Source of the DNA: an archaeon
GTDB lineage: Archaea > Nanobdellota > Nanobdellia > Woesearchaeales > ARS49
Length of the DNA stretch: 48,939 bases
NCBI GenBank assembly: GCA_020051845.1
Contig: JAGVQG010000060.1
Span: 1 to 48,939, forward strand
Direction of reading: 5' to 3'
The notes under the pieces: model-generated
The model's database searches: none
The model's input: only the letters and a program-made list of their open reading frames with translations
What the model was told of the DNA's origin: nothing
Shown: piece after piece, positions 1 to 48,939 of the stretch
Numbering within the stretch: position 1 is the first letter of the stretch
Layout of the letters: every line of letters begins with the position of its first letter
Made by a program: the position numbers and the translations under genes

Positions 1-251
1 ATGCAAAGTCTGGGCATACCAACGACTCAAACGCTACGGAGAAACATAAATCACATCACACAGTCAAAACTTCGAACGAGTTATGCAACACGGCAATTTT
101 AAATCCATATCTTTGGCTATGAACAAAGGAGTATATGAATGTGCTTGTTCAGATACAACTAAATACGACCCTACTTACAAGGTTACATCGAGAACAATGT
201 CATCTGGGGGAACCATAACATGGTTCTGGCTCACAACAAGACGCGGTCTTG

Positions 252-301
252 TGTGCAATCGGACAAATGTCCGATGCACAAGGAACCGAGTTCCTTTGTG
301 C
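252..301. repeat. double-hairpin element, copy 1
   Basis: TGTGC-a-ATCGGACA-AA-TGTCCGAT-GCACA followed by GCACA-AGGAAC-CGA-GTTCCT-t-TGTGC; the central GCACA can pair with either flanking TGTGC. Confidence 0.75.
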
Positions 302-403
302 AAGAGAACGCGTTTCGTTTTCTTTGCGCTCTGTGGGCTTTCTTCATTTGTTGCTTCTGCCCGGGCTACGTCTGTGCTATGTGCTGATTTCGCCTTCTAG
401 AAT

Positions 404-2056
404 TCATGCCTTCAAAGAAAGCACTTCATACACGACAAGCGGCTTCTCCTTTCCCTTGACCTGCAATGGTGCGAGTTTCTTGACATTGACTTTGTCCTTG
501 ATGAGCAGATATGTGCTTTCAGTGATCTTGACCTCTCCGCCTTCAGCGTAGCCGCTGAGACGTGAAGCTGTGTTGATGGTGTCACCTATCGCCGTGAATT
601 CCTGTCTTTGCGAGCTTCCCATGTTCCCGACGACAGCAGGACCTGAGCATATCCCGATCCCGAGCTTGATTTTTGGTATTCCTTCGACATCTCGTGCGCG
701 TATGGATTCCTGTATCTGTAACGCGCAGGTCACTGCGCGCAATGCGTGGTCTTCATCAGCAAGCGGACTTCCCCACATCGCGAAAAGCGCGTCGCCGATG
801 AATTTGTCGAGCGTTCCTTTGTTCTTGAAGACGAGGTCGGTCATGTCGCCGAAGTAATGGTTGAGGACCTTGATTACTTCATTCGGCGTCATCTTCTCTG
901 ACATGGCGGTGAAGCCGCGGATGTCCGCGAACATGGCGCTGACTTCGCGTTCTATGCCTCCGAGTTCCATGGCTTCCTTGCTTGATAAGAGATGTGTAAC
1001 GACGTCTTTCGATACATATCGGCCGAATACTTGAAGTATGTACTTCTTGTGCTGTGATTCTGTCGCCGCTATGTAGCCGTATGTCGCGAGAGATGCTAGG
1101 ATGATTGTCATCAATGGATAGACGAGGTTCAGGATGATTCCTCTTCCGAAAAGGAATATCGCCGTGATTATGTACGCCACGAAAAGGCCGATGCTTATCG
1201 GTATCGTGTACCTCATAGGTATGTTCGCCATGAATCCTGCGATGGCGGCGAATATCATTATCACGATCACGAGGCTCAGGTATGGTTGTGGGGTGATGAA
1301 TCGTTTTGTCAACAGCGTCTGTAGTGCGTTGGCGTGTATCTCCACGCCAGGCATGCGCGTCCCCTGTGATGTCGGTACCACGTAATCGTCGTGCAGGTCA
1401 GGCGCGCTGACACCGACGAGCACGATCGCGTCCTTGAATACGTCGGCGCTGATCTTTCCATTCATGACATCGGATGCGGAGTAGTGTCGGAAGCTTGAAG
1501 GCGGTCCGACGTAGTTCACTGTCAGCCGGTCCGAGTCGAAGCTCGGCGGCCGTCCAAGATATTGTGTGGCCAAAGCGAATGACATCGATGGTGATCCGTT
1601 GACCTTGGCAGGCACGTTTCTGATTATGCCGTCAGAGTCCGTGAACACGTTCACGACAGCTCTTGTCACATCAGAATATGCTGGTGCTGGTGAGAGCATC
1701 AGATCCTGGGCTGTGTGGTATTCCTGCGCAAGGATCACTTCGCGTCCTTTCATGGCTGCGGCAAGCGTCGCGTCATTGCCGTCTGGTTCTGAGAATGTCA
1801 GGTCAAAGGCGATGATCTTGCTGCCGGCGGTGTTCTCTAGCAGGGGAAGGTATGCTGACCTTGCCCATGGCCACTTTCCTATGTCCTGCAGGCTTCTGTC
1901 GTCTATCGTGACTATGACGATCTTGTCGAGCGGTTGTATGCCGCCGTACAAGTTATCGGTCAGCCTGATATTCCATGTGTCGAAAGCGTGAATTCCTGCC
2001 AGTCCGGCAAGTAATACGCCCACGATTGCCGCGACAAGGAATGCTTTGTAGTTCAT
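404..2056 (-). CDS. CHASE2-domain class III adenylate/guanylate cyclase (membrane)
   Basis: N-terminal TM, CHASE2-like extracellular region, three TM helices, cyclase motifs FADIRGFT and IGDALFAMWGSP. Start placed at MNYKAFL, giving an ATGA overlap with the upstream FecR gene; the longer ORF start is probably wrong. Confidence 0.88.
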   Translation of the reverse strand: MNYKAFLVAAIVGVLLAGLAGIHAFDTWNIRLTDNLYGGIQPLDKIVIVTIDDRSLQDIGKWPWARSAYLPLLENTAGSKIIAFDLTFSEPDGNDATLAAAMKGREVILAQEYHTAQDLMLSPAPAYSDVTRAVVNVFTDSDGIIRNVPAKVNGSPSMSFALATQYLGRPPSFDSDRLTVNYVGPPSSFRHYSASDVMNGKISADVFKDAIVLVGVSAPDLHDDYVVPTSQGTRMPGVEIHANALQTLLTKRFITPQPYLSLVIVIMIFAAIAGFMANIPMRYTIPISIGLFVAYIITAIFLFGRGIILNLVYPLMTIILASLATYGYIAATESQHKKYILQVFGRYVSKDVVTHLLSSKEAMELGGIEREVSAMFADIRGFTAMSEKMTPNEVIKVLNHYFGDMTDLVFKNKGTLDKFIGDALFAMWGSPLADEDHALRAVTCALQIQESIRARDVEGIPKIKLGIGICSGPAVVGNMGSSQRQEFTAIGDTINTASRLSGYAEGGEVKITESTYLLIKDKVNVKKLAPLQVKGKEKPLVVYEVLSLKA

Positions 2057-2865
2057 CGACCGGCCTGGATCTCCTTGATTTTCTGCGTGAGCAAGAACGC
2101 CCTGTGTAGTTTGTTGCGCACTATCGAAGGCGCGTTTTCGAGCAGCGCTGTCTCGTTCTTCTCGCCTGCGTCTATGGCTGTGAGTTCCTGGCGGAGCCCG
2201 GTTTCGTCCATGCCTTTCGCTTCGGCGAGTTTCAATAATATCCTGTTCTTTTCCAGTTCTCGCATCCTGACCCGTTTGAGGACGTCGATCTGCTTCTGCC
2301 TGAATTTCTTGAGGCGTTCCAGCTTGGCGGCGTCTATGTCCTCGACTGTTCCTAGCTTCCACTTCGCCTGCTTGCCTGCTCCGACGTTCAGCAGATCTTT
2401 GTCGTGGGTGTAATCGACATCGCCTTCGGTGACAGCGACATCGTCGTCGCTGAGCAGGAATTCTGTGCCGCGCACCGATGCCATTGTAGAGGCTGTCTGC
2501 ACGCTGTAGTCTGTCATGCCCGATAGCCGCGTGACTTTGTTGAGGGTCTCGCCCGCGAGCTGCTTGATCGATATGGATTTGCCGATTTTTTCCAGCTTTA
2601 TCTCGCTGTTAGGCTCGAGGCGTATCATCTCTCCTTCGAGGATGACGACCGTGGCCTCGCCGTCTCCGGTCTTCACTGAGTCGCCTTGGCCGAGCTCCAT
2701 CTCGTCAGTGCCGGGCGTCCATTGGCCGCCCATGTTGACTTGCACATCGCCGCGTTCTATGTATAGTACCGCGTCAGATGGCGCAGGCACTGCCAGCGCG
2801 AAATACGCGATTACTGCCAGCACAGCGACCACGATTATGATTCCGATGAGTATTCCTTTTTTCAT
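2053..2865 (-). CDS. FecR domain protein, N-terminal TM anchor
   Basis: GDVQVN...GDSVKTGDGEATVVILEGEMIRLEPNSEIKLE...TMASVRGTEF is the FecR pattern; N-terminal hydrophobic helix. Confidence 0.85.
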   Translation of the reverse strand: MKKGILIGIIIVVAVLAVIAYFALAVPAPSDAVLYIERGDVQVNMGGQWTPGTDEMELGQGDSVKTGDGEATVVILEGEMIRLEPNSEIKLEKIGKSISIKQLAGETLNKVTRLSGMTDYSVQTASTMASVRGTEFLLSDDDVAVTEGDVDYTHDKDLLNVGAGKQAKWKLGTVEDIDAAKLERLKKFRQKQIDVLKRVRMRELEKNRILLKLAEAKGMDETGLRQELTAIDAGEKNETALLENAPSIVRNKLHRAFLLTQKIKEIQAGR

Positions 2866-2975
2866 GATACACCCCTAGGAGGATTCTGCCTTTGGTGTTT
2901 AAAAAGATTTGCAGGGGTGTTGTGATATTGTTCGTGCATACCATTTAATACGTGACGCGCGTATGACCTGTCAAG

Positions 2976-3350
2976 GTGGTGTACGTGGCTGTGAACAAAC
3001 CTCAACGCCATATTTTATTCGCATTGGGCCGCTACCACGAGAGGTATGCCTTGATCCTCCTGGATAAACCATTGCAGGCATCGCTATCGAAGGGCGCGTT
3101 CATAGAGCTCCTCACGAACGCAGGCCTCGCAGGGAAGAAGGAGCGCGCCTTGTACAAGAATCTCGAGGATCTTGAGAAGGCGAAGCTCGTCAGTTATGAC
3201 AACAGGACTCTGGTCTTCACGGAGAAGGGCAGGAAGGAGTATGAGCGTCTGGTGCAGGGTCTTGATCCCTATTTCCGCGTCGTCGACATGCTCGAGAAGA
3301 CCAATGTCCTCAAACTGACCAAGAAGGCGACGATGCAGTTGAGATGGTGA
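2976..3350 (+). CDS. small winged-helix-like DNA-binding protein
   Basis: 124 aa, helix-rich, LEDLEKAKLVSYDNRTLVFTEKGRKEYERL resembles a wHTH wing; GTG start. Confidence 0.5.
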   Translation: MVYVAVNKPQRHILFALGRYHERYALILLDKPLQASLSKGAFIELLTNAGLAGKKERALYKNLEDLEKAKLVSYDNRTLVFTEKGRKEYERLVQGLDPYFRVVDMLEKTNVLKLTKKATMQLRW

Positions 3351-3412
3351 TTGTTTCTAGGGTTGTTGTTTTCTTCATATGGTTAGGTCTCTACCTTACC
3401 TTTTCGACGGAG

Positions 3413-3422
3413 AATTATATAT
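3413..3422 (+). promoter_or_regulatory. archaeal TATA box for VWA gene
   Basis: AATTATATAT about 25 nt upstream of ATG 3442; places the true start downstream of the ORF-track start. Confidence 0.5.
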
Positions 3423-3441
3423 CGCCATCTTTCCTGTTGTC

Positions 3442-5196
3442 ATGGCAAACAAACTTGTTGTATCGACGGCAATCATCGCCACTCTCTTACTGACAGTCTC
3501 TCTCGCATTGCTTATGGTTCCGGGCGGTCCGGCCAATGGCTGGCTCACGAACATCAGCATCATCAAGGTGGATGATTGGAGCTATAGCGGTCAGTCGACC
3601 ATCATGGAGTCTGTCAAGGCGATCGCGACAGGCGGCGGTATGATGCGGCAGTTCGGTTCAGTCGGCGCTTCATTCGGTTCATTGAGTGCGTCGGCCAAGG
3701 ACATCGGTTTCTCTGTCGGCGGCGCCAAGGACATCAATAATTTCAGGGAGAACATCAAGCAGGGTTTCCTTCCAATTGCCACGGACGTCACGTATGAAGG
3801 TCTGTTCTATGACTATAATTTCGATAACAGCGGCTCAGGCAACACGGTCTGCACGGATATGTTCTGTCCAGTCTACAGCCAGGTTGTTTCCAAGGATCCT
3901 TTGACGAACGCGACAGACAGATTCCTCTCGGTCGGATTGGACTCTGGCATCCAAAACTTCGACAGGAAGCCGTTGGATTTGATGATCGTCCTCGACATCA
4001 GCGGCAGCATGGGCTCGCCTTTCGACAGGTATTACTATGATCAGTTCGGACAGCCTGGCCAGAAGCCGGGCGATAACAAAGAGCCGACGCAGGAAGAGAA
4101 AGAGGAGCTGCAGAAGTCGAAGATCAAGGTCGCGTCAGAATCCATCGTCGCCTTGCTCGACCACTTGCGTGATGACGACAAGGTAGGTATGGTGCTTTTC
4201 AGCACTGATGCCGTTCTTGCCAAGCCTATGAACCTCGTCAAAGGCACCAATATGGATGACATCAAGAGGCATGTCATGGAGTTGCAGGCGACTGACAGCA
4301 CCAACATGGAAGCGGGTTACAAGCTTGCGACAGCGCAGTTCGATGACGAGCTCGATGACAAGGATGGTTCCGCGGCATCGGATCGCGAGAGGCGCATCAT
4401 TTTCCTGACCGACGCCCAGCCGAACACCGGAGATTTCAGCAAGGAAGGCCTTGTCGGCATTACCAAGGACAACGCCGAGAAAGGCATACACACCACCTTC
4501 GTCGGCATGGGCGTCGATTTTAACACGGCGCTCATCGAGACGATGACGAAGATCCGCGGCGCGAACTATTACAGCGTCCACGACTCCAAGGAGTTCAAGA
4601 CCAGGATGGATGAGCAGTTTGACTTCATGGTCTTCCCATTGGTCTACAATCTGAAGATGACCTTGAAATCGTCTGACTATTCCATCGATGAGGTCTACGG
4701 CTCGCCCGAAGCCGACCAGGCGACCGGGGAATTGATGTCCGTCAACACGCTCTTTCCCTCCCCCAAGAGCGCTGAAGGCGTGAAGGGCGGCATCATCCTC
4801 CTCAAGCTCAAGAAGATCGGCGCTGGAAGCGACATCTCGCTCAGTGTCGATTACGAGACTCGCGATGGTCAGAAGCATAGTTCGACCAAGACCTTCGTCT
4901 TTGAGGACAAACAGCCGGAATATTTCGGCACGAACTCTGACCGCAAGGCAGTACTGCTGACAAGATATGCGTCTCTCATAAAAGACTGGCTCGATCACGA
5001 GACGCGTAACGAAGCAGGCTGGGGCGAGTACCAGAACCACAGCCAATGGGAGAGGCAATCATCCCCGTTGCACGTCGCTGATGAATACAGGCAGAGGTTC
5101 AAGACTTTCGCTGAATATTTCAACAAAGAAAAACAAGATATCGGCGACGACTCCTTGAAGAAGGAAGTCGATGTGCTCACCAAGCTGTCTTCCTGA
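3442..5196 (+). CDS. secreted/membrane von Willebrand factor A domain protein
   Basis: N-terminal signal/TM; MIDAS motif DISGS; VGMVLFSTDA; IIFLTDAQPNTG. Confidence 0.85.
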   Translation: MANKLVVSTAIIATLLLTVSLALLMVPGGPANGWLTNISIIKVDDWSYSGQSTIMESVKAIATGGGMMRQFGSVGASFGSLSASAKDIGFSVGGAKDINNFRENIKQGFLPIATDVTYEGLFYDYNFDNSGSGNTVCTDMFCPVYSQVVSKDPLTNATDRFLSVGLDSGIQNFDRKPLDLMIVLDISGSMGSPFDRYYYDQFGQPGQKPGDNKEPTQEEKEELQKSKIKVASESIVALLDHLRDDDKVGMVLFSTDAVLAKPMNLVKGTNMDDIKRHVMELQATDSTNMEAGYKLATAQFDDELDDKDGSAASDRERRIIFLTDAQPNTGDFSKEGLVGITKDNAEKGIHTTFVGMGVDFNTALIETMTKIRGANYYSVHDSKEFKTRMDEQFDFMVFPLVYNLKMTLKSSDYSIDEVYGSPEADQATGELMSVNTLFPSPKSAEGVKGGIILLKLKKIGAGSDISLSVDYETRDGQKHSSTKTFVFEDKQPEYFGTNSDRKAVLLTRYASLIKDWLDHETRNEAGWGEYQNHSQWERQSSPLHVADEYRQRFKTFAEYFNKEKQDIGDDSLKKEVDVLTKLSS

Positions 5197-5201
5197 GTAT
5201 A

Positions 5202-5585
5202 TCAGTGGAAGATGGGTGTGTGCCTGAGCAGGTCGCTGAGCCTGTTGCGTACGACGCCGTCGTGCATCAGGTTCGGTACTGCTTGGGAAAGCACTGTCGA
5301 GCATTGCGGCTCGTTGTCCGAAGGGAGGTTCTTGTATATGGCGAGGCATTCGCGTGCGTACGCGCTTGCCTTGTCAGGATTGACGTTCCTGTAATTCTCG
5401 GCCAGCAGGAAAGCGATCTCTCCGCGCAGCTTCAATTCAGGCACGGTATCACACGTGCTTGGCTTGAGCTGTTGGTACGCCCTTAGCAAGGCGTGCTCTT
5501 CATAGTCGTTGTTTTCGATCATCTGTGCCAGTTCGTAGGCCCGGCCGACGCAGACTTCCAATTGTTCTGTTGTTTCCATCTTCAC
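5202..5585 (-). CDS. hypothetical small helical (TPR-like) protein
   Basis: 127-aa ORF, helix-repeat-like composition. Confidence 0.45.
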   Translation of the reverse strand: MKMETTEQLEVCVGRAYELAQMIENNDYEEHALLRAYQQLKPSTCDTVPELKLRGEIAFLLAENYRNVNPDKASAYARECLAIYKNLPSDNEPQCSTVLSQAVPNLMHDGVVRNRLSDLLRHTPIFH

Positions 5586-5684
5586 CCTCCTGGATTCGGC
5601 CTTCGGTCAAGCGCATATAAGCGTTTCGGGTGGTGTGATTAGGATGTGGTCGGAGTAAAGGTCCATCCAAGATATCAGGGGTCT

Positions 5685-6143
5685 TCAGTTGTCGTGCACG
5701 CGCTTCAGCTCGTTCCATTTCTGGACCGTGAGCGTCGTGTCGTCTTCCTGCTGGAGCTCGATGCTGTCGATGAACATCGCGCTGATCGGTGTCTTTGGGA
5801 GTGTGCTGGCGAGCGCGTCTTTTAGCGCCTTTGTGAATCTCTTCGCCTGGCTCTCGTGGACGAAATGGGCGTTGATCACTGCAGGGCTCTCGATCATGAC
5901 TTCTATGAAGCCGCCTTTGTCGAGTATGAATCTCTCGTAGGCCTTTTCGCCGATGATGTCGAAGCCCATGTAGAATATATGCTGGCCGAGCTTCTTCTCG
6001 AGCACTCGGATGAATTTGACGAGTTCGCCGCGCGCCCGGTCCTGTTCCTCGAAGTTCCGGTCAAGGGATGTCGTTTTGCGCAAGGTGAATGACAGGAGTT
6101 CTCCTGCGTCTAGCGCGGGCACGAAATAGTGGAGTGTCTTCAT
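5685..6143 (-). CDS. hypothetical protein, third gene of FIST-ALDH operon
   Basis: Start MKTLHYFV gives an ATGA overlap with the ALDH stop (6140-6143). Confidence 0.6.
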   Translation of the reverse strand: MKTLHYFVPALDAGELLSFTLRKTTSLDRNFEEQDRARGELVKFIRVLEKKLGQHIFYMGFDIIGEKAYERFILDKGGFIEVMIESPAVINAHFVHESQAKRFTKALKDALASTLPKTPISAMFIDSIELQQEDDTTLTVQKWNELKRVHDN

Positions 6144-7600
6144 CGCCCCTCGGTCATGTTCGTCGGGTTCGATAGGAATGCCACCAGGTCTTTTGCCTCG
6201 TGCGGCAGGTAGGGTGAGAAGTCTATGGACGGTCGGTTGTGGCATATCGTCGCCGCGCGCAGTCTTGTTATGGCATCGCAATTCACGTCGCGGCTCAAGT
6301 ATTCGCCGAGCGATTTCGCAGGAGTGTAGATTGAGACAGCCATGACGCGCTGTTCTGGCGCGTGTTTCGCCGCGCTGTTCACGAAGCCGACGGCTTCGTC
6401 GATGCTGTCCGCTTTCACCAGTGTGAGTGTATATGGCATTTCCTGTGTCGCGAAAGGCGATTCAGGGTCGTTTATGTTGACCGACATCAGCAATGGCCGC
6501 ATCTGGTGCGCGCTGATGCGTTCGTAGGGCAACAGGATCTCGGCGTTGTCGAACTGCCGTGATGCGTTCACGAGGCTCTCGATCTGGTCGAGTATGAGTG
6601 TGGGTGCGTACCCGATCTCGGTGTTTTCATCCAATGGATCGCCGACATTCGCGTCGTTGAAGCGTCGGCTCAACAGTTCGCAGAGGGTGTTGTAGTCTCG
6701 TTCGCCGACGATGATCGCTGTCTTTGTGGCGACACAGGTGTTCGTCCAGTGCAGCGCTCCGTATGCCAGTCTTTCAGCGACTTTCTCAAGGTCGCATCCC
6801 TGGTCGACTATCGCCTTGCTGCGGCCTGTGGAGAAGATGATTGATCGTGATGTGGGTGCGGCGCCGGCGAGGATAGATGCCGCGCTCTCTGCCTCGCCCA
6901 TGTAGATGTGCCTATTGGTCTTCCGGATTATGTTGGCGGTGTAGGACGCGCTTTCTGGCCGAGATGTGTCCCAGTGCAGGACGTTTATGCCGCCGGAAGG
7001 ATAGCCTGCCTTGGTGAGCGCTTCTGCTGTCATGATGGCTGTGCGGGGCTCGTGCTGGCTGGGTTTGATTATGATGGTGGCGCCTGCCATGACAGCGTTC
7101 GCGAGTATTGATGCTGCTTCGGCGACATGGTTTGGCGGCAGGAAAGCAGCGGCGATCCCTTCGTTTGGAAGCAGCGCGACGCGGCCGTCCTGTGAGTCTC
7201 TGTATAATATATTGCCTTCAGGCAGATAGCAGTCTAGCGTGCCGACTCCTATTGCCCTCATTAGCGTGGTGGCGTATGCCGCCTGGGTGCGGACGCTGCG
7301 TATCGGTGTCCCCTGCAGCATCACTATATTATCGAGGTCCTGCTGGGTCCATGCGTTGGCGAGTAGGTCGGCGGCTCTCTGGCAGATCATCCCGCGTTCG
7401 GTCGCGGGAATTGATGAGCATTTTCCGCGGCTTTCTTTCGCAGAAGCCAGGCACATGCCGAAATCGAGCATGTTCGAGTTCGGAAGGTCGAGATTATGGT
7501 CTGGATAATATTGGCTTTGGACGGCGAATGTCGTTTCCATCGCTTCCTGAGGACTGCCTTTGTAGAAGTTGGGCGTCAATATCCGGGTGGCTGCGCTCAT
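6140..7600 (-). CDS. aldehyde dehydrogenase superfamily protein
   Basis: KPSQHEPRTA..., Cys motif TNTCVATKTAIIV, NVGDPLDENTEIGY; start MSAATRIL gives an ATGA overlap with the upstream gene. Confidence 0.8.
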   Translation of the reverse strand: MSAATRILTPNFYKGSPQEAMETTFAVQSQYYPDHNLDLPNSNMLDFGMCLASAKESRGKCSSIPATERGMICQRAADLLANAWTQQDLDNIVMLQGTPIRSVRTQAAYATTLMRAIGVGTLDCYLPEGNILYRDSQDGRVALLPNEGIAAAFLPPNHVAEAASILANAVMAGATIIIKPSQHEPRTAIMTAEALTKAGYPSGGINVLHWDTSRPESASYTANIIRKTNRHIYMGEAESAASILAGAAPTSRSIIFSTGRSKAIVDQGCDLEKVAERLAYGALHWTNTCVATKTAIIVGERDYNTLCELLSRRFNDANVGDPLDENTEIGYAPTLILDQIESLVNASRQFDNAEILLPYERISAHQMRPLLMSVNINDPESPFATQEMPYTLTLVKADSIDEAVGFVNSAAKHAPEQRVMAVSIYTPAKSLGEYLSRDVNCDAITRLRAATICHNRPSIDFSPYLPHEAKDLVAFLSNPTNMTEGR

Positions 7601-8334
7601 GCGTACCTGCATCCTCCTGCAAGTTCGGTGGGGTTGTCCTCACGGCGGATCTCACCGATTATGGGGGTCGTCCTGCCGCATGGGCAGCTCGTTGCGATGA
7701 CGCGTGCCTTGTCCCCGATGGCGTAGTTGATGAATATCGTTCCGTCACGCGCTATGGTGTTGACGAGTAGCAATCCTTCCTCTCCGACCTGGGCTGGCCG
7801 CGGCACGCCGTCGATGATGAGGTCCTCATTGCCCATGCGTGTCGGTTGGTAGCCGCGCGTGAAGATGAAGGTGTAGAACGATGGGATGCGCATCAGGCTT
7901 GCCAGGTCGTTTTTCTTCATGCGCGCGAACTGTATATAGGAGTCGATGTATTTGTCGACTGATATCTTGCCGACGGCCTGTAGCATGGTCTTCTTGCCGA
8001 TGCCGCGTGGATCGGCCGTTACGTTGTCCGCGCTTGCCACGCCGACATGCAGGTAGTCTGATGAGATCGAGCAGGCCACGACGCCTTTGGTCAGTATCTT
8101 CGATTCGTGGATGACGGCGTCCGTCGATCCTCCGACGAATTCCGTGCCTTTGTAGACCTCGCTGAACGCCCTGTTGATCTCTTTTGGGTCGTAGTCGCCT
8201 GCGAAGAAGACGAAGCTTATGGTTGGTTTCCTGCCTTTGAGGCCTTTGATGGCCGCTGTCGCGGCTTCCTTCGCTGCTTTGTATGAGTCGGACGCTGTCG
8301 AGTGTCCGATGCCTGTGACGATGTTGTTCTTCAT
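7597..8334 (-). CDS. FIST N-terminal domain protein with LuxE/PaaK-like C-terminal tail
   Basis: FIST-type N-terminus (VFFAGDYDPKEINRAFSEV...FVGGSTDAVI...GVVACSISSDYLHVGVA); C-terminus GEEGLLLV...CPCGRTTPIIGEIRR resembles the end of acyl-activating PaaK/LuxE proteins. Confidence 0.6.
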   Translation of the reverse strand: MKNNIVTGIGHSTASDSYKAAKEAATAAIKGLKGRKPTISFVFFAGDYDPKEINRAFSEVYKGTEFVGGSTDAVIHESKILTKGVVACSISSDYLHVGVASADNVTADPRGIGKKTMLQAVGKISVDKYIDSYIQFARMKKNDLASLMRIPSFYTFIFTRGYQPTRMGNEDLIIDGVPRPAQVGEEGLLLVNTIARDGTIFINYAIGDKARVIATSCPCGRTTPIIGEIRREDNPTELAGGCRYA

Positions 8335-8373
8335 AGGTATGCCTCTTTTGCGGAGTGGCGCGTCGCGTACTTC

Positions 8374-8409
8374 ACTCTAGTCTACCACTTTAGTATACTA
8401 GGTTAGAGT
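8374..8409. promoter_or_regulatory. imperfect inverted repeat, candidate operator of FIST operon
   Basis: ACTCTAgtCTA ... TAGgtTAGAGT, just downstream of a minus-strand TATA-like box (8417-8424, TTTAAATA on minus). Confidence 0.4.
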
Positions 8410-8560
8410 TCACATCTATTTAAAGTTACCTTCATTCGAGTGGTATATTCGAGGAATCTGTTTTTCGAGAGTTTCTTTTTAAACCCGTTTTTTCCTGGTC
8501 GGTTTAAAAATGAGCTTGAGGTGGTTACATCCCAATAACCATCGTCCAGTGGTCCTGAAA

Positions 8561-8570
8561 AATATATATA
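8561..8570 (+). promoter_or_regulatory. TATA box for surface protein gene
   Basis: AATATATATA preceded by purine-rich CTGAAA (BRE-like). Confidence 0.5.
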
Positions 8571-8606
8571 GGGTGAGTGGATTTCAGGTCCATACTTGAG
8601 ATTCAT

Positions 8607-11600
8607 GTGACGTCCGCGTGGGTGCGGCCGTCGATAAAGGGGGTTTTTGGATTGGAAACGACTCATAAATACAATAGTAGCCGCAGCAACACCAGTATTG
8701 TCTCATTCCTATCGAGGACATCGATTCTCCTCGTCCTCGCATCCATTTTGATCGTCTCCCTTAGCGTGAGCGCTGTGGCACAGGTTTCTGTCAACAGAGT
8801 ATCTGTTGATGAACCAGATCAGTTCTATTCCACTGGAGATGGTAATGATAAGATACATGTTGAAGCGAATGTCACTGGTATGGGTGGCGCTCCTCCGGGA
8901 TCGGTTGTCAAAGCGGTATTCAGCACCCAGATGGGACCTGGTTGCGGCGTTAAGACAATGGATCCGTTTCCTGGTCCAGGATCAGACATTTTCCGGGCTA
9001 GTTGTAATGTTTCAAACGCGTCTGCAGGCAGCATGTTTGCCGTTGGTAATGTGACTATACAACCAGTGGATGGCGTTGATGCGCCTCTCAGCGGGCCGGG
9101 GTTGTTGATGCCCGTCATTCTCTACAACTTCAGCGTTCCTCATAGCGGAGACCAGTGCTTCAGGCTTGCAGGCTCCACCACAGACATGCAGACGGTCTTG
9201 AACTTCAGCGGTGTCAATTATATAGTTGAAGTGCAGCTCATGGGTAGCGTCAGCAGTGTCTGCACGCAGAACCCGCCTTGGACTGGCTGGCGCACGGCGT
9301 CTATCATCAACTTCACTTCGCTGAACTTCAGCGATCCTGGCATCGGGCCGATACTGGCAGGGCTCGGCGACGCGATCCGTCCGACAATAGTGCCTCCGAA
9401 CGAGTTCGGCGTGTCCAGGATCTGGGTCAACACGACCTTCTTCGAGAAACTCAACTCACCCGCGCGTATCACGCTTGACTGGTTGCCTTACACATTCGCG
9501 CCGAACATCACGGCAGACAATTCTAGCAGGACGATCAGTAATGTAGTGTGGTCGCTCAACCCGTACGATGCCGAGCTTGATTCTATTGATGGAAACCTGT
9601 CCTTCACTGTCAGCGGTTTCTCAGGCTACAACACGACTGATAACATCAACCCGACAGTGGCCTTTGCGATCACCAACGGCAGCACAACCACTGTCAGTTC
9701 TATAAATGTCAGTGTCAACGGCACAGGCACGCAACCCGGCAGGATAATATTCTATGTCGACAACGTGGCAGTGGCGCTTTACAATGAGTCCGACGACACC
9801 AACAACGCCAACTGCTTCAATGTCACGGCTGGCAGCGACTATTTCAACTGCAAGTTCACCTACGCCTTTGGTGCGGGTGTGCGCAACATCACCGTCGTCG
9901 CGTTCGATTATGGTGGAGTTTCGCTCACAGGACCGGGCAACACTGTGACGTCTGAGATCAATTTCACTGCCACGGCAGATGCGACTCCGCCCACTATGGG
10001 CGTGATCACCCCGGTCAACAACAGTTTCACCACAGACAGGACTCCTTTGATACAGTTCAACGTGTCCGATGATCTCTCTGTCAACGTGAGTTCGGCGGTC
10101 GTGAACGTCAGCGGTGTATTGTATAACTCTACGGCCACCGGCCTGATAGTTTGCACGCCGACCAACGAGTCGTTCATGGTGTGCTCGTTCTCTCCGCTGT
10201 CGCTGTACAATCTCACGGACGGAACGCATCCTATCAACATTTCGGCAGCTGATGACTACAACAACAAGGTCTCCGCGCTTCGTTACGTGATTGTTGACGG
10301 CAGTCCCGCGATCGTCGCGGAGTACGGCCCTAGCGGCAGCGTCAGCGCAGCTTCAGGCGCTTCTTTGACTGTCTGGATAAACGCATCGGATGTCGTCGGC
10401 AACATCAGCTCGGTTACTTTGTACAACGGCACGAACGTGCTGGTACAGAACACGACCTACATCGAAGGCACCAATTTCAGCACCACCTGGACAGTCCCTA
10501 CCCTGCCCACAGGCACCACAGTGCCGTTGCGCTGGCAGGTCATCGACAACTCAGGCAACGCCAATTACACGCCTACGGCGACATTGACCATACCGGACAC
10601 TACGGCGCCTGTCGTCAAACTGATGCAGCCAGTGTCGGGTCAGCTTTTCACGACAAAGTCTTTCAACATACAGTTCAACATAACGGACGACTTCAATATC
10701 AGCAACAACTCGATCTGGATCGACCTTGCGAGTATGGTGGAGTCGCAGTACTACCGGTCGCTGGGCAACATTACCTGCACGGGATCAAACATTTTCCAGG
10801 TATGTAACGTGACGGGTTTCCACGACTATGATGATAATGTCGGCGTGCCTATCTCTATATATGTCAACGACTCGACAAACAACCAGAACATCACGGCTTT
10901 CACCGTGCGTATCGACTATTACTCGCCCTTCTGGAACAACTACAGCGTCAATGCGACCAGCGTAACTACGGGCGGAACGGTGACGTTCAGGATCAATGCA
11001 TCGGATGACGGCTCGAACGTGAGCAACATCCAGCTGATCAAGGACGGCACTACGGTTATCGCGACAAACAGCTCTTACACATCAGGAACTGTATGGTCAT
11101 ACATCTACACTGACAACGACGCAGTAGGATTGACGAGCACATTCAACTACAACTTCACTGATGGGTCAGGCCATGTCAACCAGACAGGGACTATGTCGGT
11201 GACAGCGATTGATACAACGTCTCCTGCGATAATTCTAGTCGCTCCGGCGAACAACACCAACTTGTCATCCGGCACAGTCACTGTGCAGTTGAACGTGACT
11301 GACAACAACGCGGTCAACGCGTCCACGGTGAATGTGACCGTATCAGGCACATCGTACTATGGCAACACGTCTGTCTGCTCAGGCACCAGCAATATGTTCT
11401 GCACATTCGTGATTGGCGTGGCCGACGGCCTCAAGACGCTGGTCTTGAATGCCAAGGATAACAGCGATAATCCGGCAACGCCTTCAGCGACGCTGTTCAC
11501 AGTGGATACCGTCGCGCCGGTCATCAGCGACTACGGCCGTCTTGGCACGTTCTTTGCTCAGACAGGAAGCACGGTGACGTTCTGGGTCAACGCGACTGAT

Positions 11601-14600
11601 GCGACGTCAGCCATATCGCACGTCGATTTCATGGTCGACGGTACGACGAACCTGACGAACACGAGTTACGCGAAGGGTACGAACTTCTCGATATCGTTCG
11701 TGGTCCCGACAGCGTGGACAGTCGGTTCTGAACACACGATATACTGGAACGTGTTCGATGCAGTGAATCTCAACACGGGTTCGGGAACGATGATCATCAA
11801 CGTCAGCGACGGAACATCACCAACTGTCTCGTTGGTCTCGCCGACCAACAACTCGAACGTCTCGACCTCGCCTCAGACTATCCAGGTCAACGTCAATGAC
11901 AACTACCAGGTCAACCAGACCGGCGTCATCTTCAATGTCTCCGGCACACTCTATAATAGCACCGGCGCGGGTCTTGTGGACTGCAGCGGCGGGACTGCGG
12001 CTAGCAGGGTATGCACATTGACTCAGGCTCTGGGCGACGGCGCTAAGACGCTCATCGTCTCAGCGACCGATGTATTCGGCAACGCGGTGACATCAGGCAC
12101 ATACCTGTTCACCGTCGACACAGCGGCGCCTTACTACACGCAATATGGTCCGACCTCTGTCACAGCTGCCGTTGGAAGCACTTTGTACTTCTACTCGAAC
12201 TGGACCGACACGACGACACAGGTCGCGGCTGTCAACTTCGTGGCGAACGGATCTCTCTATTTGAGCAATACCAGTTACACGAAGGGCAGGCTTTGGAACA
12301 CCACATACATTGTTCCGAATGCTGTCGGTCAGACACTGCTCTTGTCGTTCAACGCGACAGACAGTGTAGGACTGGCGAACAGCACACCGACTATGTCGCT
12401 GACAATAATCGACCTGACAGCGCCGAACGTGACTTGGGTCAGTCCTGTCAATAGGACTTATGTGAGCGCGGGCGCAACGACGTTTGTCTTCACCATAACC
12501 GACAACTATAATGTCAGTGTCGGTGATTCGATGTTGAGTATTGAAGGTTCTGATTTCGTGTTGAACTCTTCAGTATGCACTGCGGGCATGACTTCCAGCA
12601 CGTGCACGTTGACTACGACGTTGGGTGTGGGTGCTGGTGATTTCGACGTGTTCGTGAACGCTTCGGACAGCGCCGGCAACAGGTACGTCTCAGGCACTCA
12701 GGTTTATCCGCAGGACACCACCGAGCCGACCATCGTCCTGAACACACTGAACAACAAGTGGTTCACTTCGACTTCGCCGGTCTTGCAGTACACTGCGATT
12801 GATAACATCAACACGACTTTCGTGTGCAACTTGACTATTGTCGGCGGCGCGACGAGCCAGACAGGCATCGCCACGGTCAACAACACGTTGACCAACAGGA
12901 CGATTGCTGGCGCGGTCAACTCAGGCAACTACACGTATAATGTGACTTGTGTCGATGCAGTGGGCAACCGCAACACGAGCGCGACGCAGCGCTTCATGGT
13001 GGACACGACCGCTCCGACCACAACAATAACCTTGTCTGGAGCGACCGCGAACGGCGCTGGCTGGTACAGGACGCCTGTGACAGTCACTGTCAACGGCACT
13101 GACGCATCCTTGGCAGGTGTGCAGACAGTCGGCTGGTCGAACTCGAGCGGCACAGGCTACACCTATGTGGCCGCGACTGGCGCAGGATTCGCCATAGCAA
13201 GCAACTTCTCAGGCAACACGATCTGGGCCAAGTCGAACGACACGGCTGGAAACACGGGCGTTGAGACGTCCCAGGAGGTCAAGTACGATAGCGTCGTCCC
13301 TTCTGTGACTGCTGTGGTTCCGTCCAGCCCGCTTGTTCCACAAAGCGCTTCGATAGTATTGGATGTCTACACGACTGATGCAGTGAGCGGCTTGAGCACT
13401 GCCAACTACACCTTCGGTGCCAACACAGGCGCATTGTCGCTTGGCAGCGGCAAGTTCAGCGGCACATTGACTGCTCCTGCGATAGATGGACTTGTCACGA
13501 TATACGTGACAATATTCGACGCAGCAGGCAATGGTGTGACCAACACTACTGTGATCAACGTCAACAGCAGCCTGCCGTCCATTACTGTGGACAAGGCAAG
13601 CGGTAGCTATATCGCGAGCGGCGCGACAGTGACGGTCGGTTGGTCTAACATCACGAATGGCTGGTACTCGCTTGACCAGGCAGCCACTGTTGGAGTGACT
13701 TCGGCCAATGCGTCGCAGGTCATCACCATCAGCGGCGTTGAAGGAGTGCACAACTTGAGCATCTGGGCGAACAACAGCGTAACGACCACAAACCAGAACT
13801 ACACCTACGTGATAGACAGCACGGCTCCGACACTGACCATAACCAACCCGTTGAACAACACGATTGTCAATGGTTCGTTGTCGATGACAGCCACTGCGGC
13901 CGATACACCGGGTAGCGGCATGGCGAGCGTTGAATTCAAGCTGGGAAGCACTTCGCTGGTCGTGGACACGACATCGCCGTATTCGACGACGATAACGACC
14001 ACCGCGTACACAGATGGTGCATATGTGTTGACGGCGATTGCCACCGACAACCTTGGTTTGACGACCACGAAGGCGTTCAACGTGAACATCAGCAACACAG
14101 GCGCCGGGGCCACAACGGTCGCGACGTCCGGTGACGCCGCGTCAAGCTCGGCTCAGTTGACGGTCGGATCGCTGACAGGCACGCCTGTCGAGACCACAGT
14201 CTACAGCATCAACGGTTTGAACACGACCACGGTCACAATGCAGTTGATGTCGACCTCGTCCGTCTCGCCGAGCAGCACTCAGCTCTCGTCGGTCATCGGC
14301 GTGATCAACATCACCGCAGGAACAGGCAGTTCGTCGACGATCTACCTGTTGATGCCGAAGAGCACTCTGACAGGCCTTGGCTTGAGCGCGCCGTACAGCA
14401 CGATCGCGTTCTACGCCAACCACAATGACGGCAATGGCATCGTCGGACCGCTCACTTCGTCATATGTGGATGAAGTGACGCTCAACACCGTTGTCTACGC
14501 CAGGTTCTCTGTGTCTACCACACATTACAGCATCTTCATGTGGGGCATCCAGGGCACGACGACCACTCCACCATCGGGTGGTAGTGGTAGCGGTGGGCGC

Positions 14601-14897
14601 ACTACGACGACAGTGACCAACACCACGGTGGTTGCGCCTTGGGAGACTGTGACTGGCACGATCAACCAGCCGCTCGCGCCTGTGCCGACCACGAAGCCTG
14701 CTGTGAAGCCGGATACGGAGACCACACCTTCGACAGAACCTGTGACTCAGCCCGAGCAGAAGCCAGCTGAGACAGCGCCTCCTGCGCCGCAGAAAGCGGT
14801 GGCGAAGGCGATGAGCACAGGCATGATTGTGCTGATTGTGGTTGTCGTGCTAGCTTTGGGCAGCATCGGTTACTTCTGGTACAAGAAGAAATACTGA
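8607..14897 (+). CDS. giant Ig-like repeat, sequon-rich surface (S-layer/adhesin-like) protein with C-terminal TM anchor
   Basis: Repeated D(T/G)(T/S)xP...NxT/S modules of about 100 aa; many N-x-S/T sequons; Thr/Pro-rich stalk; terminal GMIVLIVVVVLALGSIGYFWYKKKY. Start uncertain: GTG 8607, TTG 8652 or ATG 8577; TATA at 8561-8570 disfavours 8577. Confidence 0.85.
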   Translation: MTSAWVRPSIKGVFGLETTHKYNSSRSNTSIVSFLSRTSILLVLASILIVSLSVSAVAQVSVNRVSVDEPDQFYSTGDGNDKIHVEANVTGMGGAPPGSVVKAVFSTQMGPGCGVKTMDPFPGPGSDIFRASCNVSNASAGSMFAVGNVTIQPVDGVDAPLSGPGLLMPVILYNFSVPHSGDQCFRLAGSTTDMQTVLNFSGVNYIVEVQLMGSVSSVCTQNPPWTGWRTASIINFTSLNFSDPGIGPILAGLGDAIRPTIVPPNEFGVSRIWVNTTFFEKLNSPARITLDWLPYTFAPNITADNSSRTISNVVWSLNPYDAELDSIDGNLSFTVSGFSGYNTTDNINPTVAFAITNGSTTTVSSINVSVNGTGTQPGRIIFYVDNVAVALYNESDDTNNANCFNVTAGSDYFNCKFTYAFGAGVRNITVVAFDYGGVSLTGPGNTVTSEINFTATADATPPTMGVITPVNNSFTTDRTPLIQFNVSDDLSVNVSSAVVNVSGVLYNSTATGLIVCTPTNESFMVCSFSPLSLYNLTDGTHPINISAADDYNNKVSALRYVIVDGSPAIVAEYGPSGSVSAASGASLTVWINASDVVGNISSVTLYNGTNVLVQNTTYIEGTNFSTTWTVPTLPTGTTVPLRWQVIDNSGNANYTPTATLTIPDTTAPVVKLMQPVSGQLFTTKSFNIQFNITDDFNISNNSIWIDLASMVESQYYRSLGNITCTGSNIFQVCNVTGFHDYDDNVGVPISIYVNDSTNNQNITAFTVRIDYYSPFWNNYSVNATSVTTGGTVTFRINASDDGSNVSNIQLIKDGTTVIATNSSYTSGTVWSYIYTDNDAVGLTSTFNYNFTDGSGHVNQTGTMSVTAIDTTSPAIILVAPANNTNLSSGTVTVQLNVTDNNAVNASTVNVTVSGTSYYGNTSVCSGTSNMFCTFVIGVADGLKTLVLNAKDNSDNPATPSATLFTVDTVAPVISDYGRLGTFFAQTGSTVTFWVNATDATSAISHVDFMVDGTTNLTNTSYAKGTNFSISFVVPTAWTVGSEHTIYWNVFDAVNLNTGSGTMIINVSDGTSPTVSLVSPTNNSNVSTSPQTIQVNVNDNYQVNQTGVIFNVSGTLYNSTGAGLVDCSGGTAASRVCTLTQALGDGAKTLIVSATDVFGNAVTSGTYLFTVDTAAPYYTQYGPTSVTAAVGSTLYFYSNWTDTTTQVAAVNFVANGSLYLSNTSYTKGRLWNTTYIVPNAVGQTLLLSFNATDSVGLANSTPTMSLTIIDLTAPNVTWVSPVNRTYVSAGATTFVFTITDNYNVSVGDSMLSIEGSDFVLNSSVCTAGMTSSTCTLTTTLGVGAGDFDVFVNASDSAGNRYVSGTQVYPQDTTEPTIVLNTLNNKWFTSTSPVLQYTAIDNINTTFVCNLTIVGGATSQTGIATVNNTLTNRTIAGAVNSGNYTYNVTCVDAVGNRNTSATQRFMVDTTAPTTTITLSGATANGAGWYRTPVTVTVNGTDASLAGVQTVGWSNSSGTGYTYVAATGAGFAIASNFSGNTIWAKSNDTAGNTGVETSQEVKYDSVVPSVTAVVPSSPLVPQSASIVLDVYTTDAVSGLSTANYTFGANTGALSLGSGKFSGTLTAPAIDGLVTIYVTIFDAAGNGVTNTTVINVNSSLPSITVDKASGSYIASGATVTVGWSNITNGWYSLDQAATVGVTSANASQVITISGVEGVHNLSIWANNSVTTTNQNYTYVIDSTAPTLTITNPLNNTIVNGSLSMTATAADTPGSGMASVEFKLGSTSLVVDTTSPYSTTITTTAYTDGAYVLTAIATDNLGLTTTKAFNVNISNTGAGATTVATSGDAASSSAQLTVGSLTGTPVETTVYSINGLNTTTVTMQLMSTSSVSPSSTQLSSVIGVINITAGTGSSSTIYLLMPKSTLTGLGLSAPYSTIAFYANHNDGNGIVGPLTSSYVDEVTLNTVVYARFSVSTTHYSIFMWGIQGTTTTPPSGGSGSGGRTTTTVTNTTVVAPWETVTGTINQPLAPVPTTKPAVKPDTETTPSTEPVTQPEQKPAETAPPAPQKAVAKAMSTGMIVLIVVVVLALGSIGYFWYKKKY

Positions 14898-15063
14898 TTT
14901 TTTGTTTTTCTATTATATTTTTCTTTTTTATTTCATTGATCGTTCTTATCTTGCAGCGGTTCTTGACTTTTCCAATTCCGCAATGTTTATAGAGGGGAGA
15001 CTGTTCGAGCAATCACATGTATGTCAGGGATTTGGACCAGGACCAGTAATGGGTTTCTTTGGT

Positions 15064-15188
15064 GGTTAAAGACAAGATTTGGAGCCGCGCGTTCACTCCC
15101 TTTAACCTTTCCTGTTCTTCATGATAACAGCTGTTTCCAATGATAACAAAGGAGAACAAAGAACATTATCTTGTTATCAATGATAACA
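15064..15188. repeat. intergenic cluster of inverted and direct repeats
   Basis: GGTTAAAG/CTTTAACC (15064-15071/15100-15107); AACAGCTGTT palindrome; three TGATAACA copies; TGTTATC-aat-GATAACA (15172-15188). Confidence 0.7.
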
Positions 15189-15205
15189 GGACTACCGCGG
15201 ATCCC

Positions 15206-16573
15206 TCAGTTCTTGATATCCATGTACTTGAGCATCTGCTCGGGTGACATGGAGACGAGTCTCTCGACGACCAGCCTGACTTTCATCGGCTCTGCAGGCC
15301 TTACTTCGTGGATCTTGCGTATCATCAACGCGGCCACTCCAAGACGCATCACTGCGCTGAGGATGAAGACGGATATCAGAGGCCCGACGATGAAGTTTAT
15401 CGGCACAAGCGAGCTTATGAGGCCTCCTGCCGCCGCTCCTATGAACACTCCTGTTCCATTGAGCACGTTCTGGTACGCTGTGCAAAGTGAGACTCTTTGT
15501 CGTGTCACAGCGTCATAGAGGAAGTTCGCGGTCGATAGGTTGAAGCCTGCCCAGATGAATCCTGAGAACGCGTCAGTGAGGAATAGGTATGGCACGATGA
15601 GTTTAGGGGCGTATGCCAATACTAACGGCGACGCGGCCCATAGGGCCATCACTCCTGCTGTGAAGAATCCTGTGATTCGCACGACGGCGAGGTTGCCGTA
15701 CTTGTCCGTGAACTTGCCCCAGGCAGGCATGAACAGCAAGGTCATGGATGCCGAACCGAGCGTCACTATGGTGAATGTGGTGTAGCTGAATCCGAGTTGT
15801 TTGAGCATGTAGACAGCGACGAATGGCGAGCCGATGTTGACCGCGACGCTCATCACTGCTTCGTATATGGCGAACCGTCCGAAGTTGTTGTGCCGCATGT
15901 GCTTCACGAACTCGAAGAAGCTGAAGTAGTAACCTTCCTCGGTCTTGAGTTCAGGTTCGTACTTGCGCGTGAAGTAGATGCCGCCTGCGGTGCGCGCCAG
16001 AAAAGCGCAGAAGAACAATATGATGAAGCCGAGAAATATGTTCGTGTCCTTGAACTGGTCTAGGATAAGGCCGCCTGCGAGCGCGGCGACGAGCGTCACG
16101 CTGCCGCAGATCCTGTTCCGCTTTCCGAAGTAGGCTCCGATGTTGGTGGTCACTATGTCCCTCATCCATGAATTCCATGCAGGGCCTGTGATGCCGCCGA
16201 AGACCACTAGGGTGGTGTAGGCGATGATGAGTGATAGTGGTATCCATGATGACTTCCAGCCGAGCACGAAGAACATCACTCCGATAAGCAGTATCGGCAG
16301 CCACATGAATGCCTGCAGCAATACGCCCCTTGAGACTATCTTGCGCCTGCTGGTGCGTTCCATCAATTTTGGCGTGAACAATTGAACTGCGCTGCCTAGG
16401 ATTGAGGGTATGGATGTCAGGAAACCTATGTGCGCGTTGGAAGCGCCCAGGGCAAGAGCGTATGGCGTTATGTTTCGCAGGGCGAAGCCATCCATTATTC
16501 CATAAAGGCAGCCTTCTTTGATGCTTATGGACCTTGCATTTGCTTTTAGTTGCTCTTCAGAAGGTGGGTCCAT
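15206..16573 (-). CDS. major facilitator superfamily transporter
   Basis: 455 aa, about 12 hydrophobic segments, MFS-like loop motif GKFTDKYGN. Confidence 0.8.
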   Translation of the reverse strand: MDPPSEEQLKANARSISIKEGCLYGIMDGFALRNITPYALALGASNAHIGFLTSIPSILGSAVQLFTPKLMERTSRRKIVSRGVLLQAFMWLPILLIGVMFFVLGWKSSWIPLSLIIAYTTLVVFGGITGPAWNSWMRDIVTTNIGAYFGKRNRICGSVTLVAALAGGLILDQFKDTNIFLGFIILFFCAFLARTAGGIYFTRKYEPELKTEEGYYFSFFEFVKHMRHNNFGRFAIYEAVMSVAVNIGSPFVAVYMLKQLGFSYTTFTIVTLGSASMTLLFMPAWGKFTDKYGNLAVVRITGFFTAGVMALWAASPLVLAYAPKLIVPYLFLTDAFSGFIWAGFNLSTANFLYDAVTRQRVSLCTAYQNVLNGTGVFIGAAAGGLISSLVPINFIVGPLISVFILSAVMRLGVAALMIRKIHEVRPAEPMKVRLVVERLVSMSPEQMLKYMDIKN

Positions 16574-16623
16574 ACGCGCGTGTCAGTCATGGTCGCTTTT
16601 GTAGTTTGCGCATCCATGAATGA

Positions 16624-16670
16624 GTGCCTAAGGCTTTGCCTTGGCACACGCAACTTTGTTGCGTTGTGCC
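16624..16670. repeat. double-hairpin element, copy 2
   Basis: GTGCC-t-AAGGC-TTT-GCCTT-GGCAC then GGCACA-CGCAAC-TTT-GTTGCG-T-t-GTGCC; central GGCAC shared by both hairpins. Confidence 0.8.
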
Positions 16671-16694
16671 TAAGTAGCTTAATCATCAGATATC

Positions 16695-16703
16695 TTTATA
16701 TAT
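16695..16703. promoter_or_regulatory. TATA-like sequence readable on both strands between divergent genes
   Basis: TTTATATAT on plus; ATATATAAA on minus. Confidence 0.45.
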
Positions 16704-16739
16704 GGCCTTTTATGGCAACGTCGAGAATCGATAGTCAAG

Positions 16740-17120
16740 GTGAGTACAGTGAGTGAAGTCCAAACACAAGAGCCTCTAGAGATGGTATTGCGATCCATTA
16801 GTTGCCTCAAGCCTCGCAGGTGCGATGCGCTGCGAGTTGGTGGCATTGAGGTGCCTGTTTTTTCTTACGATCATGCTCGCTTGTTACGCCGCCAGGGAGA
16901 TATCGGCATACAGAAGCTTGATGCCATGCTTGTGCGGTTCGGTTTCCATTACAGGGCTGACTCGAACACGCCTGTTTTCGATGAACGGCTTGCGGAGAAT
17001 CCTGCGCAGGCTTTGTTGTTGCGTCGTTCTGAGCTGAATGGGTTCAGGCGGGTGGACACGCTGTACTTGCCAAGCGGCTCGCGTTACGGGATAGGCGCCA
17101 ATCAGAAGCAGAGCGCGTGA
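16740..17120 (+). CDS. hypothetical protein
   Basis: 126-aa ORF with GTG start, TATA about 40 nt upstream. Confidence 0.45.
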   Translation: MSTVSEVQTQEPLEMVLRSISCLKPRRCDALRVGGIEVPVFSYDHARLLRRQGDIGIQKLDAMLVRFGFHYRADSNTPVFDERLAENPAQALLLRRSELNGFRRVDTLYLPSGSRYGIGANQKQSA

Positions 17121-17145
17121 GTCTTTGCGTGTGTCATTAAAAGTT

Positions 17146-18105
17146 TCACTTGTTGAGAAGATGTTCTAACAATGCCATTCTTGCGTAGAGTCCGTTCGAT
17201 GCCTGTCTGAAATAGGCGACTCTTGGGTCTTTGTTCTCGACCTCTACCGGCAGCGCTATCTCATCGACTTTTGGGAGTGGGTGCAGGATGCGCGCTTCTG
17301 GCCTGACTAGCTGGAGATTCTCCTGGTTGAGGATGAAATTGTCTTTTACTGGTTGATACGCCTTCAAATCTTCGGGTTTTATGCGTTCTTTCTGTACGCG
17401 GGTGAGATAGATGACATCGACATCGCCAAGCACCTGGTTGATGGCGCTCTTTTCATCCCACCTTATCTTGTGGCGGTCGAGGTATTCCTTGATGTCTTCT
17501 TTCATGCGGAATATATCGGGCGCGACGAACGTCACTGAGACGTCCTTGAACTTGCCTAGAAGATAGCAGAGTGAGCGCACCGTTCGGCCTGATGCAAGGT
17601 CGCCGACCATGGCGAACCGCAGTCCGTCCACATGGCCGAACTCGCGCTGTACAGTGTACAGGTCCAGCAGCGCCTGTGTCGGGTGCTGTCCTTTGCCGTC
17701 TCCTGCGTTTATGACAGGGACCTTGCTGAGCTTTGCCGCCCGCGCAGCCGCGCCTTCTTCGTAGTGCCTGATTACGACGCAATCAGCGTAGTCGTCGACT
17801 ATCCTTATCGTGTCCTCGATGGTCTCGCCCTTTATTGCCGAGGAGAAATCCCTCGCGTTCTCGCTTGTGATGACCTGGCCGCCGAGTCGCAGCATTGCCG
17901 ATTCGAAGCTCATGCGCGTTCGTGTGCTTGGCTCGTAGAACAGCGTTGCCATGACTTTTCCACGAACTAACGGAGGTATCTTGTCTACTGGTTGATTCTG
18001 GAATCCATCCGCATTCGAGAAAAGTTCAGAAAGCAAGGTCTTGCTTAACTGCTGGCTTTCGACAAGATGTTGTAATCTTTCGAGATGTTGTTTTCGTTCG
18101 CTCAT
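17146..18105 (-). CDS. pyrB: aspartate carbamoyltransferase catalytic subunit
   Basis: FYEPSTRTRMSFESAM, NAGDGKGQHPTQALLD, HPLPKVDEI. Confidence 0.95.
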   Translation of the reverse strand: MSERKQHLERLQHLVESQQLSKTLLSELFSNADGFQNQPVDKIPPLVRGKVMATLFYEPSTRTRMSFESAMLRLGGQVITSENARDFSSAIKGETIEDTIRIVDDYADCVVIRHYEEGAAARAAKLSKVPVINAGDGKGQHPTQALLDLYTVQREFGHVDGLRFAMVGDLASGRTVRSLCYLLGKFKDVSVTFVAPDIFRMKEDIKEYLDRHKIRWDEKSAINQVLGDVDVIYLTRVQKERIKPEDLKAYQPVKDNFILNQENLQLVRPEARILHPLPKVDEIALPVEVENKDPRVAYFRQASNGLYARMALLEHLLNK

Positions 18106-18181
18106 CTAAAATCTAAAAGTTGGAAAAGTATTATTTAAGGATGTGTGGTGTGCAGAATCTGTGACTTGTCGTGGGATAGAT

Positions 18182-19648
18182 TCACGCTTCGTCCATATGC
18201 CAGGAATCGGGTTGGTGGTATCTTTTGAAGTGTTTTTTGTATGATTCTTTCTGTCTGTCGTATTCCTTGTGTCCGATTCCCATGCTTTTGCAGATGCGCT
18301 TGTGTGGCAATGTGTGCAGGATGTTCTTCCTCCATCTTAGTGGCTCCATCCTGCGCTCGACGATATCTTCTATGGTGCATGCCATCTCGTGCTGGCAGAC
18401 GTATTCGATGCTGTTGGGCGCTGCCTTGCGTCCGAAAAGAAGCGGCGTCTTTTCTGTGGCGCATGGCTTCCATCTGTTCGCGTAATCGATCTTATCGAGC
18501 AGCTTCTGCGCCATCCTGCGGGCTATCGTGAGCTTTCCGCCGACAATCGTCACAAGTCCGGAATCGGAGATCTCGATGTGTTCGCCGCGGCTCGCGTCGC
18601 CCACGCTCCCATTTGTCCGCACAAGAGGTCTGAAGCCGCTGTATACATATTGTTGTTCGGCTTGCTTGATGCCGGTATGTATGAGTAGTAAGTCATTGTA
18701 TGCGCTTCCGAGCATCGCGGTGCCATCAGGACAAGGATCCAATGGCGCCCGTTTGGTCTCGTAATCAGTCGTTCCCAGTATGACTTTGCCATCCGGCCTT
18801 TTGATGAAGAACATCTGTCTGCCATCGTAATGGCTCTTGAAGACAAGGGTCTCCTTGAGGGGGATCTCGTCCGCGTTGAAGACGAGATGGACTCCGCTTG
18901 AGAGACGTACGATGCTCTTCGCTTTAGGGTCGTCCATTTTGCGCACGACGTCGACGCTTGGTCCTGTGGCGTTGACGATGATATTCGCCTTGAACTTGTA
19001 CTTGTGCCCTGTGAGGTGGTCTGTGATCTTTGCGCAGGTTATCCTGCCGTCATTCTTCACTAACGAGGTCACCATCGCATGGTTGATCGCGATTCCGCCT
19101 CTGTGGACTCCGTCCTTGATGGTCTCTAGGGTCAACCTGCTGTCAGTGCACCACGCGTCCCAGTAGGCGAGCCCTCCGACGAGTTTGTGGCTGCGCACCT
19201 TGGCGATATCGAGCATCTCTTCTTTCGAGATTCGTGCGTGCTTCTTTGTGTGGAAGCCAGATAGTAGTTCGTACAGGAAAAGCCCGAACCTTAGCGAGAG
19301 CATCGAAGTGCCGTCATAGACAGGTATGACGAACTTCATCGGCTTGACAAGCGCTGGATTCAACCGCAGTAGCAGGTCGCGCTCGTGGCAGCTTTCCCAT
19401 ACGGTCTTGAGATCGCCTGTCTTGATGTAGCGCAGGCCGCCGTGGACCAGCTGTGAGCTCGCGCTGCTCGTGCCTGATGCGAAATCGCGGCCTTCGACAA
19501 GGCAAGCGTTCATCCCTCGCATCACGGCATCCCTGAAGATGCTTGCGCCTGTTATTCCGCCGCCGATTATCAGTATGTCCCATTCTTGAGAGGCGAGCTT
19601 ATCGAACAATGATACTCGCGACTTCCTGTTGAAGTTCTCGAGTCCCAT
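18182..19648 (-). CDS. glpD: FAD-dependent glycerol-3-phosphate dehydrogenase
   Basis: DILIIGGGITGASIFRDAVMRGM, SSQLVHGGLRYI, GHK...NATGPSVD, LGTTDYET. Confidence 0.9.
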   Translation of the reverse strand: MGLENFNRKSRVSLFDKLASQEWDILIIGGGITGASIFRDAVMRGMNACLVEGRDFASGTSSASSQLVHGGLRYIKTGDLKTVWESCHERDLLLRLNPALVKPMKFVIPVYDGTSMLSLRFGLFLYELLSGFHTKKHARISKEEMLDIAKVRSHKLVGGLAYWDAWCTDSRLTLETIKDGVHRGGIAINHAMVTSLVKNDGRITCAKITDHLTGHKYKFKANIIVNATGPSVDVVRKMDDPKAKSIVRLSSGVHLVFNADEIPLKETLVFKSHYDGRQMFFIKRPDGKVILGTTDYETKRAPLDPCPDGTAMLGSAYNDLLLIHTGIKQAEQQYVYSGFRPLVRTNGSVGDASRGEHIEISDSGLVTIVGGKLTIARRMAQKLLDKIDYANRWKPCATEKTPLLFGRKAAPNSIEYVCQHEMACTIEDIVERRMEPLRWRKNILHTLPHKRICKSMGIGHKEYDRQKESYKKHFKRYHQPDSWHMDEA

Positions 19649-19650
19649 GA

Positions 19651-21360
19651 TTACCTCGGTCGCGCAAGGACGACGTGGTTGATTCCGTTGTCGCCATCAA
19701 TCAATTTCGCGCGCAGTCCGTCGAAGCCTGCATAATCGACCAATGCCTTGAAGACTGTCGGTTGGTAGTAGCTTCCTTTGTACCCGACATAGCGGCCTGA
19801 ATAGGAATATGCGTGCGGCGTGAACGAGTCGGTCACGAAGACCCCGTCCTTTTTCACGACCGTGCCTAGCCATTTCAGGTGTCGTATCATGGCTGGCTTT
19901 GGCAGCCATCCTGAGAGTCCGACGAAGAGCGCCATGTTGAACGGCCCTTCCTTGCGGAGCTTCTGCCTGAACGAGTCCTTGGTCAGGTCTCCTTTGAAGA
20001 ACTTGAAGTTCATGCCTATCGTCGAAGCGCGTGAGCGCAGTTCATTCTCGAGCGCGCCGTGCGGATCAAGGTCTGCCGCGATGAAAGTGACTTTGCTCAT
20101 CAGTCCAGGATTCTTCCTCGCGATCGCTTCGAGCGGCCTGAAGATGTCGTACGCGAAGCCGCTTGGCGCGCTGAATATCGTGACTTTGCCTTTGCGCAAC
20201 CTGGATTCGATCTCGGGCTGTATCTCTTTGGTCAATATCTTGAGTCGGTTGTTCACTGCCTCGTGCAATGGATAGCCGAGGAATATCTTGTCGAGAATGC
20301 CTTGTCTTTCCTTGTCCTGGTCGTAGATTATCCGCATGCAGCCTGCGGAGTACCCTTCTCGCAGCAGAAGCCTGCCTTTCTCCGACATTATGAATGTGAG
20401 TTCGCGCCAGGAGCCGCGGTGCAGGTTCATCAAAAGGTATCTGACCATGTAATTGAATGTCAGCACTTTCTGCCAGAAGGATCTCTCTGACAATCCTGTT
20501 GTTGTGCCGAGCACCGCTCCGTGTCTGCGCTTTCCAGCAGCGACGACTTGCTTCCTCAATCTGTCCACGAGCGCAGACAGTGTCTGGCCGGGCGTCCTCT
20601 TGTCGACATTGATCGTGATCACCGTCGTCTTCGGCTTGTATATCTTCAGCGCATCGAGTGTCGTCAGATACATCTGCCTTGCTTGCGTCAGGTCTGCCAG
20701 ATTCTCGTGCAGGTCGACGCGCTCGCCGCGTCGGCCGATGCGGGCCACAGCCTCCTTTGGAGAAAGGTCGAGGAATATGACTACGTCAGGAAGCCAGGCT
20801 GCGCGTATCCCTGTCTTCTGGAAAAGACGTCGCAATCGGACGGCATCTTCAAGGCTTGGCAGTCTTGCCTTGCTATCGTCTGGCAATGCCTTGTCTTTGA
20901 GTATGTATGCGAACGCGGCCGCGAGATCCTTTGCTGTCGGGGCTTCTTTCTTCACTCCTTCGCTCGCTGGCCTGCGGTAGTTCGCCGCGCGTCCCATGGC
21001 GGACAACAACAGGTTGCCGTCGCTTACCATGGCTGTCGTTCCGTAGCTGTCGGCGAGTATCGAAGCTGAATGGTCCTGGAATGTCATGTGTGCGATCTTC
21101 AATATAGGATAGATCTTGCGGTTGTCGACCCATCTCTTCGCGGTGCGCTTGAGCCACATCGCTTTTCGTGCTAGGAAAGGGAGTCCATCTGGCATGAAGT
21201 CTGGTCCGAGGTGGTCCTCATCAACGCCGCTTATCCTGAAGGATTCTCCCGCACTTCCAGCTACTATGCCGAACTCTCCCGTCAGTATCGCCGGCAGCGA
21301 AGCGGTTATCGTGCTCTTGCCGCTGCCGTCGATGCCCAATACGCAGATTTGCAGTGTCAT
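19651..21360 (-). CDS. P-loop (thymidylate-kinase-like) kinase fused to C-terminal class I SAM-methyltransferase-like domain
   Basis: VLGIDGSGKST Walker A at N-terminus; C-terminal half with VTIFSAPSGFAYDIFRP...VTFIAADLDP...FNMALFVGLSGWL resembles a Rossmann methyltransferase. Confidence 0.65.
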   Translation of the reverse strand: MTLQICVLGIDGSGKSTITASLPAILTGEFGIVAGSAGESFRISGVDEDHLGPDFMPDGLPFLARKAMWLKRTAKRWVDNRKIYPILKIAHMTFQDHSASILADSYGTTAMVSDGNLLLSAMGRAANYRRPASEGVKKEAPTAKDLAAAFAYILKDKALPDDSKARLPSLEDAVRLRRLFQKTGIRAAWLPDVVIFLDLSPKEAVARIGRRGERVDLHENLADLTQARQMYLTTLDALKIYKPKTTVITINVDKRTPGQTLSALVDRLRKQVVAAGKRRHGAVLGTTTGLSERSFWQKVLTFNYMVRYLLMNLHRGSWRELTFIMSEKGRLLLREGYSAGCMRIIYDQDKERQGILDKIFLGYPLHEAVNNRLKILTKEIQPEIESRLRKGKVTIFSAPSGFAYDIFRPLEAIARKNPGLMSKVTFIAADLDPHGALENELRSRASTIGMNFKFFKGDLTKDSFRQKLRKEGPFNMALFVGLSGWLPKPAMIRHLKWLGTVVKKDGVFVTDSFTPHAYSYSGRYVGYKGSYYQPTVFKALVDYAGFDGLRAKLIDGDNGINHVVLARPR

Positions 21361-22346
21361 TTCTCTCCTGTTATGAATGGCAACCTTCCTGCGCAACCTA
21401 GGGATAGTCGTCCATTAAAGGTTTCCGGGTCTTCGTCCAGGAAGAACTCGTGGGTGCCTTTCTCTTCGATTGTCAGTATGTCGTTTGTCGTCAGATTGAT
21501 GTCTATGGCCCTTCGGCTGACGAAGCGCGGCGCGATCACGAGAAGCAACGCCGAGCTGGGCTTCCATGGTATCAGGTGCGCGCTCACGCTTGGCGGCTTG
21601 CCGGATGCTGTCGGATTGAATGGTAGTTTGTTCAATGGGAATGTCATTATCGCGCCCGCGAGAAGTCTGATATCGTTGTGTTTGTGGCGTATCGTGATTG
21701 TTATGTCATCGGAGCATCTGGGCGTGAACGTGCAGCCTATGCACCTGATCAGCAGCGCAACAGGATATTCCAACAGTGTGACTTTCTCGATTCCGATCAT
21801 GTCTCCGAGGAATCTCCGCGTCCTTTCGTATCTCTCGTGCCATCTTGCGAGGTCGCCAGGCACTTTTCCGAACTGTCCGAGGCCGCAGAGCGTCGCACCG
21901 TAGAGGATTCTCTTGTTGTGCTGCGCCTGTATTATCGGGTGCATTGTCGTTCGTCGGTTCTTGATGCCGTCCGCGATCATGTCTATTCCCTTGAGTGGAT
22001 CTTTAGGTATGCCGAAGTGCTTCGCGAGAACGTTGCCTGATCCGAGACGAAGTTGCGCGAGCGTGACGCTGTTGTCCTTCAAAGCGGCAGGTCGCTTCCT
22101 GCAGACAGCCTCGACGACCGCTCGCAGCGTGCCGCCTCCGCCTGCGACGATTATCGCGACAGGGCATTTGTTCGATCTCAGGAATTCGGTCGTCACCTGT
22201 GTGACTTGCGCATGGCCTTCGGTGCTTTCGGCGTCGACTTCCTGGCCAATGCGTCCTTCCAGCCTGCGTCTAAGCTTCTCGAGCAGCGTGGTCTCCTGTC
22301 CAAGTCCTGCGGTCTTGTTGAGAATGAGGAGTGTGCGTTGTTTCAT
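21357..22346 (-). CDS. diacylglycerol/lipid kinase family protein
   Basis: LLILNKTAGLG, AIIVAGGGGTLRAVVEAV, RLGSGNVLAKHFGIP; ATGA overlap with downstream kinase-methyltransferase gene. Confidence 0.8.
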   Translation of the reverse strand: MKQRTLLILNKTAGLGQETTLLEKLRRRLEGRIGQEVDAESTEGHAQVTQVTTEFLRSNKCPVAIIVAGGGGTLRAVVEAVCRKRPAALKDNSVTLAQLRLGSGNVLAKHFGIPKDPLKGIDMIADGIKNRRTTMHPIIQAQHNKRILYGATLCGLGQFGKVPGDLARWHERYERTRRFLGDMIGIEKVTLLEYPVALLIRCIGCTFTPRCSDDITITIRHKHNDIRLLAGAIMTFPLNKLPFNPTASGKPPSVSAHLIPWKPSSALLLVIAPRFVSRRAIDINLTTNDILTIEEKGTHEFFLDEDPETFNGRLSLGCAGRLPFITGEK

Positions 22347-22457
22347 CTGGCCTCTTTTGGATTGCTGTTGTGGTCTGGCTTTAAAAAGGATATCTTGGCA
22401 GCATCGCAAACCCTGAAGAAATATGTAACCACTATTAAGTGATTAATACTAGAAAGA

Positions 22458-22466
22458 TTTATAAAT
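22458..22466 (+). promoter_or_regulatory. BRE/TATA promoter for 1195-aa gene
   Basis: AGAAAGATTTATAAAT, about 27 nt upstream of ATG 22489. Confidence 0.6.
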
Positions 22467-22488
22467 GGCTCGTCAATAATAGGGGTCC

Positions 22489-25400
22489 ATGGAGCCGCGA
22501 ACCAATGCCCTTTTGGCAGGCATTATTGGTGCTGTCCAGAAGAAGAAGCTTGAGGAGATAGTGCTGGGTCTGATAGACGCGCCTCTGGGCCAGATGGACT
22601 TGCGCACGCGGCAGTATCTTGAGATTGCGCAACAGAATGACTGGGAAGATATCGCTTGGCTTCTGAAAGAGCATCTTGTTGAACTCAAATTGGCTGAGAT
22701 GGATGCAATCAAGGTCAAGCAGGAGACTGGTCGCGACCAGGCGGAGATGCGGCTCGAGGATTATCTTATCTCAGATTGTCACCTTGCCATGATAGATCCT
22801 GCATTGCGTTTCATCGATCATCAAGTGGCTATAGCTGGCGGTCTGCGCGTGGATGTGTATGCCCGTGACTCTGTCCGCAATGATAATGTCAAGATCGAAC
22901 TCAAGTCGCACCTCAACACAGAGTCGGCTGACAAGCAGATCGACCAGCTGAGGCGCTACCTCAACGACAAACCAGGAGAACGCGTCTACTTCGTCGCGCA
23001 CAAGATCAACGGCAAGGTCTTCACCACGTTCGCCGATGAGATTCGGTCAGGTCGAATGCGCTTCTTCAAGTATGATGGAACCCAGCCTGACCTGAGGATT
23101 ACCGAGGTCACCGAGGAAGCGGTGCGCAATGACAAGTCCCTTGTCGAGATACAGAAAGCCTACAAATCGAAGAAGGTGAAATCCGCCGATCCGAATGTCG
23201 TTAGGTCTTCGATTCTTTCTAACGGATACGCAAAGAAGACAATGAATGGATCCGCGCCTGAAGCGTCGGAGACGCAAGTCGTTGCAGAACTAACACATGC
23301 AGTGGTCGAAGTCATGAAACCGGAGAGAATTTCCGCAAAGTCGGACGATCAGGTCCGAGCAGATGCGCCCATGTCAACAGGACCGGATATCGATCGGCTG
23401 GAGGAATTGTTCCGTGATCCTGAGAGACAGTCGTCCACAGAATCACTTGCGTTCGCGATTGCCGCTAGGCCATACTCCGACTCGGACGAGATATTGAAGT
23501 ATCTTGGAGACAATCTTGGCGCGCATTTCAAGAACGATGGGGCTGCGGCAAAGCGTTACGATCAGTCTCACAAAGCAGCGGATAATGCGTTGAAGAAACA
23601 TAGCAGGACACTAATCGGTGGTTTTGCAACGCTCGGAAAGCTCATCGCATCTGGCGGATTTCTGGAGAAAGGCAGCGCGGTTATACGGTCACTTGTCGCC
23701 TCCACAACAGAGTATTTCGAGAATGAGGATTATGCGCACATCCGTAAGGTCCACAAGGATGTGCTTGCCGGAGCGAAAGGTATCATGCCGGAACGCTGGT
23801 TTTCGTTCAGGGAAGGCGCAATTGATCGCATCCTGATGCAGTACTTGAAGACGTTTGACGATTGTGCTCACGCGCTCGACGATATGGACCATGATATCGC
23901 TCGGCAGTATGTGCGTGAACACAAGGAGATATCGGATTGCGTGCTTGATATGGGAGATTACACCATAGATGAACCGATCCTGTTGCAGTTCATGCTTCAC
24001 GACCACCACTACTATTGGCACGCGGCCAGACGCATCGTATCGAAATCGGTCGATCACTCGTCTACTGGTGGCAAAGACGGATTCAGTATGATGTACAACT
24101 ACTTGTTGGGCGACATCACCAAATATCGCGAACCGCCTTCGGTTATTGCCGGCAAGGATACGACGAGGCATCTCATGAAGGCGGCGAACAGGTCCGTGGT
24201 TGGAGATGTTGAGAAGCTCATGGATCCCCCTACTTACACTGCTATGAATTTGAACGGTATTATTTCGCACATCAATCCTCTAAGTGCGGCAAGGTCGAAA
24301 TCCGTGTATGAAACATTGATCAAGCAGATCGTGGAAATCAACAAAGATTGCAAGTTGAACAATCAATTGCATGTGGCCCTTTCTTCGAGGATGGCCGTGC
24401 CTTGTGGCATGGATCGTTTCAGCGAGAACATTGATATGATAAAAGACACGCTCGACGATCTCGTCAACCACCAAAAAACCGTGGTCAAAAAGGGCCCTGT
24501 GCGAAAGGCCATGCTGCTCAATGAAAGACATTTGCCAGATGTTTGTCATAACATCACTCCTTCTCTCAAATATCTCGAAGCGCTGGAATCGCCCGAACAA
24601 CACGTGATATCTGGCTTCCTGAGGATGCGTCTCCACCGGGCGAAGGTCATTGCTGAGTGCAATAAAGAACTGGCGTACACATACTTCTTCAGCCTCTCTC
24701 CCACCAGCGCGGGTTTGGTGTTGATGAATTGCGTGCGTGACAATCAATCTTTGTGGCCTGAACGGGCAATGCTCAGGAGATATGTTGATCTCGATGATGA
24801 GATGTTCCTGGGCGCGCTCGCGCACATAAGAACAGCGGATGGTCGTTCTGTGCATGATTGCATCGAAGATATCGTCGAAAATCCGTCACCCGCGGCAACG
24901 CAGTCCAATGCCGCGCCTGTCGTGACTGCGACGGTTGTCACCCCTGGGTCTGTCGAACCATTATATTCGCTCGATCAGGTGTTGATCGCTAGATTGAAGG
25001 GTGATACGACTGAGAGTATGAAGCAACGCGTGAGATACTTCGCTGAACAGGTCGAGGGTCTTGGCAAGCCCGCACAGGAAATCGGCGACATCCTCCTGAA
25101 GTCCGAGTTCAGCCACAACATGAAGCGCAAGGAGACAAGGTTGAGTGAGCTGGGCCTGTATTCATTCTTTGATGATATCTTTGTCACTCTCAAGAATGGT
25201 GCTGCATTGACATCTAAGCAGGTGGACAGGATTTACTCGTCCATCATGCAGGATGGTCCGGATGCGCGCAAGGAAGATGATGTCCCGTCTGCGAACGGCA
25301 AGGTCATCGTCGTGCGCGCCGATGCGATGAGGATCATCGAACATTTGGAGAATCCTCATAGCTACAAGCTTTTGATGGATGACTGCCTTAAATCCAGCGC

Positions 25401-26076
25401 CACATTCGGCGAGGCCGAAATTGTCTGGCTCAGGAGCAAACATGAGCGGTATCTTTTTTCGTTGAGCGATTCTCGCTGGAGCAATGCTGTGACTGAGCTT
25501 AGCGATTATCTGTTGAAGGTCAACTCGTTTCTGGGTGGTGTGCGCCGCGCAGCGGCGTCGAACGGCGCTGGATTCAAGAACGCCGCGGCCGCTGCGGCGT
25601 CTGCGGCAAGCGGGATAATCGAGAGGGTCGCGGACTTCAAGGGCGGGAATTCGTTCCAGGAGATAATCGAGGAGCTCAGCAGGGGAGTAGATATCGCGAG
25701 CGGAAAGAATCATTACGTGGATCCGCGTTCGGTCGACGGAAGATTCTATGCGAACACCAAGAACGCGCTGTTCAGCCCGTCGATGGAGGCGCACGCCGTG
25801 CTTGTCGACGCGCAAGTGAGGCGCTTGCAGGCTTTGTATGAGGGGCTGCCTGCTGCTGCGCGTGCGTACGCGTCAGGACTTGTGGTGCCTTCACTTGATC
25901 AGGAGAATTTCCTTCTGATGATCGATCCTAAGACTCAGGGCGGGCATATGTTCAAGGACAACGAGAATTATGGTTCTGTCTTGGGCGCTCTCAATAAAGG
26001 ATCGCAGAAAAGGGAGTCTGACACAATCATCGCTCCTGAATCCATCTCTTTGATGGAAGCTATGGCCAAGAAGTGA
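22489..26076 (+). CDS. 1195-aa protein with N-terminal PD-(D/E)XK-like (NucS/DUF91-like) nuclease region, remainder unknown
   Basis: MRLEDYLISD...LRVDVYARDSVRNDNVKIELKSHLNTESADKQIDQLRRYL fits E...D...ExK...Q topology; no recognisable domain beyond about residue 200. Confidence 0.6.
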   Translation: MEPRTNALLAGIIGAVQKKKLEEIVLGLIDAPLGQMDLRTRQYLEIAQQNDWEDIAWLLKEHLVELKLAEMDAIKVKQETGRDQAEMRLEDYLISDCHLAMIDPALRFIDHQVAIAGGLRVDVYARDSVRNDNVKIELKSHLNTESADKQIDQLRRYLNDKPGERVYFVAHKINGKVFTTFADEIRSGRMRFFKYDGTQPDLRITEVTEEAVRNDKSLVEIQKAYKSKKVKSADPNVVRSSILSNGYAKKTMNGSAPEASETQVVAELTHAVVEVMKPERISAKSDDQVRADAPMSTGPDIDRLEELFRDPERQSSTESLAFAIAARPYSDSDEILKYLGDNLGAHFKNDGAAAKRYDQSHKAADNALKKHSRTLIGGFATLGKLIASGGFLEKGSAVIRSLVASTTEYFENEDYAHIRKVHKDVLAGAKGIMPERWFSFREGAIDRILMQYLKTFDDCAHALDDMDHDIARQYVREHKEISDCVLDMGDYTIDEPILLQFMLHDHHYYWHAARRIVSKSVDHSSTGGKDGFSMMYNYLLGDITKYREPPSVIAGKDTTRHLMKAANRSVVGDVEKLMDPPTYTAMNLNGIISHINPLSAARSKSVYETLIKQIVEINKDCKLNNQLHVALSSRMAVPCGMDRFSENIDMIKDTLDDLVNHQKTVVKKGPVRKAMLLNERHLPDVCHNITPSLKYLEALESPEQHVISGFLRMRLHRAKVIAECNKELAYTYFFSLSPTSAGLVLMNCVRDNQSLWPERAMLRRYVDLDDEMFLGALAHIRTADGRSVHDCIEDIVENPSPAATQSNAAPVVTATVVTPGSVEPLYSLDQVLIARLKGDTTESMKQRVRYFAEQVEGLGKPAQEIGDILLKSEFSHNMKRKETRLSELGLYSFFDDIFVTLKNGAALTSKQVDRIYSSIMQDGPDARKEDDVPSANGKVIVVRADAMRIIEHLENPHSYKLLMDDCLKSSATFGEAEIVWLRSKHERYLFSLSDSRWSNAVTELSDYLLKVNSFLGGVRRAAASNGAGFKNAAAAAASAASGIIERVADFKGGNSFQEIIEELSRGVDIASGKNHYVDPRSVDGRFYANTKNALFSPSMEAHAVLVDAQVRRLQALYEGLPAAARAYASGLVVPSLDQENFLLMIDPKTQGGHMFKDNENYGSVLGALNKGSQKRESDTIIAPESISLMEAMAKK

Positions 26077-27357
26077 TCACTTTCCAGCCAATAGCTTCCT
26101 TGTCTCAACTTTGTACTTCTCGACTGCCGGCTGGTCGAATGGGTTGATCTCCAGCAGCGCTCCGAGGTAGATGGTCTCGAGCATCTTCATCTGCAGCAAT
26201 TCACCGATCGTTTTCTCGTCGATCGTCGGAAGGGTTATCTGCATGTGCGGTATCTTCTGTTGTTCGTATGCTTTCAATGTCCCGCCGAGTATGGCGTCCA
26301 TGACTTCCTTCATCTGCCTGCCTTGGATGTTGTCGACGAGCAGCGCGAGGTTCTTGTTGTTGGGTATGAACAGGTCTGTCTGTTTCTCGACGTTGATGAA
26401 TGTAGTTATCTTGTCCGATGGTCCGTCGATGTAGAGCTGTCCCATCGAGTGAAGGTCGACGGATCCGACAGACACCGTGGGCGTTATGCCTGCGTTCACC
26501 TTCTTGCCTTTGAGCGTGTTCTCCTTGCCGCAGCTTTCAGCCAGCAATTGCCTGTACCATTTGCCGACGCATTCCAGCTGTTGCGAGAAGACGAATGTGT
26601 CGTGTATGTTGATGCCTTTCTTGTTGTAGTGCCAGAGCGCGATGGCGCCTAGAGCGGCAGGGTTCTTCTTGTTGTCCTGCATGCAGTAGCTCATGGCGTA
26701 GACAGCGCCTTTGATCATTTCTTGTATGTCTATGCCGAGCAAAGCGAGAGGGAACAGGCCGACCGGTGAGAACACCGAGTAGCGTCCGCCGACTTTCGCC
26801 GGTATCTCGAGTATGTGGAACCCTTCTTGTTTGGCGGTGTGCCAGAGCTTCGAGCCTTTGTCTGTCGTGATGACCACGTGGTCTCTGTAATCCGGCACTT
26901 GTTTGATGGCTTCGATCAATAATGTCAACAGGACGACCGTCTCTGTGGTCGTCCCTGATTTGCTGACGGCGTTGATCACGATGTGTTTCTTCGCGTCGAT
27001 CGCGTGCTGCAGCAGGCTGACGATCTCTTGTGAGTAGTTGGGGTCGACCGTGTCGGCGAACAGCACCTGTGGTGTGTTCCTGAGCTGGTAGTGCTTGCCG
27101 AGGCAGGCTTCTGCGACAGCCATCGTTCCGAGGTTCGAGCCGCCTATGCCGATGACTATCAGCATGTCGGCGTCCTTGAAGTGGTTGGCGAGCGCTCCTG
27201 CGCGGTTGATCAGGTCATAATCCTTGAGCAACGCGAGCGAAGCGAGATTGTCTTCATATGTCGGTTCGGCTGCCATTTTCATAAGTAGCCGCAGGCGTTT
27301 CATTCCTGTCTCGAATGTTGTGCTTGGTATGGGTGCGTTTGAAAAGTCGTAGTTCAT
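26077..27357 (-). CDS. pgi: glucose-6-phosphate isomerase
   Basis: IGIGGSNLGTMAVAEA, SKSGTTTETV, VGGRYSVFSPVGLFPLAL. Confidence 0.93.
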   Translation of the reverse strand: MNYDFSNAPIPSTTFETGMKRLRLLMKMAAEPTYEDNLASLALLKDYDLINRAGALANHFKDADMLIVIGIGGSNLGTMAVAEACLGKHYQLRNTPQVLFADTVDPNYSQEIVSLLQHAIDAKKHIVINAVSKSGTTTETVVLLTLLIEAIKQVPDYRDHVVITTDKGSKLWHTAKQEGFHILEIPAKVGGRYSVFSPVGLFPLALLGIDIQEMIKGAVYAMSYCMQDNKKNPAALGAIALWHYNKKGINIHDTFVFSQQLECVGKWYRQLLAESCGKENTLKGKKVNAGITPTVSVGSVDLHSMGQLYIDGPSDKITTFINVEKQTDLFIPNNKNLALLVDNIQGRQMKEVMDAILGGTLKAYEQQKIPHMQITLPTIDEKTIGELLQMKMLETIYLGALLEINPFDQPAVEKYKVETRKLLAGK

Positions 27358-27366
27358 GATCTTGCC

Positions 27367-27753
27367 TCAGTATGTTTCAGTCATCAGCCCAGGGATTCTC
27401 GCGAAGTGCTTCGTGTTCTTCGTGAGGAGAGCTTCTTTGCGTTCCACCGCAATGCCTGCGATAAGGGAATCTTCAGGATCTATGCTTTCTCCAGTGCGTT
27501 TCAGGACGCCTGCTATCTGGCCCGCGATCCTCGCGCAGGATTCATCGAGCGCGTAGGCCCGTATCCGGCTCAGCAGGTCGAGCGTCTTTTCCCGCTCGTC
27601 GACTCTGGCCACTTCGAATCCGCGCCATAGCTCGAACACCGTGATTGTGGTCGTGGTCATGCCTATGCCGCGCTCCCGCAGTTCATGGGCTTTCTTGACC
27701 GCGTCTGCCTTGTTGCGCAGAAGATCGATGAGGAAGCAGCTGTCGGCGATCAT
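27367..27753 (-). CDS. vapC: VapC-type PIN domain toxin
   Basis: IADSCFLIDLLR, TVFELWRG, DPEDSLIAGIA, LLTKNTKHFARIPGL. Confidence 0.88.
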   Translation of the reverse strand: MIADSCFLIDLLRNKADAVKKAHELRERGIGMTTTTITVFELWRGFEVARVDEREKTLDLLSRIRAYALDESCARIAGQIAGVLKRTGESIDPEDSLIAGIAVERKEALLTKNTKHFARIPGLMTETY

Positions 27754-27983
27754 TTGAACATCGCATCCAGGCGTTTCTCCCGTCGTTTTGAGAGTTCCCT
27801 TCCTTCCTTCACCACGACGTCAAGCCTGTTGCCTTCGTCCTCTGTCAGGATGCCCGCCAGCCGCGTGATGTCAAAGTCGGATGTCAGGCGCAAGACGACT
27901 TCGGTGAAGCTCTCGTTCCCGTGTTTGAGCGCGCGAAGCCGGTCGTATGCGTCTTCACCCAGCGTTATGGTCTTTGTGCTCAT
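27750..27983 (-). CDS. vapB: VapB-type antitoxin
   Basis: MSTKTITLGEDAYDRLRALKHGNESFTEVVLRL; ATGA overlap with vapC. Confidence 0.85.
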   Translation of the reverse strand: MSTKTITLGEDAYDRLRALKHGNESFTEVVLRLTSDFDITRLAGILTEDEGNRLDVVVKEGRELSKRREKRLDAMFK

Positions 27984-28048
27984 GTATGCATGTATGTGTA
28001 TGTATTATTTAAATGTTACGTATCAAAGCCCGTTTCCCAGTCATAGCC

Positions 28049-28056
28049 TTTATAAA
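28049..28056 (+). promoter_or_regulatory. TATA box for deoxyhypusine synthase
   Basis: TTTATAAA about 27 nt upstream of ATG 28080 (leaderless geometry). Confidence 0.6.
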
Positions 28057-28079
28057 CTCCTAGTTTGTGCACCAGTGCC

Positions 28080-29132
28080 ATGAACATCAAAGGCAAGAAG
28101 ATGACTGCTAAACAGCAACGAAGCCCCGGGCTTCGTGATCCACGAAGCTTTGCTTCGAGTGAGCACCACACGTACGCTCCTGCAAGGACTAACACGTTGG
28201 AGGGCTTCCCTGAGATAAAGGGCGTCGATTTCAGCAAGGCGGTTGACATCAAGACTTTGCTTGACTCGTTCGCTTCGACAGGTTTCCAGGCGACGCAGCT
28301 CGCGCAAGCGGTAGAAATAGTCAACGAGATGCGCAAGGCAAAGGCCACGATATTCCTCTCCTGCACGTCCAACATCATAAGCAGCGGTCTGCGCGACATC
28401 ATCCGTTATCTCGTTCAGAACAAGATGATCGACGTCTTTGTCACTAGCGCGGGCGGCATCGAGGAGGACCTCATCAAGTGCATCAGGCCTTTCGTCATCG
28501 GCAAGTTCGAGGCTCCTGGCGCCATGCTCAACAAGGAGGGCATAAACCGCACAGGCAACATTTTCGTGCCGAACGACCGTTTCGCCAAGTTCGAGGATTT
28601 CATCGATCCGATTTTGGAGGAGCTTTACACGCAGCAGAAGAAGTCAGGCGAAATTCTCGACACCACCGAACTGATCGCGGAGCTCGGCAAGAGGATCGAC
28701 GACAAGGACAGCGTCCTTTTCTGGGCGCAGAAGAACAGGATACCTGTCTTCTGCCCGTGCATCACCGATGGTTCTTTGGGCGACCTGATATTCTTCCAGA
28801 AGCAGAAGCATCCTGATTTCAAGCTGGATATAACTGGCGACATGCTCAAGATCGTGAAGCTCACGCTCAACGCAGACAAGACCGGTTGCATACTTCTCGG
28901 CGGCGGCTCGGCGAAGCATTACGTCCTCAACGCTCAGCTCTTCAGAGAAGGGACTGAGTTCGCCGTCTACATCAACACCGCGCAGGAATTCGACGGTTCT
29001 GACAGCGGCGCAAGGCCTGATGAGGCTGTCTCCTGGGGCAAGATCAAGACGAACGCATTGGCTGTCAAGGTGCACGCCGACGCTACGCTTGTCTTCCCGC
29101 TTCTTGTCGCCGCGACGTTCGCGAGGAGATAG
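28080..29132 (+). CDS. dys: deoxyhypusine synthase
   Basis: FLSCTSNIISSGLRDIIRYLVQN, VTSAGGIEEDLIKC, ILLGGGSAKHYVLNA. Confidence 0.93.
   Translation: MNIKGKKMTAKQQRSPGLRDPRSFASSEHHTYAPARTNTLEGFPEIKGVDFSKAVDIKTLLDSFASTGFQATQLAQAVEIVNEMRKAKATIFLSCTSNIISSGLRDIIRYLVQNKMIDVFVTSAGGIEEDLIKCIRPFVIGKFEAPGAMLNKEGINRTGNIFVPNDRFAKFEDFIDPILEELYTQQKKSGEILDTTELIAELGKRIDDKDSVLFWAQKNRIPVFCPCITDGSLGDLIFFQKQKHPDFKLDITGDMLKIVKLTLNADKTGCILLGGGSAKHYVLNAQLFREGTEFAVYINTAQEFDGSDSGARPDEAVSWGKIKTNALAVKVHADATLVFPLLVAATFARR
28118..28157. repeat. alternating CGAAGC/GCTTCG hairpin cluster inside coding sequence
   Basis: ACGAAGCC-ccg-GGCTTCGT, GCTTCGTG-atc-CACGAAGC and CGAAGC-ttt-GCTTCG are overlapping alternative hairpins. 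Confidence 0.8.
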
Positions 29133-29143
29133 AAAGAAAACAA

Positions 29144-29160
29144 CCCGGCGTTGAGCCGGG
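29144..29160. terminator. hairpin, possible terminator region
   Basis: CCCGGC-gttga-GCCGGG immediately downstream of deoxyhypusine synthase and downstream of the opposing microprotein. Confidence 0.5.
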
Positions 29161-29177
29161 AGAAAACAGTCTTGATC

Positions 29178-29249
29178 CTAGCAGTGCGTGCAGACGTTGC
29201 AGCCACTTGCCTTCTTATTTCCCTTCTTCGATGTTCGTGCTTTTTCCAT
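29178..29249 (-). CDS. 23-aa microprotein MEKARTSKKGNKKASGCNVCTHC
   Basis: ORF below the track cutoff; minus-strand TATA-like CTATATG about 25 nt upstream; C-terminal CxxCxxC related to the second microprotein in this window. Confidence 0.55.
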   Translation of the reverse strand: MEKARTSKKGNKKASGCNVCTHC

Positions 29250-29350
29250 GTTTCTGGTCAAGAAATCCCTTGCTCATATAGTTTTTGTTTCACTGATGCA
29301 TGCTCGCAGTGAGTAATCTTTAAATAGAGGTGCCTGAAGAATAATTCTGA

Positions 29351-29632
29351 GTGAAGAGCATGTACGCAAACATACGCCCTATCGACCAATTGGCTGATTC
29401 TTATCTGAACGGCGCAGAGCCCACGAACGAAGGTCTCAACCGCCTCCTGAGCGCATTCTCGAAGGAAGCGACGAGATTGATCAATGAACGACGCGCGTTT
29501 GGCTATTCTCCTGTGGTGGCCTTACATGGCGATGGGATCGTGGCATATTCTTTGGGTGACGCTAGGATGCTTGCGCAGTGCTTCAGGAAGCTCAGCAATG
29601 TCGGCGAACTCGACGTTGTTCATATCGGCTGA
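29351..29632 (+). CDS. hypothetical protein
   Basis: 93-aa ORF with TATA (CTTTAAATAG) upstream; GTG 29351 or ATG 29360 start. Confidence 0.5.
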   Translation: MKSMYANIRPIDQLADSYLNGAEPTNEGLNRLLSAFSKEATRLINERRAFGYSPVVALHGDGIVAYSLGDARMLAQCFRKLSNVGELDVVHIG

Positions 29633-29665
29633 AGTATTTTATACCAGTCATCATTCTGTCATTGC

Positions 29666-30346
29666 ATGAAGGTCGGTGTTCTTTTCAGCGGAGGCAAGGA
29701 TTCTTTCTATGCGCTTCTCAAAGCAGGTAAGTATGAGGAGCCTGCCTGTTTGATCAGCGTCGTCTCCGAGAACAAGGAGAGCTACATGTTCCACACTCCT
29801 GGACAGAACCTGTTGGAGGCGCAGGCAGACGCCATTGGTTTGCCGCTTGTGACAGTGCGTTCCAAGGGCGAGAAGGAGTTGGAGCTTGCCGATCTGGAAG
29901 CCGCCATCAAGCTGGCGAAGAAGAAGTTCAAGATCAAGGGTGTCGTCACAGGCGCGCTCGCGTCCATCTACCAGGCCACGCGCGTGCAGAAGATATGCAA
30001 CGACCTGAAGCTGTGGTGTTTCAATCCGCTCTGGCAGAAGGACCAGATAGTCCTGTTGCACGAGCTTGTCGAGGATGGTTTTGTCGTCGGCATCAACGCC
30101 GTCGCTGCTGAGCCGTTCGACGAGCACTGGCTCGGCGTCACGATAACGCCTGAAGTGATCGATGAACTTCAGCTCATGGCGCAGAAGCACCACATCAATC
30201 CGGCTGGCGAGGGTGGCGAGTTCGAGACCTTTGTCATAGACTCGCCATTGCATAGGAAGAAGCTGGTCTTCGGCGAGAAGCGCAAGGTCTTCAAGGAAGG
30301 CGCCGGCGTTCTGGAGTTCAGCTTCGTGAGGACGATGAAGAAATGA
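29666..30346 (+). CDS. dph6: diphthine-ammonia ligase family ATP-pyrophosphatase
   Basis: VGVLFSGGKDSFYALL, PAGEGGEFETFVIDSPL. Confidence 0.88.
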   Translation: MKVGVLFSGGKDSFYALLKAGKYEEPACLISVVSENKESYMFHTPGQNLLEAQADAIGLPLVTVRSKGEKELELADLEAAIKLAKKKFKIKGVVTGALASIYQATRVQKICNDLKLWCFNPLWQKDQIVLLHELVEDGFVVGINAVAAEPFDEHWLGVTITPEVIDELQLMAQKHHINPAGEGGEFETFVIDSPLHRKKLVFGEKRKVFKEGAGVLEFSFVRTMKK

Positions 30347-30891
30347 TACTTGTCATAGAGACGGCGGAAAGGAAGAACTCGTTGCACTTCTTCGAGTTCG
30401 TGAAGCCCATCCTTGACATACTGGATTCCATGAACGCCCACTTCGAGGTGAGGCATTACAAGGAAGTCACCAAGGAGCACATCGATAAGGCGGAGAAGGT
30501 CATACTCTGCGGCAACGGGTTGCAGGATCGCGAGTTCCTGGTTGATGCTAAGAAGTTCAGCTGGCTCAAGACCACGACTAAGCCTGTGCTCGGCATTTGC
30601 GCCGGCATGCAGATCATCGGCAAGGTGCACGGCGCGAAGCTGATCAAGAAGGTCAAGATCGGCGTTTCGCACGTGCAGTTCCTCGATCCTGATCCTTTCA
30701 TGAACATGATGAGCAAGTATGATGTCTATGAGCTGCACAACTACGCCGTCAGCGTGCCAGCGGGCTTCGTCGAGCTGGCGGAGACAGACATCCCCATGGC
30801 CTTCAAGAAGAAGGACGTTCCGATGTACGGCGTGATGTTCCATCCAGAGGTCATGAACAAGGAATTGATAAAGGCGTTCGGGCAGATGTGA
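30343..30891 (+). CDS. class I glutamine amidotransferase (GuaA-subunit-like)
   Basis: LGICAGMQIIG nucleophile motif, GVMFHPEV; ATGA overlap with dph6-like gene. Confidence 0.85.
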   Translation: MILVIETAERKNSLHFFEFVKPILDILDSMNAHFEVRHYKEVTKEHIDKAEKVILCGNGLQDREFLVDAKKFSWLKTTTKPVLGICAGMQIIGKVHGAKLIKKVKIGVSHVQFLDPDPFMNMMSKYDVYELHNYAVSVPAGFVELAETDIPMAFKKKDVPMYGVMFHPEVMNKELIKAFGQM

Positions 30892-30913
30892 GCCATTCAG
30901 AGTTATAGTGTGT

Positions 30914-31225
30914 CTATCTCAAACCATCAAGTTTTCGTGTCAGTTCGGCGTGTACGATGCGGCGTTTCTCGGCAGTCAGGCTGAATAGCCGCTTTTCAAT
31001 CATGGCATTTGATATGGTGAAGATGTAGTTGAGTTTTATCACGCTGTCCTTGACGGCGCCTTCTTTCTTGGTGAGCGGGATGCCTTTCATCTCGGAATTG
31101 CTTGTGATGCCGGCGACAACAACGTTGTTATGTTCCTCGAAAAGCACGAGCGCGGGCCTTTTCTTGACCTCGAACGTGTCAGTGAATTGTATTGTGGCAA
31201 GCACCACGTCGCCCGGGTTATGCAT
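30914..31225 (-). CDS. mazF: MazF/PemK-type toxin
   Basis: GDVVLATIQFTDTFEVKKRPALVLF, VVVAGITSN, SVIKLNYIFTI. Confidence 0.85.
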   Translation of the reverse strand: MHNPGDVVLATIQFTDTFEVKKRPALVLFEEHNNVVVAGITSNSEMKGIPLTKKEGAVKDSVIKLNYIFTISNAMIEKRLFSLTAEKRRIVHAELTRKLDGLR

Positions 31226-31442
31226 GTTCCCATGCCTCGTCTGAATCGTTGTCCCATAGCTCCTTCATCTTTGATTGTTGTATCTTGTGGAGGAACTCGT
31301 CGTACTGGTTTTTCTTCTTGACGCTCTGGAAAACGCTTATCATCTTCTCGATCAGTTCGTTGTAGGTCTGTCGTGGATACTCCCTGATGCTCTTCAACGA
31401 TTCGACGAGGTCTTTGTCTAGTTGTATTGTTGTTGCCTTCAT
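31218..31442 (-). CDS. antitoxin of MazF-type pair
   Basis: MKATTIQLDKDLVESLKSIREYPRQTYNELIEKMI (RHH-like), overlaps toxin start. Confidence 0.75.
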   Translation of the reverse strand: MKATTIQLDKDLVESLKSIREYPRQTYNELIEKMISVFQSVKKKNQYDEFLHKIQQSKMKELWDNDSDEAWEHA

Positions 31443-31639
31443 TATACATCGCCTATAGTAAATACATAACGATTTATATATTAATCTTCCGCTAAATCCA
31501 AGCACGTGTTCTTGTTGCATCGCTATTTCTAGATACGTGCGGCTTATTGTGCGTTACTGTCAGAATCGTGGTAGATTTTCGGTTCGCTCGGAAGTTTTGG
31601 ATGTGAAACCTTTTAAACCAGCCATACATCATTTCGTTC

Positions 31640-32323
31640 ATGAAAGAGGTAGTCCTGTCATTGGGCGGTTCGCTTATCGTTCCTGACAAGGTCGATGTCG
31701 GCTTCCTCAAGAAGTTCAGGGCATTGGTCTTCCGTTATGTGAAGAAGGGCTACAGATTCTATATCATAACTGGCGGCGGCAGGGTATGTAGGGATTATCA
31801 GGCAGCAGCTAACGCGGTAAGGCCTTTGTCCACCGATGAGTTGGACTGGATAGGCATCCATGTGACGAGGATGAACGCGGATTTCATCAGGACGCTATTC
31901 AAGCCGTACTCCTGGAAGCACATACTTGGCGATCCTGCGAAAAGGATGGAACTCACGAAGAAGGACAGGGTCATCGTCGGAGCGGGCTGGCTTCCTGGCT
32001 GGAGCAGCGACTATGACTCCGTCGTCATCGCGAAGACCTATGGCGTCAAGACCGTCATCAATCTCACGAATGTCGACTACGCCTATGATAAGGATCCGTC
32101 CAAGTTCAAGGGTGCGAAGCGGCTTGAGAATCTGTCATGGAAAGCGTTCATCAAGATTGTGGGGACGAAGTGGCGCTCAGGCATGCACGCTCCTTTCGAC
32201 CCGGTGGCGAGCAGGTTCGCGTCTAAGAAAGGGATCAGGGTCATCATCACCAATGGCAGGGATCTGAAGAATCTTGAGAGGCACCTGCAGGGGAAAGCGG
32301 CGAAAGGCACAGTGATAGAGTGA
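31640..32323 (+). CDS. pyrH: uridylate kinase (amino acid kinase family)
   Basis: VVLSLGGSLIVPD, IITGGGRVCRDY, NLTNVDYAYDKDP. Confidence 0.88.
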   Translation: MKEVVLSLGGSLIVPDKVDVGFLKKFRALVFRYVKKGYRFYIITGGGRVCRDYQAAANAVRPLSTDELDWIGIHVTRMNADFIRTLFKPYSWKHILGDPAKRMELTKKDRVIVGAGWLPGWSSDYDSVVIAKTYGVKTVINLTNVDYAYDKDPSKFKGAKRLENLSWKAFIKIVGTKWRSGMHAPFDPVASRFASKKGIRVIITNGRDLKNLERHLQGKAAKGTVIE

Positions 32324-32342
32324 ATATTTCTTGTACTGTCTT

Positions 32343-32819
32343 CTAATTCAGAAGCACTATCGCCAGGTTCAGCACTGCCGCGAAAGCCACCCATAGTATG
32401 TATGGAATGAGCAGATATGCCGCTATCTTCGATGTACGTTGGAATCTATCTATGGTCAGCGCGATCATCATCAGCATCATCACTATAACGATGAAAGCGA
32501 ATATTGGTGAGCGCAGTCCGAAGAATATGATGGACCATAGCGCGTTGAGGATCAGCTGTGTCCAGAAGACTATCATCGCTGCTTTGAACGAGTTGGGTCT
32601 TACCTTTGCGGTCCACACGAGGTAAAGGGAGATTCCCATCAATGTGTAGAGAATGGTCCAGACAGGGCCGAAGAGGTAGTTTGGCGGGCTGAAACTGGGC
32701 TTGACCAAGCCAGCGTACCAGGTCGGTATCGCGGATGTCGTGAAGAACGCGCCGATGAGTCCTGCCATCTGGCAGATGATTATCGACCCTACCAATTTGA
32801 GCGCGCTTTGTGTCCTCAT
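32343..32819 (-). CDS. TspO/MBR family protein
   Basis: WYAGLVKPSFSPPNYLFGPVWTILYTLMGISLYLVW, five TMs. Confidence 0.92.
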   Translation of the reverse strand: MRTQSALKLVGSIIICQMAGLIGAFFTTSAIPTWYAGLVKPSFSPPNYLFGPVWTILYTLMGISLYLVWTAKVRPNSFKAAMIVFWTQLILNALWSIIFFGLRSPIFAFIVIVMMLMMIALTIDRFQRTSKIAAYLLIPYILWVAFAAVLNLAIVLLN

Positions 32820-32944
32820 GTCAGCCTCTTTATCCGATACACTCATATGATATTTATAAATGATGTGTCGGCTGATTCACTGGTATCTTGGTTTTCAAGT
32901 CGATTAAGCTTTTATATGCCCGTATCTGCGCATCTGTTGGGATC

Positions 32945-33643
32945 ATGGAGACTTTGTTCGCTGGGAAAAGACCTTTGCGGGTCGCTGTTTTCTTGTCAGA
33001 TGATGGCACTCTTGTCAGGCAGCTCATGCAGGGCGCTGGAAAGTCGTATGAGATCGCGGTGATTTTCAGCGACACGCCTGCGAGCGCGGCAAGGGAATTG
33101 GCAGGCATGTTCAAGCTTCCAGTGGTCATCAATGATATTGAGGATTTCTGCATCAAGCGCGGAGCGAAGCGCACCGATATGCGCGTGAGGGAGCAGTTCG
33201 ACGCTTTCACGGCGACCGCTTTGGCAGGATACAATCCCGACATTATCATGATGGCTGGCTACGCGAGCTTGGTGTCTGCGCCGTTGCTGGAGAGATACCT
33301 GGTCGTCAACCTGCATCTTGCGGATTTGTCGTTGCGTGACGCGTCAGGGAATCCTCTTTTCCCTGGTTTGCATCCTGTGGCTGACGTGATAGCGTCAGGC
33401 CTTAGCACTGTCGCTGCTTCGACGCACATCGCAGTGCCTGAGATGGACCAGGGTCCTGTATTGATGATATCGAACCAGGTGCTTGTCGAGGCTGATGTGG
33501 GTCAGACCGAGGCGAGACTCAAGCAAGAGGCGGGCCGATTGGTGAAGAACACTGTCGAATGGATCGCCGAAGGAAGGTTCGCAAGGGAAGGAGAGACCGT
33601 GTTCTGCGATGCCAGGCCAACCAAGTGGGGGTTGCCATCATGA
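32945..33643 (+). CDS. formyltransferase family (PurN-like)
   Basis: LAGYNPDIIMMAGYASLVS, NLHLADLSL, ASTHIAVPEMDQGPVL. Confidence 0.75.
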   Translation: METLFAGKRPLRVAVFLSDDGTLVRQLMQGAGKSYEIAVIFSDTPASAARELAGMFKLPVVINDIEDFCIKRGAKRTDMRVREQFDAFTATALAGYNPDIIMMAGYASLVSAPLLERYLVVNLHLADLSLRDASGNPLFPGLHPVADVIASGLSTVAASTHIAVPEMDQGPVLMISNQVLVEADVGQTEARLKQEAGRLVKNTVEWIAEGRFAREGETVFCDARPTKWGLPS

Positions 33644-34650
33644 GGAGGATGATTCTGGTATTGGCTCTTTTACTGCTGGCCGCGTGCGCAGTGCCGCCGG
33701 CGAGCGAGAAGTCGATAATATACCAATTGCAGCACCCTGTCGTCGAGAACGTTTCTCAGCAAGAACCTGTCGTCGCAGTTAAGCAGATGGAAGTGGTTGT
33801 GCCTGTCGCAGAAGTGACAGTGAAACCTTCGCTCGAGCGTCTTGAGGCGCGTGCGAAAGCGTTCGCAGACGCCTGGCAGCGTTTTGACGTGCCTTCGATG
33901 TATTCTTACTTGTACGAGGAGTTGCGCCAGCGCATCGATCCTGTCGAGCTCGCAGATGTTCTGCTTTACTTCAAGCCCAAGGACCGCGCCTATGTCAACT
34001 TCGAGGAGATTCGCAGCGACGGAACCGATTACTGGGCTGTGATGCAGCAGGGCAATGATTACACTGGTTGGAAGACCTATGTGATACCTTTCGTGCACGA
34101 GTCCGGCGAGTGGAACCTGCAGTGGGGTGATGAATATTCGACCCGCGAAGGCATAATCGCTTCCTGCGGCGCGAAGACTTCGATGAACGATACGGCAGAT
34201 GCCAAGGTCGCGGCCGCACGCGCGCTTTCGGCGAGCTCCTGCATGGAAGCGGGCGCTTTGGCGATCGATGACCCGACGATATGTCCCTATGCGGTCTATA
34301 ATCGTGATAGGTGCTACAGGGATCTTGGCATCGTCATGACGAAGCAGCAGCGCATCGACATGTGCAAGGACACGACAGGCGTCAAGGACAACATCACGAT
34401 CGCGCAATGCCTTTACGACCTTGCAGTCTCCGAGTCGGATGTCGCCATCTGCAAGATGATAGAGAAGAACAGGGTCGAGCGCTATTTCTGCATCGGCGAG
34501 CTATCCGCGGTCACCCACGCGCCCGAGAATTGCAACGACGCCATTAATGATTACACGATGCGGCTCTGCCTCGAGAAATACATCGACGAGACGCAATCGA
34601 CCTATGATATCTGCAGGGATCCCAAGTGGAAGACTCTGGTGGATTGCTGA
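33640..34650 (+). CDS. putative lipoprotein, unknown function, Cys-rich C-terminal half
   Basis: Lipobox-like LLLAACAVPP; ATGA overlap with upstream formyltransferase; repeated C-x(n)-AxC segments. Confidence 0.7.
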   Translation: MRRMILVLALLLLAACAVPPASEKSIIYQLQHPVVENVSQQEPVVAVKQMEVVVPVAEVTVKPSLERLEARAKAFADAWQRFDVPSMYSYLYEELRQRIDPVELADVLLYFKPKDRAYVNFEEIRSDGTDYWAVMQQGNDYTGWKTYVIPFVHESGEWNLQWGDEYSTREGIIASCGAKTSMNDTADAKVAAARALSASSCMEAGALAIDDPTICPYAVYNRDRCYRDLGIVMTKQQRIDMCKDTTGVKDNITIAQCLYDLAVSESDVAICKMIEKNRVERYFCIGELSAVTHAPENCNDAINDYTMRLCLEKYIDETQSTYDICRDPKWKTLVDC

Positions 34651-34664
34651 ACAGATCGGGTTGT

Positions 34665-35630
34665 TCAACGTAGGTAGATGTTCCTTTCTTCCTTCGGGTC
34701 GTAGAGCTCTATCGCTTCAGGATCGGCGTCTGCCATCAGTTTCTGCATCCTGACCATCTTGCCGTCAAGCGCGTCCATCGCGCTGATGACGAGCGCTTCC
34801 GGGAACGCAGGCACTTTCGGGCTTCCCCAGGCGATCTCGGCATGGTGGCTGACGAGGATATGTGCAAGTTTGAGCAGCGTGTTCTCGTCGACTCCGGGTT
34901 TTCCCTTGAACGACAGTATCTGCGCTGTCCCGATGACGAGGTGGCCGACAAGCAGTCCGGGCACTGTCGTTTTTATCGTCGCCTTTGTCTCGTACTCTTC
35001 GAGCTTGCCTAGGTCGTGCAGCAGCGCGCCTGTAATCATAAGGTCACGGTCGAGTGAGGAGTATTCAGCTGCGCGCGCTGCGTCGCATAGCTTTGCCACG
35101 CTCAGCTCGTGTTCCATGAGTCCGCCTATCCATGCGTGGTGCTTTATCATCGCACCAGGCGCTTTCTTGAAGCGTTCGACGAAAGCAGGGTCCTTGAATG
35201 TCTCTTTCAGTATGATCGATAGTGTCGGGTTCTTGACAGAGTCCATCATCGTTTTGTAGTCGTTCCACATCGCGTTGATGTTCTTCTGGCTTACTGCCAC
35301 GAAATCAACAGGGTCGTACTCGCCGTCCTTTAGGACGCTGATCGTGTCGTTCTCGGTCACCGATAACTCCAGTCTGCCGTTGAACTCATTGACGCGGCAC
35401 TGCACGCGTATGACGCCTCCTTCGGTGATTGATTCATAGAATTGGCGTATCATCTCCTCGTTTGTACCACCCCAGAATTTGAGCATTATCGTGCCTGTGG
35501 GATCGGTGAGCATGAGTTCGAAACGCCATCCCCTTGCGTATTGGACTGGTGATCGCTTGTTCATCACAGCGTAGAAATCGTCGATTATCTGGTCGCGTTT
35601 GAGCGAATTAATAGGGTGTTTCTTTGTCAT
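34665..35630 (-). CDS. OB-fold + HD domain 3'-5' exoribonuclease, YhaM-like
   Basis: OB-like N-terminus; HHAWIGGLMEHELSV, TGALLHDLGKLEEY. Confidence 0.85.
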   Translation of the reverse strand: MTKKHPINSLKRDQIIDDFYAVMNKRSPVQYARGWRFELMLTDPTGTIMLKFWGGTNEEMIRQFYESITEGGVIRVQCRVNEFNGRLELSVTENDTISVLKDGEYDPVDFVAVSQKNINAMWNDYKTMMDSVKNPTLSIILKETFKDPAFVERFKKAPGAMIKHHAWIGGLMEHELSVAKLCDAARAAEYSSLDRDLMITGALLHDLGKLEEYETKATIKTTVPGLLVGHLVIGTAQILSFKGKPGVDENTLLKLAHILVSHHAEIAWGSPKVPAFPEALVISAMDALDGKMVRMQKLMADADPEAIELYDPKEERNIYLR

Positions 35631-35669
35631 GACAGTGTGCCGCTGTCTTCCTCTATTAAATCTTGCGCC

Positions 35670-35720
35670 CTAGCAGCGCGTGCAGACCTTCTTGGATTTC
35701 ACTACCTTTTTCTTTACCAT
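35670..35720 (-). CDS. 16-aa microprotein MVKKKVVKSKKVCTRC
   Basis: GAGGTG Shine-Dalgarno-like sequence upstream, co-directional with the small membrane protein; C-terminus VCTRC parallels VCTHC at 29178. Confidence 0.5.
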   Translation of the reverse strand: MVKKKVVKSKKVCTRC

Positions 35721-35743
35721 TGGACACCTCTTGATTTCGCGTT

Positions 35744-35899
35744 TCAAAGCACAGCGCCTATGACGCCGAGCGCTCCGATGATTATTAGGTAGACGCCGAC
35801 TATCCAGCGTAGCAGGCTCGGGAATGCGAGTATGAGCACGCCGAAGATCAACGACAGCAAAGATGCGAGGAGTCCGCCCGTTCCTAAGATTATGGCCAT
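35744..35899 (-). CDS. 51-aa membrane protein, DUF3096-like
   Basis: MAIILGTGGLLASLLSLIFGVLILAFPSLLRWIVGVYLIIIGALGVIGAVL; two TM helices. Confidence 0.75.
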   Translation of the reverse strand: MAIILGTGGLLASLLSLIFGVLILAFPSLLRWIVGVYLIIIGALGVIGAVL

Positions 35900-35976
35900 T
35901 CAAAGCCCTCCGTGCGCGAGGCACAAGGCATCATTGTCGGGAAGGTTTATAATGGTTTGGCGACGGGATAGGCGAT

Positions 35977-36882
35977 ATGAACGTCGGTTCATTGCGTCTT
36001 GACGGCAACCTCATCCTCGCTCCGATGGCGGGCTATTCCGACATCGCGATGCGCGTCCTCTGCCGCAGGAATGGTGCGTCATTGGTGTGTTCAGAGATGG
36101 TTCACTCCTCAGCCGTCAACCATGATAACGTGAAGACTCGACTCATGATGCGCATCCACGATCAGGAGCGTCCTACTTGCGTGCAGCTATTCGGCAGCAA
36201 GCCAGAGGAGGTCGCTGCTTCCTGCCTGAAAATCGAGCCTAATTGCGATGTGATCGGCTTCAATTTCGGCTGTCCGGCACAACAGATCAGGGTATCTGGC
36301 TGTGGAGCGGTCTTGCTTGATCATCCGGAAATGATCGCGGCCATCGTGTCTGCACTGCGTGCTTCTACCAAGAAGCCGCTGCTGATGAAGATGCGACTCG
36401 GAAACATGAAACGGGCAGACTTCGTCGACATCGCGTTGAGCATGCAGGAAAACGGCGCTGATGCGGTTATTGTCCACGGTCGCACCGCAAAAGAGGGTTA
36501 TTCTGGTCACGCTGATTGGAGTGCGATAGCAGAGATCAAGAAAGCGTTGTCAATCCCAGTCATCGCGAACGGCGACATAATTGACGGTCCATCGGCAGAG
36601 AGATGCTTGAAGGTGACGAAGGCGGATGGTTTGGCCATCGGCCGCGCTTCTCTGGGTGATCCTGGTGTCTTCAGTAGAATCATGGAATATCTCGATTCAG
36701 GAAAGATCATCTCTTCTCCAGCGCCTCAAGAGAAGCAGACCAGGTGGAAGGAATATCTCGCTCTGGCGTCGGAAGCAGGCCTTCAGAAGCAGCAGATCCT
36801 CCAGCAGGCGATGGTCTTCACCAAGGGCGTCCCTGGAGCGGCGAAGTTGCGGGCGGGATTGTCTGCAGGCAATCTCAAGTGA
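35977..36882 (+). CDS. dus: tRNA-dihydrouridine synthase
   Basis: LAPMAGYSDIAMR, GFNFGCPAQQIRVSGCGAVLL, VIVHGRTAKEGYSGHADW, IANGDI. Confidence 0.92.
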   Translation: MNVGSLRLDGNLILAPMAGYSDIAMRVLCRRNGASLVCSEMVHSSAVNHDNVKTRLMMRIHDQERPTCVQLFGSKPEEVAASCLKIEPNCDVIGFNFGCPAQQIRVSGCGAVLLDHPEMIAAIVSALRASTKKPLLMKMRLGNMKRADFVDIALSMQENGADAVIVHGRTAKEGYSGHADWSAIAEIKKALSIPVIANGDIIDGPSAERCLKVTKADGLAIGRASLGDPGVFSRIMEYLDSGKIISSPAPQEKQTRWKEYLALASEAGLQKQQILQQAMVFTKGVPGAAKLRAGLSAGNLK

Positions 36883-36902
36883 TGTTCTTCTCATTCATTT
36901 GC

Positions 36903-36911
36903 TTTATATAT
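36903..36911 (+). promoter_or_regulatory. TATA box for kinase pair
   Basis: TTTATATAT; implies translation start at or after 36949, not 36910. Confidence 0.55.
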
Positions 36912-36948
36912 GAAGTTTCCCGTGAATAACACGATATTTAGGAGTATC

Positions 36949-38046
36949 ATGGGGGAGAATATGGCTCAGGAAAGGACACCTATGCTGGCGAAGCAACTGA
37001 TGGATGAGTTCAACGGTATTGTCACTCCAAAGGATGAGCACAAGCTTGAGTTGAGTCATCTCCTGAATGAAGGCGGTACTTCTTTCGTTTTTCGTGGCAG
37101 CAGGGATTTTGGCGGCCACAAGCAGGATGTTGTGGTGAAGCTCTTCAAGTTCATCGATGAGATGACGAGTCCTAGGGCAAAAGAGTACGCCGAGAAACAC
37201 GATATTTTGGATGGCGAGGAGTGCGGTCTTCTCGCCGCGCAGCATTCTCAGTACGTCGTACAGCTCTTGGGTGCAGGCCACTTGAGAAGAAGACCGAACA
37301 GGGGTAATTTGCAGGAGAGGCCATATCTGGTGTTGCAGTACATCGAGCCGCAGCAATTCAACAATCTTGAGGAGTTTTTGATGGCGAAGGTCGAGGCAAA
37401 GACGATACCTAAGGCTTGCGATAGTCTGCCTTTGATGTCGCAGATAACGAGCGCTGTCCGCAGCGTCAAGAAGTATGTTTTGAATCACCGCGACCTCAAG
37501 CCAGCCAACATCATCTTCGGTCCATCTGAACGCATCTTCCTTTGTGATTTCCAGACAGCGGTGAAGGGCGACGACCTGGGATGTTATGAAGGTGCGTCCT
37601 TTGGTTCGTCGGTGTACTCCTCTCCTGAAGAGATCAGGAACGCGGTGCGCAAATCAGGTAAAGGCATATCCCATTATGACCCCAACATGGCCGACAATGA
37701 TCTTGAAAAGGTCACTAACACGGCGGATCTATACTCGTTGGGTCTGGTTTTCGTGCGCGTTTCCAATCCGACGATCACGATTTCCAGATTTCCGGATGAA
37801 GGGGCCAAGTGTGATGTGGCCCGGTTCTACAAAGTAATCGATGGTATCGTGGCAGACGTTCCAGACTATTGCAAGAGCCTTTGCGCGCGTTGCATTACCT
37901 ATAGTCCTGAGCATGGGCACAACTATGATCTCAACCCGGTGAATCTGAGGCATATTCCCAGGCCTGATCGTTTCGAGTCGATTGACGAACTTATCCAGCA
38001 TCTGAGAGTGGCTATGGTTTTGGTGAGGCCATACCATTCGAGATGA
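36949..38046 (+). CDS. Ser/Thr protein kinase-like protein A
   Basis: LNEGGTSFVFRG...VVVKL, NHRDLKPANIIF, CDFQTAV (DFG to DFQ), SSPEEIRNAVR. Confidence 0.85.
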   Translation: MGENMAQERTPMLAKQLMDEFNGIVTPKDEHKLELSHLLNEGGTSFVFRGSRDFGGHKQDVVVKLFKFIDEMTSPRAKEYAEKHDILDGEECGLLAAQHSQYVVQLLGAGHLRRRPNRGNLQERPYLVLQYIEPQQFNNLEEFLMAKVEAKTIPKACDSLPLMSQITSAVRSVKKYVLNHRDLKPANIIFGPSERIFLCDFQTAVKGDDLGCYEGASFGSSVYSSPEEIRNAVRKSGKGISHYDPNMADNDLEKVTNTADLYSLGLVFVRVSNPTITISRFPDEGAKCDVARFYKVIDGIVADVPDYCKSLCARCITYSPEHGHNYDLNPVNLRHIPRPDRFESIDELIQHLRVAMVLVRPYHSR

Positions 38047-38049
38047 AGT

Positions 38050-39222
38050 ATGGACCACGATAAACACGAAACGCCACAGCCGGCAATGAGATTGAGGGAA
38101 GAATTCAACGGTTCTATCCCTCCGACGAGCGAGTATAAGCTTCAGCTCGGCGATTTCCTCAATGAAGGAGGCACGTCCTTCGTGTTCTTGGGTGAGAAAT
38201 TATACAAAGGCGATATGCATCAGACCGTGGTGGTGAAGCTCGCCAAGACGATCGAAGAGATCACGAGCGCCAGGGCCAAAGAGTATGTCAAGAGCCACCC
38301 GGACATATTCTCCGATGAAGCGCGGAGTCTGCTCAAGGCGGAATATTCGAGTTATGTGGTCAAACTTTATGATAGGGGCGATTTCAGAGGAAGGCCGTAT
38401 CTCGTCATGGAGTATCTCCCGCAATGGCACTATCCGAATCTTGAGGAACGGCTCGCGTATGAGGCCGAGAACATCAAAAGTGTCGACATGAGCCCGAGGT
38501 CACGTCTAAGTATTATGTGGAAGATCGCGTCCGCGCTTCAAAGCGTCAAGTGTTACATCTTCAACCACCGCGACCTCAAGCCATCCAACATACTGTTCAC
38601 ATACTCTGAAGGAAGGGTCCGCATGTGCGACTTCCAGACGGCAATCTCGGACAACGAGGAGGACTGGTATGATGGCGTGTCGTTCGGGTCTTCTGTTTAT
38701 TCTTCACCCGAAGAGATAAGGAATGCCGTCCGTGGCGCGGGCAAGCGCCTTCCCACTCCGAAAGACAGTTCAGGATTGTATCTTGAACGCGTCGGGTCGA
38801 ATGCTGATCTTTATGCTCTGGGTCTGGTGTTCGCGCGCATAAGCAATCCATTGATCCCTGTGACGTCTTTTCCAAGCCATGCCGATAAATGCGACGAGCG
38901 TGCGTTCTACGAATCTGTCGACGGAATACTTGGCAAGTTGCCTGACTATTCTGCGCATGTGCGTGGCATAGCGGATTTTCCTGGTCTGCCCAACAGGATC
39001 AAGAACGACTGCATCGGTTCATGCAAGGATGTCGTGAAGCGGATTTGTGGGAAATGCATCACATTTGATTCTGTCCCGAGTCATTTCGGTCGTGGTCGTT
39101 TCGAGTCATTGGGCGAGATCATGACGAAACTTCAGGATGCTGTGTTCGCAATCGATCTTCATGATCATTTCAAATCAGCATATCAAAACCCACCTGATCA
39201 GAATTCGAAACCAGGCCCATGA
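38050..39222 (+). CDS. Ser/Thr protein kinase-like protein B (tandem paralog)
   Basis: LNEGGTSFVFLG...VVVKL, NHRDLKPSNILF, CDFQTAI, GSSVYSSPEEIRNAVRGAGK. Confidence 0.85.
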   Translation: MDHDKHETPQPAMRLREEFNGSIPPTSEYKLQLGDFLNEGGTSFVFLGEKLYKGDMHQTVVVKLAKTIEEITSARAKEYVKSHPDIFSDEARSLLKAEYSSYVVKLYDRGDFRGRPYLVMEYLPQWHYPNLEERLAYEAENIKSVDMSPRSRLSIMWKIASALQSVKCYIFNHRDLKPSNILFTYSEGRVRMCDFQTAISDNEEDWYDGVSFGSSVYSSPEEIRNAVRGAGKRLPTPKDSSGLYLERVGSNADLYALGLVFARISNPLIPVTSFPSHADKCDERAFYESVDGILGKLPDYSAHVRGIADFPGLPNRIKNDCIGSCKDVVKRICGKCITFDSVPSHFGRGRFESLGEIMTKLQDAVFAIDLHDHFKSAYQNPPDQNSKPGP

Positions 39223-39225
39223 TCA

Positions 39226-40116
39226 TCAATTCAATTCTTCCGCTATGTTGTGTAGGTCTTCCTTTATGGCGTATAGCGGCAGCATCAACGGCACGTTCGA
39301 CGTAGGCACCTTTCTGCTGATTCTATAGATGTCGAGGTTGAGCTGCCTGTCTCCTTCGGCGAGTGTGTTGTAGGATTGCATGTCTGACTTCGTCAGCATT
39401 GCGCGCACGAGTTTGAGGTGTTTCGAGTTCGTGCGTAACGCTTCGATTATCACGGGTGCGACTTTCATCTTGTCATTCTCCACGATCTCGCAAATGTCGC
39501 TGACCTGGTCGGTGATGTCCTCCAGTTGGCAGATTATCTTGTTCAGGCGTGTCGCGGCGGACTGTTCGAACGGCATGGTGTTCACCATGCGTCTGCAGAA
39601 GAGATTTAGCCTGTTTGCGAGGGTTTCCATCTCTTTTATCGATTTCAGACGTTCGTATTCCTTCTTTTCGATGGCGTCTATGGTTGAATCGAGCATGTCG
39701 ATGGCGACGCTCATCAACCGGGATTTCATCGATTCAAACTCGGTGTCGAGACCTTTCGCGATGTTCGTGAGGACACAAAGGTTCTCGCTTTGTTTTGTTA
39801 TCTCGAAGCCGATCAACAGGGAGGCGCCTTCCAGGATTCTCGGGAGCGCGTCGGCGTCATGGAACTTGATGCGTATCACGTCGTAGCCTTTGGTGTAGGG
39901 TCCGACGATGAAGCGTCTATGGCCTTTTGTGCCTTTCGGGATCTCGATCTCCGCTTCCCTGTGTTCTGGATTGGCATTGGCCTGCACGACAAGCTTCGCG
40001 GGTTGCGCGTCCACGTCGAGCTCGTCGCCTGCCTTGATGTTCAACGTCTCGCACCAGGTGCGCGGCAGCGTGAGCGTGAGCGTGTTGTTGCCTTGCTTGA
40101 TGACTTTCCTCTTCAT
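39226..40116 (-). CDS. AbrB (SpoVT-like) + PhoU domain regulator
   Basis: MKRKVIKQGNNTLTLTLPRTWCETLNIKAGDELDV is an AbrB swapped-hairpin domain; helical PhoU-like C-terminus. Confidence 0.87.
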   Translation of the reverse strand: MKRKVIKQGNNTLTLTLPRTWCETLNIKAGDELDVDAQPAKLVVQANANPEHREAEIEIPKGTKGHRRFIVGPYTKGYDVIRIKFHDADALPRILEGASLLIGFEITKQSENLCVLTNIAKGLDTEFESMKSRLMSVAIDMLDSTIDAIEKKEYERLKSIKEMETLANRLNLFCRRMVNTMPFEQSAATRLNKIICQLEDITDQVSDICEIVENDKMKVAPVIIEALRTNSKHLKLVRAMLTKSDMQSYNTLAEGDRQLNLDIYRISRKVPTSNVPLMLPLYAIKEDLHNIAEELN

Positions 40117-40128
40117 GGTCGTTATTAA

Positions 40129-40208
40129 TACGAGATCCTATATAAAATTTACGGATATATTGTAATATTTATGAATATATTTCATAGTGAAAAAGAATAT
40201 ATCTCGTA
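40129..40208. promoter_or_regulatory. AT-rich divergent promoter with phased repeats
   Basis: GGATATATTGT (40153), GAATATATTTC (40173), GAATATATCTC (40195); outer inverted repeat TACGAGAT (40129-40136) / ATCTCGTA (40201-40208). Confidence 0.6.
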
Positions 40209-40226
40209 AATACCTTATTACATTCC

Positions 40227-41273
40227 ATGGGAATCACGAGTTGTGCTGTGGATGTCGCGCCGGGATCCGGATTGTTCGTAGAGCACAAGAACGACACCTG
40301 GATAGCGAAACCCGACCGCCCCTTCGGCAAACTTCAGCGCGATCTCTATGAGGGTGCTTTCCGCGTCGACGAGAAGATGTTCGGCTGCACCATTGATATC
40401 GAGACGATGAACGACAGGTTGTACGTGTCGAAATCAAGCTGGCAGCGCCTTGTAGATCTGGTGGATGGTTTGTCTTTGGAGAATATGGAGTCGCTTGTCG
40501 GCCAGCGCAAGAGCGACGTCGAAAGCTTCATGCGATGCGCCAAAGATGCGAAGATAGGTGGTGTGGGTTTCGGGGAGTTGTTCGCTAAATATGAATCTGC
40601 TGTCGCGCACTTCCATTTCAGATGGAACTTCAGCAAGGCTGTCGACAGGTTGCTTGAGGCTGAGATAGCGAGGCTTCCAGCGCAGTATGAGTTCGATGTG
40701 ATGCTGCTCGCCAAGGACGCGCCGCCTCTTGAGACCTTGCGTTCGAGCGAGTATTTCCACCAGACATTGCAGGCGATAGCGGAGCATCCTGACACGCAGA
40801 ACGCCATAGCGTCATCCAACGGCACGTTGATCGAGGTGATGAAAGAATCCTCGTGGCTTTGGGAGCGCGTCGCCTATCTGGCTGAGAATTTCATGAAGGT
40901 CCACAATGAGGACATCCGGCTTCCGATACCATATTCATTCGTCGCCAACGAGCTGCGGAACCATCTCGTGGACTCATATAGATTCTCGGTCCCTATCAAT
41001 GCAGTTCCCGAAGGCCTTGCCGAGGAGATAAGGCTCCACGCCGGCGATCGATACGATCAGCTCATCCGCACCGTGACTCTGGCCGCGATGCAGGGCATTC
41101 TCAAGGAGAACGAGCATCACTATCAGATCCGCGGACAGAATGCGATGAAGATCAAGCTCGAAGAGCTTGCGGATGATTGTGTCGCCCGTGGCATGTTGGG
41201 CGACAGGATGGATATCTATGAGGTGGGCAAGCAGCGGGTGCTGGATCTTGCCGCCGATTTCGGAGGGGAGTAG
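40227..41273 (+). CDS. helical protein, candidate central/substrate module of split PEP-synthase-like enzyme
   Basis: 348 aa, helix-rich; first gene of operon whose next genes are the phosphohistidine and ATP-grasp domains. Confidence 0.5.
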   Translation: MGITSCAVDVAPGSGLFVEHKNDTWIAKPDRPFGKLQRDLYEGAFRVDEKMFGCTIDIETMNDRLYVSKSSWQRLVDLVDGLSLENMESLVGQRKSDVESFMRCAKDAKIGGVGFGELFAKYESAVAHFHFRWNFSKAVDRLLEAEIARLPAQYEFDVMLLAKDAPPLETLRSSEYFHQTLQAIAEHPDTQNAIASSNGTLIEVMKESSWLWERVAYLAENFMKVHNEDIRLPIPYSFVANELRNHLVDSYRFSVPINAVPEGLAEEIRLHAGDRYDQLIRTVTLAAMQGILKENEHHYQIRGQNAMKIKLEELADDCVARGMLGDRMDIYEVGKQRVLDLAADFGGE

Positions 41274-41274
41274 C

Positions 41275-41727
41275 ATGATAGATGACATTGTCAAACTTGT
41301 TCTTGGCGGTTCTGAGCTTGAATTGCGTGAGTTGCTGCACGGCAAGGTCGCGCATCCAGGCAGTGTTGCAGAAGGAGCGTATGAGATTGGTTACGCTCGT
41401 GTTGTATTGAAGAACAACAACAAGCTCGAAGGCCTCCAGGAGTTCAAGCACGGCGAGATTCTCGTCACACGTATGACTGATCCGTCCATGGAGAATGAGA
41501 TGGCGAACGCGTTGGCGTTCGTCACGGATCAAGGTGGAAGCACATGTCACGCAGCTATGATCGCGAGGCAGTTGCGTCGTCTGTGCATCATCGGCACGGA
41601 TCATGCCACGGAGCGGATACGCACGGGTGATCGGATATACATCACGCACCGGGTGCTTAACGATGAAATCGGCAGGATAAGGCGCGGCATAGTGCTCGGA
41701 GGCGAGGATGTTTACCGTCGACCTTGA
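41275..41727 (+). CDS. stand-alone PEP-utilising mobile (phosphohistidine swivel) domain
   Basis: GEILVTRMTDPSMENEMANALAFVTDQGGSTCHAAMIARQLRRLCIIGT. Confidence 0.88.
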   Translation: MIDDIVKLVLGGSELELRELLHGKVAHPGSVAEGAYEIGYARVVLKNNNKLEGLQEFKHGEILVTRMTDPSMENEMANALAFVTDQGGSTCHAAMIARQLRRLCIIGTDHATERIRTGDRIYITHRVLNDEIGRIRRGIVLGGEDVYRRP

Positions 41728-42640
41728 TTCTGGCAGGAAGGCCTTGCAGTCGATGCTTGGCGGCAAGGCTGCCAATCTGATCGAACTCGCGGGAATAGAC
41801 GGCGTCAAGGTGCCTAGAGGATATTGCATAACGACCGACGCGTTCCGGTCATTTACGAGGGATCTTGGTTTGACGGATTGGATGTGTGATATTGGACTAG
41901 TGTCTGAGTTCAGTCATAAGGCGCAGAACGCGATCAAAGACAAGGAGATGCCTTTCAGGATGGCGCATGATATCTGCATGGCGCTCTATGGTCTGCGCCC
42001 GCCTTTTGCTGTCCGTTCATCCGCCAGCCACGAGGATTCGAAGGATCATTCATTCGCAGGGCAGCAGGACAGTTACCTGAATGTCCAGCCAAAGGATCTG
42101 ATACCTGCCATAAAAGATTGTTGGGCTTCGCTGTACAACGCCCACGCGTTGCATTACCGCAGGCATTCCGATATCGGATCGATAGGGGGCATCGCGGTCA
42201 TAGTGCAGGAGATGGTGGATGCGCATTCTGCCGGCGTGATAATGACGCAGGATCCTGTCGAGGGCGATAAAGATACGATGGTCATCGACGCGTCCTGGGG
42301 CCTGGGTTGTTCTGTCGTATCAGGAGAGGTGAATCCTGATTCCTACAACATCCGCAAACGAGATGGCGCCATCGCTTACCGTTCGATCGCGAACAAACGA
42401 TTGATGACGGTGGGGAAGGACGGCCACAACGTCGAGGTCTCGCTTGTCGGCAGGCCCATCGCCGACGCGCCTGTGCTCGAGGAGAAGGATCTAGGACGTC
42501 TTTACAAAATCGCGATGGACATAGAGCGTCATTTCGGTTGCGCGCAGGATATCGAGTTCTCGATAGACCTTCGTGATATCTACATCGTTCAAGCGCGTCC
42601 GTTGCTTATGCCGGGGGAGGGTCCGAATGGCAAAACCTGA
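41708..42640 (+). CDS. stand-alone PPDK/PEP-synthase N-terminal ATP-grasp domain
   Basis: GGKAANLIEL, FAVRSSASHEDSKDHSFAGQQDSYLNV, VIVQEMVDAHSAGVIMTQDP, QDIEFSIDLRDIYIVQARPL. Confidence 0.9.
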   Translation: MFTVDLDSGRKALQSMLGGKAANLIELAGIDGVKVPRGYCITTDAFRSFTRDLGLTDWMCDIGLVSEFSHKAQNAIKDKEMPFRMAHDICMALYGLRPPFAVRSSASHEDSKDHSFAGQQDSYLNVQPKDLIPAIKDCWASLYNAHALHYRRHSDIGSIGGIAVIVQEMVDAHSAGVIMTQDPVEGDKDTMVIDASWGLGCSVVSGEVNPDSYNIRKRDGAIAYRSIANKRLMTVGKDGHNVEVSLVGRPIADAPVLEEKDLGRLYKIAMDIERHFGCAQDIEFSIDLRDIYIVQARPLLMPGEGPNGKT

Positions 42641-44237
42641 ATCGTACAATATACTGATGGTCAGCGCCGAAGTCAAGCCGCTTTGCAAGAAAGGCGGTGT
42701 GGCTGATGTGGTCAAGGACCTTGCCAGCTCATTATTGCAGGACAAGCTGCATGATAACGAGGTCGGCGTCATCACTTACATGAACAAAGACCTTGCCGAA
42801 GGGCTTCGGAACGAGGATTATCTGCAGCATATACGGCAGTTCGATGTCGATATCGACGGCAAGAATGAGCGGTTCACGCTCGGCGTCGTGCCGCTTGCTT
42901 GTGGATTGGATGTCTATGTGCTAAGCAACGAGAACTATCTTCACAGGGATAAGTCGGTATATCCTACGGCCGGTGCCAATCAGGTCGAATACGCGAAACG
43001 CTACGCTGCTTTCTCGAAAGCGGCCGCCAAGGTCATAATGGAAGAGCCGCGTCTTGTGCGGTCAGGGAAGACAGTCGTCCACCTGCATGACTACCATTCC
43101 GCGCTGACAGCGGTCTATCTCAAGGACGACCCTGGTTGGAAAGACAGGAAAGCCGGGATCGTGCAGACCGTGCACAACCTTGGTTTCGGTGCTTGGGATC
43201 AGGCGCGCGGATTCCAGGGTGTCTACTCGAGGGAAATCGCGAGATTCGCGGGCCTATTGCACCACTTCAACAGCAAGGAATTGGAGTTCTATGATCACAT
43301 CAACTTCCTCAAGGGAGGGTTGATATTCTCGGATATGGTGAATTGTGTTTCTCAGCGCTATGCCATCGAGGTGCGGCAACAGGATTTCGGCGGTGGTCTT
43401 GAGGGGGTCATGGGTGAATTGTTCGCGCAGGGACGCCTTAGGGGAATCACCAACGGTATAGATAGGGACTATTTGTTCTTCCGCCCGGACTTGAACGCGA
43501 GCGATTGCGTGACGCCATATGATGTGGGTCAGAACGTCGAGAAGAAGAAGGTGTTGAACAGAGGGATCTTCAACGAGATCCTCAAGGAGAACGATATGAG
43601 TTGGTTGGCCGATCATAGGAAGCAGACGATCGGCATGGTGGCGCGTCTAACTGAGCAGAAATTCAAGCTGATGTGCGAGAAAGATAGCATGGCGCTTGAG
43701 AAGATACTCGGAATGGATACTAATGTGGTGGTCTGTGGTGATAATGGCGGAGGAAAAGACGGCATCCGGTCGGTAATGGAGCGGATGCGCAAAAAGCCGA
43801 ACTTCGTCTGGATAAATCCTGGCGAAGGATTGCGGTGGAAAGACAAGGTGCTGGGCTTCGAGGAGATCGCTCATATGGTGTATGCGATATCGGACTTCCA
43901 TCTTGTGCCTTCGCACTATGAGCCATGCGGTCTGACTCAGATGATAGGGATGCGCATGGGTGCCATACCTATCGTGAGCGCTGTCGGCGGTCTCGCGACG
44001 ACGGTCTTCCCGTATGATAGCAGTGATGAGAGGAGCAATGGTTTTGTCATACATCCGACGACGCCGGAGATGGTGGTGGCTACAGTTGCCGATGCGTTGT
44101 CTGTGGCTGCGCCGGGTTCATCTACACGCAAACGGCTCATACGCAAGTGCATGGATGAGGATTATGGCTGGGACAAGCGACTTGGGGCATATTATGACCT
44201 CTATGACGCTGCCCTGGCGAAGGGGGTGAGACCATGA
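42627..44237 (+). CDS. glgA: glycogen/starch synthase, GT5 family
   Basis: MVSAEVKPLCKKGGVADVV, TVHNLGFGA, NGIDRDYL, VPSHYEPCGLTQMIGMRMGAIPIV. Confidence 0.92.
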   Translation: MAKPESYNILMVSAEVKPLCKKGGVADVVKDLASSLLQDKLHDNEVGVITYMNKDLAEGLRNEDYLQHIRQFDVDIDGKNERFTLGVVPLACGLDVYVLSNENYLHRDKSVYPTAGANQVEYAKRYAAFSKAAAKVIMEEPRLVRSGKTVVHLHDYHSALTAVYLKDDPGWKDRKAGIVQTVHNLGFGAWDQARGFQGVYSREIARFAGLLHHFNSKELEFYDHINFLKGGLIFSDMVNCVSQRYAIEVRQQDFGGGLEGVMGELFAQGRLRGITNGIDRDYLFFRPDLNASDCVTPYDVGQNVEKKKVLNRGIFNEILKENDMSWLADHRKQTIGMVARLTEQKFKLMCEKDSMALEKILGMDTNVVVCGDNGGGKDGIRSVMERMRKKPNFVWINPGEGLRWKDKVLGFEEIAHMVYAISDFHLVPSHYEPCGLTQMIGMRMGAIPIVSAVGGLATTVFPYDSSDERSNGFVIHPTTPEMVVATVADALSVAAPGSSTRKRLIRKCMDEDYGWDKRLGAYYDLYDAALAKGVRP

Positions 44238-44665
44238 ACGATATGATCCGCAAGGCTTTGGAAGATGGCTGCAGGAACGAGATGAACAGGCCAAGCTATG
44301 ATAGGTATGTCGTGCTGATCTCTCCGACGCACGTGACGTTCGAGCGTGAATGGAACTATGATGATTGGGACATGAACGAGGACTGGGGTCGCTCTGGCTC
44401 GAAGGTCGAACTGCCTGCTTTTGAGCAGCTTGTCGAGAAGCTGATGCAGGAGAAGAAGGTGAAGGAGGTCCTTCCGTCGACGAATTGCTTCCATTCCCAC
44501 GCTAAGGAGGACAATGGCGCGCAAGAGGACGTCGACCTTGATGGCTACGTCGGAAATGCGTCGATAGAGATGGCGCTGATCGGCAACGCGCTGAAGTACC
44601 GCTTCCTGCCGGGCATCGACCGTGTGCCCAAGGTGAGGTTGCAGCAAGGAAAGGATTACCTGTAG
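44234..44665 (+). CDS. unknown protein, paralog family member 1, glycogen operon
   Basis: ATGA overlap with glgA; LISPTHVTFEREWNY shared with next gene. Confidence 0.7.
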   Translation: MNDMIRKALEDGCRNEMNRPSYDRYVVLISPTHVTFEREWNYDDWDMNEDWGRSGSKVELPAFEQLVEKLMQEKKVKEVLPSTNCFHSHAKEDNGAQEDVDLDGYVGNASIEMALIGNALKYRFLPGIDRVPKVRLQQGKDYL

Positions 44666-44672
44666 GTGCAAA

Positions 44673-45083
44673 ATGGAACTTGATGAGTTATTGAGGGGTA
44701 TGTCTGAGGAGTGCAGGCGTGATTACGGCGCTGAGGGATTCACTGCGTGCAACGCGTTCATCACTCCGACGCATGTCATCCTGAACCGCAGATGGGAGCA
44801 CCGTGATAGTCTCAACAATGAGTGGCAGGGGTATTCGCAGGCGCGTGTCGAGCGCGCGGTCATTGTTGATCTGCTTAAGATGTACACTGTCGCAGGATCT
44901 ATCGACGAGTCGGTGCCGTCCTTGAATGCCATCTATAGTTCGGAGAAGGCTGAAGGCCGACCGTTGACAGAGACAAAGCGATCTGATTACACTGGTACTG
45001 TACGCGTCAGGTTATCAGGTCCTCAGTTGCAGATGAGGTATTGGTTCGAGCCGAGTGCGCCTGAGTCGACTGAAAACAAATGA
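44673..45083 (+). CDS. unknown protein, paralog family member 2, glycogen operon
   Basis: FITPTHVILNRRWEH shared with previous gene. Confidence 0.7.
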   Translation: MELDELLRGMSEECRRDYGAEGFTACNAFITPTHVILNRRWEHRDSLNNEWQGYSQARVERAVIVDLLKMYTVAGSIDESVPSLNAIYSSEKAEGRPLTETKRSDYTGTVRVRLSGPQLQMRYWFEPSAPESTENK

Positions 45084-45095
45084 GGTAGATGATGC

Positions 45096-45524
45096 ATGAT
45101 TGAAGAGACTGATAGGCGGATTGTGGGATATTTGCGCAGGAACGCGCGTGTGTCGCTCACCGAGGTGGCGAAGGACGTGGGGTTGCCTGTGAGCACTGTT
45201 TATGATAGGATGCGAAGGATCGAGAGGACCCATTTGAGCAGGCACGCGAGCCTGCTGGACATGAAGGATTATGCGAGGATGGCTGTCGTGCTGCGTCTTG
45301 AGCCGCAGCGCAGGGCGGCTGTCCTGGAGTTCCTGAAAAAACATGAGAACGTCAATTCGCTTTATCGGATCAACCACGGATTTGATTGTATCGCCGAGCT
45401 TGTCTTCCCTTCGATGGTGCGGCTGCATGATTTCGTGCGGGACCTCAACACGGGTTTCGGGGTGTTGGAATGCCACACCTATGCCATCGTCGACGACCTC
45501 AAGCGCGAGGAGTTCGTGCCTTAG
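45096..45524 (+). CDS. Lrp/AsnC-type transcriptional regulator
   Basis: IEETDRRIVGYLRRNARVSLTEVAKDVGLPVSTVYDRMRRIE. Confidence 0.85.
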   Translation: MIEETDRRIVGYLRRNARVSLTEVAKDVGLPVSTVYDRMRRIERTHLSRHASLLDMKDYARMAVVLRLEPQRRAAVLEFLKKHENVNSLYRINHGFDCIAELVFPSMVRLHDFVRDLNTGFGVLECHTYAIVDDLKREEFVP

Positions 45525-46405
45525 CTGAAGAACAAGAACAATAGCAGGTAGAGCACTGGCACGACGAGGAACATCATGAATTCTGTCGCGCGGTGGATCT
45601 TCAATAGGAGCGCTTCTTTCTTCCTTTCATGCAGCTCGAGCATCACGACGTTGATGATGAACGTGCCCAGTAATATCAGGTAGGTGAGGCCCATGAATTC
45701 GTCGGCGAATGTCAGGTAGCCTACGGGCGGTATCTGGTTGCTTATCGACACATGGAACATGACTGCGGCGACAAGACTGCTTCCTGCCATCCCGAGTCTG
45801 GTGGTTATCTTGTCAGGGTCGAGCACGAAGCTGCAAAGCACGACCAAGACTATGAAGAATACTGGCAGGAATGTCTTTAGGAACGAATTGATCGGTATCC
45901 GTGATATGTCGACGTTGAACACGTATTGCGAATATGTCTCGCCGTAGATCGCGTAGCTGTGTTTTTTGGAACATGTGCTCCAGCCGTCTAAGTTCCATCC
46001 TGCGAAAGCGATCGAGTCGTCGATGCCGCTCTCTTTGTTGTTCGCCACGTATCTGATGTCTTGTATGGTGCTGCTTTTGTCCTCTATTATTATCTGCATC
46101 CTCTGCGCATCGAACGGGAATTGTTTGAGGTCGACAGGGCTGTTGAGGTTGGCTTGTATGCGGTAGAACTTCTCGGTCGGAGTGTCGGTTATCTTATCGA
46201 CGCTCGCTGCGCGGCCGTTGATGAACTCGAATTCAGGTGAGCACGCTTCTTTGCATTTGAGCGAAAGGTAGAAGTCCGCCGTGAAAGCTCCTGTCGCGAC
46301 GTCGAACTTGCCGAGGTTGAGCAGGTAAAGCCCGACATTCACGTCAGTCGCTGCCACAGTGCCTGCCAGCATTATGAATATGAGCGGGAAAATCCAGATT
46401 CTCAT
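45521..46405 (-). CDS. pentameric ligand-gated ion channel (Cys-loop superfamily) homolog
   Basis: Signal peptide; beta-rich ectodomain with DLKQFPFDAQRMQIIIED; four TMs; M2-M3 region TRLGMAGSSLVAAVMFHVSISNQIPPVGYLTFADEFM. Confidence 0.82.
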   Translation of the reverse strand: MRIWIFPLIFIMLAGTVAATDVNVGLYLLNLGKFDVATGAFTADFYLSLKCKEACSPEFEFINGRAASVDKITDTPTEKFYRIQANLNSPVDLKQFPFDAQRMQIIIEDKSSTIQDIRYVANNKESGIDDSIAFAGWNLDGWSTCSKKHSYAIYGETYSQYVFNVDISRIPINSFLKTFLPVFFIVLVVLCSFVLDPDKITTRLGMAGSSLVAAVMFHVSISNQIPPVGYLTFADEFMGLTYLILLGTFIINVVMLELHERKKEALLLKIHRATEFMMFLVVPVLYLLLFLFFS

Positions 46406-46560
46406 GATTCTGCGCCCGTGAGAATTGCCTTAAATGTGTTGTGAACCTCATTGTTCCGAAAATCCTCCGTTTTTTGGTGTCCGTTCTCCGTAAATCTGTC
46501 ACAAACGCATTTGAAGCCAGGAATCTAGTATGTTGTTGCGCTGTCGCGCGGAGGATCAAC

Positions 46561-46884
46561 ATGGGAGAGGACGGAGAGAATGGTGGGGATTCTGCGTTGT
46601 GGACAAAAATATTGGGTGTCGCGGTAGGCGTAGCGTTGGTCTATGGTGGCATTCAAGTCAAGGACATTTACTGTAACAATCGCTTGATACCTAAATGTGG
46701 GTCAGTCAAGTCCGGTTACGTTTCGACGAGTGACCTTGGCGTGCTTCTCAAGGACATCGAGAACGATGGAGAGCCAGTGCCGATCATGACCTATAAAGGC
46801 AAGGCCTATGTCCTTCAGGAAGGCCCTGATGGAAGGCCTGTGCCGAAACCCTACAGGATCCAGATCGTGGAGAAGGAGAATTAG
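46561..46884 (+). CDS. small membrane-anchored hypothetical protein
   Basis: MGEDGENGG...ILGVAVGVALVYGGIQV TM; start inferred at 46561. Confidence 0.5.
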   Translation: MGEDGENGGDSALWTKILGVAVGVALVYGGIQVKDIYCNNRLIPKCGSVKSGYVSTSDLGVLLKDIENDGEPVPIMTYKGKAYVLQEGPDGRPVPKPYRIQIVEKEN

Positions 46885-46920
46885 TTGTCCTGAAGGGATT
46901 TATGGATAGAAAAGCATACA

Positions 46921-46928
46921 TTTATAAA
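46921..46928 (+). promoter_or_regulatory. TATA box for DEAD-box helicase, long leader
   Basis: TTTATAAA at 46921; next CDS ATG at 47106 implies an approximately 150-nt 5' UTR. Confidence 0.5.
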
Positions 46929-47105
46929 CCAAAGACGGGGATAAGTACATAGAAACAGTCACTGATAGCACGTCTGAAAGGGCGTGTCCGAGTCAGGACC
47001 ATTGTTTGCTATCCACGCGAAACATTCGAGTTCTGACCACCTGTTTAGGTGAACCGTCTATCATTCTGTTTCACAGTGGAATGCAACGATGATAAGGTGA
47101 AATAG

Positions 47106-48377
47106 ATGGATTTCAAAGAATTAGGCATATCATTACAATACATAAAGAACATGGAGAAGATGGGGATCACGGCTCCTTCATTATGCCAGGAGCAGGGAAT
47201 CCCTCTTCTGATGCAGGGCAAGGACCTGGTCGTCCGTTCAAAGACAGGCAGCGGCAAGACGATAGCCTTCCTGTTGCCGATCATGGAGCGCATGGACCAC
47301 ACCAATAAGTCTTTGCAGGCGATCATCCTTGTTCCGACAAGGGAGCTCGCAGAGCAGATCTTTGATGAGGTCCATAAGCTAGACCCGCACGCCAAGGCAG
47401 TCACTATATATGGTGGTGTCGGCATCGAACCGCAGATAGAGGCTCTTCGTAAGTGGGCGCAGATATGCGTCTGCACTCCTGGACGTCTCCTTGACCACAT
47501 GGAACGCAGGACCATCGTCCTCGACCACGTGCACTTCGCAGTGCTTGATGAGGCCGACCGCATGCTTGACATGGGTTTCATCGACGACATGCGCACTATC
47601 TTGTCAAAGCTGCCAAAGCAGCGCCAGACGATGCTTTTCTCGGCCACCATGCCTGAGCAGGTCTCGAACCTTGCGCAGGAATACCTGGTGAACCCTGAGA
47701 AGCTCATCCTTGAGCAGGATGAAGTCGCTGTCGACAAGATCAGGCAGAGAGTCCTTGGTTTGGGACAGCGTGACAAGCTCCCGACTTTGATCCAGATGCT
47801 AAAGGACAAGGATGTCAAGCGAGTCATGATTTTCTGCAACACAAAGGCATGGGCTGAGAAGCTCGGTGAGATACTCGAGCGCAGGCGTTTCCCTGTCATG
47901 AGTATACACTCGGGTCTCTCGCAGAACAAGCGTACTAAGGTCATGGATGAGTTCAAGAGCGGCAGGCTCCGCATCCTCATAGCGACAGACGTCGCCGCCC
48001 GTGGATTGCACATCGACGATGTCTCTCATGTCGTTAACTATGACCTGCCGAAGAACCCGAAGGATTACATCCACAGGATCGGTCGTACTGGTCGCGCAGG
48101 CGCCGAAGGCGATGCCGTCAGCTTCATGACAACAGCCGACGAGCCGCTTCTGCGCAACATAGAGCGGGAGATCAAGCGCTACCTTTCGATTGAACTGCCC
48201 GGCGGCAAGACATTGGAGCACGGCGGCTTCGACCTCGCCAGCGTGGCTGAAGACACCGGCATGGGCGGGCCTTACACGAAGCAGATAAAGCAAGGCATCG
48301 TGAGCAAGAGGCTTGACGAACAGTCGAAAGCCATGGCTGAGCAAGTCGGTCCTTCCGGCTGGGACAAGTGGGATTAG
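47106..48377 (+). CDS. DEAD-box RNA helicase
   Basis: VRSKTGSGKTIAFLLP, VPTRELAEQI, TPGRLLDHM, VLDEADRMLDMGF, SATMP, ATDVAARGLHID, HRIGRTGRAG. Confidence 0.95.
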   Translation: MDFKELGISLQYIKNMEKMGITAPSLCQEQGIPLLMQGKDLVVRSKTGSGKTIAFLLPIMERMDHTNKSLQAIILVPTRELAEQIFDEVHKLDPHAKAVTIYGGVGIEPQIEALRKWAQICVCTPGRLLDHMERRTIVLDHVHFAVLDEADRMLDMGFIDDMRTILSKLPKQRQTMLFSATMPEQVSNLAQEYLVNPEKLILEQDEVAVDKIRQRVLGLGQRDKLPTLIQMLKDKDVKRVMIFCNTKAWAEKLGEILERRRFPVMSIHSGLSQNKRTKVMDEFKSGRLRILIATDVAARGLHIDDVSHVVNYDLPKNPKDYIHRIGRTGRAGAEGDAVSFMTTADEPLLRNIEREIKRYLSIELPGGKTLEHGGFDLASVAEDTGMGGPYTKQIKQGIVSKRLDEQSKAMAEQVGPSGWDKWD

Positions 48378-48426
48378 TTGTTTTTTGTTTGGGTGTTTGG
48401 TGAAATAAATCAGTGAGTGGAGAAAA

Positions 48427-48939
48427 ATGAACATAAGAGTGCTAGATAGCTGGGCGATGGAGCACTATCATCGTGACCAGATGAAGGAGATCGAACGACA
48501 GCTCAAGAGTGTCGGTAGGAAGTGGTTCTCGCAATACCCTATGTCTAAGAAGGAATGGACTTGTGAGGATTCTCTTGAACGCTACGACGCCAAAGCGCTT
48601 CAGGCAGGCGCTCATATGGCGCGCGACATCGCGTGCAAGATCATAATCGCAGATGTCATAGACTCGCACCTTGACTATGGTGTGGTCAGCGATGTTTTGC
48701 AGAGATCGCGGCATCATGTGGGTGGCCTTGCCGAGCGGATAAGACACGCTCTCGAGCCGCACATGAACTGTCATAACACGGGAATAGTCAGGTCATTGCA
48801 GCACGCGTCGAACTTCGGACGGCACTTGCTTGTGCCGCTATACACGACGCAGCATCCGGCCTGGTGCGACCGCTTGCGCAACTCAAGCCAGGCATATCTT
48901 GGCAGCCTTGACTTCGCCGCAGAAATCGCAAAGAAGGCG
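48427..48939 (+). CDS. hypothetical protein, truncated by window end
   Basis: Open frame from ATG 48427 to window edge (MNIRVLDSWAMEHYHRDQMKEIERQL...) without a stop. Confidence 0.6.
   Translation, partial: MNIRVLDSWAMEHYHRDQMKEIERQLKSVGRKWFSQYPMSKKEWTCEDSLERYDAKALQAGAHMARDIACKIIIADVIDSHLDYGVVSDVLQRSRHHVGGLAERIRHALEPHMNCHNTGIVRSLQHASNFGRHLLVPLYTTQHPAWCDRLRNSSQAYLGSLDFAAEIAKKA

Follow-up and report, generated by a model that had tools for sequence, protein, structure and literature searches.

An archaeal operon combining free-standing phosphohistidine swivel and ATP-grasp proteins with a GT5 glycogen synthase: a candidate three-component dikinase

The window analyzed here, a stretch of 48,939 nucleotides, is contig 37 of a 68-contig, 1.33-Mb Woesearchaeales genome (96.6% complete), and it carries an operon in which a phosphohistidine swivel domain and a PPDK-type ATP-grasp domain are encoded as separate proteins alongside a glycogen synthase. 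Judging from the encoded sequences, we put the probability at roughly 55% that these genes specify a three-component dikinase of the kind represented by rifampicin phosphotransferase (RPH) and HpeHI. The free ATP-grasp protein would bind ATP and pass the beta-phosphate to His92 of the swivel protein, with release of AMP and Pi as the histidine is phosphorylated. The phospho-swivel would then hand its phosphate to the acceptor while docked on an acceptor-binding partner, most likely the 348-aa protein A348. That acceptor is probably a sugar or sugar-derived compound with a metabolism tied to the operon's GT5 synthase, a suggestion based on the presence of GlgA in the operon and on an A348 ortholog encoded beside a nucleotidyltransferase. 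Dikinase logic without a PEP barrel, including two-protein versions of it, is already known in bacteria; the novelty lies in a swivel that stands alone as a protein and in an operon shared with GlgA.

The genes form a tight run at 40227-45083 on the forward strand: A348 (40227..41273), which belongs to no known family; the free swivel protein (41275..41727; 150 aa); the free ATP-grasp (PPDK_N) protein (41708..42640; 310 aa); GlgA, a GT5 glycogen/starch synthase (42627..44237; 536 aa); and the paralogs P143 (44234..44665) and P136 (44673..45083), both without a family. The first-pass annotation had listed this set as one tightly packed operon, and all of the ORFs lie at the positions it gave, with two starts refined (ATG 41275 for the swivel and ATG 42627 for GlgA). 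A gap of 1 nt separates A348 from the swivel gene, followed by overlaps of 20 nt (swivel/ATP-grasp), 14 nt (ATP-grasp/GlgA), and 4 nt (GlgA/P143), and gaps of 7 and 12 nt after P143 and P136. Most starts downstream of A348 are preceded by a purine-rich, GGAGG- or GGTGA-like Shine-Dalgarno stretch. An Lrp/AsnC-type regulator encoded 12 nt 3' of P136 (45096..45524, forward strand; PF13404, E 4.7e-11; PF01037, E 6.9e-8) probably belongs to the operon, and a divergent AbrB-PhoU protein (PF04014 and PF01895) is encoded upstream on the reverse strand (39226..40116).

Several other genes of the window are worth recording. Just upstream of the operon region are two neighboring paralogous eukaryote-like Ser/Thr kinases on the same strand (36910-39222). 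A protein encoded on the reverse strand at 45521-46405 has an N-terminal signal-like stretch, C-terminal hydrophobic stretches, and a weak match, under the curated cut-off, to PF02931 (E 1.2e-4), the family of ligand-binding domains from pentameric ligand-gated channels. Farther away are a 1195-aa protein with zero Pfam matches (22489-26076) and a deoxyhypusine synthase gene (28065-29132), an archaeal marker; relatives of this archaeon have small genomes, which points to a probable DPANN affiliation.

The ATP-grasp protein matches PF01326 with an E-value of 2.4e-77, and its best solved relative is the RPH of Listeria (3.8e-46). RPH residues K22, R117, E297, Q309, and R311 are identical in it (K20, R103, E283, Q295, and R297), the first three being among the ATP-site residues of RPH (PMC4844700). 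Its best-scoring archaeal relatives are lone ATP-grasp proteins of about 310 aa with 34-40% identity. Such proteins are common in the order; their partners carry the substrate domain and the swivel fused, and are often present in many copies. The swivel protein matches PF00391 (E 8.5e-20) and retains the GGxxxHA histidine motif as GGSTCHAA, with His92 as the catalytic residue. Only three swivel matches occur in this genome, which makes it likely that the swivel and ATP-grasp proteins are mutual partners.

Published systems with a comparable division of labor are HpeHI (2025), CreHI, and PpsAB, phenolic two-component dikinases in which an ATP-grasp protein works with a second protein made of substrate domain and swivel; HpeHI-type dikinases produce AMP and cannot do without the swivel histidine (PMC12167813). 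The window shares with them the separate ATP-grasp protein, the swivel histidine, and the lack of a PEP barrel, so that the logic cannot be called undescribed, as had been suggested. Their swivel shares a chain with the substrate domain, whereas here it is its own protein, and, as a second difference, no phenol pathway genes are seen here. RPH-Lm (PMC4844700) is the closest solved ATP-grasp structure, with key residues kept, and follows the same logic of a swivel combined with a non-PEP acceptor domain. However, it is a single chain running from ATP-grasp through the RIF-binding domain to the swivel, whereas the chains are separate in the window and a RIF-binding-like fold of A348 is only a candidate.

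A348 itself has no Pfam, PDB, or PHROG match and nothing above cut-off in NCBIfam; searches of 60 relatives and of plasmids likewise came back empty. A Chromobacterium "relative" in the GTDB species collection proved to be a coincidence, the match lying antisense to what looks like a transport gene of TolQ/ExbB type. Profile comparison gave a borderline similarity: residues 62-329 align collinearly with residues 58-334 of the RPH-type substrate domains of the relatives, scoring 24.3 and 23.5 with two full-length alignments. These scores beat all 100 shuffles and 53 unrelated proteins used as controls, the sole higher control being a family member; with a third, cruder module alignment the signal was not above controls, and HHsuite gave a probability below 6%. 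Faint as this similarity is, we regard homology of A348 to the RPH-type substrate domains as likely. Its AlphaFold model (pLDDT 43) was unusable and returned no Foldseek match at E <= 0.001, and the Arg666-Glu667 acceptor-site pair of RPH (PMC4844700) was not located in A348. One module of the relatives was modeled at a pLDDT of 90 with RPH as its best Foldseek match (E 6.8e-15), a prediction that supports an RPH fold for their substrate domain family.

Among 382 genomes of the phylum, a single A348 ortholog was found, in a genome from another order (G432). It is about 217 aa long and split over two contig ends (L092:1-3181 and L091:18346-19414), the pieces of which we infer to belong to one gene. 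It is 51% identical to A348 over residues 16-119 and 43% over 122-208, then stops, so that it lacks a counterpart of residues 209-348. A PF00483 sugar nucleotidyltransferase (1.3e-27) is encoded directly 3' of it and a weakly Ap4A-phosphorylase-like protein 5' of it, and a divergent AbrB-PhoU gene (L092:1920-2930; both PF04014 and PF01895) lies upstream of the run, as in the window. The ATP-grasp matches of G432 fall solely in ORFs >800 aa; there is no free ATP-grasp protein and there are no dikinase partners by the ortholog. Because the ortholog does without residues 209-348 in a genome that has no free ATP-grasp protein, A348 is not always part of a dikinase. Residues 1-208 thus appear, from the alignment, to be a kept core linked to sugar-nucleotide genes at both loci, and residues 209-348 may be the portion that goes with the dikinase.

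The glycogen synthase of the operon bears on a second reading, in which the swivel would phosphorylate glucose units of GlgA's polymer, as plant glucan,water dikinase (GWD) does. GlgA matches PF08323 (E 2.1e-46) and 1rzu (E 2.4e-36), has the Glyco_transf_5 domain, and retains the KxGG, EPCGLTQ, and RLTxQK motifs; its score against TIGR02095 is 297.8 bits, below the cut-off of 328. The same genome has another alpha-glucan locus (L108:1475-13181; G000 contig 14) encoding a GT3 glycogen synthase (PF05693, E 9.7e-155), a GT4/5 enzyme, GH57, and, at the contig end, the start of a GH15, and this makes an alpha-glucan plausible. GT3 is reported to be the DPANN form of glycogen synthase, with GT5 found mainly in other archaea, and the very capacity of DPANN archaea for glycogen synthesis is still described as questionable (PMC11046441). 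Of 247 genomes, just a few have real GT5 relatives, and none of these is a sampled member of the same family. The window GlgA is a second, atypical synthase of this genome; it might make a special product, but this is no proof of phosphate transfer.

GlgA shares the operon and its ORF overlaps those of its neighbors, which favors such a glucan dikinase. GWD has in common with the operon an ATP-grasp and a histidine domain without a PEP domain, and possibly a glucan link. The swivel, however, matches PF00391 rather than a GWD-type phosphohistidine domain, the chains are separate, and no starch-binding module was found by Pfam in A348, P143, or P136. PF22973 (GWD1_pHisD) has no match in the genome, a weak argument since control genomes have none either. 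The order of the genes had also been read as that of GWD, but it is that of ordinary two-component dikinases: in Thermomicrobium roseum a substrate/swivel gene precedes the ATP-grasp gene, as in the window, so that the order is no pointer to GWD. The earlier appeal to GWD and RPH thus holds for dikinase machinery lacking a PEP domain, with an ATP-grasp protein nearest RPH, and fails for any likeness specific to GWD.

Dikinase clusters and GlgA do not co-occur elsewhere, either: GlgA is absent from all 39 dikinase stretches fetched from related archaea, no substrate-swivel/lone ATP-grasp locus that was read in the order lies beside it, and the four GT5/GlgA loci read in other genomes have zero dikinase genes. 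The link between dikinase and GlgA is unique so far. This pattern largely matches what the first-pass annotation said would refute its reading, homologous clusters that never co-occur with glycogen genes, although the operon as a whole is known from a single genome, which limits any test of its conservation. As for the proposed glucan acceptor, the operon shared with glycogen synthase stands and the acceptor is drawn from adjacency in one genome. We consider a glucan dikinase improbable. Equally doubtful on the sequences is a prokaryotic glucan-phosphorylating system in which the free carrier and ATP-grasp kinase would act, via A348 and coupled to the GT5 enzyme, on a nascent alpha-glucan or sugar precursor.

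About as unlikely is a reading in which the target of the swivel and ATP-grasp proteins is another protein (A348, GlgA, or P143/P136), glucan synthesis being regulated in this way, with A348 as a regulator and not a small-molecule site. It fits this that A348 is found in G432 close to sugar-nucleotide and PhoU-like genes but with no dikinase genes, and so do the Lrp regulator and the two paralogs without a family in the operon. P143 and P136 are 23% identical (E 1e-13) and have no clear homolog in the 382 genomes of the phylum, with one marginal 47-residue match. Against a protein acceptor, we know of none in the RPH/HpeHI branch apart from the swivel histidine.

Less likely still is that an assembly frameshift has divided a single A348-swivel protein, which would leave an ordinary two-component dikinase. 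Relatives do have the substrate domain and swivel fused, and the swivel frame is open for about 40 codons 5' of its ATG. But the codon-usage signal remains positive in the frame of A348 as far as the stop codon and changes frame where the swivel begins, the ATG of which is preceded by a strong Shine-Dalgarno sequence, GGAGGGG. There is no obvious frameshift at the split, and the candidate substrate protein and the swivel are not on one chain here; the ORFs are separate. Across the order (295 genomes), among the matches listed, other swivel matches sit in ORFs >340 aa, and the 150-aa protein of the window is the sole free-standing one, a contig-edge fragment aside. On plasmids, none of the matches covering 80% of the query was a free swivel protein; the matches looked at included fused RPH/PpsA-like enzymes and two-component pairs.

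That no gene for the PEP/pyruvate domain accompanies these proteins was confirmed genome-wide. The TIM barrel is absent from the operon, and no stand-alone PEP_C (PF02896) gene occurs in the 96.6%-complete genome. Its two PF02896 matches lie inside an 814-aa PEP synthase (PpsA) and a 995-aa PPDK, both also carrying an ATP-grasp domain, so that no PEP subunit acting in trans is seen. In a tree, the window's ATP-grasp protein falls outside the clade of the order's true PEP synthases, on a branch so long that its exact place is unsure. That the operon is a PEP synthase or PPDK in pieces, borrowing its PEP domain in trans, is therefore very improbable: among solved structures, PEP synthases do give the best matches to the swivel (6.6e-17, followed by RPH at 2.4e-7), but the genome retains both enzymes intact without a free PEP_C, and the ATP-grasp protein stands apart from the PpsA clade.

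The family of RPH-like substrate-swivel proteins has undergone a huge expansion in the same archaeal order, with at least 13 matches in 21 of 295 genomes and 47 candidates in one of them. The expansion takes the form of module runs around one lone ATP-grasp gene and of giant ORFs. One ORF of 3761 aa (L073:8021-19306) has one ATP-grasp domain and eight modules, all eight with intact His motifs; others have seven modules plus ATP-grasp in at least 3638 aa (L086:3-10919) or four modules in 2217 aa (L085:10310-16963), and a similar giant-protein or module-cluster locus is found at L087:4663-15215. Together, the giants and clusters look like a modular phosphorylation system. The literature searched holds no description of modular giants; a 2021 study named a "phenylphosphate synthase" in DPANN and did not find the carboxylase for it (PMC8091004).

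If the operon does encode a three-component dikinase, its free-standing swivel would act as a phosphorelay carrier, as HPr does, not as a hinge within one enzyme, and several acceptors could be within its reach. The literature searched describes no prokaryotic glucan dikinases; should the acceptor be a sugar or glucan, the operon would add a phosphorylation step to prokaryotic glucan metabolism that is absent from that literature. The operon also draws attention to the unexamined expansion of RPH-like modules in this archaeal order.
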